The position numbers and the translations under genes were made by a program. This document shows, piece by piece, positions 1-64,000 of a stretch of DNA of 64,000 nucleotides (position 1 is the stretch's first letter; each line of letters begins with the position of its first letter). Source of the stretch: an uncultured Eubacterium sp. (GTDB lineage Bacteria > Bacillota > Clostridia > Lachnospirales > Lachnospiraceae); NCBI GenBank assembly GCA_945910225.1, contig CAMDYG010000007.1, forward strand, positions 1 to 64,000, written 5' to 3'. The notes under the pieces were generated by a model. The model did no database searches. It had not been told where the DNA came from and was given only the letters and a program-made list of their open reading frames with translations.

Positions 1-456
1 ACCGAAAATATCACCAATATCAGACTTCTTGAAGTCTGCATATGCTTCTTCGCCAATTGCATCTCTTGAAATATATGCCTGCATTCTGCCCTTAAGATCT
101 GCAATGTTACAGAAAGACGCCTTTCCCATTACTCTCTTGAACATCATACGTCCTGCAAAGCTTACATTAATTGGAGAAGCATCCATAATAGCTCTTCTCT
201 CATTATAATCAGCATTAACTGCTTCTCTTGCCTGCTGCTCATCTAAACCTTCAGTATTAACTGCTGGTCTGTCACCGAGAAGCTCCTTCTCATGTGCTTC
301 ATAGATGGCTCTGATTTCGTCTGTGTGATGTGTTACATCATACTTTGTTATCTGAAATGGATCTTTGCCTGCGTCCTGAAGGTTCTTTAACTTTTCCATA
401 CGAACCTTAATCTGCTCATTAACGTCAGGCTGCTGTGCAGATTTATTATCTCCCAT
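1..456 (-). CDS. lysS: Lysyl-tRNA synthetase, N-terminal part (truncated by window start)
   Basis: Reverse-strand translation from ATG at 456: MGDNKSAQQPDVNEQIKVRMEKLKNLQDAGKDPFQITKYDVTHHTDEI...; LysRS anticodon-binding domain style; located next to greA. Confidence 0.9.
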   Translation of the reverse strand, partial: MGDNKSAQQPDVNEQIKVRMEKLKNLQDAGKDPFQITKYDVTHHTDEIRAIYEAHEKELLGDRPAVNTEGLDEQQAREAVNADYNERRAIMDASPINVSFAGRMMFKRVMGKASFCNIADLKGRMQAYISRDAIGEEAYADFKKSDIGDIFG

Positions 457-521
457 GAATGAGTATCTCCTTTTCTATATGTTACTGAAATATATCTTTA
501 TTCAGCCGTTCTTTTCAGAAA

Positions 522-998
522 TTAGTCGTTCTTTACAGATACAACCTTATATTCAATCTCTCCGGCAGGTGCTTCTACTTTAATAGTATCACCCTTCTTC
601 TTTCCAATAAGAGCTGCACCAAGTGGTGACTCATTAGAAATCTTGTTGTTAAGGCTGTCTGCCTCTGAAGAACCAACGATTGTATACTCAATATCCTCGT
701 CAAATTCTACATCATGAAGAACAACAACGCTCTCCATCTTAATCTTATCTTTATTCTTATCGTTGTCCTGAATAACCTCACAATTTGCAAGAATTGCTTC
801 AAGCTCTGCGATTTCTGTCTCTATATCTCTCTGCTCGTCTTTAGCTGCATCGTACTCAGCGTTCTCTGATAAATCTCCCTGCTCTCTTGCTTCCTTTAAC
901 TTCTGAGCAACTTCCTTTCTTCTGACAACCTTAAGCTCCTCAAGTCTTGCTACTCTTTCGTCATACCCCTTTTTAGTAAGAAACTGTTTCTCTGCCAT
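522..998 (-). CDS. greA: Transcription elongation factor GreA
   Basis: 158 aa; LTKKGYDERVARLEELK...AREQGDLSENAEYDAAKDEQ and C-terminal ESPLGAALIGKKKGDTIKVEAPAGEIEYKV. Confidence 0.97.
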   Translation of the reverse strand: MAEKQFLTKKGYDERVARLEELKVVRRKEVAQKLKEAREQGDLSENAEYDAAKDEQRDIETEIAELEAILANCEVIQDNDKNKDKIKMESVVVLHDVEFDEDIEYTIVGSSEADSLNNKISNESPLGAALIGKKKGDTIKVEAPAGEIEYKVVSVKND

Positions 999-1103
999 GT
1001 TCTTATCACCTTTCTATATATCTACTACCTAATATGCTTCTGCTCTACTAGAGAATAAAACCCCACAAGCGTCACAATATTATAAACTATCAGTTCCTGT
1101 CTG

Positions 1104-2069
1104 TCAATGTAGGCCTTCAAGTATCCTGTCCACAAGTCCGTTAAACTGCTCCAGATCAGTAACCTGATTAGCTTCATTCCTCAATGCTGCTGCATGCTTT
1201 ATTCCTGCTGTATACCATGCAAAATGTTTTCTCATCTCGCGGATTCCTGTAAACTCACCTTTTATCTCGCATAGTCCTTTGGCATGTCTCTTAATCATCT
1301 GACATACTTCTTCAACAGATGGAGGTGCAATTATTGTCCCATTATTCATATACTCAAAAACCTGTCTGAATATCCATGGATTTCCTCTTGCTGCCCTTCC
1401 AATCATTATCCCGTCACAGCCTGTCTGCTTCATCATATTAACAGCATCCTCACCGCTTTTAATATCGCCATTGCCGATAACAGGAATTGATACCGCTTCT
1501 TTGACCTGTCTTATTATATCCCAGTCTGCATGTCCTGAATAATACTGCTGCCTTGTTCTTGCATGGACTGCAACGGCAGCCCCGCCAGACTCCTCAATAA
1601 CATGTGCTATCTCAGGCGCATTTATACTATTCTCATCAAAGCCCGCTCTTATCTTGATTGTAAGCGGTTTATCAAGTACATTTGCCATCTTCTCAACAAT
1701 TCTTCCGACAAGTACAGGATCTTTCATAAGCGCCGAACCCTCGCCGTTATTGACTACCTTTGGTACAGGACATCCCATATTGACATCAATTATATCAAAT
1801 TCTCTTTCTGAAAGCCTCTTCGCAATGTCTGCCATGATGTCTGGGTCTGAGCCGAAAAGCTGCAATGCAAGCGGACGCTCCTCTGGCACAGTTTTCATTA
1901 AATCCTCTGTATTCTTATTATTGTACAGCACAGCTTTGGCACTGACCATCTCCGTACACATAAGACCACAGCCCTGCTCCTTGCATAAAAGTCGAAATGG
2001 CAGGTCTGTTACTCCTGCCATCGGTGCCAATGCAATATTGTTCTTTATCTCAACATTTCCAATTCTCAT
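1104..2069 (-). CDS. dusB: tRNA-dihydrouridine synthase (DusB type)
   Basis: NNIALAPMAGVTDLPFR, DVNMGCPVPKVVNNGEGSALMKDP, VHARTRQQYYSGHADW, GNGDI, GCDGIMIGRAARGNPWIF. Confidence 0.95.
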   Translation of the reverse strand: MRIGNVEIKNNIALAPMAGVTDLPFRLLCKEQGCGLMCTEMVSAKAVLYNNKNTEDLMKTVPEERPLALQLFGSDPDIMADIAKRLSEREFDIIDVNMGCPVPKVVNNGEGSALMKDPVLVGRIVEKMANVLDKPLTIKIRAGFDENSINAPEIAHVIEESGGAAVAVHARTRQQYYSGHADWDIIRQVKEAVSIPVIGNGDIKSGEDAVNMMKQTGCDGIMIGRAARGNPWIFRQVFEYMNNGTIIAPPSVEEVCQMIKRHAKGLCEIKGEFTGIREMRKHFAWYTAGIKHAAALRNEANQVTDLEQFNGLVDRILEGLH

Positions 2070-2071
2070 AA

Positions 2072-2404
2072 TTACTCCATGCCTAAGAAGAATACTTTGA
2101 AGAACATCTCAAGCGATTCAAGAAGTTCTCTCTTCTCATACTGATATTTCTTGACAAGCATACCACATGCTATCTCGTCATACAGTAAATCGCCCTCGTC
2201 CGCTGATGATTTGAACAAAAGATTGCCCTCCTCATCAAATTCCATATCAAGTATTCCTCCAACTTCCTCTGTGAAAAGAACGCACATAATCTTCAACTCG
2301 TTCTTTACATCCTCCGGAAGCCTGTCAAAATCAGGGTTAAAATAATATTTTTTCTCATAAGAATTAGATACACATAAAACTACATTTTCATCAAACATAT
2401 CCAT
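2072..2404 (-). CDS. Small acidic hypothetical protein
   Basis: 110 aa ORF tightly packed between dusB and birA; overlaps the birA stop. Confidence 0.75.
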   Translation of the reverse strand: MDMFDENVVLCVSNSYEKKYYFNPDFDRLPEDVKNELKIMCVLFTEEVGGILDMEFDEEGNLLFKSSADEGDLLYDEIACGMLVKKYQYEKRELLESLEMFFKVFFLGME

Positions 2405-3404
2405 ATAATCCTCTTACAGAAACCTCTCCGGTCCTGATAATCTTCTCGCCTTCGTCTGTCTTAATGATAAGCTCTCCCTCATCATTGATTCCAAGTGCTT
2501 TGCCGACAATCTCCTTATCAGCATAGATTGCCTTGACATCACTATCTTTATTAACAAGCATTGCGTTATAATCTTCTTTAAGTCCCGCAAGATTCTGTGT
2601 CTTTACAAATTCTTTGTAGTACTTTGCAAAGCTCTTTGAAAATGCGGCTACTATCCGGCTTCTTTTCAGATGGTCGCCAGTTTCAAGATACAGTGAAGAA
2701 GCTGTTGCCTTAATAGAGTCATCAAATTCTGTCGTATTAACATTTATTCCCATGCCAATAACCACATAATGTATATAATCCATTTCGGCACTCATTTCTG
2801 TTAATATTCCGCTTATTTTCTTCTTATTAAGAACTATGTCATTAGGCCATTTTATACGGCACTCTGCGTCGTGTCCGTCCTCTGTAAGAACTGTGTGGAT
2901 TGCCTCCTGTTCAGCCATGGCTGCAACTATTGTAAGCATTGACGCATTGGCTGGTGCAATATCAGGCCTTAAAAGAAGTGACATCCATATACCGCTTCCT
3001 GCAGGAGATGCCCAGCTCCTGCCACGTCTGCCACGGCCTCCTGTCTGGCTCTCTGTTATATAAAGCGTTCCATCAGCCGCATTATCCTTCTCTGCGGCTC
3101 TTTTGGCTTCATTATTAGTAGAATCCGTCTCATCATAATATACTACGTCACGGATAATCCCGGTTGTATTACCTGTATCCACATCGGTAAGCTGGCTCAT
3201 AATCTCACTTGAAGTAAGAATATCAGGATACTCTGTAATCCTGTAACCTTTATTCTGTACAGCTTCTATCACATATCCTTCTTCCTTAAGCTGGTTGATA
3301 ATCTTCCAGACAGCTGTTCTTGATACGCCAAGCATATTACACAATGATTGTCCTGAAACATATTCCTTTGAATTTCTCAATGCATTTAAAATCTTTGTTT
3401 TCAT
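2391..3404 (-). CDS. birA: Biotin--[acetyl-CoA-carboxylase] ligase with N-terminal HTH
   Basis: N-terminal wHTH LGVSRTAVWKIINQLKEEGY; ligase motif TGGRGRRGRSWASP, KWPNDI, KKISGILTE, GMGINVN. Confidence 0.96.
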   Translation of the reverse strand: MKTKILNALRNSKEYVSGQSLCNMLGVSRTAVWKIINQLKEEGYVIEAVQNKGYRITEYPDILTSSEIMSQLTDVDTGNTTGIIRDVVYYDETDSTNNEAKRAAEKDNAADGTLYITESQTGGRGRRGRSWASPAGSGIWMSLLLRPDIAPANASMLTIVAAMAEQEAIHTVLTEDGHDAECRIKWPNDIVLNKKKISGILTEMSAEMDYIHYVVIGMGINVNTTEFDDSIKATASSLYLETGDHLKRSRIVAAFSKSFAKYYKEFVKTQNLAGLKEDYNAMLVNKDSDVKAIYADKEIVGKALGINDEGELIIKTDEGEKIIRTGEVSVRGLYGYV

Positions 3405-3688
3405 TTCATAATTACCTGCCAGGCAATAACTGCCATCAACATTAATCCTACTGTCACTATTGTGAGTATAACTCCTGACACAGTCCGGTTATTCATATAA
3501 TTCTTTATAGCTGTAAGTCCATTCACAAGAGCTCCCAGCAGAAATTCAACTGAAAAAAGAACTCCGCTCCTGCTTCTTAAAAAAAGAATTAATATAAATA
3601 TTATTCCAATAGCAAATGTAAGCGCTATATTAACATAATCTATTACCATCTTAGACTTTCTATATGCGCCACTTGTTGTATAATACAT
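3401..3688 (-). CDS. Small membrane protein, unknown
   Basis: 95 aa, several hydrophobic helices; ATGA-type overlap with birA. Confidence 0.7.
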   Translation of the reverse strand: MYYTTSGAYRKSKMVIDYVNIALTFAIGIIFILILFLRSRSGVLFSVEFLLGALVNGLTAIKNYMNNRTVSGVILTIVTVGLMLMAVIAWQVIMK

Positions 3689-3702
3689 AATTCCTCCGTA
3701 TT

Positions 3703-4698
3703 CTACTTATATGCACCAAGTGTGGCAGCCATAACCGCCTTAATTGTATGCATTCTGTTTTCAGCCTCATCAAATACAACTGACTGCTCTGACTCAAATA
3801 CTTCATCAGTAACTTCCATTTCATCAAGACCGAATTTGTCACGAATTTCCTTGCCAATCTTAGTCTTAAGATCATGGAAAGCTGGCAGACAGTGCATAAA
3901 TATAGCATTTTCTGATGCATTATCCATAACTGCCTTGTTAACCTGATATGGAAGAAGTGCCTTGATTCTCTCAGCCCATACTTCATCAGGCTCACCCATT
4001 GAAACCCATACATCTGTATATAATACATCTGCATCCTTAGTTCCGGCTTTAACATCCTCTGTAAGTGTTACTGAACCGCCGCTTATCTTTGCCCACTCCT
4101 CACACTGTGCAACAAGTACCTTATCTGGGAAATATTCCTTTGCTGTGCAGGCTGTATAATGAAGTCCTAATTTAGAGCACACAATCATAAGTGAATTACC
4201 CATGTTGTATCTTGCATCTCCCATGTAAACAAACTTAACACCTTTTAATCTGCCAAGTTTCTCCTTGATTGTAAGCATATCTGCAAGCATCTGTGTTGGG
4301 TGGTACTCATTAGTAAGTCCGTTCCACACTGGTACACTGGAATACTTAGCAAGGTCTTCAACTATTTCCTGACCAAATCCTCTGTATTCAATTCCTTCAA
4401 ACATTGTACACAGAACCCTTGCTGTATCAGCAATACTCTCTTTCTTGCCAATCTGTGAACCTGTTGGATCAAGATATGTAACACCCATACCAAGGTCATG
4501 TGCTGCAACCTCAAATGAGCAGCGTGTTCTTGTACTTGTCTTTTCAAATATAAGTGCAACATTCTTTCCGATAAGCGGCTGTTCTACAATGCCTTTTTTC
4601 TTCTTATCCTTAAGCTCTGCTGCCAGATCTATTAAATATAAAATTTCCTCAGGTGTATAATCCTTGAGTGTTAAAAAGTCGCGTCCTTTTAAATCCAT
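3703..4698 (-). CDS. argF: Ornithine carbamoyltransferase
   Basis: [21 protein letters not shown], ...[22 protein letters not shown]; start set at [15 protein letters not shown] (4698), preceded by aggagg, instead of the longer ORF. Confidence 0.95.
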
Positions 4699-4806
4699 GA
4701 CATCCTCCTGTCCGTATACCAAAACTGCATACATTGCATAATTAATAACTTTGTTCATTCTATCGCAATTAGACTGCTTCGTCAAATGTGATGTTTAATT
4801 TGCTTG

Positions 4807-4975
4807 AATGTGGGAAATGGGCGGTTGTGGGAAATGGTGGAAAGCTTCCATTAAACTTCTCGACATAATAATAGGCACTGGGCGGTTTGGGATTTCTCTC
4901 CCGGTCGTTAACGCTGGCAACGCACCTCCTTGTGCGTGCCAGCTCACCGGACTGGTTTACCTTCCGGCCGCCAGT
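4807..4975 (+). repeat. Structured intergenic element, copy L (partial, diverged)
   Basis: cttccattaaacttctcgacataataataggcactgggcggtt and cgttaacgctggcaacgcacctccttgtgcgtgccagc resemble the minus-strand sequence of the neighbouring element at 4976-5196. Confidence 0.7.
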
Positions 4976-5196
4976 AAAAAATGTGGTGTGGCTTTTCTGA
5001 CCGCAAACTATGCACATAATAAAAGCATTGAGCAAATCACTACCTAAGTGTACGCGCGTCCACGGACGGACGTGCGAGCTGTCTCGCACAAGAACGTGCG
5101 TTGACAGCGTAACGAACACTTTCAAAAAAGTAGAACCGCTCAATGCTTATTATTATGTCGCGTAGTTTGTACGGAAGAAAACCACACCACCTTTTT
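4976..5196 (-). repeat. Foldback / structured element, copy R, with about 60-bp imperfect terminal inverted repeats
   Basis: aaaaaatgtggtgtggcttttctgaccgcaaactatgcacataataaaagcattgagc at the left; the reverse complement of the right end is aaaaaaggtggtgtggttttcttccgtacaaactacgcgacataataataagcattgagc; several inner hairpins. Confidence 0.85.
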
Positions 5197-5202
5197 TACC
5201 TC

Positions 5203-6204
5203 TTAATGAAATATATGATTTCCTATAATCACATAATCCGAATAATTATTAACGTTTACTGTACGAAGAGCTCTGAAAGCTGTATATCCACCAATATTGT
5301 TAGCTCCTGAAAGTGCTTCGAGAGCTGCCTGCATACATTCAGAGTTTCTTGGACCATTACTTAATCTTGACTCAAAATTAGATGATGGTCCGCCAGAGCC
5401 ATTAGAAACTCCTGTAAACTGTGATCTCTGGTATATTACGCCTGTAATAGAATCTGGATAATGTGAACTTCTTACTCTGTTAAGAACAACATTTGCAACA
5501 GCAAGCTTTCCTTCATAAGGTTCATATCCTGCTTCCCAGTCAATAACACATGCTAATGCCCATATCTCGTCATCTGATACAGACATTGTCGGATTATATG
5601 TCAGCTCTGTACCTGATATTGTATTGGCAATTATTGCCTGTCTTCTTGCTTCCTCTTCTTCAGCTGCCTTTCTTGCCGCTTCTGCCTCTGCAGCGAGTCT
5701 TTCCTCTTCTGCTATTCGTGCAGCTTCTTCTGCGGCTTCTTTTTCTTCAGCTTCTTCAATTGTATAACCTTCTATAAGATTATCTGTTCCAATCTCTTCT
5801 GATAAAGCTTCTGCCTCATCTCCAAAACATAATGTCTGGGTAAGAACATAACCTTTACAATTACCTGAACTGATTTTAGTCCATTCCTTACTAACCTCAT
5901 CAACATCAACTAATGTGTTAGTATATAATCTTCCTACTATCTGCGCTGATTCTTCATCATAGCTGTCATAAACATCAAGATATGGCTCTGTAACTGCAAT
6001 TGCCTTATTCTTGTATGTTGTGCTTTCTTCATAACCAGTCACAAGATTCTCTTCTGTATTAGCTGAATAAGATGCTACCTTAATTCCTGTGTCAGTACTT
6101 TGTGTTTTCTCATAGGTAGTTGCTACTGTTGGAAGAACCGGTACTGCAAAAAGAATAATTGCGGCTCCCACATAACAAGCAGCTTTGCTACTTCTAAGTT
6201 TCAT
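5203..6204 (-). CDS. Cell wall hydrolase (SleB/CwlJ-type) with signal peptide, SH3-like region and Ala/Glu-rich linker
   Basis: EIWALACVIDWEAGYEPYEGKLAVANVVLNRVRSSHYPDSITGVIYQRSQF; N-terminal signal/TM segment; linker EEAARIAEEERLAAEAEAARKAAEEEEARRQ. Confidence 0.88.
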   Translation of the reverse strand: MKLRSSKAACYVGAAIILFAVPVLPTVATTYEKTQSTDTGIKVASYSANTEENLVTGYEESTTYKNKAIAVTEPYLDVYDSYDEESAQIVGRLYTNTLVDVDEVSKEWTKISSGNCKGYVLTQTLCFGDEAEALSEEIGTDNLIEGYTIEEAEEKEAAEEAARIAEEERLAAEAEAARKAAEEEEARRQAIIANTISGTELTYNPTMSVSDDEIWALACVIDWEAGYEPYEGKLAVANVVLNRVRSSHYPDSITGVIYQRSQFTGVSNGSGGPSSNFESRLSNGPRNSECMQAALEALSGANNIGGYTAFRALRTVNVNNYSDYVIIGNHIFH

Positions 6205-6317
6205 AGATACTTCCCTTTCCGGCGGCTTATTTAGCTTCGCCTATAAATTGTTACAAAATTGTTACAATTTATTACAGAAGTATAATAGCAAAGTTACATT
6301 AATTTGTCAAATATGTT

Positions 6318-6342
6318 AAAACCCGCTCTATGAGCGGGTTTT
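6318..6342 (-). terminator. Intrinsic terminator downstream of the trmH-family gene
   Basis: aaaacccgctc-tat-gagcgggtttt hairpin with A/T flanks. Confidence 0.85.
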
Positions 6343-6363
6343 AGAAATGTCTATTAAATTCAA

Positions 6364-7158
6364 TTATATATTTCTCTGTCTTACAGCCTCATATGTAAGA
6401 ATTGTACATGCTATTGCTGCATTCAAAGATTCAACTTCGCCACACATTGGTATACGGATAAGCGTATCTGCCTGTCTTGTTATTCTTTCACTTAATCCAT
6501 TGCCCTCATTGCCTATAAGAAATGCACTTGGACCAGTATATTGTTCTTTAAGATATGTGTTCCTTCCATCAAGATGAGCAGCATACACTTTTACTCCTGA
6601 CTTCTGACATTCTCTTACAGCTTCTTCAAAATCGTCTGCGTACATGAATGGAACCCTGAATATCGATCCCATTGTTGATCTTATTGTCTTGGGATTATAT
6701 ATATCTACAGTATTAGGACTCATTACGACGCCAGTGACACCAGCGCCTTCTCCCATTCTTATAATCGTTCCGAGATTACCTGGATCCTGCAGATTCTCAA
6801 CAAGAATAAGAAGCGGATTGCCCGTAAGCATCTGGTCAAGATTGCTCTCATGCATTCCTGCCACCGCCATTATTCCCTGCGGGGTCTGTGTCTGTGACAT
6901 TCTGTCAAACACATTATCACTTACAATCTCATAACAATCCTCTAAAAGACCTTTCTCAGATATCATCTTATTGATATAATCCGGATTATTCTTCTGAAAA
7001 TGCTCCGAAACATATATCTTAACTATATCCCTGGCAGGTATCTCCGAAACCATTCTGAGACCTTCAACAACATATTGTTTATTTTTCTTTCTGTCTTTTG
7101 CTCTTGATAATAAAGCCATCACATGCTTTACTTGAGCACTACTGGTACTTGTTATCAT
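6364..7158 (-). CDS. SpoU/TrmH-family RNA methyltransferase
   Basis: LVENLQDPGNLGTIIRMGEGAGV, RSTMGSIFRVPF, FLIGNEGNGLS, IPMCGEVESLNAAIA. Confidence 0.94.
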   Translation of the reverse strand: MITSTSSAQVKHVMALLSRAKDRKKNKQYVVEGLRMVSEIPARDIVKIYVSEHFQKNNPDYINKMISEKGLLEDCYEIVSDNVFDRMSQTQTPQGIMAVAGMHESNLDQMLTGNPLLILVENLQDPGNLGTIIRMGEGAGVTGVVMSPNTVDIYNPKTIRSTMGSIFRVPFMYADDFEEAVRECQKSGVKVYAAHLDGRNTYLKEQYTGPSAFLIGNEGNGLSERITRQADTLIRIPMCGEVESLNAAIACTILTYEAVRQRNI

Positions 7159-7159
7159 A

Positions 7160-8134
7160 TTACTTTGAAAGCAGGGCGCTTATATTAAACTCATAATCAT
7201 TAATATCCTTGGTCATTGCAAGCGCCTCATCAATATCATAATCTACAAACTTTCCATCCTTGTAAGCAACCAGTCTGTTGCTCTTTCCATCTGCAAGAAG
7301 GTCAACTGCATATGCACCCATTATAGACGCATACATTCTGTCCTTACATGTAGGTGAACCACCTCTCTGCATGTATCCAAGAATTGTTGCTCTTGTCTCT
7401 ATTCCAGTTGCAGCCTCAATTCTTCTTGCCATACCTGTAGAATGTCCAATTCCTTCAGCATTGATAATAAGATGATGCTTCTTTCCTTTCTTTCTTCCTT
7501 CAATAATGTGATTGATAAGAGCCTGTTCATCGTTATCATATCTTTCTGGAAGAAGTATATCCTCTGCACCATTAGCAATTCCGCACCATAATGCAATATA
7601 TCCTGCATTTCTTCCCATAACTTCAATGATACTGCATCTTTCATGAGATGTTGATGTATCTCTTATCTTATCAATAGCTTCCATTGCTGTATTAACAGCT
7701 GTATCAAATCCTATTGTATAGTCTGTGCACGCAATATCCAAATCTATTGTTCCCGGCAATCCGATAGTATTAATTCCCTGAGCTGCAAGCTTCTGTGCAC
7801 CTCTGAAAGAACCATCTCCGCCAATTACAACTATTCCATCAATTCCATGCTTTCTGCATACCTCAGCACCCTTCTTCTGACCTTCTTCAGTCATAAACTC
7901 CATACAACGTGCTGTATAAAGAACAGTTCCGCCACGCTGGATTATATCAGCAACGCTTCGCTTGTCCATATCAATTATTTCATCATTAAGAAGTCCGTTA
8001 TAGCCCTTCTGGATTCCTTTGACCTTAAGTCCTTTATTCAAAGCTGTTCTTACAACTGCTCTGATAGCAGCATTCATTCCTGGAGCATCTCCACCACTTG
8101 TTAATACGCCGATTGTTTTAATTTCCTTTGCCAT
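7160..8134 (-). CDS. pfkA: 6-phosphofructokinase
   Basis: GVLTSGGDAPGMNAAIRAVVR, VVIGGDGSFRGA, GTIDLDIACTDYTIGFDTA. Confidence 0.96.
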   Translation of the reverse strand: MAKEIKTIGVLTSGGDAPGMNAAIRAVVRTALNKGLKVKGIQKGYNGLLNDEIIDMDKRSVADIIQRGGTVLYTARCMEFMTEEGQKKGAEVCRKHGIDGIVVIGGDGSFRGAQKLAAQGINTIGLPGTIDLDIACTDYTIGFDTAVNTAMEAIDKIRDTSTSHERCSIIEVMGRNAGYIALWCGIANGAEDILLPERYDNDEQALINHIIEGRKKGKKHHLIINAEGIGHSTGMARRIEAATGIETRATILGYMQRGGSPTCKDRMYASIMGAYAVDLLADGKSNRLVAYKDGKFVDYDIDEALAMTKDINDYEFNISALLSK

Positions 8135-8235
8135 AACTTCCCCTTTCTTTGCCTTCCAATATTTTCGGTTTTATGTTACCACAATATAAAAGAAAAATCT
8201 TCTTTTTTTGATAAAAATTTACCAAACTTTTAAAA

Positions 8236-11200
8236 TTAAGTCGTAGCAATGTTCTTTTCGCCAAATATCTTCTTAAGATTATATAAAAGATCTGACGATA
8301 CTCTTACATTCTGGCTTGATGGAAGCGTTATCCTTTGTTTTTCCTGTGCGCAGTATATTATCACAGTGTCCTTTCCATCTGAATCATGCATAAGTTCATT
8401 TAATCTGTCCTTGTTATTATTATACTCATCAAGACTTGCGAATCTTATCCACAGCTTCCTTGGCACACTGTCAAAGCTTACAATATTCTCACATATAAGT
8501 CTGGCATCTGAATCGACATTTGCCTGAACTTTTCCCGTAACAAATATTTTGTTAGTTGTGTCAAATATATGTCTGTTTTTCTCATAATCCCTAGGGAATA
8601 ACAATATCTCCGTACTTCCGACCAGATCTTCAAGCGTAATATAAGCCATCTGCTTACCTGTCTTGGTAGTAATAACCTTTATATTACGCACAATTCCGCC
8701 TATTGTCTGTCGTGAGCCATCTGCCACCTTAGTCTGTCCTGACTCTTCATCGATTGCAAAATCCGTTGTCTTTGCAGATATATGTTTCTCCCACATACCA
8801 GTATATTCATCCAGTGGATGTCCTGTTACATATACTCCAAGAACTTCTTTCTCTCTCTCAAGAAGATCCTCTTTATCAAATTCCTGTATGTCTGGCACCT
8901 TCATCTCCATTGACTTCTTATCTTCTTCACTTACCAGATCAAACAGTGACATTTGTCCAGATATAGCATCCTTGCTCTGTTTAAGTGCAGAATCTATCAT
9001 ACGTTCATGAACATTAAGCATGCCTCTTCTTGTATGTCCAAATGCATCAAACGCTCCTGATAATATAAGATGCTCAGCAGTCCTTTTATTAATATCCCCA
9101 ACCATGCGGTTAATAAAATCCTGCATAGAATGGAATTGTCCATTATCTTCGCGTTCTCTTATTATTGCATTGATAGTTGGTCTTCCAAGACTTTTAATAG
9201 CATCAAATCCAAAACGTATATTACCATCTTCAACACTAAATTCTGCAACTGATTTATTAACGTCAGGTGGAAGTATTTTAATTCCCAGCTCCCTTGCTGC
9301 CAGTATATACTCAGCCACTTTACTTGTTTTATCAGTAACGGACGATATAAGCCATGCCATATATTCCACTGTAAAGTGTGCTTTAAGGTATGCTGTCTGA
9401 TACGCAACAACAGCGTAGCATGCAGCATGGGACTTGTTAAATGCGTATTTGGCAAAATCCATCATCTCGTCATATATCTTATTAGCAGTCTTCTCATCTA
9501 TACCATTCTTAATACATCCTGGTACTCCCTGCTCTTCATTTCCATATACGAAATTCTGTCTTTCCTGCTCCATAACCTTAAGCTTTTTCTTGGCCATGGC
9601 TCTTCGCACATTATCACTTCCGCCCCATGAGTAACCTGCAAGATCTCGCACAATCTGCATTACCTGTTCCTGATAAACCATACATCCATATGTCGGTTCC
9701 AGTATTGGCTCTAACTGTTTACATTCATAAGTAATATTCCCAGCATTCTCTTTTCCCTGAATATACTGTGGTATGAAATCCATAGGTCCCGGTCTGTACA
9801 AAGATATTCCGGCTATAAGATCCTCAAGACAGTCAGGCTTTAACTCCTTCATGAAGTTCTTCATTCCATTACTCTCTAACTGGAATATGCCTGCGCATTT
9901 ACCCTGGCTTATCATTTCATAAACAGCTTTATCATCATATGGAATTGAATCTATAGAAAAACCTGCATTTCTCTTCTTTTCACATTCCTCTGTTTTCTGT
10001 ATAACTGTCAGATTCCTGAGTCCAAGGAAATCGAACTTAAGAAGTCCAAGCCTTTCAAGTGTAGGACCCTCAAACTGTGTTACCTTTACATTATCAGCTC
10101 CCACTGCCACAGGAACATATTCGCCAACATCTTTCTGACTTATAAGTACGCCCGAAGCATGAACTGATGCGTGCCGTGGAAGCCCTTCCAATCTTTTTGC
10201 CTTATCTATAAGATCATGTACAGTAGGATCTGACTCATACAATGCCTTAAATTCCTGATTAGGCTTAATATCCCTGTCAGCATCTCCATTCATTGCGCTG
10301 TCAATTGTAACACCAACCTTCTGTGGAACCATTTTCGCAATATTATCTACCATGGCATATGGAAGATCCATAACACGTCCCACATCTTTTATAACAGCTC
10401 TTGCCGCCATTGTTCCAAATGTAATGATCTGGCAGACACACTCTTTGCCATATTTATCTATTACATAATCTATTACCTTCTGTCTTCCATCTGGCGCAAA
10501 GTCCACGTCAATATCGGGCATAGATACTCGTTCCGGATTAAGAAAACGTTCAAACACAAGATTATACTTTATAGGGTCAAGTGTCGTAATTCCCAGACAG
10601 TATGCTACAAGACTTCCCGCCGCAGAACCTCTTCCGGGTCCTACTGGTACATCATGTGTTTTTGCATAATTAATATAATCCCACACTATAAGGAAATAAT
10701 CCACATACCCCATTGAATATATAACAGACAGCTCATATGATAAACGCTGGAAAATATTATTAGAATCCTCTGCACGTTTTATAACAACATCTTTACGATC
10801 AGCAACAATCGTATTCTTTGCATTCTCTATACATTCCGCAATATCAACATTTTCTGTCTGGTCAGGATATCTTTTCTTAAGACCCTCATAGCATAGTGCA
10901 TTAAGATATACCCACGAATTCTTTCCATATTCTTCAGGCACGTCAAATGCTGGAAGCTTGGTAACTCCAAACTCTATCTCTACATTACATCTCTCTGCTA
11001 TCTTATGTGTATTCTCTACAGCCTCTGGAGCATATTTGAACAATTCGGCCATCTCTTCTTCTGACTTAAGATAGAACTGTCCACCTTCATAACGCATTCT
11101 GTTCTCATCTGACAACTTCTTTCCAGTCTGTATACACAAAAGAATATCATGTGCATCTGCATCTTCAGCATATGTATAATGAACATCATTAGTACACACC

Positions 11201-11802
11201 AGTTCTATTCCTGTCTCATTGTGCATCCGCATAAGCTGTGGATTAACATATCTTTGTTCAGCAATTCCATGATCCTGTAATTCAAGAAAGAAATTGCCCT
11301 TTCCAAATATTCTCTCATATTCCAAAGCAACATCCCTTGCAGTCTCATACATTCCTCTTGAAAGATATCTCTGTACCTCACCTGCCAGACATGCACTTGT
11401 TGCGATTATTCCCTCATGATATTCTTCAAGAATATCCTTATCCACCCTCGGCTTATAATAGAATCCATCAGTGAATCCAATAGAAACTATTTTCATAAGG
11501 TTCTGATATCCCTGATTATTCTCTGCAAGCAATACAAGATGATTATACTTATCCTCGCTCTGACCTGCCCCCTTATCAAACCTTGAACCAGGTGCCACAT
11601 ATACTTCACATCCAAGAATAGGCTTTATTCCCTCTGCCCTGGCAGCTTCATAGAATTCAATAACGCCATACATAACACCATGATCAGTTATTGCAAGGCT
11701 GTCCATTCCAAGTTCTTTTGCCCTTTTCGTTATCTCCTTAATCTTACTGGAACCATCCAGCAGTGAATATTGTGTATGCACATGTAAATGTGTAAAACTC
11801 AT
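8236..11802 (-). CDS. dnaE: DNA polymerase III subunit alpha
   Basis: 1188 aa; PHP domain FTHLHVHTQYSLLDGSS; polymerase motif PDIDVDFAPDGRQKVIDYV; GPGRGSAAGSLVAYCLGIT; C-terminal OB fold. Confidence 0.98.
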   Translation of the reverse strand: MSFTHLHVHTQYSLLDGSSKIKEITKRAKELGMDSLAITDHGVMYGVIEFYEAARAEGIKPILGCEVYVAPGSRFDKGAGQSEDKYNHLVLLAENNQGYQNLMKIVSIGFTDGFYYKPRVDKDILEEYHEGIIATSACLAGEVQRYLSRGMYETARDVALEYERIFGKGNFFLELQDHGIAEQRYVNPQLMRMHNETGIELVCTNDVHYTYAEDADAHDILLCIQTGKKLSDENRMRYEGGQFYLKSEEEMAELFKYAPEAVENTHKIAERCNVEIEFGVTKLPAFDVPEEYGKNSWVYLNALCYEGLKKRYPDQTENVDIAECIENAKNTIVADRKDVVIKRAEDSNNIFQRLSYELSVIYSMGYVDYFLIVWDYINYAKTHDVPVGPGRGSAAGSLVAYCLGITTLDPIKYNLVFERFLNPERVSMPDIDVDFAPDGRQKVIDYVIDKYGKECVCQIITFGTMAARAVIKDVGRVMDLPYAMVDNIAKMVPQKVGVTIDSAMNGDADRDIKPNQEFKALYESDPTVHDLIDKAKRLEGLPRHASVHASGVLISQKDVGEYVPVAVGADNVKVTQFEGPTLERLGLLKFDFLGLRNLTVIQKTEECEKKRNAGFSIDSIPYDDKAVYEMISQGKCAGIFQLESNGMKNFMKELKPDCLEDLIAGISLYRPGPMDFIPQYIQGKENAGNITYECKQLEPILEPTYGCMVYQEQVMQIVRDLAGYSWGGSDNVRRAMAKKKLKVMEQERQNFVYGNEEQGVPGCIKNGIDEKTANKIYDEMMDFAKYAFNKSHAACYAVVAYQTAYLKAHFTVEYMAWLISSVTDKTSKVAEYILAARELGIKILPPDVNKSVAEFSVEDGNIRFGFDAIKSLGRPTINAIIREREDNGQFHSMQDFINRMVGDINKRTAEHLILSGAFDAFGHTRRGMLNVHERMIDSALKQSKDAISGQMSLFDLVSEEDKKSMEMKVPDIQEFDKEDLLEREKEVLGVYVTGHPLDEYTGMWEKHISAKTTDFAIDEESGQTKVADGSRQTIGGIVRNIKVITTKTGKQMAYITLEDLVGSTEILLFPRDYEKNRHIFDTTNKIFVTGKVQANVDSDARLICENIVSFDSVPRKLWIRFASLDEYNNNKDRLNELMHDSDGKDTVIIYCAQEKQRITLPSSQNVRVSSDLLYNLKKIFGEKNIATT

Positions 11803-11953
11803 ATCTGATCCTCTTTCTTATCACCAAGTTTGCTTTCACGCCTTAATATAAGAAATATACCACATTTTTGAATAGATTCATATTCATATTTAGCATATTT
11901 TGTGATATTCTATATTCAGTTAATTATGTGATAATTTCATAGGGGGAATTATA

Positions 11954-12757
11954 ATGCTTATATCTGATATTATGCCGGGAGCTCCAATATCAATAGAATT
12001 AGCTGTTGCTGATGCCACATACGAAATGCCGTCTACTATTGTTGCATCCAAGCCTGGTTATATATTAATTGCTCCATTTGCACTTAATGGATCAGTTATT
12101 AATCTTGAAGATAATAAAGACATGCTTTTTAATGTATATACTATAGATCCGTCTACCAGGAACCGCGTGGTATGGAAGAATGTGCATCTTGAAACAATAA
12201 CATACAAATCCAGCGGCTTTGTTTCAGCCTACTACAAAATATCAACAAGCCGTTTTGCCAGTCTTTCATCAACATGTGACAGACGTGCATCCAACAGAAT
12301 TACAATTAACATTCCAGGATATATAACGCCTAATACCGAAAGCAATCGTATTCCAATAACAATACATGATATATCTGATAAGGGATTGTCCTTTACAGGA
12401 CCTCTTGAACTTGAATTTCTGCTTTCTAACGGATTGGTTACTATCTCTGATCAGGCCAACGGAAAAGAATTTAACTTAAACTTTAAATGCATCAAAATCC
12501 GCTCGACGCCTGCTGGCGAAAACAATATGTATGGATGTATGGTACCGGCTCCATCCCGTGAGTACCTCACATATGTATTTCTTAAAAAGCTTGCATCCCG
12601 TATGAATTCAGCTAAAGAAGCCAGCGAAAAAGCAGCTATACTTGATGCCGCATCCGTCGCTAATACTTCCATTGAAAGTTCTGATAACAATAATCCTTCA
12701 TCTAATAACGGCAAGGGATTCCACTCAACCATAGGAACATCCCGGAGCAGATTATAA
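11954..12757 (+). CDS. PilZ-domain protein (putative c-di-GMP receptor)
   Basis: RRASNR (RxxxR) followed by HDISDKGLSF (D/NxSxxG), the PilZ c-di-GMP binding signature. Confidence 0.82.
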   Translation: MLISDIMPGAPISIELAVADATYEMPSTIVASKPGYILIAPFALNGSVINLEDNKDMLFNVYTIDPSTRNRVVWKNVHLETITYKSSGFVSAYYKISTSRFASLSSTCDRRASNRITINIPGYITPNTESNRIPITIHDISDKGLSFTGPLELEFLLSNGLVTISDQANGKEFNLNFKCIKIRSTPAGENNMYGCMVPAPSREYLTYVFLKKLASRMNSAKEASEKAAILDAASVANTSIESSDNNNPSSNNGKGFHSTIGTSRSRL

Positions 12758-12766
12758 TAATTAATA

Positions 12767-12822
12767 AAAGAGCGTATCCAATGCCCTGTGGAAGTTACCT
12801 CCCTGTGCATGATACGCTCTTT
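12767..12822. terminator. Bidirectional terminator between convergent PilZ gene and ftsH
   Basis: aaagagcgtatc ... gatacgctcttt inverted repeat between convergent genes, T-rich on both sides. Confidence 0.75.
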
Positions 12823-12834
12823 CTTTATTGCATA

Positions 12835-14967
12835 TTATTCTTCATCTTCTGATGCATCCTGTGATTCATTATCTTTATTACTTTCATCATCATGTTCCTG
12901 ATTATCAGTTTCTGACTTGCCTATATTCTTCCATATATCACTTTCTGGCTCACCACTTACTGTAGATGAATAACTTCCATCCTCATTAAATGTTACACTC
13001 TCTGCAACCTTCTCTGATGTAGTGAACAAAGATGTATCAACTGGTTCCGGAATACCTTTGGCTTCTCTGAATATCTTCATGAATTCCTTGCCTGTTATAG
13101 TCTCATGATCATACAGATATCTTGCCAGCTTATCCATTACATCCCTGTTATCTCTTATAATCTGCTTAGCTTCTTCATAACATGAAGCTATAAGCTTCTT
13201 AACTTCATCGTCAACTTCTGCCTCAGTTGCCTGTGCACAGTTCATGGATGCCCTTCCGCTAAGATACTCGTCCTCAACTGTAGATAATGCCACAAGTCCG
13301 AAACGATCTGACATACCATATCTTGTAATCATTGTCTTAGCAAGATTAGTTGCTTTCTTAATATCATCATAAGCGCCATTGGTTACAGAGCCAAATACAA
13401 CCTCTTCTGCCGCACGGCCACCTACAAGTGATATAAGATCCGTCATAAGCTCATCCTTGGTTTCAAGATGTTTCTCTTCCTCTGGGAAATTAAGGACATA
13501 ACCAAGTGAACCATTGGTATGCGGTATAATCGTAATCTTCTGTACAGGATCTGAATTATTCTTAATAGCCCTGATAAGTGCGTGACCTATCTCATGATAA
13601 GCAACAACCTGCTTTTCTTTCTTACTAAGAACACGCTCTTTCTTTTCCTTACCTGCTACAACAGTATCAAATGCACCAAGTAAATCTTTCTGTGTAACAA
13701 CATTTCTGCCATTCTTAACCGCTGCAATTGCTGCCTCGTTAATAATATTGGCAAGGTCTGATCCTACGAAACCGCTTGTTGCCATTGCAATCTCTTCAAA
13801 ATCTACAGTATCATCCATAAGGACATCCTTAGAATGTACCTTAAGAGTCTCTATTCTTCCCTTCTTATCAGGTCTGTCAACAGTAATTCTTCTATCGAGT
13901 CGGCCTGGTCTTAAAAGTGCCTTATCAAGTACCTCTGGTCTGTTAGTTGCAGCAAGAATGAATATTCCCTTTGATGAATCGAAACCATCCATCTCTGAAA
14001 GAAGCTGATTAAGAGTCTGCTCTCTTTCATCATTACCACTTCCATACTTAGAATCCCTGCTCTTACCAATAGCATCAATCTCATCAATAAACACTATACA
14101 AGGAGCCTGCTTAGTTGCCTCCTTAAAAAGATCTCTTACTCTTGAAGCACCGACACCAACAAACATCTCAACAAAATCTGATCCTGCAAGTGAGAAAAAC
14201 GGAACATCTGCTTCTCCTGCTACAGCCTTAGCAAGAAGTGTCTTACCAGTTCCCGGAGGTCCTACTAACAGAGCACCCTTTGGAAGCTTGGCACCTATCT
14301 TGGCATACTTATCAGGATTATGAAGGAAATCAACTATTTCTGTAAGTGATTCCTTTGCCTCATCCTGTCCAGCTACATCCTTAAATGTAACTCCTGTCTT
14401 TTTCTGGACGTAAACCTTGGCATTACTCTTGCCTACTCCCATTCCGCCCATCATTCCGCCACTCTTGGCTATTCTTCTATATACAAATGCAAATATTATA
14501 TACAGGAACAGAAATGGCAACACATATGCTACAAGAAACTCAACTATTGATGAACTTGAATCCGGGATATAACCCTCAAATTCTATTCCCTTTCTTTTAA
14601 GTAATGGAACAAGTGAGTCATCATTAACGTATCCTGTATAATAAGTATACGCAACTCCGGCTATGCCTGATTCCTTTTCTTCATCAACAGGTGTAATAAG
14701 TATTCTGTCCTGTTCAAGCGCTACTTTCTTTACCTTGTCTTCATCAATCATCTGAATAAACTGATCATAGCTTATTTCTTTATAAGTTGCATTCTTAAAC
14801 ATATTGCTAAGAAGCGTTAGTCCTATAAATGTAACCACCGCAGCAATAATAATAAATATTATAAGATTAACATTCTTCGGCTTTTTGTTATTATTGTTGT
14901 TCTGATTGTTATTGTTGTTATTGTTACGATTATTATAACCGCCACCATTGTTGTTATAATTGTCCAT
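12835..14967 (-). CDS. ftsH: ATP-dependent zinc metalloprotease FtsH
   Basis: GPPGTGKTLLAKAVAGEA, second region of homology, HEIGHALI zinc motif; two N-terminal TM segments; Asn-rich N-terminus. Confidence 0.98.
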   Translation of the reverse strand: MDNYNNNGGGYNNRNNNNNNNQNNNNNKKPKNVNLIIFIIIAAVVTFIGLTLLSNMFKNATYKEISYDQFIQMIDEDKVKKVALEQDRILITPVDEEKESGIAGVAYTYYTGYVNDDSLVPLLKRKGIEFEGYIPDSSSSIVEFLVAYVLPFLFLYIIFAFVYRRIAKSGGMMGGMGVGKSNAKVYVQKKTGVTFKDVAGQDEAKESLTEIVDFLHNPDKYAKIGAKLPKGALLVGPPGTGKTLLAKAVAGEADVPFFSLAGSDFVEMFVGVGASRVRDLFKEATKQAPCIVFIDEIDAIGKSRDSKYGSGNDEREQTLNQLLSEMDGFDSSKGIFILAATNRPEVLDKALLRPGRLDRRITVDRPDKKGRIETLKVHSKDVLMDDTVDFEEIAMATSGFVGSDLANIINEAAIAAVKNGRNVVTQKDLLGAFDTVVAGKEKKERVLSKKEKQVVAYHEIGHALIRAIKNNSDPVQKITIIPHTNGSLGYVLNFPEEEKHLETKDELMTDLISLVGGRAAEEVVFGSVTNGAYDDIKKATNLAKTMITRYGMSDRFGLVALSTVEDEYLSGRASMNCAQATEAEVDDEVKKLIASCYEEAKQIIRDNRDVMDKLARYLYDHETITGKEFMKIFREAKGIPEPVDTSLFTTSEKVAESVTFNEDGSYSSTVSGEPESDIWKNIGKSETDNQEHDDESNKDNESQDASEDEE

Positions 14968-15241
14968 ATTCTTCTCCTGATAGATTTAATACTTCTTAAA
15001 GCATTTCCCAATAAGCATGTTTTCATTATAAAGAAGGAAAAAATATAAATCAACCCAAATCCAGCTCTTTAATAAGATGTTTATATTTACTTTATATTAT
15101 TAGTTTTTTTTATCAAAGTATGGAAATTTATTATACATGGCTGTATAATATCGAAGTATTTTTTGACTGCCGGTAGTTTTTGATTCATATTCATGCTGCC
15201 GGATATTTATTTTTATTGCAACATGCAGATAGGAGGAAAGA

Positions 15242-16852
15242 ATGGCTGTTAAATACGTATTCGTAACAGGCGGTGTGGTTTCTGGTCTTGGAAAAGGTAT
15301 TACTGCTGCATCTTTAGGCAGATTACTAAAAGCCCGTGGCTTCTCTGTAACAATGCAGAAGTTTGATCCATATATCAACATTGACCCTGGTACTATGAAC
15401 CCTATCCAGCACGGGGAAGTTTTCGTAACTGATGATGGTGCTGAAACAGATCTTGATCTTGGTCACTATGAAAGATTCATTGATGAAAGCCTTAACAAGA
15501 ATTCCAATGTAACTACTGGTAAAGTATACTGGTCTGTATTACAGAAAGAACGTCGTGGAGATTTTGGTGGAGGAACAGTCCAGGTAATTCCTCATATTAC
15601 TAATGAAATAAAAAGCCGTTTTTATAGAGATTATTCAACAGATGAAACTAAGATTGCCATTATTGAAGTTGGTGGTACAGTTGGTGATATAGAAAGCCAG
15701 CCTTTCCTTGAAGCAATCAGACAGTTCCAGCATGAAGTCGGACATGAAAATGCAATTCTTATACATGTAACACTGATTCCTTATCTTAAAGCATCAGGTG
15801 AAATGAAAACCAAGCCAACCCAGGCAAGTGTTAAGGAGCTTCAGGGAATGGGTATCCGCCCTGACATCCTCGTATGCCGTACTGAGCATCCTTTAGAAGC
15901 TGGTATTAAAGATAAGATTGCACTTTTCTGTAATGTTCCTAAATCTCATGTACTGCAGAATCTCGATGTTGAGATTCTTTATGATGCTCCTCTTGCCATG
16001 GAAGAAGAACATCTTGCACAGGTAGCATGTGAATGTCTCAAACTCGACTGTCCTGAGCCTGATCTTGACGAATGGAGAGCTATGTGCAAAGCATGGAAGA
16101 ATCCTACCAAGAAAGTTACAGTTGCTCTTGTAGGTAAATACATCCAGCTGCACGATGCATATATCAGTGTAGTTGAGGCATTAAAGCATGGTGGAGTCTA
16201 TAATTCATGTGATGTAACAATCAAGTGGATTGATTCTGAGAATGTTACTCCTGAAACAGCAGATGAGCTTTTATCTGATGTATCCGGAATTCTTGTTCCT
16301 GGTGGTTTCGGTGATCGTGGTACAGAAGGAAAGATACAGGCAATAAAATATGCAAGAGAGCATAATGTCCCATTCCTTGGATTATGCCTTGGAATGCAGT
16401 TATCTATTGTAGAATTTGCCAGAGATGTTATAGGATATGAGGATGCACACAGCGTTGAGCTTAACCCTAACACAACACACCCTGTAATTCATCTTATGCC
16501 TGATCAGGAAGGTATCGATGATATTGGCGGAACATTAAGACTCGGCTCTTATCCATGTGTACTTGATAAAACAAGTAAAGCATATGAATTATATGGTGAA
16601 GAACTTATACATGAGCGTCACAGACACAGATATGAAGTCAACAATGACTATAGAAAAGTACTCACTGAAAATGGCATGATTCTTTCAGGAATTTCTCCTG
16701 ATGGACGAATCGTCGAAATGATTGAATTAAAAGATCATCCTTGGTTCGTAGCAACTCAGGCGCATCCCGAATTAAAGTCAAGACCTAATCGTCCTCATCC
16801 ACTTTTTAGAGGATTTATATCAGCTGCTCTTGAATATCAGAACAAGCACTAA
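15242..16852 (+). CDS. pyrG: CTP synthase
   Basis: [33 protein letters not shown]; GATase [18 protein letters not shown]. Confidence 0.98.
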
Positions 16853-16876
16853 TTATTACACATTAATTGCTAAAAT

Positions 16877-16906
16877 AAAACCCCCGGTATTCTACCGGGG
16901 GGTTTT
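16877..16906. terminator. Strong intrinsic terminator after pyrG (likely bidirectional)
   Basis: aaaacccccggta-ttc-taccggggggtttt. Confidence 0.9.
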
Positions 16907-16926
16907 ATGTATGAACCTTATTCCAA

Positions 16927-17316
16927 TTACTTATTCTTAGCTGTAAGAGCCTTCTTAAGCTTCTTAACCTGATCTTCTGTAAGATCCTGTGATTCGATAA
17001 GTGATGAAATCATCTCGAATACATCTCCGTTGTACCAGAAATCAGCCTCTTCCTGTAATACTTCAATTCTGTATTCATCTCTTGAACGAAGTGGATGGAT
17101 AAGTGCTGTCTTACCCTTACGGATAGTATCAACAAATCTCTTATCCTTTAACTTTCCCACGAAAGTTACAACAGTTGTTCTTGCATACTCTTTCTCATGA
17201 TCTTCTCTTAACTTATCAATAAGTTCCTGAACTGCCATATCCTGTGGCGCTTCCCATATAAGCTTCATAATTAAAGCTTCACATGGACTTAACTCACTAA
17301 AATGATTCCTGCTCAT
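16927..17316 (-). CDS. BlaI/MecI/CopY-family transcriptional regulator
   Basis: LSPCEALIMKLIWEAPQDMAVQELIDKLRE...YARTTVVTFVGKLKDKRFVDTIRKGKTALIHPL. Confidence 0.88.
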   Translation of the reverse strand: MSRNHFSELSPCEALIMKLIWEAPQDMAVQELIDKLREDHEKEYARTTVVTFVGKLKDKRFVDTIRKGKTALIHPLRSRDEYRIEVLQEEADFWYNGDVFEMISSLIESQDLTEDQVKKLKKALTAKNK

Positions 17317-17397
17317 AATAGCCTCCTTAAATAATTAACTTTTAATAATGTACATTATATAAAACTATACAATATTTTTCAATAGAAAAAAGTACAT

Positions 17398-18099
17398 TTA
17401 CAACTCAATTGCCGCAATTTTATAATTTTCAATTTCAAGTTCTATTATTTTAATGCTTTGAATATCGTCATTAATGTACGCTTTCATTTCCCCATCTATT
17501 ATTTTATAAACTACTTTAGACAAAATTTCAAGTACTCCGCATCCAATTGCCTTACCATATGCCTCTTTTAATGTCCATATTCTAAAAAAGCGGTCTTCAC
17601 TATCTGCTTCATTTATCCATGAAACTTCCTCTGGGCAAAAGAAACGTCCTGCCAGTGAAATGCTGGCTTTCCGGTCTCCTTCTATGTCTATTCCAACTTC
17701 TTTATCAGACACCACACAGGCTACATATTTACCAGAATGTGATATATTAAAATATATATCTGGAAAATTTATGAAATATGGTTTTCCACTACTATTCGTT
17801 CCTGTTTCGTAATCATACTCCTGATCATATTCTTTTATAGCATCCAGCATAGATATATTATGTATCGTATCATTTTCCATATCAAAAGCTGTGTTTCGTT
17901 TTACCCATTTTTTAACAGCATAATTAAGTAATAATCCAGCTGCCACACTCTGACATCTGCCCTGCTGCATTTTCATTCTGCCCGCTTTATCTTTCCGGTT
18001 CTGTGGAAGAAGTACATACGCCATATTATATATATCTTCATTCATTAATTCATTAATCTGTGTAATATATATTTCCAATACAGCTTCTTCCTTTCCCAA
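17398..18099 (-). CDS. 4'-phosphopantetheinyl transferase (Sfp type)
   Basis: FNISHSGKYVACVVSDKEVGIDIEGDRKA...FFRIWTLKEAYGKAIGCGV. Confidence 0.9.
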   Translation of the reverse strand: MGKEEAVLEIYITQINELMNEDIYNMAYVLLPQNRKDKAGRMKMQQGRCQSVAAGLLLNYAVKKWVKRNTAFDMENDTIHNISMLDAIKEYDQEYDYETGTNSSGKPYFINFPDIYFNISHSGKYVACVVSDKEVGIDIEGDRKASISLAGRFFCPEEVSWINEADSEDRFFRIWTLKEAYGKAIGCGVLEILSKVVYKIIDGEMKAYINDDIQSIKIIELEIENYKIAAIEL

Positions 18100-18118
18100 T
18101 TATCTTTATTCTGGCATT

Positions 18119-19312
18119 TTACACTGTGATTGTCTGTGAGTCTGCCACATATCTTTTAGAGAATATAAATACTATATCTCCTTCTTTAATAACTGTATCC
18201 CCATTAGGGACGACAACATTATCACCTCTCCTGATCATAACAATCAGTGTGTGCCTTGATATATCCAGTTCCTTTATCTTGTGTCCTACCCATGGATGAT
18301 GCTCTCTTAATTCAACCTGCTTAAGATCTACGTCAACATTAATATCACAATCCTTAGCACCAATAACGACGCAATCATTCTCGTGCAGTGTGAGAGTTCC
18401 TTTCGGCATAACTGTTTCGCCATTCCGTAATATTGCAGCGATAATCAATCCCTGTGGCAGATTAAGTTCGCTTATCTTCTTTCCATTCCAGTTATGTTCT
18501 TCGGTTATTATTAATTTGATAAATTTAAGTTCTTTCTCCATCAGATATTCCGTTGATTTCTTAAGCATACTGTACTGTTCAACAAAACCTGCCGAAAGAA
18601 TACCTGTAGGAATTGCTACCATTCCAACACCAAGAAATGTAATCAGTATACTAAATATTTTTCCAAGGACAGTCACAGGATATATGTCTCCATAGCCAAC
18701 TGTCAGAAGTGTCGATACTGACCACCATATTCCAGAAAATGCATTTTTAAAAACATCCGGCTGAGCCTCATGCTCAAGGCTGTACATACATAATGAAGAT
18801 GCAATTATAAGCATTACAATAATAAATACGGATGACAGAATCTGATCCTTTTTCCTTTTAATTACCTGACCGATTATATTTAACGCATCATAATACGAAT
18901 TTACCCTGAACAGTCTTAATATCCTTATTACCCTGAACATTCTGAATGCCACAGCCCCTTGCGGAAAGAACACCGGAAGGCAGTTAGGGAGAAAAGATAA
19001 CAGGTCTACTATTCCTCCCAATGAGAATATGTAACTTATCCTTGCGATCCATCTTTTCTTGTTAGGATACAGGTACTCTGCTGTCCATACACGCAATATG
19101 TATTCGATTGTAAATCCTGCTACAGTTATGTTCTCAACAATATCCAATACTGGTCTGTATGGAATTGATTGTGTAAATGTATCAAATATGGCAATGAACA
19201 GATTAAGCAGAATCGCTATAGTTATCAATATATCAAAAGCTCTGCTTATAACATCTCCTACATAACCTATCTGTATTATGTCAAATATTCTTTTTTTCTT
19301 ACTCTGTTTCAT
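18119..19312 (-). CDS. Voltage-sensor type K+ channel with C-terminal TrkA-C (RCK_C) domains
   Basis: S4-like RMFRVIRILRLFRVNSYYDALN; selectivity filter STLLTVGYGDIYPV; two C-terminal TrkA_C-like repeats. Confidence 0.9.
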   Translation of the reverse strand: MKQSKKKRIFDIIQIGYVGDVISRAFDILITIAILLNLFIAIFDTFTQSIPYRPVLDIVENITVAGFTIEYILRVWTAEYLYPNKKRWIARISYIFSLGGIVDLLSFLPNCLPVFFPQGAVAFRMFRVIRILRLFRVNSYYDALNIIGQVIKRKKDQILSSVFIIVMLIIASSLCMYSLEHEAQPDVFKNAFSGIWWSVSTLLTVGYGDIYPVTVLGKIFSILITFLGVGMVAIPTGILSAGFVEQYSMLKKSTEYLMEKELKFIKLIITEEHNWNGKKISELNLPQGLIIAAILRNGETVMPKGTLTLHENDCVVIGAKDCDINVDVDLKQVELREHHPWVGHKIKELDISRHTLIVMIRRGDNVVVPNGDTVIKEGDIVFIFSKRYVADSQTITV

Positions 19313-19324
19313 TATTCCGCCCTT

Positions 19325-20383
19325 CTACATCATGTACCATGGAATAAGCAACGCTCTCAGATACTTCAAAAAAGGCACATATGCCACAATATTTATAAAT
19401 ACGGGACACAATATCACGCATGCAATAACAAGCACCGGCATAATAATTATCATTCCTGTCGACGTTCTTACTATCGTTGCCAGCGCCCACGAAAATGCTG
19501 TTACAGCAAGAACATATACAGCCATTGAACACACATCTTTTATACTATGGACATCACCTGTAATAGCAAGAGTTATCTCCACAGATACAGCAAACAAAAA
19601 GCTTCCTATAAATGCATATAATGGTTTTCCCGCTATCCGGTATACTTTGGAAAGCGTGATAAATGTTCCTCTTTCAGCGTCCATATAAAACTGCACAATA
19701 CCAAATAATCCAGCAATGTAAACAAGAATAACCAGCACCGGTTTTATAGGAAATTCTCCCGTAGAATCTTCCAGTTCCCTTGTCACAGATATATCTGTAT
19801 CATCAAGAATTCTGAAATCAATTCTGAAGGTATCATTGCCATCAATATATTCCTGATACCCCTTATTAATGTCCTCCTGTGCCTTGTCTGCATGTTTCTG
19901 GAATTCCTTAACAGACCTGATATAATTAATTGCAATCTCTGGAGAATATGCCTTAAACATAGCGGCAAAAAATATTTCATTAGTCATTGAGCTTATAAAA
20001 TTGGAATTACACATAACAAGCTCAATTGCGCCATGATACTTTCCTGATTCAAGCTTTCCACTAAGATTGCTGCCTATAACATACCCACACTCTGTACCAT
20101 TATCATATATATCCTTCTCTAGCTGTTTTTCTGATGGTACATCATAGAATTCCACTGAATAATCACCTTCAACAAGATAATTCCGCGTTCTTAATGCAAT
20201 CTCATCATCATCTTCAACAACTATTCCTACCCTCGGCTTCTCCTTCTTGTTCAGATCCGGAACATTGGTAATTATAAGTGCTATCACCGGCATCAATATT
20301 ATAAATGCTATTATAACGGGATTCTTAATCTGTCTCTTAATAAGAAGATACAGCCAGTATAATATTCTCATTCTTTCCCTCAT
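19325..20383 (-). CDS. ABC-2 type transporter permease
   Basis: N-terminal TM, large extracytoplasmic loop, C-terminal TM bundle; in operon with permease and ATPase. Confidence 0.8.
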   Translation of the reverse strand: MRERMRILYWLYLLIKRQIKNPVIIAFIILMPVIALIITNVPDLNKKEKPRVGIVVEDDDEIALRTRNYLVEGDYSVEFYDVPSEKQLEKDIYDNGTECGYVIGSNLSGKLESGKYHGAIELVMCNSNFISSMTNEIFFAAMFKAYSPEIAINYIRSVKEFQKHADKAQEDINKGYQEYIDGNDTFRIDFRILDDTDISVTRELEDSTGEFPIKPVLVILVYIAGLFGIVQFYMDAERGTFITLSKVYRIAGKPLYAFIGSFLFAVSVEITLAITGDVHSIKDVCSMAVYVLAVTAFSWALATIVRTSTGMIIIMPVLVIACVILCPVFINIVAYVPFLKYLRALLIPWYMM

Positions 20384-20398
20384 TTCTAAAAGTATTAC

Positions 20399-21640
20399 CT
20401 AATGTCTCTGTATTCTCATTGCAAATGCTGCCACTGTCTGAAAAATAATTATCCAAAATACATTTTTCACTATAGACAACAAACTTGTCGTCCCCCTTAT
20501 TATCTCTCCGGCAAGATCAAAGTATCCGGACGTTGGAAGAACACCTCCAATGTTTCTCACTGCAGCCGGAAGAAGTGCTGAAGACACAAAACAGCCCGAT
20601 GCATACATAAATAACATTCCTGACAAAAACAATACCAGCACAGAGTATACCGGATTCCTTACCACAGTAAATATACAGTATATAAATGAAAATACTGAAA
20701 ATACCAGTATCAACACCCCTATAACTGACTTTATCCATTCTCCAAATGAATACACCATAATTATATCAGATATGTCTGTAAACCTTATACTCATCAGCAT
20801 AGCCACTGACAGTCCGCATGCCAGCAGCAATGTATATACAAGCGTCAGTCCCAGAGTCTTACACAGTCCATATTCATAGCCATGTATCCCCTGTGTTTTA
20901 AGGCTTGCATTAAGTGCGTGGCTCTCTGGTTTAAGATTACTAATGCATGTTATACCGCTCAGCAACAGAAGCATTACCGCCGCTGTGCATACATAAAACT
21001 GTACCACTGACAGCCCCTCTTTTACAGCCAGGTCTCTTACATTAAAATATATGCTCCTGTTCAGTGCATAGTTAAGATATACTTCATTGAGCTTATCTTC
21101 ATGCTTCCCCCTGTCTGCCCTGTAATTCTTAAGCACTCCATAAAATAGATCATCAACAGTATATATTCCTGCTTCTGCTGTTCCAAGGTCAGATCCACCA
21201 GCGCTTAACATTTCCCTGAATATCATTGATGTATTATTCACTCCTGCTGATGAATATACTACCTCGATTGGCGTATTGGTTCCATTCATTATATCCCTTA
21301 TAAGATTATCCGGAACAAGAATAGCCATCACATATGTGTTATTCCTTAACCCATTGAATGCTTCTTCTTTCGATGTAAAATCAAATGTACAGACATTGTT
21401 TACAGTATCGACTTCACTTATAAAATTAAATGCCATCCTGACATATTTATCCTGATCATTCTCCGAATACACAACTGCTACTTTCATTCGCATGTCTTTA
21501 TTCTTTGAAGTTGTCTTTGCAATTCCTATACTAAGTAACATTACAAAGAATCCTATTATAAATGTACCAAGCAATATCTTAGGTATTGATATAAATGCCG
21601 ACTTTATCTGTAATTTCAAAAGTTGTAATTTCTTTTTCAA
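20399..21640 (-). CDS. ABC-2 type transporter permease
   Basis: Same architecture as the downstream gene, TM-loop-multi-TM. Confidence 0.8.
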   Translation of the reverse strand: MKKKLQLLKLQIKSAFISIPKILLGTFIIGFFVMLLSIGIAKTTSKNKDMRMKVAVVYSENDQDKYVRMAFNFISEVDTVNNVCTFDFTSKEEAFNGLRNNTYVMAILVPDNLIRDIMNGTNTPIEVVYSSAGVNNTSMIFREMLSAGGSDLGTAEAGIYTVDDLFYGVLKNYRADRGKHEDKLNEVYLNYALNRSIYFNVRDLAVKEGLSVVQFYVCTAAVMLLLLSGITCISNLKPESHALNASLKTQGIHGYEYGLCKTLGLTLVYTLLLACGLSVAMLMSIRFTDISDIIMVYSFGEWIKSVIGVLILVFSVFSFIYCIFTVVRNPVYSVLVLFLSGMLFMYASGCFVSSALLPAAVRNIGGVLPTSGYFDLAGEIIRGTTSLLSIVKNVFWIIIFQTVAAFAMRIQRH

Positions 21641-21668
21641 TATTTCCCCCTCATCTGCTTCATATGCA

Positions 21669-22358
21669 TCACCTGTGTATTATATCCAGAAGTTCATTTC
21701 CCACAACCGGACGGGCAAGCTGTGAAAGCAATCCATCCTTTAACAGATACATCCTGTCTGCAAGCTTAAGTTCCCCCTCTTCATGGCTTGTAATAATAAC
21801 TGTTCCACCACTCTTAGTATAAGCTTTAAGATAATTAAGTATATCCTGCTTGCATACTATATCCAGTGATGCTCCTGGTTCATCAAGTATAAGAACTGGC
21901 GGATTCTTGGCAAGTGCACAGCATATACTAAGTCGTTTCTTCATTCCACCAGAGAGTTTATCTACTGTTTTATGAAGATATCCAGTTACGCCAAGTATAG
22001 CCGGCACACCATTTGCAAGATCCTGCTTAATATCTCTTCCAGTATCACAATACCAGAATCTGAGATTATCATATACTGACAGATTCTCCATAAGAGGATT
22101 TTCCTGTGGAACAAACCCAATATATCTGGAAAATACTTTACTATTCTTAAAAGGGTTCTGTCCATCTATCTGAAAAGTACCTCCATCAGCCCTCAGACTG
22201 CCGGACAATATTCCAAGCAATGTTGATTTTCCACAGCCATTAGCTCCTACAATGGCTATATATTCACCAGCAGATGCATGAAATGATGCTCCTTTTAATA
22301 CCTGGCTCTTTCTGCCATACGACTTGGTTATACCCTCTGCTTCAATAAAATAACCCAT
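21669..22358 (-). CDS. ABC transporter ATP-binding protein
   Basis: GANGCGKSTLLGILSG, LSGGMKKRLSICCALAKNPPVLILDEPGA. Confidence 0.95.
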   Translation of the reverse strand: MGYFIEAEGITKSYGRKSQVLKGASFHASAGEYIAIVGANGCGKSTLLGILSGSLRADGGTFQIDGQNPFKNSKVFSRYIGFVPQENPLMENLSVYDNLRFWYCDTGRDIKQDLANGVPAILGVTGYLHKTVDKLSGGMKKRLSICCALAKNPPVLILDEPGASLDIVCKQDILNYLKAYTKSGGTVIITSHEEGELKLADRMYLLKDGLLSQLARPVVGNELLDIIHR

Positions 22359-22379
22359 ATCTCCCCCTTTTTAGACTAT

Positions 22380-24131
22380 CTACGCCTTAGCTGTCATATC
22401 GAACTGACTATAATACAGCTTATTATAGAATCCATTCTGCTTAAGAAGCTCTTCATGATTACCCTGCTCTATAATATGACCATCCTTCATAACAAGAATC
22501 ACATCTGCTGACTGTATTGTTGAAAGTCTGTGGGCAACTATAAAGCTTGTTCTGCCTTCCATAAGCTTTGCAAATGCATTCTGAATCTTTATTTCTGTTC
22601 TTGTATCAATAGATGATGTTGCCTCATCAAGTATAAGCATAGATGGCTTTGCAAGCATAATTCGTGTAATACACAAAAGCTGTTTCTGTCCCTGTGAAAG
22701 ACTTCCTCCATCTTCTCCAATAATAGTATCAAATCCATCCGGCATCCTTTTTATAAAACCATATGAGTGTGCCGCTTTAGCAGCCTTAACGATTTCTTCT
22801 TCGGTAGCATCAGGCTTTCCCATAACAATATTTTCTCTGATTGTTCCTGACTTAAGCCATGTTTCCTGAAGGACCATACCGAATCCCTGTCTTAAAGAAT
22901 GACGTGTCATCTGTCTTATATCCACACCTGATACATCTATACTTCCGCTATTGACATCATAGAATCTCATAAGCAGATTGATAACAGTTGTTTTTCCACA
23001 TCCTGTAGGACCTACAATTGCTATTCTCTGTCCCTTCTTAACATAAAGATTAAAATCTTCTATAAGCTTCTTATCTGGAACATATGAGAAACATACATCA
23101 TTAAGATCTACTGTTCCATCTACATTCTCTAACTCTACTGCGTTCTCTGCTTCCGGCATCTCCGGTTCTTCCTCTATTAATTCAAAAATTCTTGCTGCAC
23201 ATGCAAGGGCATTCTGAAGCTCTGTTACAACGCCAGATATTTCATTAAATGGCTTTGTATACTGGTTGGCATAACTTAAGAAACTTGATAGCTGTCCTAC
23301 TGTAATTCCACCATTAATTGCTGAAAATGCTCCTACTATTGCTACACTTGCGTACACAAGGCTATTTACAAATCTGGTTGATGGATTAGTTATTGATGAA
23401 AAGAAAATTGCCTTAAGTGAATATTTCTGGAGTCTGCCATTAATTTCATCAAACTTGCTGACAGCCTCATCTTCATATCCATATGCCTTAACGACCTTCT
23501 GTCCGCCAATCATTTCATCAATAAGAGCTGTCTGTTCACCTCTTGTCTCTGACTGTAATTTAAACATACTGAATGTCTTCTTTGCTATAAAACTTGCAAC
23601 AAGCAATGATACCGGAGTAATTACCACAACTGCAATCGTAATTCTTGCATCAATTGTAAGCATAAATATTAATGTTCCAAGGATTGTCATAACACCTGTG
23701 AAAAACTGTGTAAATCCCATCAGAAGTCCGTCTGCGAACTGGTCTACATCTGCTATGACACGGCTCACTATTTCTCCATAAGAATGTCCATCAATATACT
23801 TTAACGGAAGAATCTGTATCTTCTCTATAGCTTCATTTCTTATATCTCTTGTTACTTCATATGTAATTCTGTTATTACATATGTTCATAAGCCACTGTGA
23901 TAATGCTGTTATTCCAACTACAACACCAATACTTACAAGTATCTTCGCTATCTTTGCAAAATCTACATTATCAGGTCCAAGTATACAGTCTATTCCACGT
24001 CCCACAAGTATAGGCACATACAGAGTAGTAGCAACAGTAACTGCTGCCATTATAAGTGACAGCACAATAAAAAATCCGTGTTTCTTAATTCTTCCTAACA
24101 GTTTTATAAATGTTGATTTATTCTTTTTCAT
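22380..24131 (-). CDS. ABC exporter half-transporter (membrane + ATPase)
   Basis: Six-TM domain plus GPTGCGKTTVINLLMRFYD, LSQGQKQLLCITRIMLAKPSMLILDEATSSID. Confidence 0.95.
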   Translation of the reverse strand: MKKNKSTFIKLLGRIKKHGFFIVLSLIMAAVTVATTLYVPILVGRGIDCILGPDNVDFAKIAKILVSIGVVVGITALSQWLMNICNNRITYEVTRDIRNEAIEKIQILPLKYIDGHSYGEIVSRVIADVDQFADGLLMGFTQFFTGVMTILGTLIFMLTIDARITIAVVVITPVSLLVASFIAKKTFSMFKLQSETRGEQTALIDEMIGGQKVVKAYGYEDEAVSKFDEINGRLQKYSLKAIFFSSITNPSTRFVNSLVYASVAIVGAFSAINGGITVGQLSSFLSYANQYTKPFNEISGVVTELQNALACAARIFELIEEEPEMPEAENAVELENVDGTVDLNDVCFSYVPDKKLIEDFNLYVKKGQRIAIVGPTGCGKTTVINLLMRFYDVNSGSIDVSGVDIRQMTRHSLRQGFGMVLQETWLKSGTIRENIVMGKPDATEEEIVKAAKAAHSYGFIKRMPDGFDTIIGEDGGSLSQGQKQLLCITRIMLAKPSMLILDEATSSIDTRTEIKIQNAFAKLMEGRTSFIVAHRLSTIQSADVILVMKDGHIIEQGNHEELLKQNGFYNKLYYSQFDMTAKA

Positions 24132-25873
24132 TATGCCACACCTCCTTCAGAATCTTCTTTCTTAAACTGTGAATCATATATTTCTTTATATACATCACAT
24201 TTTTCAAGAAGTTCATCATGTCTGCCCATGCCTACAACCTGACCATCATCAAGCACAATAATCAGATCTGCATACATTAATGAAGCAGCTCTTTGTGAAA
24301 CAATGAATACTGTAGGGGAATTATTCATATTCCTGATGGCTTTTCTTAGTGCAGCATCTGTTGCAAAATCAAGTGCTGATGCACTGTCATCGAGAATGAG
24401 TACATCCGGTTTTCTCACTATCGCCCTTGCTATAGTAAGTCTCTGTCTCTGTCCTCCTGAAAGGTTCTTTCCTCCCTGTTCAATCTGATAGTCCAGTCTG
24501 CCTTCCTTAGAATCAACAAATTCCTTAGACTGGGAAATTTCAAGAGCTTCATCTATCTGTTCATCAGTTGCTCCTTTCTTTCCCATCCACATATTCTCTC
24601 TTATTGTACCTTTAAACAGAACTGCTTTCTGCATAACGATACCGACTTTCTCACGAAGTGTTTCAATATCATATTCCTTAACATTGACACCATCTATTAA
24701 TACCTCTCCTGATGTTGCATCGTACAGTCTTGGAATAAGATTAACCAGACTTGATTTACCTGATCCGGTTCCACCAATTACGCCTATCGTCTGTCCCTTC
24801 ATTGCCTTAAAGCTTATTCCGTCAATAGATGGAGCACCTGCTCCCTTATAAGTAAGTGAAACGTTCTTAAACTCAACACCTGGTATATCCGATTCATGAA
24901 TACCATCTTTAGCTGTTCCACTCTTCATATCTGACTCTACTTCAAATACTGTTTCAATTCTTCCTGCACATGCAAGAGCTTTTGTTATTGTTATTATGAG
25001 ATTAGCCAACTTGATAAGTTCAACAAGTATCTGTGACATATAGTTATATAAGGCTACTACCTGTCCCTGTGTCAGCGCACCTGAATTAACTCTTAATGCT
25101 CCAATCCATATTAATGCGATTACTGATACATTTACCACAACATATGTAAGTGGATTCATAAGTCCTGATATCTTTCCAACGAACTTCTGTAATCTATTTA
25201 ATGACTGGTTACTCTCTTTAAAGCGTTTAACCTCATCCTGCTCCTTGTTAAATGCCCTTATTACTCTTACACCTGTAAGGTTCTCTCTTGTTATTCCTAA
25301 TATCTTATCAAGGCCTGACTGCACGTTCTTATACATAGGTCTTGTTGCAAGCATAATTCCAAATACTATGAGTGTAAGAACCGGTATAGCCGCAACGAAT
25401 ACCAATGCCGCCTTACCATCTATTGTAAATGCCATGATCATCGCACCAAATACAATAAATGGTGAACGCAGGAACAATCTTAACACCATGTTAATTCCAT
25501 TCTGTACCTGATTGATATCACTAGTCATTCTTGTTACAAGTGTTGATGTTCCCAATGTATCCATTTCTGTGAATGAAAATGTCTGTATATGTTTAAAAAG
25601 ACTATGTCTCATTCCAGTAGCTGCGCCGACTGCTGCCTTGGCACTAAAATACTGTGCAGTAATTGCACACACAAGTCCAATAACAGCAAGTGCAATAAGC
25701 ATAAGGCACATCTGCATAATATATGCTCTGTCTGAATTAGCAATACCTTTATCAATAATAGATGACACAACCAGTGGAACAAACAATTCAAATATTGCTT
25801 CCAGCATCTTAAACAATGGTGCCAGCACACATTCCTTCTTATAATCCTTAAGGAATCTGATAATCATTTTCAT
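24131..25873 (-). CDS. ABC exporter half-transporter (partner)
   Basis: GGTGSGKSSLVNLIPRLYD, LSGGQRQRLTIARAIVRKPDVLILDDSASALD (degenerate Walker B Asp after DD), overlaps partner gene. Confidence 0.95.
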   Translation of the reverse strand: MKMIIRFLKDYKKECVLAPLFKMLEAIFELFVPLVVSSIIDKGIANSDRAYIMQMCLMLIALAVIGLVCAITAQYFSAKAAVGAATGMRHSLFKHIQTFSFTEMDTLGTSTLVTRMTSDINQVQNGINMVLRLFLRSPFIVFGAMIMAFTIDGKAALVFVAAIPVLTLIVFGIMLATRPMYKNVQSGLDKILGITRENLTGVRVIRAFNKEQDEVKRFKESNQSLNRLQKFVGKISGLMNPLTYVVVNVSVIALIWIGALRVNSGALTQGQVVALYNYMSQILVELIKLANLIITITKALACAGRIETVFEVESDMKSGTAKDGIHESDIPGVEFKNVSLTYKGAGAPSIDGISFKAMKGQTIGVIGGTGSGKSSLVNLIPRLYDATSGEVLIDGVNVKEYDIETLREKVGIVMQKAVLFKGTIRENMWMGKKGATDEQIDEALEISQSKEFVDSKEGRLDYQIEQGGKNLSGGQRQRLTIARAIVRKPDVLILDDSASALDFATDAALRKAIRNMNNSPTVFIVSQRAASLMYADLIIVLDDGQVVGMGRHDELLEKCDVYKEIYDSQFKKEDSEGGVA

Positions 25874-25891
25874 AAGAAATCTTCCTCCTGT

Positions 25892-27064
25892 TTAATATAA
25901 TGACATTAACGCTTTCATCAGAAATCTATATGAATAGCAGCGTTTTCTGCCAAAATAATCTCTATACACTTCAAAATTATAATATGAATGTTCAAACTGC
26001 CTTGAATACAAATGTGCAATATCCACCCTCATTGTAAAATCAACATTTAAACCTGCTGCATAATCTGCTGCCGCAATTACATCCACCGCAATTATACCAA
26101 TAATCGCATTCTTGGATTTAAGCAGAACATCATAATCATTAACAGCATCCAGCATATACCGGTATATATAGTACATTGCAAGCTGCTCATATTCATGTGC
26201 ACATTCCCTGCATTGCCTGTGATATGTGTCTATAAGTTCTGTAAGTTTCTCATCATCTTTTAACCCGTCAAGAACATCTCTTACACGATTTACATGCACA
26301 TTCCAGTCAGTATTAATAACTTCCATGCCTTTAAAATCATCATAAAAATGTCTTATGCCTGAAATAAGTTGCGTACCTTTTCTTCCGCTATACTGCTGGT
26401 GTAAACGCTCAATAAGTCCATCGCGGTAATCCGCTTTGCAAAACTTTTTTACAACATTTATTATAAGTTCATCTCTTTCGTTATCCAGATGTTTCTGTAT
26501 CTGTCTTGTATACTCAAGATATAATGCCATCCTGTCATATATACTTACGCTTCTGTCCGACATAATCTCATAAGCAACGGCTCTTGCCTGGCCTAACTGC
26601 ATATATGTAAATGCATCTATATCATTAGGTCTTATTGTAATATCCGGCTCATCTTTAACATCAAATGTAAGTTCATTCTGGTATGAGAGCATCAGTTCCC
26701 CAGCTGTCTTACATGATGGTGCTATTCCTATCTCCCTTATGCTTCCGTAATCATTAATAAATCTTGGAAATTCTGCGCACGTTTCACATAACTTGTCTTC
26801 GCCTAATTCTATATACAGGTCACACAGGTTATCATCATTTAAAAACGGACATCTTCCATCTTCTTTTAATGTAAAAGTACATTCTCCATCTTGCGACGGC
26901 ACCATTACACTCTTTAACCTTTTTCCAAACTCACCTTTTACTGTTTTATAATATCTGTATGATTCCCTATCAACGTCTACGTCCCAGCCTGCACAACATG
27001 TATCTGTACATGCCCCCGCTATACATTTGAAATCCTTATAATAATGTGGTGTTACAACTTTCAT
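25892..27064 (-). CDS. FliB-family (flagellin lysine-N-methylase-like) Cys-rich protein
   Basis: MKVVTPHYYKDFKCIAGACTDTCCAGWDVDVD...GRCPFLNDDNLCDLYIELGEDKLCETCAEFPR; start placed at 27064 after an AGAAG motif. Confidence 0.85.
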   Translation of the reverse strand: MKVVTPHYYKDFKCIAGACTDTCCAGWDVDVDRESYRYYKTVKGEFGKRLKSVMVPSQDGECTFTLKEDGRCPFLNDDNLCDLYIELGEDKLCETCAEFPRFINDYGSIREIGIAPSCKTAGELMLSYQNELTFDVKDEPDITIRPNDIDAFTYMQLGQARAVAYEIMSDRSVSIYDRMALYLEYTRQIQKHLDNERDELIINVVKKFCKADYRDGLIERLHQQYSGRKGTQLISGIRHFYDDFKGMEVINTDWNVHVNRVRDVLDGLKDDEKLTELIDTYHRQCRECAHEYEQLAMYYIYRYMLDAVNDYDVLLKSKNAIIGIIAVDVIAAADYAAGLNVDFTMRVDIAHLYSRQFEHSYYNFEVYRDYFGRKRCYSYRFLMKALMSLY

Positions 27065-27119
27065 ATAGTTCTTCTCTGCGCACACAGCCAGCGCAGTTCT
27101 CCAATAATATTTTTGCAAA

Positions 27120-27164
27120 AAGATGTCTGCCACACAAGGCCTAACCTGGTGAAGCAGACATCTT
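27120..27164 (-). terminator. Terminator downstream of the 27167-27700 gene
   Basis: aagatgtctgc ... gcagacatctt hairpin; minus-strand T-rich tail. Confidence 0.8.
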
Positions 27165-27166
27165 CG

Positions 27167-27700
27167 TCACACATATTGATTATTATAACCATTATTCTTT
27201 CTTTTGTCCATTATATACACATAAACAGAAAGACATGCCAATACTATCATCAATCCTTCAGCTGCCATATAAGTGTAAAACAAATATGGCTGCTGCAATG
27301 CAGTTACCATAAGTGGTGATGAAACTGCATAATCATACATAAATGTATCCGCTATTCCCTTAGACATAACAACTGTACCAAGAACAGTTATATTAGGCAA
27401 TGACATATTCGCAAGTACAAGTGAACTTACTATAAGAGTATTGCGGATAATAAAAAATCTCCTGCTTACTTTCGTTTTAGTAAGAAAACTAAATATCAAA
27501 CCAACAATCATGCATATAAGAAATCCCATAAACATCATATACATATCTGATGCAAGATAAGCAAGTGTCTGTACTTCTGCATCATGATACTGCATAAGCA
27601 AAGCCCAGAACGCAAATACTGACCGGCCTCCTGCTATACATCCGGCAAGTATTATAAGTAATAATATAAAGTTCTTTCTATTAAGCTTTGTGTTATTCAT
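27167..27700 (-). CDS. Multi-TM membrane protein, unknown
   Basis: 177 aa with several hydrophobic helices. Confidence 0.75.
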   Translation of the reverse strand: MNNTKLNRKNFILLLIILAGCIAGGRSVFAFWALLMQYHDAEVQTLAYLASDMYMMFMGFLICMIVGLIFSFLTKTKVSRRFFIIRNTLIVSSLVLANMSLPNITVLGTVVMSKGIADTFMYDYAVSSPLMVTALQQPYLFYTYMAAEGLMIVLACLSVYVYIMDKRKNNGYNNQYV

Positions 27701-27727
27701 AAAACCTCTTGTTCCTTACCAGAATAA

Positions 27728-28417
27728 TTAATTCTGTGTATTCTTATTATCATATACAGGTGCACCGGTATATGGGTCATATCCTATAACTCCTGCTCCC
27801 TGTGCAGGCTGCTGATTCTGTACTGGCTGTCCGTATCCTGCTGGCTGTCCATATCCTGTCTGAGCCTGTCCGTATCCCACTGGCTGTCCATATCCTGCCT
27901 GTGGCTGCTGTGCATATATACTCTGCTTAGGTTTCTTGGCAAGGCTCACAATAGATGTAATACTTAATATAACATAGATAATAACATTCAGTGCCCATAT
28001 TATTACAATATAATATGCATCATCTTCTGTTACTGAACTTAAGCCTTCACTTAAAGAATCAATCTTATCAAATCCTACTTTACCGAGCATAATCTGGGAT
28101 GATAAATATACATAGTAAGCTGTCTTAACGGAAATTACATTAGCGAGTACTACAACTGTAACAAAAATATCCCTGACAATTGTTGCTGTAACAGATGAAG
28201 CCTTCGCACAGATGAAACTTAATACTGCACACAAAATAAATAATGCAACAGATATAAAATACAGCATTGTTCCCTGTGAAAATCCTGCATATCCCACCTC
28301 ATCAAAAGGATTGTCATTAATCTTCAATGCCGCCATAACAAATAATGCAAATCCGACAGTTGTAACAATACATGTAATAAATACACATATTCTAAAAAAC
28401 ACATTTAATCCTTTCAT
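27728..28417 (-). CDS. Membrane protein with C-terminal Gly-Tyr-Gln-Pro repeat tail
   Basis: Four TM-like helices then QAGYGQPVGYGQAQTGYGQPAGYGQPVQNQQPAQG. Confidence 0.75.
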   Translation of the reverse strand: MKGLNVFFRICVFITCIVTTVGFALFVMAALKINDNPFDEVGYAGFSQGTMLYFISVALFILCAVLSFICAKASSVTATIVRDIFVTVVVLANVISVKTAYYVYLSSQIMLGKVGFDKIDSLSEGLSSVTEDDAYYIVIIWALNVIIYVILSITSIVSLAKKPKQSIYAQQPQAGYGQPVGYGQAQTGYGQPAGYGQPVQNQQPAQGAGVIGYDPYTGAPVYDNKNTQN

Positions 28418-28511
28418 AATTCCTCCCTTTTTCTTTTGAAAACATTTTTATATATTATCTCAATAAATGCCCGATTTTTCAATAAAATTTTATAATATTT
28501 TATATAATAAA

Positions 28512-29186
28512 TTATATGAATTTACTTCTCCACTTTATCGCCTCATCCCTATATGAAATCGCTGTCTCCATAAGATCATTGTATTGTGTCTTCGCACTCT
28601 CTATCGTAGCTTCCAGTTCCTCTATGCGTCTCTGATAATATGCAATTGTCTCTGTTATATTGTTCTCTTCATCCTGATATATAAGGCATCTGTATCTGCC
28701 GGGTTCCGTAACTTGATACATCACATCCGTGTACAAATATAATCTGCCCTGAACACAATACACCTGATACATATCTATATTGTCACACTCTGTAGGAACT
28801 TCCACCTGTAAACCTGACTGCATTGGCAGAACACATTTTAATGCCATATTTTCTGTTACAGGATTGGTTACCATATAAAAAAGCACAAGCTTCCCATTGC
28901 ATACTGCCAGACAAGGGCAATGCATATCCGGATTTTCATTGCATCTGGTCTGATACACTATATTAGTATCCAGAACATTTCTGACAATAATGTCCTTATT
29001 CTGATTCTGATAAGCATAGTATATTGTATCATTCCATATAACCTCAGTTAGTCCGTCAAAATAATCTGCAGCAAGGATAATTGGACGTTCTATGCCGTCT
29101 GCATAGGCTGTCCTTAAAAAAATATATCTTGAAATACTATATATTATAAGCCTTCTGTCTTTTCCTGCTGTATATACATTTGCCAT
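28512..29186 (-). CDS. Hypothetical protein with C-terminal coiled coil
   Basis: Start MANVYTAGKDRRL at 29186 behind GGAGATGTTAAG; C-terminal QRRIEELEATIESAKTQYNDLMETAISYRDEA. Confidence 0.75.
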   Translation of the reverse strand: MANVYTAGKDRRLIIYSISRYIFLRTAYADGIERPIILAADYFDGLTEVIWNDTIYYAYQNQNKDIIVRNVLDTNIVYQTRCNENPDMHCPCLAVCNGKLVLFYMVTNPVTENMALKCVLPMQSGLQVEVPTECDNIDMYQVYCVQGRLYLYTDVMYQVTEPGRYRCLIYQDEENNITETIAYYQRRIEELEATIESAKTQYNDLMETAISYRDEAIKWRSKFI

Positions 29187-29279
29187 CTTAACATCTCCAT
29201 GCTTTTTATTTAAATATATATGGTCACGCTCGCCATTATAGAACATATAATGTAATAAAGAAATGAAAAGGAAATGACA

Positions 29280-30275
29280 ATGGCTAAATGTAAATGCAGC
29301 AAATGTGGTTCTACACGCATTGTAAGTAATATTGTACAGAACATGCCTAATGGTTGTTTTGATGTATGTACGAATCCTATATGCGGTTCTCCTGATGAAC
29401 TCAGCATTCTTGCCCCGCTTATTTACGACGAAATTGGTATTAATCTGTGCACCACATTTGCTCTGGGCACGGATATTTCAACGACATATCCAACAGCTAC
29501 TAATGCATCAGTCAGCGTTATAGATATAGCCTACACCTATGGTGATGATAATGTTGTGATCACCCAGATACCAGGAAGACCTAACTGTTATTCAGTAAAA
29601 CTCTCCAACCTTACTGTTACATTTGCGGTAACACTGTATGATGAATCCTGCCGTCCATTAGCAACCCTGACTCCAACTGCAGATTATCTTCCTAGCTCTA
29701 CAACTGCTGCAACATATGATGAAGACACCAACCCATCTTCTGTAACACTTGAAATCTTTGCTCCTTATGGTGTTTCATACAATTCAACCAACGCTGATCC
29801 TCCTGTATACACACCAGCACTTAACAGCATTGGTTTCCTGTCAACTGATAACACTGTAACCCAGGGTCTTAACATTTACTCTATTCCTAAGCTTTTAAAT
29901 CTTGATACTACCGATGATGAAGTAACTGTCGGCCTTACTCTCATCTTACAGAGCCTTTACTTCTGTGGATATCGTGTAACAAGTGCCGGAAGAATATCAA
30001 CACCAAAGGGAAGTATTGTTTCTGGCGATGAATCTGACTGCATCAAGTTCGTATGTGGCAATCTTCTTGACAGAGCTATTAAACCACTTGACTTAAGTCC
30101 TCCAGCATGTGAAGGTAATTTAAAAAACGACTGCAAAGTTCCTTGCATGAATGACTGTACAGACACCCTTAACACCAACAGTACTGCATGTCAGAATACT
30201 GGTTCTTCCGTTACAATAGGAACAGGCTCATGTGCTGGTCCTTGCAGTAACATCTGTAATAAAGTTAATAACTGA
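29280..30275 (+). CDS. Hypothetical Thr/Ser-rich protein with Cys-rich ends
   Basis: N-terminal MAKCKCSKCGSTRI...CFDVCTNPICG and C-terminal CEGNLKNDCKVPCMNDC...GSCAGPCSNICNKVNN; AAGGAA ribosome site. Confidence 0.75.
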   Translation: MAKCKCSKCGSTRIVSNIVQNMPNGCFDVCTNPICGSPDELSILAPLIYDEIGINLCTTFALGTDISTTYPTATNASVSVIDIAYTYGDDNVVITQIPGRPNCYSVKLSNLTVTFAVTLYDESCRPLATLTPTADYLPSSTTAATYDEDTNPSSVTLEIFAPYGVSYNSTNADPPVYTPALNSIGFLSTDNTVTQGLNIYSIPKLLNLDTTDDEVTVGLTLILQSLYFCGYRVTSAGRISTPKGSIVSGDESDCIKFVCGNLLDRAIKPLDLSPPACEGNLKNDCKVPCMNDCTDTLNTNSTACQNTGSSVTIGTGSCAGPCSNICNKVNN

Positions 30276-30285
30276 TAGTCTCTTC

Positions 30286-30332
30286 TGTGGGAATAAATGC
30301 TTTGTTGTACTCTGACAGCATATATTCCCACA
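30286..30332 (+). terminator. Putative terminator hairpin after the Cys-rich protein gene
   Basis: tgtgggaataaatgct ... agcatatattcccaca inverted repeat. Confidence 0.6.
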
Positions 30333-30359
30333 TTTCTTCATCTAATATGAATATTTTAA

Positions 30360-30389
30360 TTGCTAATCCTCTTATTATGTGTGTATAAT
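30360..30389 (+). promoter_or_regulatory. Putative sigma-A promoter for the amino-acid ABC operon
   Basis: ttgcta-N18-tataat upstream of the ORF at 30453. Confidence 0.5.
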
Positions 30390-30452
30390 TAACGAAATAT
30401 ATTACATTGGACTGTTATTATATATCACAGTCCACACGGAAAGGAGTTACTA

Positions 30453-31973
30453 ATGAATTACAAAAAGAACAGGTCACGATTCCTTCTGGTATTTGCGGCC
30501 TTAACTCTTTTGTTCTCTTCTATTCTTCTTACTTCATGCCAGGGCAAGAAGATTAAGAACACTGTATTTTCTGTAGATGATCTTGCAGGCAAGACTATTG
30601 GTGTTCAGTTAGGAACAACAGGAGATACTCTCGTAAGTGATTACGAAACTGATGGTTCTGGCACAACTGTATCAAGATACAACAAAGGTTCTGATGCTAT
30701 ACAGGCTTTAAAGCAGGGTAAAGCTGATGCAGTTGTTATTGATGAACAGCCTGCTCTGGCATTTGTTAAAGCCAATCCAGACCTCACTATTCTTGATGAA
30801 GAATTTGCAAATGAAGATTATGCCATCTGTGTTGCTAAGGGCAATTCCCTTACTGCAAAGCTTAATGAAGCTATTGAAGTACTTATGGCAGATGGAACTA
30901 TCCAGAAAGTCATTGATGACTATGTTGGTGATAATGCTACATTTTCAGGATACAAGTCACCAGATGGTATAAGCCGTACTAACGGAACTCTTATTATGGC
31001 TACTAATGCTTACTTCAAGCCTTATGAGTATTATGAAGGCGGTACAATTATCGGTATTGATGCTGATATTGCACAGGCTATTGCTGATTATCTCGGCATG
31101 AATTTAAAGATTGAAGATATGGAATTTGATTCAATTATTACTGCCGTATCTTCTGGCAAAGCTGATTTCGGTATGGCCGGTATGACTGTTACTGATGAAC
31201 GTAAGAAAAACATTGATTTCACAACTACATATACAACATCTAAACAGGTTATAATTGTACGTGATGATAATTCATCAGCAACTGGTATGAGTTTCGCAGA
31301 GAAATTCAAAACAGATTTTGTTAAAGAGGCAAGATACACTTATCTTCTTAAAGGTCTGTTAAATACTGTTATCATTGCATTCTTTGCAGCTCTTATGGGT
31401 GTTGTTATTGGTTTCCTTATTGCAGTTGTCCGTTCTAACCATGATAAAACAGGACACATGAAGATTCTTAACTTTATTTGCAACGTTTATCTTACTGTAA
31501 TAAGAGGAACTCCAACAATGGTACAGTTACTTATTATATACTATGTAATATTCAGTTCTGTACATATTGACAAGCTTATTGTTGCGATACTTGCATTCGG
31601 TATCAACTCTGGTGCTTATGTTGCCGAGATATTCCGTTCAGGTATTATGTCTATTGATAATGGACAATTCGAGGCTGCACGAAGCCTTGGTCTTTCCTAT
31701 AAGACAACCATGATAAGTGTTATTCTTCCACAGGCATTCAAGAATGTTCTCCCAGCACTTGCCAACGAGTTCATTGTTCTGTTAAAGGAAACATCTATCA
31801 GCGGTTATATTGGTCTTAACGACCTTACAAGAGGCGGCGATATTATACGAAGCATAACTTATGATCCAATGCTTCCACTTATCGGTGTTGCTATCATTTA
31901 CCTTGTAATGGTTATGGGACTTTCACAGCTTGTCAAGAAACTCGAGAGGAGGTTAAGAAGCAATGAGCGATAA
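30453..31973 (+). CDS. Amino-acid ABC transporter fused solute-binding / permease protein
   Basis: Lipobox LLTSC; SBP_bac_3-like halves; HisM/GlnP permease with [25 protein letters not shown]...[11 protein letters not shown]...[35 protein letters not shown]. Confidence 0.92.
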
Positions 31974-32709
31974 TACTAATGAAATCATTCTTGAAGTTAA
32001 AGATTTGAAGAAATCTTTTGGCGACCACGTTGTATTAAAATCAATTAATACAACAGTCCACAAAGGAGAGGTTATTGCAATTATCGGACCATCTGGATGC
32101 GGTAAATCAACATTTTTACGTTCTCTTAATCTTCTTGAAACTCCAACAGAAGGTCATGTATTATTCCACGACAAGGATCTTACTGATAAGAATGTAAATG
32201 TTGATGAATTAAGAGAAAAGATTGGTATGGTATTCCAGCATTTTAATCTTTTCCCTAATATGACTATAAGAAAAAATATTACACTTGCCCCTACAAAATT
32301 AGGACTTATGAGTAAGGAAGATGCTGACAAGAAGGCTGATGAACTTCTTGCAAGAGTCGGTCTTTCTGACAAAGCAGACGCTTATCCTAACCAGTTAAGT
32401 GGTGGTCAGAAACAGAGAGTTGCAATTGCAAGAGCACTTGCAATGAATCCTGAAATAATGCTTTTTGACGAACCAACATCAGCACTTGATCCTGAAATGG
32501 TTGGCGAAGTTCTTGCAATCATGAAAGAACTTGCCGAAGCAGGAATGACAATGATTGTCGTAACACATGAAATGGGATTTGCAAAAGAAGTTGCCAACAG
32601 ATGTATGTTCTTCTATGATGGTGTCATCAATGAAGAAGGTGCACCTGAAGAGTTCTTTGGAAATCCTAAGAGTGAGAGATTGAAGGATTTCTTGTCGAAG
32701 GTGCTTTAA
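31963..32709 (+). CDS. Amino-acid ABC transporter ATP-binding protein (GlnQ-like)
   Basis: [60 protein letters not shown]. Confidence 0.96.
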
Positions 32710-32713
32710 TTAG

Positions 32714-32945
32714 TACAGTGAGGGAGTCGCTTGGGTGTATGTTTATGTTGCATGCTCTCATGGATTCCTCGCCTAGTGAAAGTAAATAACGCCATCTGCA
32801 AAGTCTATTACTATGCATGAAATCAAACGCGCTTCGCTTGAACGAGATTTCATGCACAGACCTTCTGCAGATGGCGTTATTAACATTCACACGACTCGTC
32901 ATAAATCGAGCACACAACTTAAACATACACCCAAACGACACCACC
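32714..32945. repeat. Long foldback element 2A
   Basis: gtcgcttgggtgtatgtttatgttgcatgctc pairs with gagcacacaacttaaacatacacccaaacgac; aataacgccatctgca/tgcagatggcgttatt; tgcatgaaatc/gatttcatgca; apex aagcgaagcg-like. Confidence 0.88.
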
Positions 32946-33065
32946 CCGCTACTAAGCAGCCAAGCCTTCCACGGCTGGTGCAAACGTATCTTATCAACAG
33001 AGGACATCACGCACTTCACCAGCCCCCACTCAGAATGCAATGCCGCAGGCGAGCATTCGTCCGGA

Positions 33066-33096
33066 GGCTGACTATTTGGTGAAGAAGTAGTCAGCC
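33066..33096. repeat. Perfect 9-bp-arm hairpin between elements 2A and 2B
   Basis: ggctgacta tttggtgaagaag tagtcagcc. Confidence 0.75.
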
Positions 33097-33278
33097 GTAC
33101 AGTATGCTGTGGGATAGGTGTGTGGTGTCCTTAGGTGTATGCCCGAATATTCTTATGTCGTGTGAAAGTTAATGCCGCAATCTGCTAAAGGTTGTGGCAT
33201 TTAGTTTCACTAGACATAGGAATCCTGAGGGCAGATGCCTAAGGACATCTCACGCCCTCCCACAGCACACTGTACGGC
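33094..33278. repeat. Long foldback element 2B (about 87-nt arms)
   Basis: gccgtacagtatgctgtggga...aatgccgcaa folds on ttgtggcatt...tcccacagcacactgtacggc; homologous to element 2A in opposite orientation. Confidence 0.88.
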
Positions 33279-33290
33279 GTCCGTGAGTCA

Positions 33291-34052
33291 TCACACCTCC
33301 TTCGAGTAGTCAACCTTAAGAAGACACAGTCCCTTCGCCGGCGCAGTTGCACCTGCAAGACTCCTGTTTCTTGCCTCTAAAAGCTCATACATACTCTCCG
33401 GTGTTCTCTTACCCTGTCCTACTTCAAGTAAAGTTCCACTTAAAATTCTTACCATATACTGCAGGAATCCACTTCCATGATAAGTCAGATTAAGAAAAGA
33501 ACCCTTTAAAGATACATCTATTGAATATATTTCACGGACTGTAGACTTCTTCATCTTGGGATTCCCACAAAATGATGCAAAATCATGTTCTCCAACAAGT
33601 ATGTCTGCTGCCTTCTTCATTGCTTCAACATCTAACCTGCCTTCAATAATATTGACATATTTTCTGTTAAATACAGGCTTCTTATCCCCAACATAGCATG
33701 TGTAACAATATGTCTTGCCCTGCGCATTATAACGGCTGTGAAATCTGTCAGATGCAACACGGACTTCCTGTACACAGATATCATCCGGAAGGTACCTGTT
33801 CATATAATCACATATCTCCTCTTCCTTCATCTTAGTCTCCATATGCGCATTGGCAACCATACCCTTTGCATGAACGCCTGCATCTGTCCTTCCTGCTCCT
33901 ATGACCTCAACCTCTGTCCCCGTCATGGCGGAAAGTACTGATTCTAACTTACCCTGAATTGTCATATCCGTAGTTGGCTGATGCTCCCAGCCATAATATC
34001 TTGTTCCATCATAAGTTATTATCATCTTATAATTCTTCATACATATCTCCAA
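33291..34052 (-). CDS. truA: tRNA pseudouridine synthase A
   Basis: ITYDGTRYYGWEHQP, GAGRTDAGVHAKG, RFHSRYNAQGKTYCY, GSGFLQYMVRILSGTLLEVGQGK. Confidence 0.96.
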   Translation of the reverse strand: MEICMKNYKMIITYDGTRYYGWEHQPTTDMTIQGKLESVLSAMTGTEVEVIGAGRTDAGVHAKGMVANAHMETKMKEEEICDYMNRYLPDDICVQEVRVASDRFHSRYNAQGKTYCYTCYVGDKKPVFNRKYVNIIEGRLDVEAMKKAADILVGEHDFASFCGNPKMKKSTVREIYSIDVSLKGSFLNLTYHGSGFLQYMVRILSGTLLEVGQGKRTPESMYELLEARNRSLAGATAPAKGLCLLKVDYSKEV

Positions 34053-34055
34053 TTC

Positions 34056-35717
34056 TTATCTTGCAAGATTCTGTTTCATTCCATCAAGAAAATCATATAT
34101 TTCATCCATAAATATCTTTCCGTAGCGTTCATATTTATTCTCTCCAACACCACTTACAGACAACATTTCATCCTCATCAAAAGGAACTTTAAGGCACATA
34201 TCTATAAGTGTTCTGTCTGAAAATATTACATATGGTGGAACTCCAACTGAAACAGCTATCTGTTTCCTTAACTCGCGGAGTCTGTTAAATAACATGACGC
34301 CTCTCTCGTTAAGTGCATCTTCTGGTTTCTTTGACTTAGGCGTTGCATAAGCTGATCTGGCGGCAGCCGCAGAACGCTTCATTCTGTCTGCAACCATGGC
34401 TGCGCTTCTTGATACTGGTGCGCTAAAACGATTACCTGTATACATATAAGCCTCATCTGCTTCCTGCTCTTCCTCATCCACAACACAATTAGAACAGTTA
34501 TGGCAGTTATATTTCCCACCAGATGGATTTTCTGGTCTTTCTCCAAAATACTTAAGAATATATTCCCTTAAGCACTCTGTTGTCTTACAATAATCAACCA
34601 TTGCATTAAGTCTTCTTTTATCAAGAGCCATCAGCCGTGCCTGCTCCTGTTCATCAATCTCCGGGTTAGGCTCCCTGTGCTCTATGAAGAACTTGTTAAT
34701 CATAATATCCTGCGGAGAATATAGCAGTACACATTCTGAATCCTCACCATCTCTTCCGGCTCTTCCCGCTTCCTGATAATAATTCTCTATGCACTGTGGC
34801 ATATTATAATGAATCACGAATCTTACATTAGATTTATCTATTCCCATTCCAAATGCATTGGTTGCCACAACAACCGGCTTAATATCATATATGAATGAAT
34901 CCTGATTTTCTTTTCTTTCCTCGGCTGAAAGTCCCGCATGATACTTAGTTACAGAAAGTCCATTGGCATTAAGCATATCATACACCTTCTCAACATTCTT
35001 CCTTGTAGCACAGTATATAATTCCACTGTCCTGCCTGTGGCTTACAAGATAATCAAGTATATAAGAGTCCTTATCCTTAATATGCTTTACCTTAAATGTA
35101 AGATTGGTCCTGTCAAATCCTGTTGTGAGAACTACCGGACTTTCAAGAGCAAGTATCTGCAGTATATCATCACGTACCTTACTCGTTGCTGTTGCTGTAA
35201 ATGCACTTATTATTGGACGTCTTGCCAGCTTTTTCACAAAAGATAATATATTAAGATAACTTGGTCTGAAATCCTGTCCCCACTGCGAAATACAATGCGC
35301 CTCATCTACAGTAATCATAGAAATCTCAGTATGTGTGGCAAAGTCAAGAAACGCCCATGTTTCCAGGCGTTCCGGTGCAACATATATAATCTTATATCGT
35401 CCCTGCTTTGCGTATGCAAGTGCCTTGGTTATCTGATTATCAGTCAGGGAACTATTAATATATGCAGCGTGTACTCCTGCCTGATTAAGCGCACCAACCT
35501 GATCCTTCATAAGAGATATAAGAGGCGACACAACAAGAGTAATGCCGGACATTAATAATGCCGGCACCTGATAACATAATGATTTTCCTGCTCCCGTTGG
35601 CATAATTCCCAATACATCACGTCCAGCCAGAATAGCATCCACTAATCTTTCCTGACCCGGACGGAAAGAATCATATCCGAAATAATGCTTTAACACTCCA
35701 TATTTATCCATAATCAC
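34056..35717 (-). CDS. recQ: RecQ-family ATP-dependent DNA helicase
   Basis: FRPGQERLVDAILAGRDVLGIMPTGAGKSLCYQ, DEAHCISQWGQDFRPSY, QEAGRAGRDG, C-terminal HRDC-like region. Confidence 0.95.
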   Translation of the reverse strand: MIMDKYGVLKHYFGYDSFRPGQERLVDAILAGRDVLGIMPTGAGKSLCYQVPALLMSGITLVVSPLISLMKDQVGALNQAGVHAAYINSSLTDNQITKALAYAKQGRYKIIYVAPERLETWAFLDFATHTEISMITVDEAHCISQWGQDFRPSYLNILSFVKKLARRPIISAFTATATSKVRDDILQILALESPVVLTTGFDRTNLTFKVKHIKDKDSYILDYLVSHRQDSGIIYCATRKNVEKVYDMLNANGLSVTKYHAGLSAEERKENQDSFIYDIKPVVVATNAFGMGIDKSNVRFVIHYNMPQCIENYYQEAGRAGRDGEDSECVLLYSPQDIMINKFFIEHREPNPEIDEQEQARLMALDKRRLNAMVDYCKTTECLREYILKYFGERPENPSGGKYNCHNCSNCVVDEEEQEADEAYMYTGNRFSAPVSRSAAMVADRMKRSAAAARSAYATPKSKKPEDALNERGVMLFNRLRELRKQIAVSVGVPPYVIFSDRTLIDMCLKVPFDEDEMLSVSGVGENKYERYGKIFMDEIYDFLDGMKQNLAR

Positions 35718-37327
35718 TCACTCTTTAACTGTTTCTTGCTCTCATACATTCTCTTATCTGCTCTGTTTCTTGTATCTTCAAAATCCTTGTCAGTCTCATG
35801 GTCATATTCAGCATATCCACATGCTATCTGAACTTTGAGACCTTTTATAGCAAGCTCCTTTTCTACTCTCTTCTCAATATCACGTAACTGCTTAACATGC
35901 TTTCCTATTTCAAAAGACTTTTCATTCTTGTTAATAACTGTACAGAACTCGTCTCCACCAATTCTGTAACATTTGCCGTGTTTTCCAAATATATCTTTAA
36001 TTGTATGTGCTGACGCCTCAATGTAGGCATCTCCTGCAGCATGTCCAAGATTATCATTACACAGTTTAAGATTATTAAGATCAAATGTAGCTATAGCATA
36101 TCCTTTATAATCTGATGTTTCCTTTTCCCATTCTTCAAATGCGGTTCTGTTATACAGACCTGTCATGGCATCCGTTATAGCCATCTCCTTATAAAAATCA
36201 ACTTTCTGGCCTTCCTTTATCTTCTCAAATGCTTCCGACACACTCTCAAATGCAAGGACAAGAATAAACACAAGTATTCCTATCTTACCAAGTACATCTG
36301 TCTGCTGCAGCCCCTTATAATAGGTAATAAGATCTACAATCATTGACACTCCAAGAGCAATAACTGCAATAATATTAGACTTGACCTTACGATCAAATCC
36401 TTTATCCTTAATACGCATTGCTACAACGCCACAGAAATATATTAATGACATTATAAGCATCAGATGAATAATTCTTGCTGTATATTTAAACTCTTTTATT
36501 CCTGTCATATGGCAGACAACCAGAATTATATCCGTAACCGCAAATATTGCGCAGAATATATTACTTACAGACGCCTCCCTTACATGAAAGAAATTACGTT
36601 CTGCCTCAACAAAAGGTATTGGTATCATCATTAATAAAATATATCCTATAAGTGATGCAACCTTTCTGTCTTCCAGAAGAATTGTTGCAAGATCTGTTTC
36701 ATTAAGTGCCCATGCGCCTATTATCATTGCAAATATTCCAAAATAAAGCAGTGAATGTGTCTGTGTAATTCTCTTTCTGCATATAATCCATAAAAGTACC
36801 ATACCTGCTCCTATAAGAATTATAAATGCGCTAAGAACTGCTGATGGTAATGAATTGCTGATAAGATTTCTTACAATGGTTGTCTCATCTCCATACCGGA
36901 AATCAGTTTCTCTTATTTCAAATCCATCATATACATTAGTAAGCTTCACAACGACGTCTGTTGTGTATGATGGAATATTAACTATGGAATAATTAGTTCC
37001 TGTTGTTGTTCCATATACAGACTTATGTGCCCTTACATAATATATAAGCTTTCCACCAGCATACACTTCAACCTCCTGATGTCTGCTTACGAATGCCAGT
37101 GCCATATTATCATATGCGCTTGCTGCCAGCTTTATATAATATTCAACCACGTTATCTCCAACATAATTGATTGCCTCTGGTTCTATTCTTTCTATTGTTC
37201 TCTTATCTGATGGTGTCATCTTATCAACTGAACTTAACATCAGTCCAGAAACCATGAAACAGACAAAAAACAACAAAAAGACAATATACACAATTCTATT
37301 AATTAATTTCATTCTATTTCTGTTCAT
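35714..37327 (-). CDS. Membrane-bound diguanylate cyclase (GGDEF)
   Basis: N-terminal signal/7TM region; DAMTGLYNRTAFEEW...YRIGGDEFCTVI. Confidence 0.92.
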   Translation of the reverse strand: MNRNRMKLINRIVYIVFLLFFVCFMVSGLMLSSVDKMTPSDKRTIERIEPEAINYVGDNVVEYYIKLAASAYDNMALAFVSRHQEVEVYAGGKLIYYVRAHKSVYGTTTGTNYSIVNIPSYTTDVVVKLTNVYDGFEIRETDFRYGDETTIVRNLISNSLPSAVLSAFIILIGAGMVLLWIICRKRITQTHSLLYFGIFAMIIGAWALNETDLATILLEDRKVASLIGYILLMMIPIPFVEAERNFFHVREASVSNIFCAIFAVTDIILVVCHMTGIKEFKYTARIIHLMLIMSLIYFCGVVAMRIKDKGFDRKVKSNIIAVIALGVSMIVDLITYYKGLQQTDVLGKIGILVFILVLAFESVSEAFEKIKEGQKVDFYKEMAITDAMTGLYNRTAFEEWEKETSDYKGYAIATFDLNNLKLCNDNLGHAAGDAYIEASAHTIKDIFGKHGKCYRIGGDEFCTVINKNEKSFEIGKHVKQLRDIEKRVEKELAIKGLKVQIACGYAEYDHETDKDFEDTRNRADKRMYESKKQLKSE

Positions 37328-37438
37328 AAAAAAAGCCTTCCGACCATATTATAATCTTTCCCGAAAATACCTTAAGACTATAATACAGTAGAATGGCTTT
37401 ATTTTCAAATTATTTTGTCTTGTTCTGTATTTTGTACA

Positions 37439-37876
37439 TTATTGGCAGTATTCTGCGACAACCTGATTGATAACCTTACCATCAGCCTTGCCCTTAAGTT
37501 CTCCCATAACAGTCTTCATGATCTGACCCTTATTCTTAGTAGCAAGTACATCCTCATATTTTTCTGTAAGAATTGCCCTTACCTCATCTGCCGATAACAT
37601 CTTAGGCGCAAATTCCTCCATTACTGCCAGTCTTGCCTTGAACTCTTCAAGTAACTCTGTCCTGTCAGCCGGGCAGGTATCTATCTGTTCCTTAACACTC
37701 TTTATCTCTTTCATAATAGCCTGATCTACAAGTGTTTCCGGTATATCATCCCTGCATCCTTCATCAATTCCAACTTTCTTAACAGCTGATACAAGGACTG
37801 AAATTGAATCTTTTCTTGCCTTGTCTCTTGCTTTCATTGCTGCAATCATTTCACTCTGTAATGTACTTAAATTCAT
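37439..37876 (-). CDS. GatB/YqeY domain protein
   Basis: LQSEMIAAMKARDKARKDSISVLVSAVKKVGID...GQIMKTVMGELKGKADGKVINQVV; start MNLSTLQ at 37876 after GAGGCG. Confidence 0.92.
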   Translation of the reverse strand: MNLSTLQSEMIAAMKARDKARKDSISVLVSAVKKVGIDEGCRDDIPETLVDQAIMKEIKSVKEQIDTCPADRTELLEEFKARLAVMEEFAPKMLSADEVRAILTEKYEDVLATKNKGQIMKTVMGELKGKADGKVINQVVAEYCQ

Positions 37877-37911
37877 AATACGCCTCATTTCTGCGCACAT
37901 TCTGCGCATAA

Positions 37912-38961
37912 TTATATATTTCTTGCAAGCTCTGCCGGACTCTCAGAATGTCTGAGTGCGACTTCCCTTGTAATCATCCTTGACTTAACGAGCTGGGCAA
38001 GCGAATGGTTCAATGTATGCATTCCCATCTGAAGATTAGACTGAAGTACTGACTGAATCTGATTAGTCTTCTTTTCCTTTATAAGGTTAGATACAGCCGG
38101 ATTATTAATCATAACCTCTGTTGCTGCAGTTCTTCCCTCTCCACCTATAAGTGGCACAAGCGTCTGTGTAATTACACCTGTCAGAATAGATGCAAGCTGA
38201 ACTATAAGCGATGGCTGTGCTTCTATAGGGCAGGCTGCAATAATACGCTCCACTGTCTGTGCTGCACTCTTAGTATGAAGTGTTGATAATACGAGGTGTC
38301 CTGTTTCTGCTGCTGTAATAGCCGCATTGATAGTTTCATAATCACGCATCTCACCAACAAGGATAACATCTGGATCTTCTCGGAGTGATGAACGAAGTGC
38401 TGTTGCAAAATCAGGTACATCCATTCCAACCTGTCTCTGATGGATCATAGACTTCTTAAAATCATATACATACTCGATTGGGTCCTCAATTGTTATAACA
38501 TGTCTTGACATATTATTATTAATATAATCAATCATTGCAGCAAGTGTTGTTGATTTACCACTACCTGTAGGTCCGGTTACAAGCACAAGTCCAGTTCTCT
38601 TTCCAGCAAGCTCTCCAAGAAGCTTTCCTGGTAATCCGAGATCCTCAAATGATGGTATATGTGGATCAAGAAGACGGATACTGGCTGCAAGCTCTCTCTT
38701 TTCATGATAAATATTAATTCTCAGTCGTCCACCTGAACCATCTGATGCAGCCACATCAATATCTCTTCCTGATCTTACCTTCTGGATTTCATCCTCATTA
38801 AGAACAGCCATAAGCATTCTCTCTGTCTCTTCTGCTGTAGGAATAAGATCCAACATCTTTAATTCCCCATATCTTCTTACACATACCGCAGAGCCTGATG
38901 TTATATGTAAATCCGAACAATTCTCTTTCTTTGCAAATCTTACTAAATCAATTAATTCCAT
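37912..38961 (-). CDS. pilT: PilT-type twitching ATPase
   Basis: DLHITSGSAVCVRRYGEL, VTGPTGSGKSTTLAAMIDYIN, HVITIEDPIEYVY, LREDPDVILVGEMRDYETI, HLVLSTLHT; start MELIDLV at 38961. Confidence 0.93.
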   Translation of the reverse strand: MELIDLVRFAKKENCSDLHITSGSAVCVRRYGELKMLDLIPTAEETERMLMAVLNEDEIQKVRSGRDIDVAASDGSGGRLRINIYHEKRELAASIRLLDPHIPSFEDLGLPGKLLGELAGKRTGLVLVTGPTGSGKSTTLAAMIDYINNNMSRHVITIEDPIEYVYDFKKSMIHQRQVGMDVPDFATALRSSLREDPDVILVGEMRDYETINAAITAAETGHLVLSTLHTKSAAQTVERIIAACPIEAQPSLIVQLASILTGVITQTLVPLIGGEGRTAATEVMINNPAVSNLIKEKKTNQIQSVLQSNLQMGMHTLNHSLAQLVKSRMITREVALRHSESPAELARNI

Positions 38962-39028
38962 GTTCCCCTCCATATTAATTCTTATGTTACAACATTTTGA
39001 TACTACCACACCATATGAATGTATTCAA

Positions 39029-39670
39029 TCAGACTTTTATCCCATTTTTCTTACATATATCATTAAGGCAGCATCTGTCACAATGTGGCGTAGTTCTTGC
39101 AGTACACACTTCTCTTCCGTGGTCTACAAATCTGTGGCATAATCCGCTTCCTTCTTCTGGAGGAACTATCTTCCACAACGCCATTTCAACCTTCTTAGGT
39201 TCTTTCTCGTCCTTTACAAGTCCGATCCTGTTGCAAAGCCTTATACAGTGTGTATCTGTAACAATTGCTGGCTTTCCGAACACATCCCCCATAATAAGGT
39301 TGGCACTCTTTCTTCCAACTCCCGGAAGCTTCAACAATTCTTCCATGCTGTCCGGCACTTTGTCATTATACTGTTCATGAAGCATACGCATACATGCGCA
39401 TATATCCCTTGCCTTGCTTTTTCCAAGCCCGCATGGTCTTACAATCTCCTCAATCTCCTCTGGAGATGCTGCAGCAAGCGAAGCTATATCTGGATATCCC
39501 TCATACAGTCCCTTAACCACAACATTTACCCTTGCATCAGTACACTGTGCCGCAAGCCTTACGCTTACAAGCAGCTTCCACGCATCATCGTAATCAAGAC
39601 TGCACTCCGAATCCGGATATTCTTCCTTTAATCTTCTGATAACCTCTAAAGCAAGTTCTTTCTTAGTCAT
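39029..39670 (-). CDS. nth: Endonuclease III
   Basis: LVSVRLAAQCTDARVN, LPGVGRKSANLIMGDVF, VDTH-like VTDTHCIRLCNR, C-X6-C-X2-C-X5-C Fe-S cluster. Confidence 0.96.
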   Translation of the reverse strand: MTKKELALEVIRRLKEEYPDSECSLDYDDAWKLLVSVRLAAQCTDARVNVVVKGLYEGYPDIASLAAASPEEIEEIVRPCGLGKSKARDICACMRMLHEQYNDKVPDSMEELLKLPGVGRKSANLIMGDVFGKPAIVTDTHCIRLCNRIGLVKDEKEPKKVEMALWKIVPPEEGSGLCHRFVDHGREVCTARTTPHCDRCCLNDICKKNGIKV

Positions 39671-39673
39671 AGC

Positions 39674-41140
39674 CTACGCATCTTTCTTCTTATAATTAGC
39701 AATTCCGAATATTGCAAGAAGCAATACACATGCAAATATCATCCAGCCAACAAGATAACCTGTTCCCATTGGTTTAAATGTATCATAATATCCCTTAAGA
39801 TATACAACTACAATAATAGCCGGTAATATGTAACTCATATAGAATCTTAACCAGACCGGAATCTTAGGACCTTTTCCTTCGTTAGCTTCTTTTCTGAATC
39901 CATCCCAGCCCCAGCCATTCTTCTTCGTACAGAATAATACGAATATCATGCTTCCAAGTGGAAGAAGATTATATGATACAAGGAAATCCTCAAGATCCAT
40001 AATTGAGGTTCCTGCGCCTAAAGGCTGGAATCTTGCAAGCTTGTTAAAGCCTAATACCGCAGGGAGTGAAAGCAGAATCATGAATATGATATTGCCTGCA
40101 ACAACCTTTTTTCTTGAAAATCCCTTAAGGTCAATATAGAAAGCTATAATGTTCTCAAATACAGCAATTACAGTTGATAATGCTGCAAATGACATGAATA
40201 TAAAGAATGCTGTTCCCCATACTCTTCCACCTGCCATATGATTAAATATGTTAGGCAGTGTAATAAATAAAAGTGATGGACCTGCTCCCGGAGCAACTCC
40301 ATAAGCGAAGCATGCAGGAATAATAATGAAACCTGCCATAAGAGCAACAAATGTATCAAGAAGAATTATATTAACTGCCTCTCCACCTATTGTTCTGTCC
40401 TTCTTTAAGTAACTTCCGAATATCTCCATCGCACCGATACCTACACTAAGTGTAAAGAATGCATGTGTCATGGCATCAAATATAACAGGTCCAAGACCTC
40501 TTGCTTTAATAGTGTCAAGATTAGGCACCATGTAGAATTTAACACCCTCTGACGCATTAGGAAGTACAAGTGAATGAACTGCAAGTACTATGATAAGGAT
40601 AAGAAGGAGTGACATCATAACCTTAGTAATCTTCTCAACACCCTTCTGTAGTCCGAGTGCGCATACACCGAATGATAATAATACTGCAACAATCATCCAG
40701 ACTGTCATTGTACCTGGCTGTGAAAGCATATCTGTAAATGCACCTGAAACACCCTCAGGGTCTAAGCCAGACATTGCACCTCTCGCTTCACGCCATGCAT
40801 AATAAAGCATCCAGCCGGCAACCATTGTATAGAAAGCCATAAGAATATAACTTCCGACTACTGATACCCATTTGAAATAATGCCATTTGCTTCCCTTAGT
40901 CTCTAATTCTTCAAATGCTCTTGCAGCACCTTTTCCGCTTCCTCGTCCTATTGTAAACTCAGCACACATAATAGGAAAGCCAAGAATTGCAAGGAATACA
41001 AGATAGATAAGCACGAATGCCGCACCACCATTCTCGCCGCATATGTACGGGAATTTCCATACATTTCCAAGTCCTACCGCACAGCCGGCTGACACTAAGA
41101 TAAAGCCGAGACGCGATCCGAATTTTTCTCTCTCTTTCAA
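39674..41140 (-). CDS. Sodium-dependent (NSS family) transporter
   Basis: GSRLGFILVSAGCAVGLGNVWKFPYICGENGGAAFVLIYL. Confidence 0.95.
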   Translation of the reverse strand: MKEREKFGSRLGFILVSAGCAVGLGNVWKFPYICGENGGAAFVLIYLVFLAILGFPIMCAEFTIGRGSGKGAARAFEELETKGSKWHYFKWVSVVGSYILMAFYTMVAGWMLYYAWREARGAMSGLDPEGVSGAFTDMLSQPGTMTVWMIVAVLLSFGVCALGLQKGVEKITKVMMSLLLILIIVLAVHSLVLPNASEGVKFYMVPNLDTIKARGLGPVIFDAMTHAFFTLSVGIGAMEIFGSYLKKDRTIGGEAVNIILLDTFVALMAGFIIIPACFAYGVAPGAGPSLLFITLPNIFNHMAGGRVWGTAFFIFMSFAALSTVIAVFENIIAFYIDLKGFSRKKVVAGNIIFMILLSLPAVLGFNKLARFQPLGAGTSIMDLEDFLVSYNLLPLGSMIFVLFCTKKNGWGWDGFRKEANEGKGPKIPVWLRFYMSYILPAIIVVVYLKGYYDTFKPMGTGYLVGWMIFACVLLLAIFGIANYKKKDA

Positions 41141-41199
41141 AATAAAACCTCCGATATTTATATTTACATTATCTTAAATTGTATCATAAAGAAAACATT

Positions 41200-42954
41200 C
41201 TATCCACGGCTTTTTCTTACTTCCTCAGTAATTATATCGCCTCCCTGGCTTTTCCACTCATCCACAAATGTATCAAAATAATCAATATCTTCTTCACCAC
41301 TTATTATCTTAAGATATGCTTCTTTTTCTTTTGTCTTGAGCCTCCACCACCGGCTCTTCATCGTATCTGTTGTTTTAAAATATAATGATTCCACAACCTT
41401 TATGTTGTCCTGTGATATCAGGCTGCATGCCCTTATTCTGGACATATATGCTGCCCATTGCGTACTTGTTGCGCCTTTCCTTCCCAATGTACTTCCACCT
41501 GAGTTTCTTGCAACAAGATATGTCTGTCCGGTATTCTCGATATATGAACTGCACGCTGTATAATATGAGCGTTCCAGAAGTTCAAGGTCTTCTGGATCTT
41601 TATCCCCCGACAATGCCATGTCAATATTCTTGTAGCATATAGATAATGCATTATTATAATCAACATTTATTGATAATGGTCTTGCTGTTGGTTCAACATT
41701 CAGCTGATAATAATCAGCAAATTCTTCACAATCACTGCAATCAAATCTTACCTTGTCAAACATAACGCTTATCATCTTGGCTGCAATCTCAGGATGTTCA
41801 TATCCTTTTCTTACTACTACATATTTGTAACATGGATTCTGGCTGTGATAACTTGTACTTCCATCTTCTGACGTTGCTATTAAATATGGCTGCCAGTCAG
41901 CATCTGGATCGTTTCCCACCGCATTAACCAGAGGATTATTAGGCGCCCACCATGGACCAAAAAATGAACCACACTGTCCACCCTCAATCAGTTCACATAT
42001 ATTAGTTGAAGTTCTTAACAGAAAATCGTTATCTATTATCCCCTGGCTATACAATTCACTGATATACGCCAGAGCTGCCTTAGCTTCTTCTGTTACTGAG
42101 CCATATACAACATTACCTTCATTATCCAGTATCCATTGCTTCGGGTACGAATTGAAACACGCAAATATTATATCAAGCAGAAATTCACTGCTATATCCAC
42201 ACTCTCCGGTAACATCCGTATCTACCACCAGTCCGACTGTATTAGGTTTTCCATTCTCATCAACCCCATTATTTCCCGGATCATTAGCTAGAAATGCAGA
42301 AACTATATCAACCACATCATCTATTGTCTCAGGTTCTGAAAGTCCCAGTGTATCCATCCAGTCCTTACGCAGCCATACCAGATTAGGTCCATCAGTTATA
42401 TTCGTCTCTGGCAGTGCCATTATCTTTCCATCATATGTAACCATATCCTTAAGAGAATCCCCAAAGCTGTCATACATATCTTTTATCTTGTCACTTAAAC
42501 AGTTATCATAACTCTCCGTAAGGTCCTCTATAAGATCTGCTTCTACAAGCTGCTGCACCTCATCCTGACTTGATACAACCATTATATCTGGAAGATTCTC
42601 CATGGAGATTGCCATGGAAACATTAGTATCATACTGGCTGTCTGCTGCCTCAAATGCATCCACATTCTGTACATTTATAACGGACTTTATGTACCTTGTA
42701 TATGCATTATCTGTGTATGTATCACCTTCCGGCATATTAGAATTATTAATACTTGTCATTTTACCAAGTGTATAATTAATAGTCTCCGGGTAAGCTCCGT
42801 ACGGCGTAGTCCTTGCGAGTTCCATCTGCGCTTCATAATCAGATGGTTCCCCGGACGCAAAACCAGCCGGGCTTTTACACCCGGCTAAAGTAATCATTAT
42901 TCCTGCAGCTGCTAATGCTGCGGTTCTTTTTAATGTTGTTTTAATCCCTCTCAT
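41200..42954 (-). CDS. Extracellular solute-binding lipoprotein (large, LplA/YtcQ-like)
   Basis: Lipobox LAGC; 584 aa; downstream of the malF/malG-like genes. Confidence 0.85.
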   Translation of the reverse strand: MRGIKTTLKRTAALAAAGIMITLAGCKSPAGFASGEPSDYEAQMELARTTPYGAYPETINYTLGKMTSINNSNMPEGDTYTDNAYTRYIKSVINVQNVDAFEAADSQYDTNVSMAISMENLPDIMVVSSQDEVQQLVEADLIEDLTESYDNCLSDKIKDMYDSFGDSLKDMVTYDGKIMALPETNITDGPNLVWLRKDWMDTLGLSEPETIDDVVDIVSAFLANDPGNNGVDENGKPNTVGLVVDTDVTGECGYSSEFLLDIIFACFNSYPKQWILDNEGNVVYGSVTEEAKAALAYISELYSQGIIDNDFLLRTSTNICELIEGGQCGSFFGPWWAPNNPLVNAVGNDPDADWQPYLIATSEDGSTSYHSQNPCYKYVVVRKGYEHPEIAAKMISVMFDKVRFDCSDCEEFADYYQLNVEPTARPLSINVDYNNALSICYKNIDMALSGDKDPEDLELLERSYYTACSSYIENTGQTYLVARNSGGSTLGRKGATSTQWAAYMSRIRACSLISQDNIKVVESLYFKTTDTMKSRWWRLKTKEKEAYLKIISGEEDIDYFDTFVDEWKSQGGDIITEEVRKSRG

Positions 42955-42958
42955 ACAT

Positions 42959-43807
42959 TTAACCCTTTACTGCTCCTGACATGCTTTCATTATAACATCT
43001 TTGCATAATCATAAACAAGGCTGCAATTGGAATTGATATAAGTACTGCACCTGCAGCAAATCTTGTATACCATACATCAACATATTCCTTTTCAAGCATC
43101 TGCCATAATCCGATTGCCACTGTATAATACTTTGCATTCGCACGGCATATTACTCTTGCAAATATGAAATCCACCCATGGTGCTATAAACGATGTAAGTG
43201 TTGTATATACAATTATAGGCTTACTTAATGGTATTGTTATTTTTGTAAATACCTGCCACTTCGTTGCTCCATCTATCATGGCTGCTTCATCTATTGTTTT
43301 AGGAATCGTATCAAAGAATCCTTTGGCAATATAAAACTGTATTCCCGCAGATGCCGAATATACAAGCACAAGTGCCACTCTTATCATTGAGCCTTCTGAA
43401 AGTCCTACAGCTTTTAATATATAATACACCGCTACCATTGCCATGAATGCTGGAAACAATCCAAGAATCATCGCTATATTCATCATGGCTTTTCTCATTC
43501 TGAACTTAAGTCTTGACATACAGTAAGCGACAGACAAGACAAAAAATGTTGATATTATACATGAGAAAATAGCTACAATAAGTGTATTCCAGAACATCCT
43601 TGGAAAGTTAAGAATTCCAGTATCTGTAAAAAGCTTTATGTAATTATCAAGCGAATACTGTTTAGGGAAAAATGAACTTGTATACGCTCCTTTCTGGGCT
43701 CTGAAGCTTGTAAGGATTATCCAGAAAAGCGGACTTACCCATGCTATCGCTAATACTGTAAGCACTGTATGTGCCAGTATATTCTTAATAGTTTTCTTCT
43801 TTTTCAC
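42959..43807 (-). CDS. Sugar ABC transporter permease (MalG-like)
   Basis: EAAMIDGATKWQVFTKITIPLSKPIIVY EAA loop; six TM. Confidence 0.92.
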   Translation of the reverse strand: MKKKKTIKNILAHTVLTVLAIAWVSPLFWIILTSFRAQKGAYTSSFFPKQYSLDNYIKLFTDTGILNFPRMFWNTLIVAIFSCIISTFFVLSVAYCMSRLKFRMRKAMMNIAMILGLFPAFMAMVAVYYILKAVGLSEGSMIRVALVLVYSASAGIQFYIAKGFFDTIPKTIDEAAMIDGATKWQVFTKITIPLSKPIIVYTTLTSFIAPWVDFIFARVICRANAKYYTVAIGLWQMLEKEYVDVWYTRFAAGAVLISIPIAALFMIMQRCYNESMSGAVKG

Positions 43808-45144
43808 TGGAATCCCTCCTCATCTTTATATGACTTTGTCCTTCTATACACAAGAAGTGAACCTATTGCAAGGAATATAAATGTCATAATACCAATAACT
43901 GCTCCAAGATTATAATACTGATAATCTACTGTCATCTTGTACAGCCATGTTACCAGTAAATCTGTTTTACCAGCTGTTTCTCCTGTCATAACAGGATCAC
44001 CTTTAGTAAGCAGGTAAACTATGTTGAAATTGTTTATATTAGCTGTAAATGTAGTTATAAGATATGGAGTTGTTACAAAAAACATATATGGCATTGTTAT
44101 TTTCATAAACTTGACAAATCCATTAGCCCCATCCACGTCTGCCGCCTCATACAATTCCATAGGAATATTCTGCAATATTCCGGTTACCTGAAGAATAGTA
44201 TAAGGAATACCAATCCAGAGATTTACAACTATTACAGTAATTCTTGCCCATGTCGCATTAGTAAAGAATGGTAAAGATCTGCTTATCCATCCTGCATTTT
44301 TAAGAACGACATTAACTATTCCATCATGTGCCAGCATACTTCTGATTATAAGAAGTGAAACAAACTGTGGAATTGCTATTGAAAGCACAAATATAAATCT
44401 CCAGAAAGATTTAAATTTTGTTCCTTTCCTGTTAATGAGAAGGGCTACGAGTATGCCGAATATATAATTCAAAAATGTTGCAAATATTGCCCATACTATA
44501 GTCCATCCAAATACTGACCAGAATGATTTTCCTATCATACTTCCAGAATCAAATATCTGTTTAAAATTCTCAAGTCCAACCCAGTTAAATAATACCAGGT
44601 GGCTGTCAACCTTACTATAATTAGTAAATGCCATGCTTATCATGAATACAAGAGGAAGTATTGTAAATATAAGCACTCCTGATACTGGAAGTGTCAATAA
44701 CAGTTTGTGAAGATTCTCATTAAATAGCGACTTTACATCTTCCACAAATGTATTGATATGTTTTCCTTTTTCCTTTAACACTTCAATCTTATATGAACTT
44801 TTTACTGCACTTGCTGCCACAATTATATAGGCAGCTATAAGGAATATTGTCGCTATTCCATATAAAAGTATAAGCAGTGAATTATCGCCAGCTACATACT
44901 CATATACTCCAAGCTTCTCATTCCATATTTCCTGCTGGGGTCTGCCCCCCAGACTTGGAAGCATCGCAAGGCAGCTAAATCCCTTCATAACCATAAAGCA
45001 TATAAAGGCAACTTCTAAAGCCACATATATAATACCTTTTATTATCTGCTTTCCTACCAGATTACCAAGTCCGGGAATCAGAATACTCAGCTTAGTAAAT
45101 ATATTTCCTTTTCTAAATGATTCTGTGAATTTAACTGCCATCAC
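43804..45144 (-). CDS. Sugar ABC transporter permease (MalF-like)
   Basis: YEAADVDGANGFVKFMKITMPYMFFVTTPYLITTF EAA loop; N-terminal extra TM segments. Confidence 0.92.
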   Translation of the reverse strand: MMAVKFTESFRKGNIFTKLSILIPGLGNLVGKQIIKGIIYVALEVAFICFMVMKGFSCLAMLPSLGGRPQQEIWNEKLGVYEYVAGDNSLLILLYGIATIFLIAAYIIVAASAVKSSYKIEVLKEKGKHINTFVEDVKSLFNENLHKLLLTLPVSGVLIFTILPLVFMISMAFTNYSKVDSHLVLFNWVGLENFKQIFDSGSMIGKSFWSVFGWTIVWAIFATFLNYIFGILVALLINRKGTKFKSFWRFIFVLSIAIPQFVSLLIIRSMLAHDGIVNVVLKNAGWISRSLPFFTNATWARITVIVVNLWIGIPYTILQVTGILQNIPMELYEAADVDGANGFVKFMKITMPYMFFVTTPYLITTFTANINNFNIVYLLTKGDPVMTGETAGKTDLLVTWLYKMTVDYQYYNLGAVIGIMTFIFLAIGSLLVYRRTKSYKDEEGFQ

Positions 45145-45170
45145 GTCACCCCTTTACAGTTTCTCATCAA

Positions 45171-46421
45171 TTACTTTGCAATTGATGTATTAATCTGCTT
45201 ATAGAAATCCTGTGTCTTAGCTGCTGCGTTATCCTGTGTTACCTCACCATTAACAATTGCTTTTGCAAAATTCTGTGCTGGTGTCCAGTAATCATTCATT
45301 CCTGTTACAGTTGGCTGTATTACTGATGTCTTGTTAAATGTATCATTCTGCGCTGTTACAAGTGCATCATTCTTAACTGCATCTGTATCAAGAAGCTCTG
45401 TATTACAAGGAATAACACCTCTTAAATCGTAATGTTTCTGCTGTGCTTCCTTGCCTCCAAGGTATTTTGCAAGGGCAACTGCAACCTGCTGGTACTTGCA
45501 GTTTGGATTAACTGCTATAGCCTTAGATCCTGCAAATGCTAATAACTGCTTATCTTTTCCGCCAATCTTAACTGTTGGAAGTGAAACTGCACCAAAATTA
45601 TCTCCAAGGATTTCTTTAACACTCTTGTAATCCCATGAACCTGAAAAATAAGCACCTACTGAGCCATCTCTTAAACCAGCGATACCAACACCCTGAAGGT
45701 CATTGACAAAGTTAGGGTTATTAACAAGTGAAACCATAGCCTGTGTTGCCTGTGTTCCTTTATCTCCTGAGATATCAACACCTGCTGAATTATCTTTTCC
45801 ATCTTTTCCGAAATATGTACAGCCATTAGCAAGGAAGAATGATGACATGTACCAGCCCTCTGTAATATTGAAAGCTACCTTATCCTTCTCAAGCATTTTA
45901 TCAAGGCTCTTTACATCACTGTCTGTAAACTTGCTCTTATCATAGTACATAAACCATGTGTTAGTTGTGAATGGAACTCCATATATTGCACCATCAACTG
46001 TAACAGAATCTACTATTGCATCTGAGTTAGTCTTCTTAACATAATCTGCTGTTTCTCCTCCAAGCTTTGCAATTGCATTGGCATCTATAAGTGCCTGTAA
46101 CTGATCGTTAGCGAAGAAATATACATCTCCTGAATTCTCCGGATCCTGTGGTACTGTCTTTCCCGCATCCTGTTCCGAGCATACACCATATTCAAATGTA
46201 AGATCCCATTCAGGATGTTCTGAATTAAACTGCTCACACATTGTCTGAAGCCATTTGCCATTCTCATCTGCCTGGTCCTCAGCACTTCCCCATACTTTAA
46301 TTGTTGCTGTAATCTTCTCATCATCTGATGATGAATCATTCTTTGCTGCTCCACATCCCACAAAAAGCGAGCCACACATTGTTGCTGCCATCATAGCAGC
46401 GGCAAACCTTTTAAATCTCAT
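45171..46421 (-). CDS. Maltose/maltodextrin-type ABC solute-binding lipoprotein (MalE-like)
   Basis: Lipobox FVGCG; ITATIKVWGSAEDQADENGKWLQTMCEQFNSEHPEWDLTFEYG. Confidence 0.9.
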   Translation of the reverse strand: MRFKRFAAAMMAATMCGSLFVGCGAAKNDSSSDDEKITATIKVWGSAEDQADENGKWLQTMCEQFNSEHPEWDLTFEYGVCSEQDAGKTVPQDPENSGDVYFFANDQLQALIDANAIAKLGGETADYVKKTNSDAIVDSVTVDGAIYGVPFTTNTWFMYYDKSKFTDSDVKSLDKMLEKDKVAFNITEGWYMSSFFLANGCTYFGKDGKDNSAGVDISGDKGTQATQAMVSLVNNPNFVNDLQGVGIAGLRDGSVGAYFSGSWDYKSVKEILGDNFGAVSLPTVKIGGKDKQLLAFAGSKAIAVNPNCKYQQVAVALAKYLGGKEAQQKHYDLRGVIPCNTELLDTDAVKNDALVTAQNDTFNKTSVIQPTVTGMNDYWTPAQNFAKAIVNGEVTQDNAAAKTQDFYKQINTSIAK

Positions 46422-46424
46422 AAA

Positions 46425-46503
46425 AAACCCTCCTTAATGATTATCCGTGACAGCTTATAATTACTGTCCTCTCTTGATAATCTAATTATATTAAGGAGGG
46501 TTT
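46425..46503. promoter_or_regulatory. 14-bp perfect inverted repeat including the malE-like Shine-Dalgarno sequence
   Basis: 46425-46438 aaaccctccttaat and 46490-46503 attaaggagggttt; on the minus strand the arm nearest the start codon reads ATTAAGGAGGGTTTTTTATG. Confidence 0.8.
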
Positions 46504-46535
46504 AATATTAATATATAAGATATTTTAGAAACATA

Positions 46536-48293
46536 TCAGTTTTTTATGTTGTATGGTTTTGCCGGGAATTTTATTGTTATTGTTGTTCCGTCATCTGGCG
46601 TGCTCTGCACTTCCAGATGGTAATTGTCGCCGTAATAAAGTCTTATTCTGTCGTTTACATTTCTTGCCCCATAACCTTTTGACTGGGCTGTTAAGAAGTT
46701 TTCTACTGTTTCTCTATCCATGCCTGCACCATTGTCAGACACTTTCACACATACCAGTTTATTGCCGTCTTCATCCGTCTGCAGCTCTGCCTCTACTGTT
46801 ATTATGCCTTTTCTGTCTGTCAGAAGGTCTATGCCGTGGTCTATTGCATTTTCTACTAACGGCTGTAGTATGAGATTTAATGATTCGCAAGGCAGTACGT
46901 CTTCTGATACATTTATTACTACATCAAATGAGTTATCATGCATTATCTGCTGTATCTTAAGATATGACTGCATGTTGCTTAATTCCTGTTCAAAGCTTAG
47001 TGTATTCTTTCCCTTATTAAGCGAGGTCCGGTAATAATTGGACAATGCAAGTGTTATCTCACTTATATCTTCCTGTTCATACTCTATTGCTTTCCAGTTA
47101 ATAAGAGACAATGAATTATATAGGAAATGCGGATTAATCTGTGCTCTTAACGCACGCATTTCTGATTCTTTCTGGCTGATACGTCCCTCGTAAACCTGTG
47201 TGATAAGATTCTTGGTCTGCCGTGTCATACTGTTAAAGCTATGGATCAGGTCTCCTATTTCATCCTTATCATCAGTATTAATAACTGCATCAAAATCTCC
47301 ATTTTCAACCTTTGCCATGCTGTCTTTAAGCTTCTTAATCCTACTTGTAATGAATCCTGACGTTGAAACTGTTGCAGCTACTGCTCCTGCAAGAGCGACA
47401 ATTGCTGCAACTATTATCATGGTAATTATTGAATTGGCCGATCTTAACACAAGGTTTCTTGGTTCATATACATATACAGTCCAGCCCGTTACCGGACTTT
47501 CCTTCTTCACTATTGAATATCCTTCTACATTCTTGCATGTATCATTATTCCAGTCTGCCTCTCCAATAAATGAAAGCAGCCTGTCATCATCCAGCCTGTA
47601 CCTGGCATTGTTATTTTCAAATGTATCCGCACTGCATATAACATTGCCATCTGCATCAAGTATTATTACTCCTGTATCCTGCTCAAGACCTCCGGTAAAT
47701 GAATTCATAACACTGTCATAATCAACATCTATATATATAATTCCAAGTATTCCTAACTGGTCTAGTGTAGACATTTTACGAGCTGATATAATTGTCTTAT
47801 CCAATTCATCTACATACCACTGAATCTTTGTGCTCTTTGAGGCTGACTCATAAAAAGGTTTATCCTTAATCTCATCAATTGGCGCAATAGTGGTATCATG
47901 CTTAATGCCCTTATCCACATATATTGTCACTCTGTTAATATCATCATGAAAGTACTTGAGTGATGAAAGCATAGGGTCAAATGTAGTAACAATCTGGTTA
48001 TACATCTCATATGTGCTTTTGTAATCATAAGAAAGTACTCCTGACAATGTATCATTAAACGTTATATAGTTAGACAAATTGTCATACACCTCTATAAGAC
48101 CATCTGACGTTGTCACAGACTGTTCCAATGCTCCCTTAATGCTCTTTAAATCTCTGTCCATAAGGATATTTCTCATCTGACAGTATGCAAATACAAAAAG
48201 TACAATCAAAGGAATCAATCCGGTCAATACATATATAATAGCCAGTTTGTTCTGAAGTCTTATATCATTGATTTTCTGCTTAATCTTCTTCAA
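46536..48293 (-). CDS. Two-component sensor histidine kinase (YesM-like)
   Basis: Two TM segments, HAMP, LRAQINPHFLYNSLSLINW, NAIDHGIDLL, HATPase DNGAGMDRE. Confidence 0.94.
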   Translation of the reverse strand: MKKIKQKINDIRLQNKLAIIYVLTGLIPLIVLFVFAYCQMRNILMDRDLKSIKGALEQSVTTSDGLIEVYDNLSNYITFNDTLSGVLSYDYKSTYEMYNQIVTTFDPMLSSLKYFHDDINRVTIYVDKGIKHDTTIAPIDEIKDKPFYESASKSTKIQWYVDELDKTIISARKMSTLDQLGILGIIYIDVDYDSVMNSFTGGLEQDTGVIILDADGNVICSADTFENNNARYRLDDDRLLSFIGEADWNNDTCKNVEGYSIVKKESPVTGWTVYVYEPRNLVLRSANSIITMIIVAAIVALAGAVAATVSTSGFITSRIKKLKDSMAKVENGDFDAVINTDDKDEIGDLIHSFNSMTRQTKNLITQVYEGRISQKESEMRALRAQINPHFLYNSLSLINWKAIEYEQEDISEITLALSNYYRTSLNKGKNTLSFEQELSNMQSYLKIQQIMHDNSFDVVINVSEDVLPCESLNLILQPLVENAIDHGIDLLTDRKGIITVEAELQTDEDGNKLVCVKVSDNGAGMDRETVENFLTAQSKGYGARNVNDRIRLYYGDNYHLEVQSTPDDGTTITIKFPAKPYNIKN

Positions 48294-49834
48294 CTTAATT
48301 CTCCCTGATTCCTGAATTTCTGAGGACTTACGCCAAAGTACTCCCTGAAGCTCTGTACGAAATATGAAACATTTGAATAACCAACCTGTTCGCTTATATT
48401 CACAATCTTCATATTCGTATCAGTAAGCAGCTCCTTAGCCTTCTCCATTCTGTACTGTTTAATATATTTGCTGAGATTCTGTCCTGTTTCTTTCTTAAAC
48501 AACGAACTCAGATAACTTGGTGCAAGATAAACCATGTCTGCAAGCTGCTGTGCGCCGATCTCTTCTCCATAATGATTATGTATATAATTCTTTACTGTCT
48601 CTATCTCCCGATGTGCTGCCGCTGGTTCTTTCCCAAAGCTTTTTTCTAACAGATCAATGTTGTTATTGACAATTTCCATTATGCAGGAGAAATCCTCTGA
48701 CTTATACAGCCTGTCAATCTCCCTGCCAAATTCCGCTTCATCAGCACCTGGAATATTATCATAGAAATCCTTCAGCAGATTGGAGAATACAAACTTAATG
48801 TATATATGTGAGAAGTTCGACTGTCCTCTGTATTTCTTGCACAGCGCATCAAAATGTATCCGCAGGAATGTGATATCTTTCATCTTGATATCCTGCTTCA
48901 TCTGCTTCATAAGTGCATCATCATCAATCTGCACAAGCACAGGCGTATCTTCACTTATATTATCAGAAAAAATATATCTTCCAGTTTCATAGAACTTGTT
49001 ATTCATCAGCGTATCAACTGCATCCATAACCTGTGGAAGCTCATGGTAATCATTGAATAAATCGGACACAGCAATGTACATAAACTGACCTGTCTTTTTA
49101 TATATATAGTCATGAATCTTTGTAAACATTTCTTCTATGCTCTTCTCAGTATTGCCACCCGCTGCCAGTGATTTATCTGAAAATATGATAACTGACTGCG
49201 AAGGGTTAAGGTTAAGATACTGATAATCCAGCCCACCAGTTATATCTTTAAATATGTCCTCTCCTGCGTCATACTTTCCAAAGAAATCCGTGTTGAATTC
49301 TATAAGCGCGAGTCTGTTGTACTCTGCCAGAAAATCCCCATTATCAAGTATTCCCGACGCATCTCCTGAGTTAATCAGCGTATACATATAATACTGCTTT
49401 ATGAAATTCGCCTGTCTGTTATAGTCCTCATCCTTCTTATGTTCCTCATCAAGCTCATTAATAACTCCTGTAATTGTCGAGCTGAACTCTGCCGGGTCAA
49501 CAGGCTTTAATATGTAATCTTTAACTCCTAACTTAACTGCCAGCTTGGCATACTCGAACTCATTGTAACCTGAGAATATCACTGTCTTTAAGCTGATGTT
49601 ATTCTGAATCACATTTTTAATAAGCTCTATTCCGTCCATAAATGGCATCTTAACATCTGTAAGCAGTATATCTATATGCCCAAGTCCTGCATTCTTGTCA
49701 GAAGTCAGATATTCCAGTGCCTGCTTTCCGTTGCACGCTTCAATAACACCAAGCTCTATTCCCATTCTCTTAAGAAGCATTCTTATTCCGCTTCTTTCTA
49801 TCTTTTCGTCATCTACTATAAGTATGTTATACAT
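48290..49834 (-). CDS. Two-component response regulator with AraC-type HTH (YesN-like)
   Basis: ILIVDDEKIERSGIRMLL, LLTDVKMPFMDGIEL, C-terminal AraC HTH APSYLSSLFKKETGQNLSKYIKQYRMEKAKELL...VGYSNVSYFVQSFREYFGVSPQKFR. Confidence 0.95.
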   Translation of the reverse strand: MYNILIVDDEKIERSGIRMLLKRMGIELGVIEACNGKQALEYLTSDKNAGLGHIDILLTDVKMPFMDGIELIKNVIQNNISLKTVIFSGYNEFEYAKLAVKLGVKDYILKPVDPAEFSSTITGVINELDEEHKKDEDYNRQANFIKQYYMYTLINSGDASGILDNGDFLAEYNRLALIEFNTDFFGKYDAGEDIFKDITGGLDYQYLNLNPSQSVIIFSDKSLAAGGNTEKSIEEMFTKIHDYIYKKTGQFMYIAVSDLFNDYHELPQVMDAVDTLMNNKFYETGRYIFSDNISEDTPVLVQIDDDALMKQMKQDIKMKDITFLRIHFDALCKKYRGQSNFSHIYIKFVFSNLLKDFYDNIPGADEAEFGREIDRLYKSEDFSCIMEIVNNNIDLLEKSFGKEPAAAHREIETVKNYIHNHYGEEIGAQQLADMVYLAPSYLSSLFKKETGQNLSKYIKQYRMEKAKELLTDTNMKIVNISEQVGYSNVSYFVQSFREYFGVSPQKFRNQGELS

Positions 49835-49926
49835 AAATCTACCCCGAAACCTTCATCATTCACGAACTTACGCTCATGTATTGATTATAGCTTCCGGGGC
49901 AGTTATTATCAACTTATTTAATTATA

Positions 49927-52221
49927 TTAAAGATGCCATATATCCTCATTATACTGGCGGATTGTTCTGTCTGATGAGAAGAAACCCGCATTGGCAATAT
50001 TGATAAGCATTTTTTCAGCCCATGCATATCTGTCCTCATAATCTGACAAAGCCTTCTCTTTAGTATCTATATAGCTTCGCAGATCAAGCAGTGCCATGAA
50101 CCAGTCTTTTCCTACTATTTCGTTATACAGCCTGTTAAGACTGTGTGAATCACCAGCCTGCATCATAATATCTGATATTATAAAGTCCACACATTTCTTA
50201 ATAAGTGAGTCTGTATCATAAAGCTTTCTGGCGTTATAGTCACATTTTTCATAATGTGCAATAACTTCATCGCTTGATGCACCAAATGTATAGATATTAT
50301 CACTTCCGACAAGCTCTGCAATCTCAACATTAGCGCCGTCCATTGTTCCAAGTGTGACTGCTCCATTAAGCATAAATTTCATGTTACCCGTTCCTGACGC
50401 CTCCTTAGATGCAAGTGATATCTGCTCTGATATGTCACATGCCGGAATAAGCTTTTCTGCAAGCGTTACATTATAATTCTCTATAAGTACCACCTTGAGA
50501 TATGGGCTTACATCTTTGTCAGCTTCAATAACCTTACTCAATGTAAGTATCAGATGAATTATATCCTTCGCAATTGTATATGCCGGTGCAGCTTTTGCTC
50601 CAAATATCACTGTTACCGGGGTCTTTGGAATATTTCCAGCCTTTATGTCAAAATATTTATATATTATATACAGAGCATTCATCTGCTGTCTCTTATACTC
50701 ATGCAGACGCTTTATCTGTATATCATATATTGACTGCGGGTTAATCTCTATTCCCTGTGTCTGCTTAAGATAAGCTGCAAGATTTTCCTTGTTCTCTGTC
50801 TTAATCTTTAAAAGGTTATCGTAAGTATTTTTATCACCAGTGAACTTTAAAAGGTCTTTTAACTTATCTGCATCATGTCTGTACTCACTTCCAATAAGTG
50901 TCTCTATATATTTTGCGAGTTCGTTATTGCAGTGGATAAGCCATCTCCTGAATGTAATACCATTAGTTTTATTGTTGAATTTCTCCGGATATATCCTGTA
51001 GAAATCATTAAGCTCAGTGTTCTTTAATATCTCTGTGTGCAGCTTTGCAACCCCGTTGACACTCATTCCATAATGGATATCAATATGCGCCATATGAACA
51101 AGATTATTGTCGTCGATTATATACACTGAAGGGTCTGTGTACTTCTCACGGATTCTCTTATCAAGCTCTCTTATAATCGGCATAAGCTGTGGAACAACTC
51201 TGTCCAGATAGTCTACAGGCCACTTTTCAAGGGCTTCAGCAAGAATTGTATGGTTAGTGTATGCACAGCATTTTGATACTATATCTATTGCTTCATCCAT
51301 TGTTATCGGACTTCCGTCAATATCTCCATTTTCTGTAAGAAGTCTTATAAGCTCAGGAATTACCATTGTCGGATGAGTATCGTTAATCTGGATAACCGCA
51401 AGTTCTGGCAGATTTTTAAATGTCTTTCCTGTATTAATACATTTTTCCTTACATTCATCTAATATAAGCCTTGCGCCATTGCTTACCATGAAATACTGCT
51501 GATAGATTCGTAAAAGTCTTCCCTGTTCATCACTATCATCCGGATAAAGGAAGAGAGTAAGGTTCTTTGCAATATCTGACTTGTCAAAGTCTATGCCATC
51601 ACCTTTTACAATACTCTCATCAACTGTCTCCACATCAAACAGATGAAGTTTATTCGTTCTTTTCTCACCATACACATTGATATCATACATTCTTGAAGCA
51701 ACACTCATTCCACCAAAATTGATTGTGTATGTCACATCTGTCGGAACAAGCCAGCTATCCTTACCAATCCACGGATTAGGCACTTCCTTCTGCTTTCCAT
51801 TCTCAAACACCTGCTTAAAAAGTCCAAGATGGTAGTTAAGTCCGACTCCATCACCATTAAGGTCAAGATTGGCAATCGAATCAAGAAAACATGCTGCAAG
51901 TCTTCCAAGTCCGCCATTGCCAAGTGACGGCTCTACTTCCAGTTCTTCAATATCTGAAAGATTCCTGCCCGCCCTGGCAAGTTCTTCCTTAACCTCATCA
52001 TAGATCCCTACGTTAATAAGATTATTGGATAAGAGTTTTCCTATAAGGAACTCAGCAGAAATATAGTAAACCTTTCTGCCATTGTCTTTCACGATTCTAT
52101 CACGTCCTTTTTGTGCCACCAGCTTCATAAGTGCATGAAAGCACTCCTCATTGCTGCATGAGTGCAAGTCTTTTCCATAATCTTCCAAACATATAGTGTT
52201 AAGCATATTGTTGCCCTCCAT
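49927..52221 (-). CDS. glgP: Glycogen/maltodextrin phosphorylase
   Basis: [45 protein letters not shown] site [32 protein letters not shown]. Confidence 0.96.
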
Positions 52222-52247
52222 TCTTGTATTTATATTTTATTATAGAG

Positions 52248-52276
52248 TTGCTGGAAAAATTCTCTTGCTTTATAAT
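52248..52276 (+). promoter_or_regulatory. Putative sigma-A promoter of the AraC-family gene
   Basis: ttgctg-N17-tataat in the divergent glgP/araC intergenic region. Confidence 0.55.
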
Positions 52277-52318
52277 GGGATAAACTTGTACTATTCTATC
52301 ATATTTAAGGAGTATCCA

Positions 52319-53194
52319 ATGAATATAACAGATTACGAACCATTGAAAGAAACCAAATCACATTTTGATTCAGACTTTTTATATAATACTTACCTGTGCT
52401 CCATCCCTCTTGATTTTGCGGAGGTTCCCCTGCACTGGCATAATGAAATGGAACTTATATACATCAAGAAAGGATGCATGATTGTAAGTGTTGACCTTGA
52501 GTATTATGTTGTAAATGCAGGAGATATTGTTGTTGTCATGCCAGGACATATCCACTCAATCATCCAGAACGAAAATGATTCATGCGAATATGAAAATATT
52601 CTCTTTAGCCTTGATATGCTTATTGGCAGACAATGTGATTATGATACTGCCAGCTTTTTTAATGGAATTGCAGGATTTAAGGGTTATTGTCCCCCTGTTA
52701 TAAGAAATAATGCGCCACACTATTCTGATTTAATTCATTATATTGATGAAGCTGATAATATATGCCAGTATCTTCCTGATGGATACAGATTAAAGATCCG
52801 TGCATGCCTTTTTAATTTCTTTTACGAACTTAATGCATATTTTTACACCTATACAGAAACGTCTGCACATTTGTCTGATGATAAGCTGGATAAGCTGAAA
52901 CTTGTTCTTAATTACATTGAAAAAAACTTCTCACATGCAATATCCATTGAAGAGATTGCAGAGTGGTGCCATTTCAGCCAGTCGCATTTTATGAAGTTTT
53001 TTAAGAACTGCACCGGAATGTCTTTTATTACTTACCTTAATGACTACCGGCTTATTATTGCTGCAAGAATATTAAAAACCACAACCCAGCCAGTAATTTC
53101 TGTGGCTTCAGATTGTGGTTTTGATAATATCTCTTACTTTAATAGAAAATTTAAAGAAAAATATGGTGTTTCTCCACGGGAATTTCGGAGATAG
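52319..53194 (+). CDS. AraC-family regulator with N-terminal cupin
   Basis: Start MNITDYEPLKETK after aaggag; cupin HWHNEMELIYIKKG; HTH IEEIAEWCHFSQSHFMKFFKNCTGMSFITYLNDYRL...CGFDNISYFNRKFKEKYGVSPREFRR. Confidence 0.93.
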   Translation: MNITDYEPLKETKSHFDSDFLYNTYLCSIPLDFAEVPLHWHNEMELIYIKKGCMIVSVDLEYYVVNAGDIVVVMPGHIHSIIQNENDSCEYENILFSLDMLIGRQCDYDTASFFNGIAGFKGYCPPVIRNNAPHYSDLIHYIDEADNICQYLPDGYRLKIRACLFNFFYELNAYFYTYTETSAHLSDDKLDKLKLVLNYIEKNFSHAISIEEIAEWCHFSQSHFMKFFKNCTGMSFITYLNDYRLIIAARILKTTTQPVISVASDCGFDNISYFNRKFKEKYGVSPREFRR

Positions 53195-53201
53195 TTTGTT
53201 G

Positions 53202-54245
53202 TTAATATAACCTGTTTTTTACATATTCCTCAAATCTTGGCAACGCCATTGCTATTTTTCCATACTGCCTTGTATCTATAACGCCTTTTCGCTTTAAACG
53301 ATCACGATACACTGAAAATAGTTCTGGTTTCATTTCAAGTTTTTCACGAATCTCCTTTACAGACTGATATCCATTCTCTGATATAGCCCTAAGTATTTCC
53401 TTATCCTTAGGTGATAACGCTTCCCATATCTTACTATATACATATTCATCTAAATACTGGTCATACTCAGGCATAATATCTTCTAACGTATGATCCTTTC
53501 TATTTTCCCAATAAAGATATCCAAGCACCTGAAACGCAAATGGATATCCTCTTGTAAGCAGAGTCATTTTTTCAGCCATTTCGTCATTTATATCAAATAT
53601 TCTGATATAATGACTCTTAATTGCTGTATAATTAAGCGGTTCTAATATTACCTTAGGTGCTCTGTATAAAAATGTAAGTGACTTCTCATTCTGCAAATCA
53701 TATATATTCTCATACAGTCCAGTCATCAATAAATATATTGGATATTCTTCTCTTAAAAAAATCTGAAATGAGCTTGCAAATACCTTAATATTCTCTGAAT
53801 TAATAACTTCATCAATTGTTATAAGAAGCCTTTTCCCCAAACGTTTTATGTGAGACAGCATTATCTCAATAACATTTTCAATATCAGTAACAGGCACAGA
53901 ATTCTCCACTTTTACCCCAAGACCAAATACTGAAAAATCAAGCTTAGCTTTCACAAATACTGCATGCATTTCTGGAATTGCATATATCTTTGCTGCAAGG
54001 CTCTGTAAAAGGTCCCGATTCGGATTAAGTTCAACTACTATCCATTCATCTGACTGTTTCCGTATCTCTGATGCAATGCTGGTCATCATTACAGTTTTTC
54101 CTGAACCTCTTACTCCTGTTATCATATATATCTGGTTAGGTGATTCTTCCGCTGTAAAATTACCAATTATTCTTTCTGTCTGTGCAATTCTTGAAATATA
54201 CTGTACTGGTTTTTTCCCAAAAGATAATGTAAACGGATTATTCAT
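53202..54245 (-). CDS. Orphan P-loop ATPase (ATPase_2/STAND-like) with probable C-terminal winged helix
   Basis: MITGVRGSGKTVMMTSIA Walker A; KRLLITIDEV Walker B; C-terminal LSPKDKEILRAISENGYQSVKEIREKLEMKPELFSVYRDRLKRKGVIDTRQYGKIAMALPRFEEYV. Confidence 0.88.
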   Translation of the reverse strand: MNNPFTLSFGKKPVQYISRIAQTERIIGNFTAEESPNQIYMITGVRGSGKTVMMTSIASEIRKQSDEWIVVELNPNRDLLQSLAAKIYAIPEMHAVFVKAKLDFSVFGLGVKVENSVPVTDIENVIEIMLSHIKRLGKRLLITIDEVINSENIKVFASSFQIFLREEYPIYLLMTGLYENIYDLQNEKSLTFLYRAPKVILEPLNYTAIKSHYIRIFDINDEMAEKMTLLTRGYPFAFQVLGYLYWENRKDHTLEDIMPEYDQYLDEYVYSKIWEALSPKDKEILRAISENGYQSVKEIREKLEMKPELFSVYRDRLKRKGVIDTRQYGKIAMALPRFEEYVKNRLY

Positions 54246-54258
54246 GCGCAGCCTCCTA

Positions 54259-54351
54259 TATAAGTTTATATAACCTTTTATAACTTTTTATTTGTTTTAT
54301 AATTTTATATAAGTTTTTATAACTTTTTATTTATTATATAACCTTTTATAA
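54259..54351. repeat. Helically phased iteron array (39-bp period) of TATAA boxes
   Basis: TATAA at 54259, 54269, 54279, 54298, 54308, 54318, 54337, 54347 (spacing 10,10,19,10,10,19,10). Confidence 0.88.
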
Positions 54352-54409
54352 CTTTTTTCAATTGAAAAGCCTTTTATACATTCTAAAAATATAAGTTATC
54401 CACTAATCA

Positions 54410-55339
54410 TTACATAATAATCTCTCCTGCAAGCAATGCAAGACAAGGAAGCGTAACAATGCTTATCAAAGTTGACAAAGTAACTGCACCAACTGCCAGC
54501 TTCTGGTCATGACCGAACTTAATTGCAAAAAGTGTAGTGATAGCCGCACAAGGACACGCCTCAAGTACAATTGTAATAACAGCTACCATTCCATGGGCAT
54601 GTATAAGATACATAACTAGCGTGCAGATCACAGGGATAATGAACATTCTGAGAATCACTGTAAAATATACTCTTTTATCCTTTAATATGCTTAATAGTGG
54701 GAACTGGGAAATAGTAATTCCAGTTATTATCATAGATAATGGAGTATTCATGCCTCCGACAACATTAAATGTATCCTTGAGAACTCCTGCAACCGGAATT
54801 CTGGCAAGGAATATCACAAGTCCGACGGCAACTGATATGATTGGTGGGCATGTAACAATCTTCTTTAAAAGTTCCTTAAGGCTCATGCTCTCCGAAACAT
54901 ACACAATTCCCACTGTCCACAGCAGAATATTAAATACAGTGACATATACGCTTGCATATAATACACCTTCCGAGCCATACATTGCCTGGATCAGCGGAAA
55001 GCCCATATAAGCTGCATTAGAAAATGTAGTCGCAAATCTAATGATTCCTCTTACATCCTTTTTCATTAAAAATGTTATGACTATTGATAATACCATTCCA
55101 ATGCATATGGTAAGTATGCTGTAAAAAAGCATTCTTCCCATATTCTTAAGAATCTCAGCATTATATCCTGACATATAAGAATTAATAATCATAAATGGAA
55201 CAACAAAATATATAAGAAGATTAGAAAGCATGCCTTTACCTTCTTCATTAACCATCTTAATCTTTCCAATAACAACACCACACAGTATTAATATAAACAA
55301 TTCAAATACCTGCTTTGCGGTGATAATTGCTAAATCCAT
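54410..55339 (-). CDS. Auxin efflux carrier (AEC) family permease
   Basis: Ten hydrophobic helices; MDLAIITAKQVFELFILILCGVVIGKIKMVNEEGKGMLSNLLIYFVVPFMIINSY; start at 55339 after GGAGGGC. Confidence 0.88.
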   Translation of the reverse strand: MDLAIITAKQVFELFILILCGVVIGKIKMVNEEGKGMLSNLLIYFVVPFMIINSYMSGYNAEILKNMGRMLFYSILTICIGMVLSIVITFLMKKDVRGIIRFATTFSNAAYMGFPLIQAMYGSEGVLYASVYVTVFNILLWTVGIVYVSESMSLKELLKKIVTCPPIISVAVGLVIFLARIPVAGVLKDTFNVVGGMNTPLSMIITGITISQFPLLSILKDKRVYFTVILRMFIIPVICTLVMYLIHAHGMVAVITIVLEACPCAAITTLFAIKFGHDQKLAVGAVTLSTLISIVTLPCLALLAGEIIM

Positions 55340-55367
55340 AACTTTCTTTGCCCTCCTTATACACATA

Positions 55368-55414
55368 AAAACCATGTTATATATTTCATCTTCTGAAATA
55401 TATAACATGGTTTT
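55368..55414. terminator. 21-bp perfect palindrome, 5-nt loop, between the marR-like and AEC genes
   Basis: aaaaccatgttatatatttca-tcttc-tgaaatatataacatggtttt; minus-strand copy is followed by a T run. Confidence 0.65.
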
Positions 55415-55434
55415 AACAAAGTCAAGCACCAAAT

Positions 55435-55902
55435 CTAGTACTTTATCTCAGGCATAAGTTCTTCACTTATAATATCAAGCATGTGCTCCATGGTCTTTAG
55501 TTCTTCTTCTGTAAATCTGCCTTCTATCCTGTCCATCACAGTCTTAAGATAAGTGTTACTGATATTATAATAATCTATATATTTCTGGGTAACCTCAAGG
55601 TGGTATTCTCTCTTATCTTCCTCAGACTGCACTTTCTTAAGATATCCCTTCTTCACAAGACTATTAATCTTATAAGCAGCATTTGGCGATGATATATTTG
55701 CCATCTGGGCAAACTGAGCCACTGTAGGCTTATCAAGAGCATATATAATCTCCATGCAGAAAGTTTCAACTGTTGTAAGAGATGTTTCTCTCTCCTGCAG
55801 CTTTTCAAACATTTTCTGATAAAAATGCATCTTGAACTTAGTGTACACCTTACTAAAAGAATCCTGCAGCAACTTATTATACCTCCTTATTTTGTGAAGC
55901 AA
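55435..55902 (-). CDS. MarR-family regulator (FabT-like by position)
   Basis: wHTH PTVAQFAQMANISSPNAAYKINSLVKKGYLKKVQSEEDKREYHLEVTQK; last gene of the fatty-acid cluster. Confidence 0.88.
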   Translation of the reverse strand: MLHKIRRYNKLLQDSFSKVYTKFKMHFYQKMFEKLQERETSLTTVETFCMEIIYALDKPTVAQFAQMANISSPNAAYKINSLVKKGYLKKVQSEEDKREYHLEVTQKYIDYYNISNTYLKTVMDRIEGRFTEEELKTMEHMLDIISEELMPEIKY

Positions 55903-55918
55903 AATGCGACTGCTCTTG

Positions 55919-55978
55919 CAGTGACAGAAGTATCTACTTCACTGAACTTTATCAATTGTGTATTATTATAACAATTGA
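55919..55978 (-). promoter_or_regulatory. Putative marR promoter/operator: two inverted repeats, TATAAT inside one
   Basis: Minus strand TCAATTGTTATAATAATACACAATTGA (55952-55978) and CAGTGAAGTAGATACTTCTGTCACTG (55919-55944). Confidence 0.5.
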
Positions 55979-55979
55979 C

Positions 55980-56405
55980 CTATTCTATTGCAAATGTAAG
56001 TTCTGCTGATACTGCTAGTTTCCCATCAACATAAGCCTCTGCTTTTCCTACCCCAATAGGACCCTTTCTTGCTATAATTTCACAAGACATTTCAAGCACA
56101 TCTCCAGGTGTGACCTGAGACTTAAATTTTGCATTTTTAATACCTGCAAAAAGAGCTATATGACCTTTGTTTCTCTCCTCTGAAAGCAGTGCAACCGCTC
56201 CCGTCTGTGCAAGTGCCTCAATAATAAGGACCCCTGGCATTACCTTCTTCTGTGGAAAATGTCCCACAAAATGCATTTCATTGGCCGAGACACATTTAAT
56301 ACCACAGGCTTTCTTTCCCGGTTCACATTCTGTAATTCTGTCAACTAAAAGAAACGGATATCTATGAGGCAGAATCTGCTGTATTTCATCTGAATTAAGC
56401 TGCAT
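55980..56405 (-). CDS. fabZ: 3-hydroxyacyl-ACP dehydratase
   Basis: [50 protein letters not shown]. Confidence 0.97.
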
Positions 56406-56407
56406 AA

Positions 56408-57640
56408 TTACACCACCTTTCTAAGAATAACTGACGCATTATGTCCTCCAAAGCCAAGAGAATTAGACATGGCATAATCAACCTTAGCCTTTCTAGCCAC
56501 ATTGGGAACAATATCCAGATCACACTCTTCATCAGGAATCTGATAGTTAATAGTTGGCGGAACTATATCATTCTTTACAGCAAGTGCGGATATAATTGCC
56601 TCAACTGCTCCACTTGCGCCTAACATATGTCCTGTCATAGATTTAGTTGAGCTTACAGCAAGCTTATATGCATGAGTTCCAAATGCTTTCTTAATCGCAT
56701 TAGTCTCTCCTTTATCATTAAGCTTCGTACTTGTACCATGTGCATTGATATAATCAATCTGGCAAGGCTCAATTCCTGCATCCTTTACAGCCTCAAGCAT
56801 GGCAGCTGCTGCCATGCTTCCATCTTCAAGCGGAGCTGTTACATGATTAGCATCACATGTTGAGCCATAGCCTGCCACCTCACAATATATCTGTGCACCT
56901 CTGTTTAGTGCATGTTCATACTCTTCAAGAATAAGAACTCCCGCACCTTCTCCCATGACAAATCCACTTCTTTCTTTATCAAATGGAACAGATGCCCGGC
57001 TTACATCTTCTGATTTGCTAAGAGCATGCATTGATGTAAAACCTCCTATTCCAAAATCAGTTATGCAGCTTTCTGCTCCACCGCACACAATCACATCCTG
57101 ATATCCGTCTCTTATCTGTCTTAACGCATCTCCAACCGCATTAGTTCCACTGGCGCATGCTGTAACTACAGAAGTACACATTCCATGAAGTCCGAATCTG
57201 ATTGCAACATGTCCTGCTGCCATATTGGTTATTGACATTGGAACAAAATGTGGAGATACCCTGTCATATCCCTTACTTTCTCCCCTTAAACATTCTCTCT
57301 GGATAGTTGTAAGTCCGCCTATTCCGCTTGATACTATAACTCCACACCTTAACGTGTCCTCTTTATCAAAGTCTATTCCTGAATCCTTTACTGCTTCATC
57401 AGCCGCTGCAAGTGCATATATTGTAAAGTCATCCATCTTCCTTAATTCTGCTTTATCGACAATGCCCTCTGCGTCAAAGTCTTTTACCTCTCCAGCAAGC
57501 TTGACTGCACTGTTATCTGTATTAAAATGTGTTATCTTTCCTATACCACATTTACCAGCCTTTACAGCTTCCCACATATCATTCACATTATTACCAACAG
57601 GCGTGACTGCTCCCATACCTGTAATTACAACTCTTCTCAT
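56408..57640 (-). CDS. fabF: 3-oxoacyl-ACP synthase II
   Basis: [66 protein letters not shown]; start at 57640 overlaps fabG stop as ATGA. Confidence 0.96.
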
Positions 57641-58380
57641 ATAGCCATTCCTCCGTCCACACAAAGTACCTGTCCGGTTATGTAACCTGCTCCATCACCA
57701 GCAAGAAATGCTACTGCTGCTGCAATATCCTCCGGCTTTCCCATCTCCTTAAAAGGTATATTTTCCAACACCTTTTCTTTCGCAGTTTCCGGCATTGCAC
57801 CTGTCATATCAGTTTCAATCATCCCGGGTGCAACCGCATTTACAGTTATATGTCTTGATGCAAGTTCTCTTGCAAGTGACTTCGTCATGCCAATAACACC
57901 TGCCTTGCTCGCAGAATAATTAACCTGCCCTGCATTTCCCATAACACCTACAACTGAACTCATATTAATAATCCTTCCTGCTCTCTGTCGCAGCATAAGT
58001 CTTGAAACTCCACGCATCATATAAAATGTACCTTTAAGATTCACATCTATGACTGCATCAAAGTCCTCATCCTTCATACGCCCAATAAGGTTATCTTTAG
58101 TAATGCCTGCATTGTTGACAAGAATATCAATTCTGCCACCAAGTAAATCAACTGCTTCCTTGATTAAACGCTCACATTCATCCGGATTACTTACATCTGC
58201 CTTAATCGAATGAACTTCAATCCCATACTGCCTGCATAACTTAACTGTTTCGCTGGCAGCTTCATCCCCTGAACGATAACTGAACACAATATCCGTATTC
58301 TCACTTGCAAGTTTCACACATATAGCTCTTCCTATTCCACGGCTTGCACCTGTAACAAGTGCTTTTCTTCTTTCACCCAT
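57637..58380 (-). CDS. fabG: 3-oxoacyl-ACP reductase
   Basis: ALVTGASRGIGRAICVKLA, NNAGITKDNLIGRM, NYSASKAGVIGMTKSLARELA, GQVLCVDGGM. Confidence 0.96.
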   Translation of the reverse strand: MGERRKALVTGASRGIGRAICVKLASENTDIVFSYRSGDEAASETVKLCRQYGIEVHSIKADVSNPDECERLIKEAVDLLGGRIDILVNNAGITKDNLIGRMKDEDFDAVIDVNLKGTFYMMRGVSRLMLRQRAGRIINMSSVVGVMGNAGQVNYSASKAGVIGMTKSLARELASRHITVNAVAPGMIETDMTGAMPETAKEKVLENIPFKEMGKPEDIAAAVAFLAGDGAGYITGQVLCVDGGMAI

Positions 58381-58383
58381 TCC

Positions 58384-59499
58384 TTATCCTTTCCCGGCCA
58401 GCATCTGATATTTAAAGCCGGCGCATTTCATGTCCGATTTGTTCAATCTATATTGTTTCATAACTTCACCAATAAGTTCTTTAACGCTCATTATCCTGTC
58501 AACCCTGTCAGCATTGCTTCCAGCAAAGAACAGTCCATTGTTCCAGTCCCCTTTAACAGCAGCTATAAGTGCCCTGCTGATACAATATGGTATACTGTCA
58601 TCTTTCTTACATGAGGTAAGACAGCCATTACATTTTTTTGCTAAGAACGTCTCACCTTTTCCAAGCCTCTTAAGCAATGGACTGTCAATCGCACGCGCCT
58701 GCATTCCAACAGGACTTTTAATAATACGGATATCTTCTTTCCTGGCACTAACAACAGCCTGTTTAAATGTATCAGATGCATCACACTCATCCGTAGCAAT
58801 AAACCTTGTCGCAATCTGCACTCCGGAAGCCCCCTTCTTTATGTAATGCGCCATATCATTTCCATCAAACACACCGCCAGCAACAAATACAGGAATATGA
58901 ACCTCCTCCTCTTCTGTCACACGAAGTATGTCTGACAATATCTCATCATTGCTCTGTGCTTTCCCTTGTGCGATATCATCCGCACTAAAGCCCAGATGTC
59001 CACCTGCCATGCTTCCTTCAATAATGAACATGTCAGGGTACACATCAAAATGTTTTTTATATGATCTCATTATTATCTTAGCAGCCCTGCCACTTGAAAC
59101 AATTGGCGCTGCAAGTGTATCTGTTCCTCTGGTAAATTGTGGCAGATTAAGAGGCAGTCCTGCTCCAGAGATAATAATATCTGCGCCTGCCTGAACTGCT
59201 GTCTGGCAACTTTCTTCATAATGAGAAACTGCTGTCATGATATTAACAGCAACAAGTCCATTATTTTCACTATTCTTTGCAGTCTGTTTTGCTTTTTTTA
59301 TATGATACTCAAGGGCTCTTAAGTTTGCTTTTAACGGATTAATTTCAAAATCGGGTTCTGCATATCCTGCATTAACAGAACTGATAACTCCGCACGCCCC
59401 ACATGCTGCAACTGCTCCGGCAAGAGAAGAAAGTGAAACCCCGACTCCCATGCCTCCCTGAATAATAGGAATATCAAGAACCTTATTCTTAATCTGCAT
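58384..59499 (-). CDS. FabK/nitronate-monooxygenase-family flavoprotein with C-terminal Cys cluster
   Basis: DIPIIQGGMGVGVSLSSLAGAVAACGACGVISS...EGSMAGGHLGF...FVAGGVFDGNDMAHYIKKGASGVQIATRFI...KKCNGCLTSCKKDDSIPYCISRAL; start 59499 after AAGGA. Confidence 0.88.
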   Translation of the reverse strand: MQIKNKVLDIPIIQGGMGVGVSLSSLAGAVAACGACGVISSVNAGYAEPDFEINPLKANLRALEYHIKKAKQTAKNSENNGLVAVNIMTAVSHYEESCQTAVQAGADIIISGAGLPLNLPQFTRGTDTLAAPIVSSGRAAKIIMRSYKKHFDVYPDMFIIEGSMAGGHLGFSADDIAQGKAQSNDEILSDILRVTEEEEVHIPVFVAGGVFDGNDMAHYIKKGASGVQIATRFIATDECDASDTFKQAVVSARKEDIRIIKSPVGMQARAIDSPLLKRLGKGETFLAKKCNGCLTSCKKDDSIPYCISRALIAAVKGDWNNGLFFAGSNADRVDRIMSVKELIGEVMKQYRLNKSDMKCAGFKYQMLAGKG

Positions 59500-60418
59500 A
59501 TAATTCCTTTCGTACAGCCTCATACCCGGCATATATTTCTTCAAATATACTCTTGACCGGCTGTATCTTATTAATCTGTCCTGCTACCTGACCTGCCATA
59601 AGCGAACCATTCATTGTATCTCCATCAAACACTGCTTTTCGTAATGATCCAAGGGTATACTTTTCAAGCTCCATCTTATCTGCGCCTGCTTTTTCCTGCT
59701 TCACATATTCGCGTGACATCTCATTTTTAAGAACACGTACAGGTGTTCCAGCTATTCTTCCTGTAACTATGGTGTCATTATCCTTTGCTTTAAGTATTGC
59801 CTGCTTATAGTTATCATGAATAGGACACTCAGTACTTGCAAGAAGACATGTCCCCATCTGTACCCCTGCCGCTCCAAGTGCAAATGCTGCTGCAAGCTGT
59901 CTTCCATCAGCAATTCCTCCTGCAGCAATAACCGGAATATTCACGCTGTCAACAACCTTTGGAACAAGTGTCATAGTTGTCATTTCACCAACATGACCTC
60001 CACTTTCCGTTCCCTCTGCAATAACTGCATCAGCCCCAAAGCGTTCCATTCTTATCGCAAGAGCCGCACCTGATATGACAGGAATAACTATCATTTCATG
60101 TGCCTTCCAGTTTTCCATATACTTTGCAGGACTTCCTGCTCCTGTTGTTACAATCCTTACATTTTCTTCTACAAGAAGTTCTGCCATTGCATCTGCTTCC
60201 GGATTCATAAGCATAAGATTGACACCAAATGGTTTGTCTGTAAGTTCCCTGCATTTTCTTATATTCTCACGAAGCATGTCTGTGTTCATTCCGCCAGCTC
60301 CTATTAGCCCAAGTCCGCCTGCATTACTTACTGCAGCTGCAAATTCACCCGTTGCTATATTGGCCATGCCTCCCTGTATAAACGGATACTTAATCCCCAA
60401 TATTTTATCTAATCTCAT
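59489..60418 (-). CDS. fabK: Enoyl-ACP reductase II
   Basis: LGIKYPFIQGGMANIATGEFAAAVSNAGGLGLIGAGGM, EGTESGGHVGEMTTMTLVPKVVDSVNIPVIAAGGIADGRQLAAAFALGAAGVQMGT. Confidence 0.93.
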   Translation of the reverse strand: MRLDKILGIKYPFIQGGMANIATGEFAAAVSNAGGLGLIGAGGMNTDMLRENIRKCRELTDKPFGVNLMLMNPEADAMAELLVEENVRIVTTGAGSPAKYMENWKAHEMIVIPVISGAALAIRMERFGADAVIAEGTESGGHVGEMTTMTLVPKVVDSVNIPVIAAGGIADGRQLAAAFALGAAGVQMGTCLLASTECPIHDNYKQAILKAKDNDTIVTGRIAGTPVRVLKNEMSREYVKQEKAGADKMELEKYTLGSLRKAVFDGDTMNGSLMAGQVAGQINKIQPVKSIFEEIYAGYEAVRKELYAD

Positions 60419-60432
60419 TATGCTACTCCTTC

Positions 60433-61368
60433 TTATAACTCTATAAGTGCGCTGCTCCAGCTAAGTCCTGCTCCAAATCCTGCAAGAATAAGCTTCATCC
60501 CTTTATTAAGACAGCCACTTCTTTCTAACTCATCAAGTGCAATTGGTATACTTGCTGCTGATGTATTGCCATAATCTGCTATATTTATATAGAATTTTCC
60601 TTCATATCCAGGGAATTTTTTCCTTACATGACTAATAATTCTTTCATTAGCCTGATGGCACACAATATAATCTATATCGTTCATCGTCATGTCCGATTTA
60701 TTCAATATTTCATCTATACTCTGCTTAAGTACATCAACCGCAAAACGGAACACAGCATTTCCATTCATTTTTACATAAGCTTCCTGGTGTCCTATACCTT
60801 TGCATATAAGCACATCTGAATCACCTCTTGTATAATTAATCTGGTGGTACATATTATCCGAAGCTTTAATAAGAACTGCACCTGCTCCATCTCCAAAAAG
60901 CACACATGTTGAGCGGTCAGTATAATCAAGTATCTTAGACATCTGTTCACTTCCCACAAGAAGTATGTATTTGTAATCTGTGCTGTTAAACAAAGCCTGC
61001 CCAACATTTAATGCATGCAGGAATCCTGTACAGGCACTGCTTAGATCAAATGCAAGCACATTTTCTGACAATCCAAGTTCCTTCTGTACCATTGTTGCTG
61101 TTGATGGAAATACATTATCCGCTGTTGATGTTGCAACTATGACTGCGCCTATATCATCTGTATCAATAGCTGCCCGCTTTACTGCTTCTTTTGCTGCCAT
61201 AACCGCAAGTGATGTTGTGCTCTCATGCCTGCATCTGTGTCTTTTCTTAATTCCAGTTCTTGTTGTTATCCACTCATCACTCGTATCAACAACCTGACTT
61301 AAATCATCATTCGTTATTATATCTTTTGGGAGTGCTTTCCCTGTGGACACTATCTGAATGCCTTTCAC
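60433..61368 (-). CDS. fabH: 3-oxoacyl-ACP synthase III
   Basis: DEWITTRTGIKKRH, DLSSACTGFLHALNVG, IVCHQANERII, YGNTSAASIPIAL. Confidence 0.97.
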   Translation of the reverse strand: MKGIQIVSTGKALPKDIITNDDLSQVVDTSDEWITTRTGIKKRHRCRHESTTSLAVMAAKEAVKRAAIDTDDIGAVIVATSTADNVFPSTATMVQKELGLSENVLAFDLSSACTGFLHALNVGQALFNSTDYKYILLVGSEQMSKILDYTDRSTCVLFGDGAGAVLIKASDNMYHQINYTRGDSDVLICKGIGHQEAYVKMNGNAVFRFAVDVLKQSIDEILNKSDMTMNDIDYIVCHQANERIISHVRKKFPGYEGKFYINIADYGNTSAASIPIALDELERSGCLNKGMKLILAGFGAGLSWSSALIEL

Positions 61369-62156
61369 CTTATCTCTCCCCTGTCTATATTTCTGAATTT
61401 CTCATATCTTGAAGCAACTATGTCTCTTGGTTTCATCCTTCCAAGGACATCAAGTTCTTTTTCCAACATTCGTGCAATATCTGAAAAACATCTGTCTCCT
61501 TCTGCAATTACTCCATCTATAAGGCCTTCCTGCATAAGCTCCTGTGCAGTAAGCTTCATAATCTCGCTTGCCTGCGCTGCCTTTTTGGCATCCTTATATA
61601 TTATTGAAGCAAATCCTTCTGGAGAAAGTATCGAATACACAGCATTTTCAAGCATATACACTCTGTCTGCTGCTGCAAGAGCAAGTGCGCCTCCACTTCC
61701 ACCTTCACCAGTTATTATTGATATAACAGGAACTGTAAGTTTGAGCATCGCTGCTATGCTTCCTGCAATCGCATTGCTCTGTCCATTGCTTTCTGCTTCC
61801 ATTCCCGGATATGCACCCGGTGTATCGACAAATGTTATTACAGGTCTTTTAAACTTCTCTGCTTCTTTCATAAGACGTACAGCTTTTCTGTATCCTTCAG
61901 GTGAAGCCATTCCAAAGTTATATCTTATATTTTCCTCTATATTCTTCCCCTTCCGGTTACCAATAACAGTTATCGGTCTTTTATTAAATTCAGCTATTCC
62001 TGCAACAAGGCTTTTGTCATCTTTATAATACCTGTCACCATGCATTTCTATAAAATTATCAAATATAACATTTATGTATTTCATAATATCCGGACGATCA
62101 CTTTTCCTTGCTGCAAGCACCTTATCATAGGGTGTCAAAACATTTTTACTGTTCAT
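61365..62156 (-). CDS. accA: Acetyl-CoA carboxylase carboxyltransferase alpha subunit
   Basis: [82 protein letters not shown]. Confidence 0.96.
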
Positions 62157-62926
62157 GCTTCTCCTCCGGTATTCACATGCATTTTCAATATCTTAGCCAG
62201 AGTTTCCTTCATATCATTTCTGTCGACTATCATATCTATCATTCCATGCTCTAACAGGAACTCTGAATGTTGAAATCCCTCTGGAAGCTTCTGCCCAATA
62301 GTCTGTTCAATTACTCTTGGTCCCGCAAAACATATGAGGGCATCCGGTTCAGCAATTATTATGTCTCCAAGACTTGCAAAGCTTGCACTCACGCCGCCTG
62401 TCGTCGGATTAGTAAGATACGATATAAATAATCCTCCTGCATCCTTAAACTTTTCTATTGCCGCCGTTGTCTTTGCCATCTGCATAAGAGAAAACAGTCC
62501 CTCCTGCATTCTGGCCCCGCCGCTTGCCGCAAATATTATAAGTGGCAGTTTCCTTTTCATTGCATACTCTGTCAGCCTTGTTATCTTCTCACCAACTGCA
62601 ACACCCATACTTCCCATAAGAAATCTTTTGTCCATAACTGCAACTGCTGTCTTCACGCCTCCAATACGGCATGTTCCGGTAACTACTGCATCCTGCTGTC
62701 TGGTCTTTATCCTGTTTGCCTCAAGTTTCTTCTCATATCCCGGGAAACCATTTGGATTACCTGCTTTCACCTGTGAATAAAGCTCCCTGAAACTTTTGTC
62801 ATCACTTATAAGTGCAATCCTTCCTGATGGTGTAAGACTTCCATCTGCCTGTTCATCACCATCTCTTAACCTGTTGATAGTTCCCCACCTTTTCTTACGT
62901 TTTAAGAAAATATCGTTGATATTCAT
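62153..62926 (-). CDS. accD: Acetyl-CoA carboxylase carboxyltransferase beta subunit
   Basis: [72 protein letters not shown]. Confidence 0.95.
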
Positions 62927-64000
62927 TTGACCACGATTCCTTCCTTAAGCCACTTTTCAATTTCCGTGTGATTCTTCTCCCAGAATCCTGTATTATAACT
63001 GCCTCTTATAAAATCTTTATGATATGTAAGAAGATGCATAAACTCCCTGTTAGTCTTAACACCTTCAATTATTAGTTCCTCAAGTGCCCTTCGCATGCGC
63101 CTTACTGCCTCTAACCTGCTGTTTCCTGTAGCAATAATCTTGGCAATCATTGAATCATAATACGGACTCACCTCATAGCCCTCAAAAAGGTGGCTTTCTA
63201 CCCTGACTCCGTATCCATCAGGAAAATGCAGGAACTTAATGATCCCCGGAGTTGCTGCATTTATTCTGCACTCAATAGCATGTCCTTTGACAAATGTATC
63301 TTCCTGCCTAATGCCAAGCTTCATTCCGGCAGCTATTCTTATCTGTTCTTTTATAAGGTCAATTCCTGTAACCTGTTCAGTTACCGGATGTTCAACCTGT
63401 ATTCTTGTATTCATCTCGATAAAATAATAATTGTCCTGTTCATCTACGACGAACTCAACCGTTCCTGCACTGTAATAACTTGCCGCCTTTGCTGCTCTTA
63501 CTGCCGTTTCTCCCATAACCTTCCGGTTATCTCTGCCGAGTCGTGCACATGGAGCCTCCTCTAAAAGCTTCTGGTTATTACGCTGTATTGAACAGTCTCT
63601 CTCTCCAAGATATATTGTGTTACCATATTTATCTGCAAGAATCTGTATCTCAATATGACGTGGATTAATAATAAGTTTTTCTATGTACATATCATCATTT
63701 CCAAATGCTGCCATAGCCTCACTCTTAGCGGTTTCAAATGCATTTTCTATATCTTCTTTGCTGAATGCTTTCCTCATTCCTTTTCCGCCACCTCCGGCTG
63801 ATGCCTTGATAAGTACCGGATAGCCTATTCTTTGCGCAACTCTTGCTGCCTCTGATGCAGTTTTGACCAGACCATCAGATCCCGGAACAACAGGTACATT
63901 ACATTTGATCATAAGCTGTCTTGCTGACTGCTTATCTCCCATGTTGCTTATTATGTCTGCTGATGGTCCGATAAATACAAGATTATTTTCTTCACATTTT
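62923..64000 (-). CDS. accC: Acetyl-CoA carboxylase biotin carboxylase subunit (truncated by window end)
   Basis: Reading frame continues past the listed ORF start to the window edge ([30 protein letters not shown]); [52 protein letters not shown]. Confidence 0.95.

What the first reader, a model, noticed from the sequence alone, without database searches (positions are those of the whole stretch)
4807..5160. Two diverged copies of the same structured element head-to-head, with a compensatory base-pair change
Copy L on the plus strand (cttccattaaacttctcgacataataataggcactgggcggtt...cgttaacgctggcaacgcacctccttgtgcgtgccagc) matches the minus strand of copy R (cttccgtacaaactacgcgacataataataagcattgagcggtt...cgttacgctgtcaacgcacgttcttgtgcgagacagc). 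The central hairpin stem is GCTGGC/GCCAGC in L and GCTGTC/GACAGC in R, so a G-C pair became T-A on both sides. That is what selection on a stem, not on sequence, would leave. Copy L appears to lose its right arm where it meets copy R.
Basis: partly seen in the sequence, partly recalled or inferred. Interest (0 to 1): 0.75.

Follow-up and report, generated by a model that had tools for sequence, protein, structure and literature searches.

The report
Paired long DNA palindromes, Rfam TwoAYGGAY
The two head-to-head copies are real and belong to a repeat family that Rfam lists as an RNA of unknown function; in these genomes each copy sits inside a much longer DNA palindrome whose base pairs have evolved like pairs in DNA rather than in RNA, so the family is probably a spreading DNA hairpin element that may have been misread as an RNA.

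Summary
Copy R (4974-5199) is a 226-nt near-perfect inverted repeat with two internal hairpins (z -12.6) and scores above the cut-off of Rfam RF01731 (TwoAYGGAY). Copy L (about 4809-4973, opposite strand) is a truncated second copy; an orthologue in another species has L complete. The G-C to T-A double change is real, and 30 of 31 stem pairs covary across 68 relatives.

The RNA reading does not follow. In the conserved stems G-T mismatches (35) are no commoner than A-C (46); an SRP RNA control gives 362 to 12. Nearly all copies examined carry 25-160 nt of further inverted-repeat arms outside the Rfam model, also without bias (266:287), and paralogues differ by mirrored changes in both arms. 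Copies are intergenic, number 1 to 12 or more per genome, vary between species, show no orientation to genes, and recur as head-to-head pairs. Best reading: a multi-copy palindromic DNA element kept matched by DNA-level copying, some copies then retained by the host; here its outer stem may serve as the hydrolase gene's terminator.

Main rival: a CsrA-binding RNA. Loops fit, and element-bearing genomes encode csrA far more often (44/46 against 107/252), though csrA lies in flagellar loci. No mobilising enzyme was found.

The parts
4974..5199 (+). Copy R: complete palindromic element (outer arms, basal stem, three-way core)
   Evidence: Inverted repeat I2 and fold with z -12.6 as RNA, -12.9 as DNA; conserved 93-96% in orthologues
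5009..5163 (+). RF01731 (TwoAYGGAY) core within copy R
   Evidence: cmscan 50.8 bits, gathering 43
5053..5076 (+). Hairpin 1 of R, loop ACGGAC (AYGGAY type)
   Evidence: Sequence, fold, covarying helix 3
5078..5108 (+). Hairpin 2 of R, stem GCTGTC/GACAGC; its loop has lost GGA in this genome
   Evidence: Sequence; orthologues in G001 and G008 keep GGA
4809..4973 (-). Copy L: truncated second element, opposite orientation; one arm and one hairpin lost (ends approximate)
   Evidence: complete orthologue in G008
4913..4943 (-). Remaining hairpin of L, stem GCTGGC/GCCAGC (the compensated pair is 4917-4939, G-C)
   Evidence: Sequence; same state in G008
4976..4981 (-). T-run on the - strand after R's outer stem: possible terminator of the hydrolase gene
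   Evidence: Sequence; ordinary hairpin plus T-run at the same place in relatives without the element. The simple terminator scan finds none because the hairpin is too large for it
5203..6204 (-). Upstream gene (333-aa cell-wall-hydrolase-like protein); its stop codon abuts R
   Evidence: function judged from the sequence only
3703..4698 (-). argF-like gene downstream
   Evidence: orthologous order in relatives

Best explanation
L and R are two copies of a multi-copy palindromic DNA element whose core is what Rfam calls TwoAYGGAY. Shown: a conserved core (stem, junction, two short hairpins with ANGGAN-type loops, a conserved T-T mismatch) sits in the middle of inverted-repeat arms of 25-160 nt that are largely species-specific; pairing in core and arms does not favour G-T over A-C; paralogues often differ by the same change in both arms; copies are intergenic, in either orientation, and differ in number and place between species. 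Inferred: the folded core is recognised as DNA by an unknown enzyme that spreads the element; the arms are kept matched by copying one arm from the other (template switching, or hairpin-primed synthesis during spread); once in place some copies are retained by selection. At this locus R's outer stem with the following T-run probably serves as terminator of the hydrolase gene, while L decays.
For: Core G-U 35 vs A-C 46, SRP RNA control 362 vs 12 (27:41 vs 71:7 with G-U forbidden in structure choice). Outer arms G-U 266 vs A-C 287. Extra arms of 25-160 nt beyond the Rfam model in nearly all copies with usable flanks. Mirrored substitutions 1131 vs 56 crossed (control), mirrored indel columns 756 vs 7; cleanest in G284. 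1 to 12 copies per genome, patchy across genus, family and phylum. Copies up to 97-98% identical at different places in one genome. At the window locus the element is present in three species and absent in two near relatives; the copy at G000:C9 is absent at that gene in four near relatives. No neighbour-gene preference, no orientation to genes (22 same, 25 opposite). Conserved T-T mismatch in 51 of 68 cores.
Against: No clean empty site with defined ends or target duplication; no transposase at the elements. A small, poorly aligned phylum-wide set leans to G-U (25:9; 18:8 with G-U forbidden). In G011 and G167 arm mismatches are mostly inherited, not mirrored. Orthologous copies are more conserved than neighbouring genes, which a purely selfish element need not be. 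The strong csrA co-occurrence is not predicted.
Confidence: 0.58

Rival explanations
1. TwoAYGGAY is a CsrA-binding RNA: its two hairpins present GGA loops that hold a CsrA dimer, and several copies per genome act as a sponge (proposed by PMC4333381 from loop matches).
For: Loops fit the ANGGA motif in pairs: GGA in both loops in 47 of 68, in neither in 5. csrA present in 44 of 46 element genomes against 107 of 252 others, Fisher p 1.2e-12, not corrected for phylogeny; 9 of 9 in the genus. Orthologous copies conserved.
Against: No preference for G-U over A-C. No promoter-like site on R's strand, and R is antisense to both neighbours. GGA loops are kept at least as well in antisense as in sense copies. 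Several G005 copies lack GGA although G005 has two csrA genes. csrA lies in fliW/flagellin loci with and without the element, so motility may explain the link. The long arms are unexplained.
Confidence: 0.22
2. The element is chiefly a bidirectional transcription terminator placed at gene ends.
For: R starts 3-4 nt after the stop codon and stands where relatives have ordinary terminators. T5 or A5 runs at 16 of 190 element ends against 2.5% background. Convergent contexts outnumber divergent ones 23 to 9.
Against: More than 90% of ends lack such a run; many copies lie 5' of genes or between divergent genes; termination needs neither the conserved loops nor the junction.
Confidence: 0.1
3. The palindromes are passive: long quasi-palindromes kept matched by template switching alone, without function or mobility.
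For: Mirrored changes and no wobble bias; the mechanism is described (PMC8794818).
Against: Core loops, junction and T-T mismatch conserved across genera; family-wide recurrence of one core; conservation of orthologues.
Confidence: 0.1

Closest known systems
Rfam RF01731, TwoAYGGAY RNA (Weinberg et al. 2010, PMC2864571)
   Same: R matches the model above its cut-off; basal stem and two hairpins with AYGGAY-type loops; found in gut Clostridiales.
   Different: Read there as a probable RNA; here with long palindromic DNA arms outside the model, no RNA-type wobble, no strand preference, and head-to-head pairs.
REP / BIME / REPIN elements moved by RAYT (PMC3116915, PMC2817692, PMC3733652)
   Same: Works like: multi-copy intergenic palindromes, pairs in inverted orientation, proposed recognition as folded single-stranded DNA.
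   Different: REPs are 20-40 bp and often in more than 100 copies; these are about 220-480 nt in about 1-12 copies; no RAYT link tested.
MITEs and foldback elements (general knowledge)
   Same: Short, non-coding, inverted-repeat, multi-copy, no transposase of their own.
   Different: Conserved three-way core in the middle, arms not shared between genera, no target duplication shown.
CsrA sponges such as CsrB and RsmZ (as discussed in PMC4333381)
   Same: Paired hairpins with GGA loops; hosts nearly always encode csrA.
   Different: No promoter seen at the window copy, no RNA-type pairing, long palindromic arms.
T-shaped viral terminal hairpins (AAV-type, from memory, architecture only)
   Same: Long self-complementary stem with two small side hairpins.
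   Different: Chromosomal and internal, no related proteins; an analogy only.

Membership tests
RF01731 TwoAYGGAY | Covariance-model score above the gathering cut-off | tested here: met
   R 50.8 vs 43 bits; L does not reach it
RF01731 TwoAYGGAY | Two hairpins with AYGGAY loops | tested here: inconclusive
   R hairpin 1 ACGGAC; hairpin 2 loop lost GGA here but has it in orthologues
RF01731 TwoAYGGAY | Functions as RNA: stems tolerate G-U better than A-C | tested here: not met
   35 vs 46; SRP control 362 vs 12
CsrA-binding RNA | GGA in hairpin loops, in pairs | tested here: met
   Both loops in 47 of 68, neither in 5; one loop in the window's R
CsrA-binding RNA | Host encodes CsrA | tested here: met
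   44 of 46 genomes; own genome has two copies
CsrA-binding RNA | Transcribed, and bound by CsrA | not testable with these tools
   No RNA or binding data; no promoter-like site on R's strand
MITE / foldback element | Inverted-repeat, non-coding, several copies per genome | tested here: met
MITE / foldback element | Target-site duplication and defined ends | tested here: inconclusive
   TA beside the tip in some G011 and G125 copies, but it is itself part of the palindrome
MITE / foldback element | Autonomous relative with matching ends | tested here: inconclusive
   Shared tip searched in 10 genomes: pairs bound only the element
REP / REPIN | 20-40 bp palindrome | tested here: not met
   R is 226 nt; arms 25-160 nt beyond a 168-position core
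REP / REPIN | RAYT transposase in the genome | not tested

The most novel reading that the evidence does not exclude
Rfam's TwoAYGGAY 'RNA' is not an RNA: it is the core of a class of large DNA-hairpin elements in Bacillota, recognised as folded DNA and kept palindromic by arm-to-arm copying, with at least one more, unrecorded family of the same kind in this genome (window 32709-32960). A variant also not excluded: the element is mobile as DNA and carries CsrA decoy sites when transcribed.
Probability: 0.42. Interest if true: 0.75.

Novelty: new variant of a known kind. Interest (0 to 1): 0.6.

Why it matters
Covariation is the usual proof of a structured RNA. Here a curated Rfam family passes that test strongly yet lacks the wobble signature of RNA, which suggests that palindromic DNA elements can pass for RNAs. 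Counting G-T against A-C mismatches is a simple filter that could be run over all Rfam families of unknown function. It also makes two questions testable: what moves or protects large hairpin DNA in gut Bacillota, and why the hosts of this element almost always encode CsrA.

Tried and rejected
Folding with G-U forbidden and counting 1x1 mismatches: no use as an RNA control, because SRP RNA refolds into other structures; replaced by consensus-structure counts. Autonomous transposon via the shared end sequence: pairs bound only the element. Recurring neighbour gene or regulon: none. Same element in phages and plasmids: no match. Naming relatives through genome contigs: only three distant loci. 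Orientation to genes as a sign of cis-regulation: none. Local inverted duplication as the origin of all head-to-head pairs: fits both G005 pairs, not clear elsewhere. Clean insertion at the RNase-HI-like gene of G000: the site is a nest of palindromes, so no ends could be read.

Full report
Observation. Between a 333-aa hydrolase-like gene (5203-6204, -) and an argF-like gene (3703-4698, -) the window holds a 226-nt near-perfect inverted repeat R at 4974-5199 and a diverged, truncated copy L at about 4809-4973 in opposite orientation. Both gene names are read from the protein sequences; no domain search was run on them. R folds with z -12.6. Rfam RF01731 (TwoAYGGAY) matches 5009-5163 at 50.8 bits, cut-off 43.

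Orthologues. The same gene pair in related species gives the history. G008 has both copies complete; G001 has R whole and L reduced to a remnant; the window genome G000 has R whole and L truncated; G014, G017 and several more distant members have no element but an ordinary hairpin plus T-run after the hydrolase stop codon. Whether G014 and G017 never had the element or lost it is open. The L/R double difference is present in G008 too, so it is old. R is 93-96% identical between species while the hydrolase gene is 78-86% identical, with third codon positions at 61-71%; two other orthologous elements are also more conserved than their neighbouring genes. So resident copies can be under purifying selection although others decay.

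The family. RF01731 occurs in 9 of 22 genomes of the genus (1-12 copies), in 46 of 298 genomes of the family (often 9, the number scored) and patchily over the phylum, 51 of 399. Nearly all copies with usable flanks continue outside the Rfam model as an inverted repeat of about 25-160 nt per side (a few cut by contig ends or with unclear limits were set aside). Arms are similar within a genome and mostly unrelated between genera; three genomes share the tip GGATTCRGGTGTCAAAAGG. By a simple ORF count, copies lie between genes, with no orientation to tandem genes (22 same, 25 opposite) and more often between convergent (23) than divergent (9) genes. Neighbours are varied housekeeping genes: 124 Pfam families among 110 proteins, none in more than 3. 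Close pairs recur: among those seen, five independent pairs are (-,+), one is (+,+), none (+,-).

Covariation. In 68 aligned cores, 30 of 31 stem pairs change on both sides; 89% of cells pair; the covariation score is 0.746 against at most 0.166 when slid by 1-3 columns and 0.200 in shuffles.

DNA or RNA. If pairing matters in RNA, G-U is tolerated and A-C is not; if it matters in DNA, or on no particular strand, the two are equal. Core: G-U 35, A-C 46; hairpin 1: 7 and 10; hairpin 2: 2 and 2; basal stem: 26 and 34. SRP RNA of the same bacterial family, treated the same way: 362 and 12. With G-U forbidden in choosing the structure: 27:41 against 71:7. Outer arms, aligned without strand preference: 266:287. 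Caveats: folding a strand adds some G-U to that strand (reverse strand 59:29), and a small, poorly aligned phylum-wide set leans to G-U (25:9, or 18:8 with G-U forbidden).

Arm evolution. Comparing copies within a genome, columns where both arms differ together number 1131 against 56 for the crossed control pattern; mirrored indel columns 756 against 7. The pairs are not independent, and in divergent pairs the aligner favours mirroring; the clean case is G284, where copies C53 and C69 (79% identical columns) show 7 mirrored, 0 crossed and mirrored indels. In G011 and G167 mismatches are mostly inherited. Template switching in DNA can create and repair stems in one step (PMC8794818), which accounts for double changes without wobble intermediates. 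It does not account for the conserved loops, the junction and the T-T mismatch found in 51 of 68 cores, which suggest recognition of the fold.

CsrA. PMC4333381 proposed from the loops that TwoAYGGAY is a CsrA-binding RNA. I tested a necessary condition: csrA is present in 44 of 46 element genomes and 107 of 252 others (p 1.2e-12, not corrected for phylogeny). In the 17 csrA regions read, from genomes with and without the element, csrA mostly lies with fliW, flagellin and fliD, so a motile lifestyle may underlie the link. Against an RNA sponge: no wobble preference; R is antisense to both neighbours with no promoter-like site on its strand; GGA loops are kept at least as well in antisense as in sense copies; several G005 copies have lost GGA. 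I keep it as the main rival.

Mechanism. Committed reading: a palindromic DNA element, probably spread by an unknown enzyme acting on its folded core, kept palindromic by arm copying, sometimes retained by the host. Shown: architecture, DNA-type pairing in Lachnospiraceae, concerted arms in several lineages, copy-number and site differences between species. Inferred: the enzyme, mobility in the strict sense, the route of arm copying, and terminator use at this locus (stop codon, stem, then TTTTTT on the - strand; T or A runs at 16 of 190 element ends against 2.5% background).

A second family. Window 32709-32960 is another long palindrome with about ten relatives in the same genome, unknown to Rfam, and again without wobble bias (19:17). 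It suggests that several families of this kind exist here.

Limits.

Noticed in passing
32709-32960: A second long-palindrome family, not in Rfam above cut-off: about ten relatives in the same genome (68-80% identical), conserved centre CGCGCTTCGCTTGAACG, again no wobble bias (G-U 19, A-C 17)..
   Followed up: partly
33094-33278: A further long palindrome right beside it (z -14.7), between an ABC-transporter gene and a truA-like gene; only weak, below-cut-off miRNA matches in Rfam..
   Followed up: no
L011:1441-1625 (G000:C9): A mini element just after the stop codon of a formate-tetrahydrofolate ligase gene has lost both inner hairpins; the orthologue in G008 (L036) is complete..
   Followed up: partly
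L002:1480-2040 (G000:C9): The element behind an RNase-HI-like gene is nested in members of the second palindrome family, and about 140 nt of it are duplicated downstream..
   Followed up: no
A1 columns 31/166 and 21/176: T-T mismatches conserved at two places in a stem whose other pairs covary (51 and 43 of 68 copies)..
   Followed up: partly
genus-level csrA search: Six of nine element-bearing species have two csrA genes, against two of ten csrA-bearing species without the element (p 0.07)..
   Followed up: no
G005:C47, G005:C33, G007:C9, G008:C117, G048:C123: Close pairs are all divergent (-,+); only G160:C36 is (+,+). Cause unknown..
   Followed up: partly
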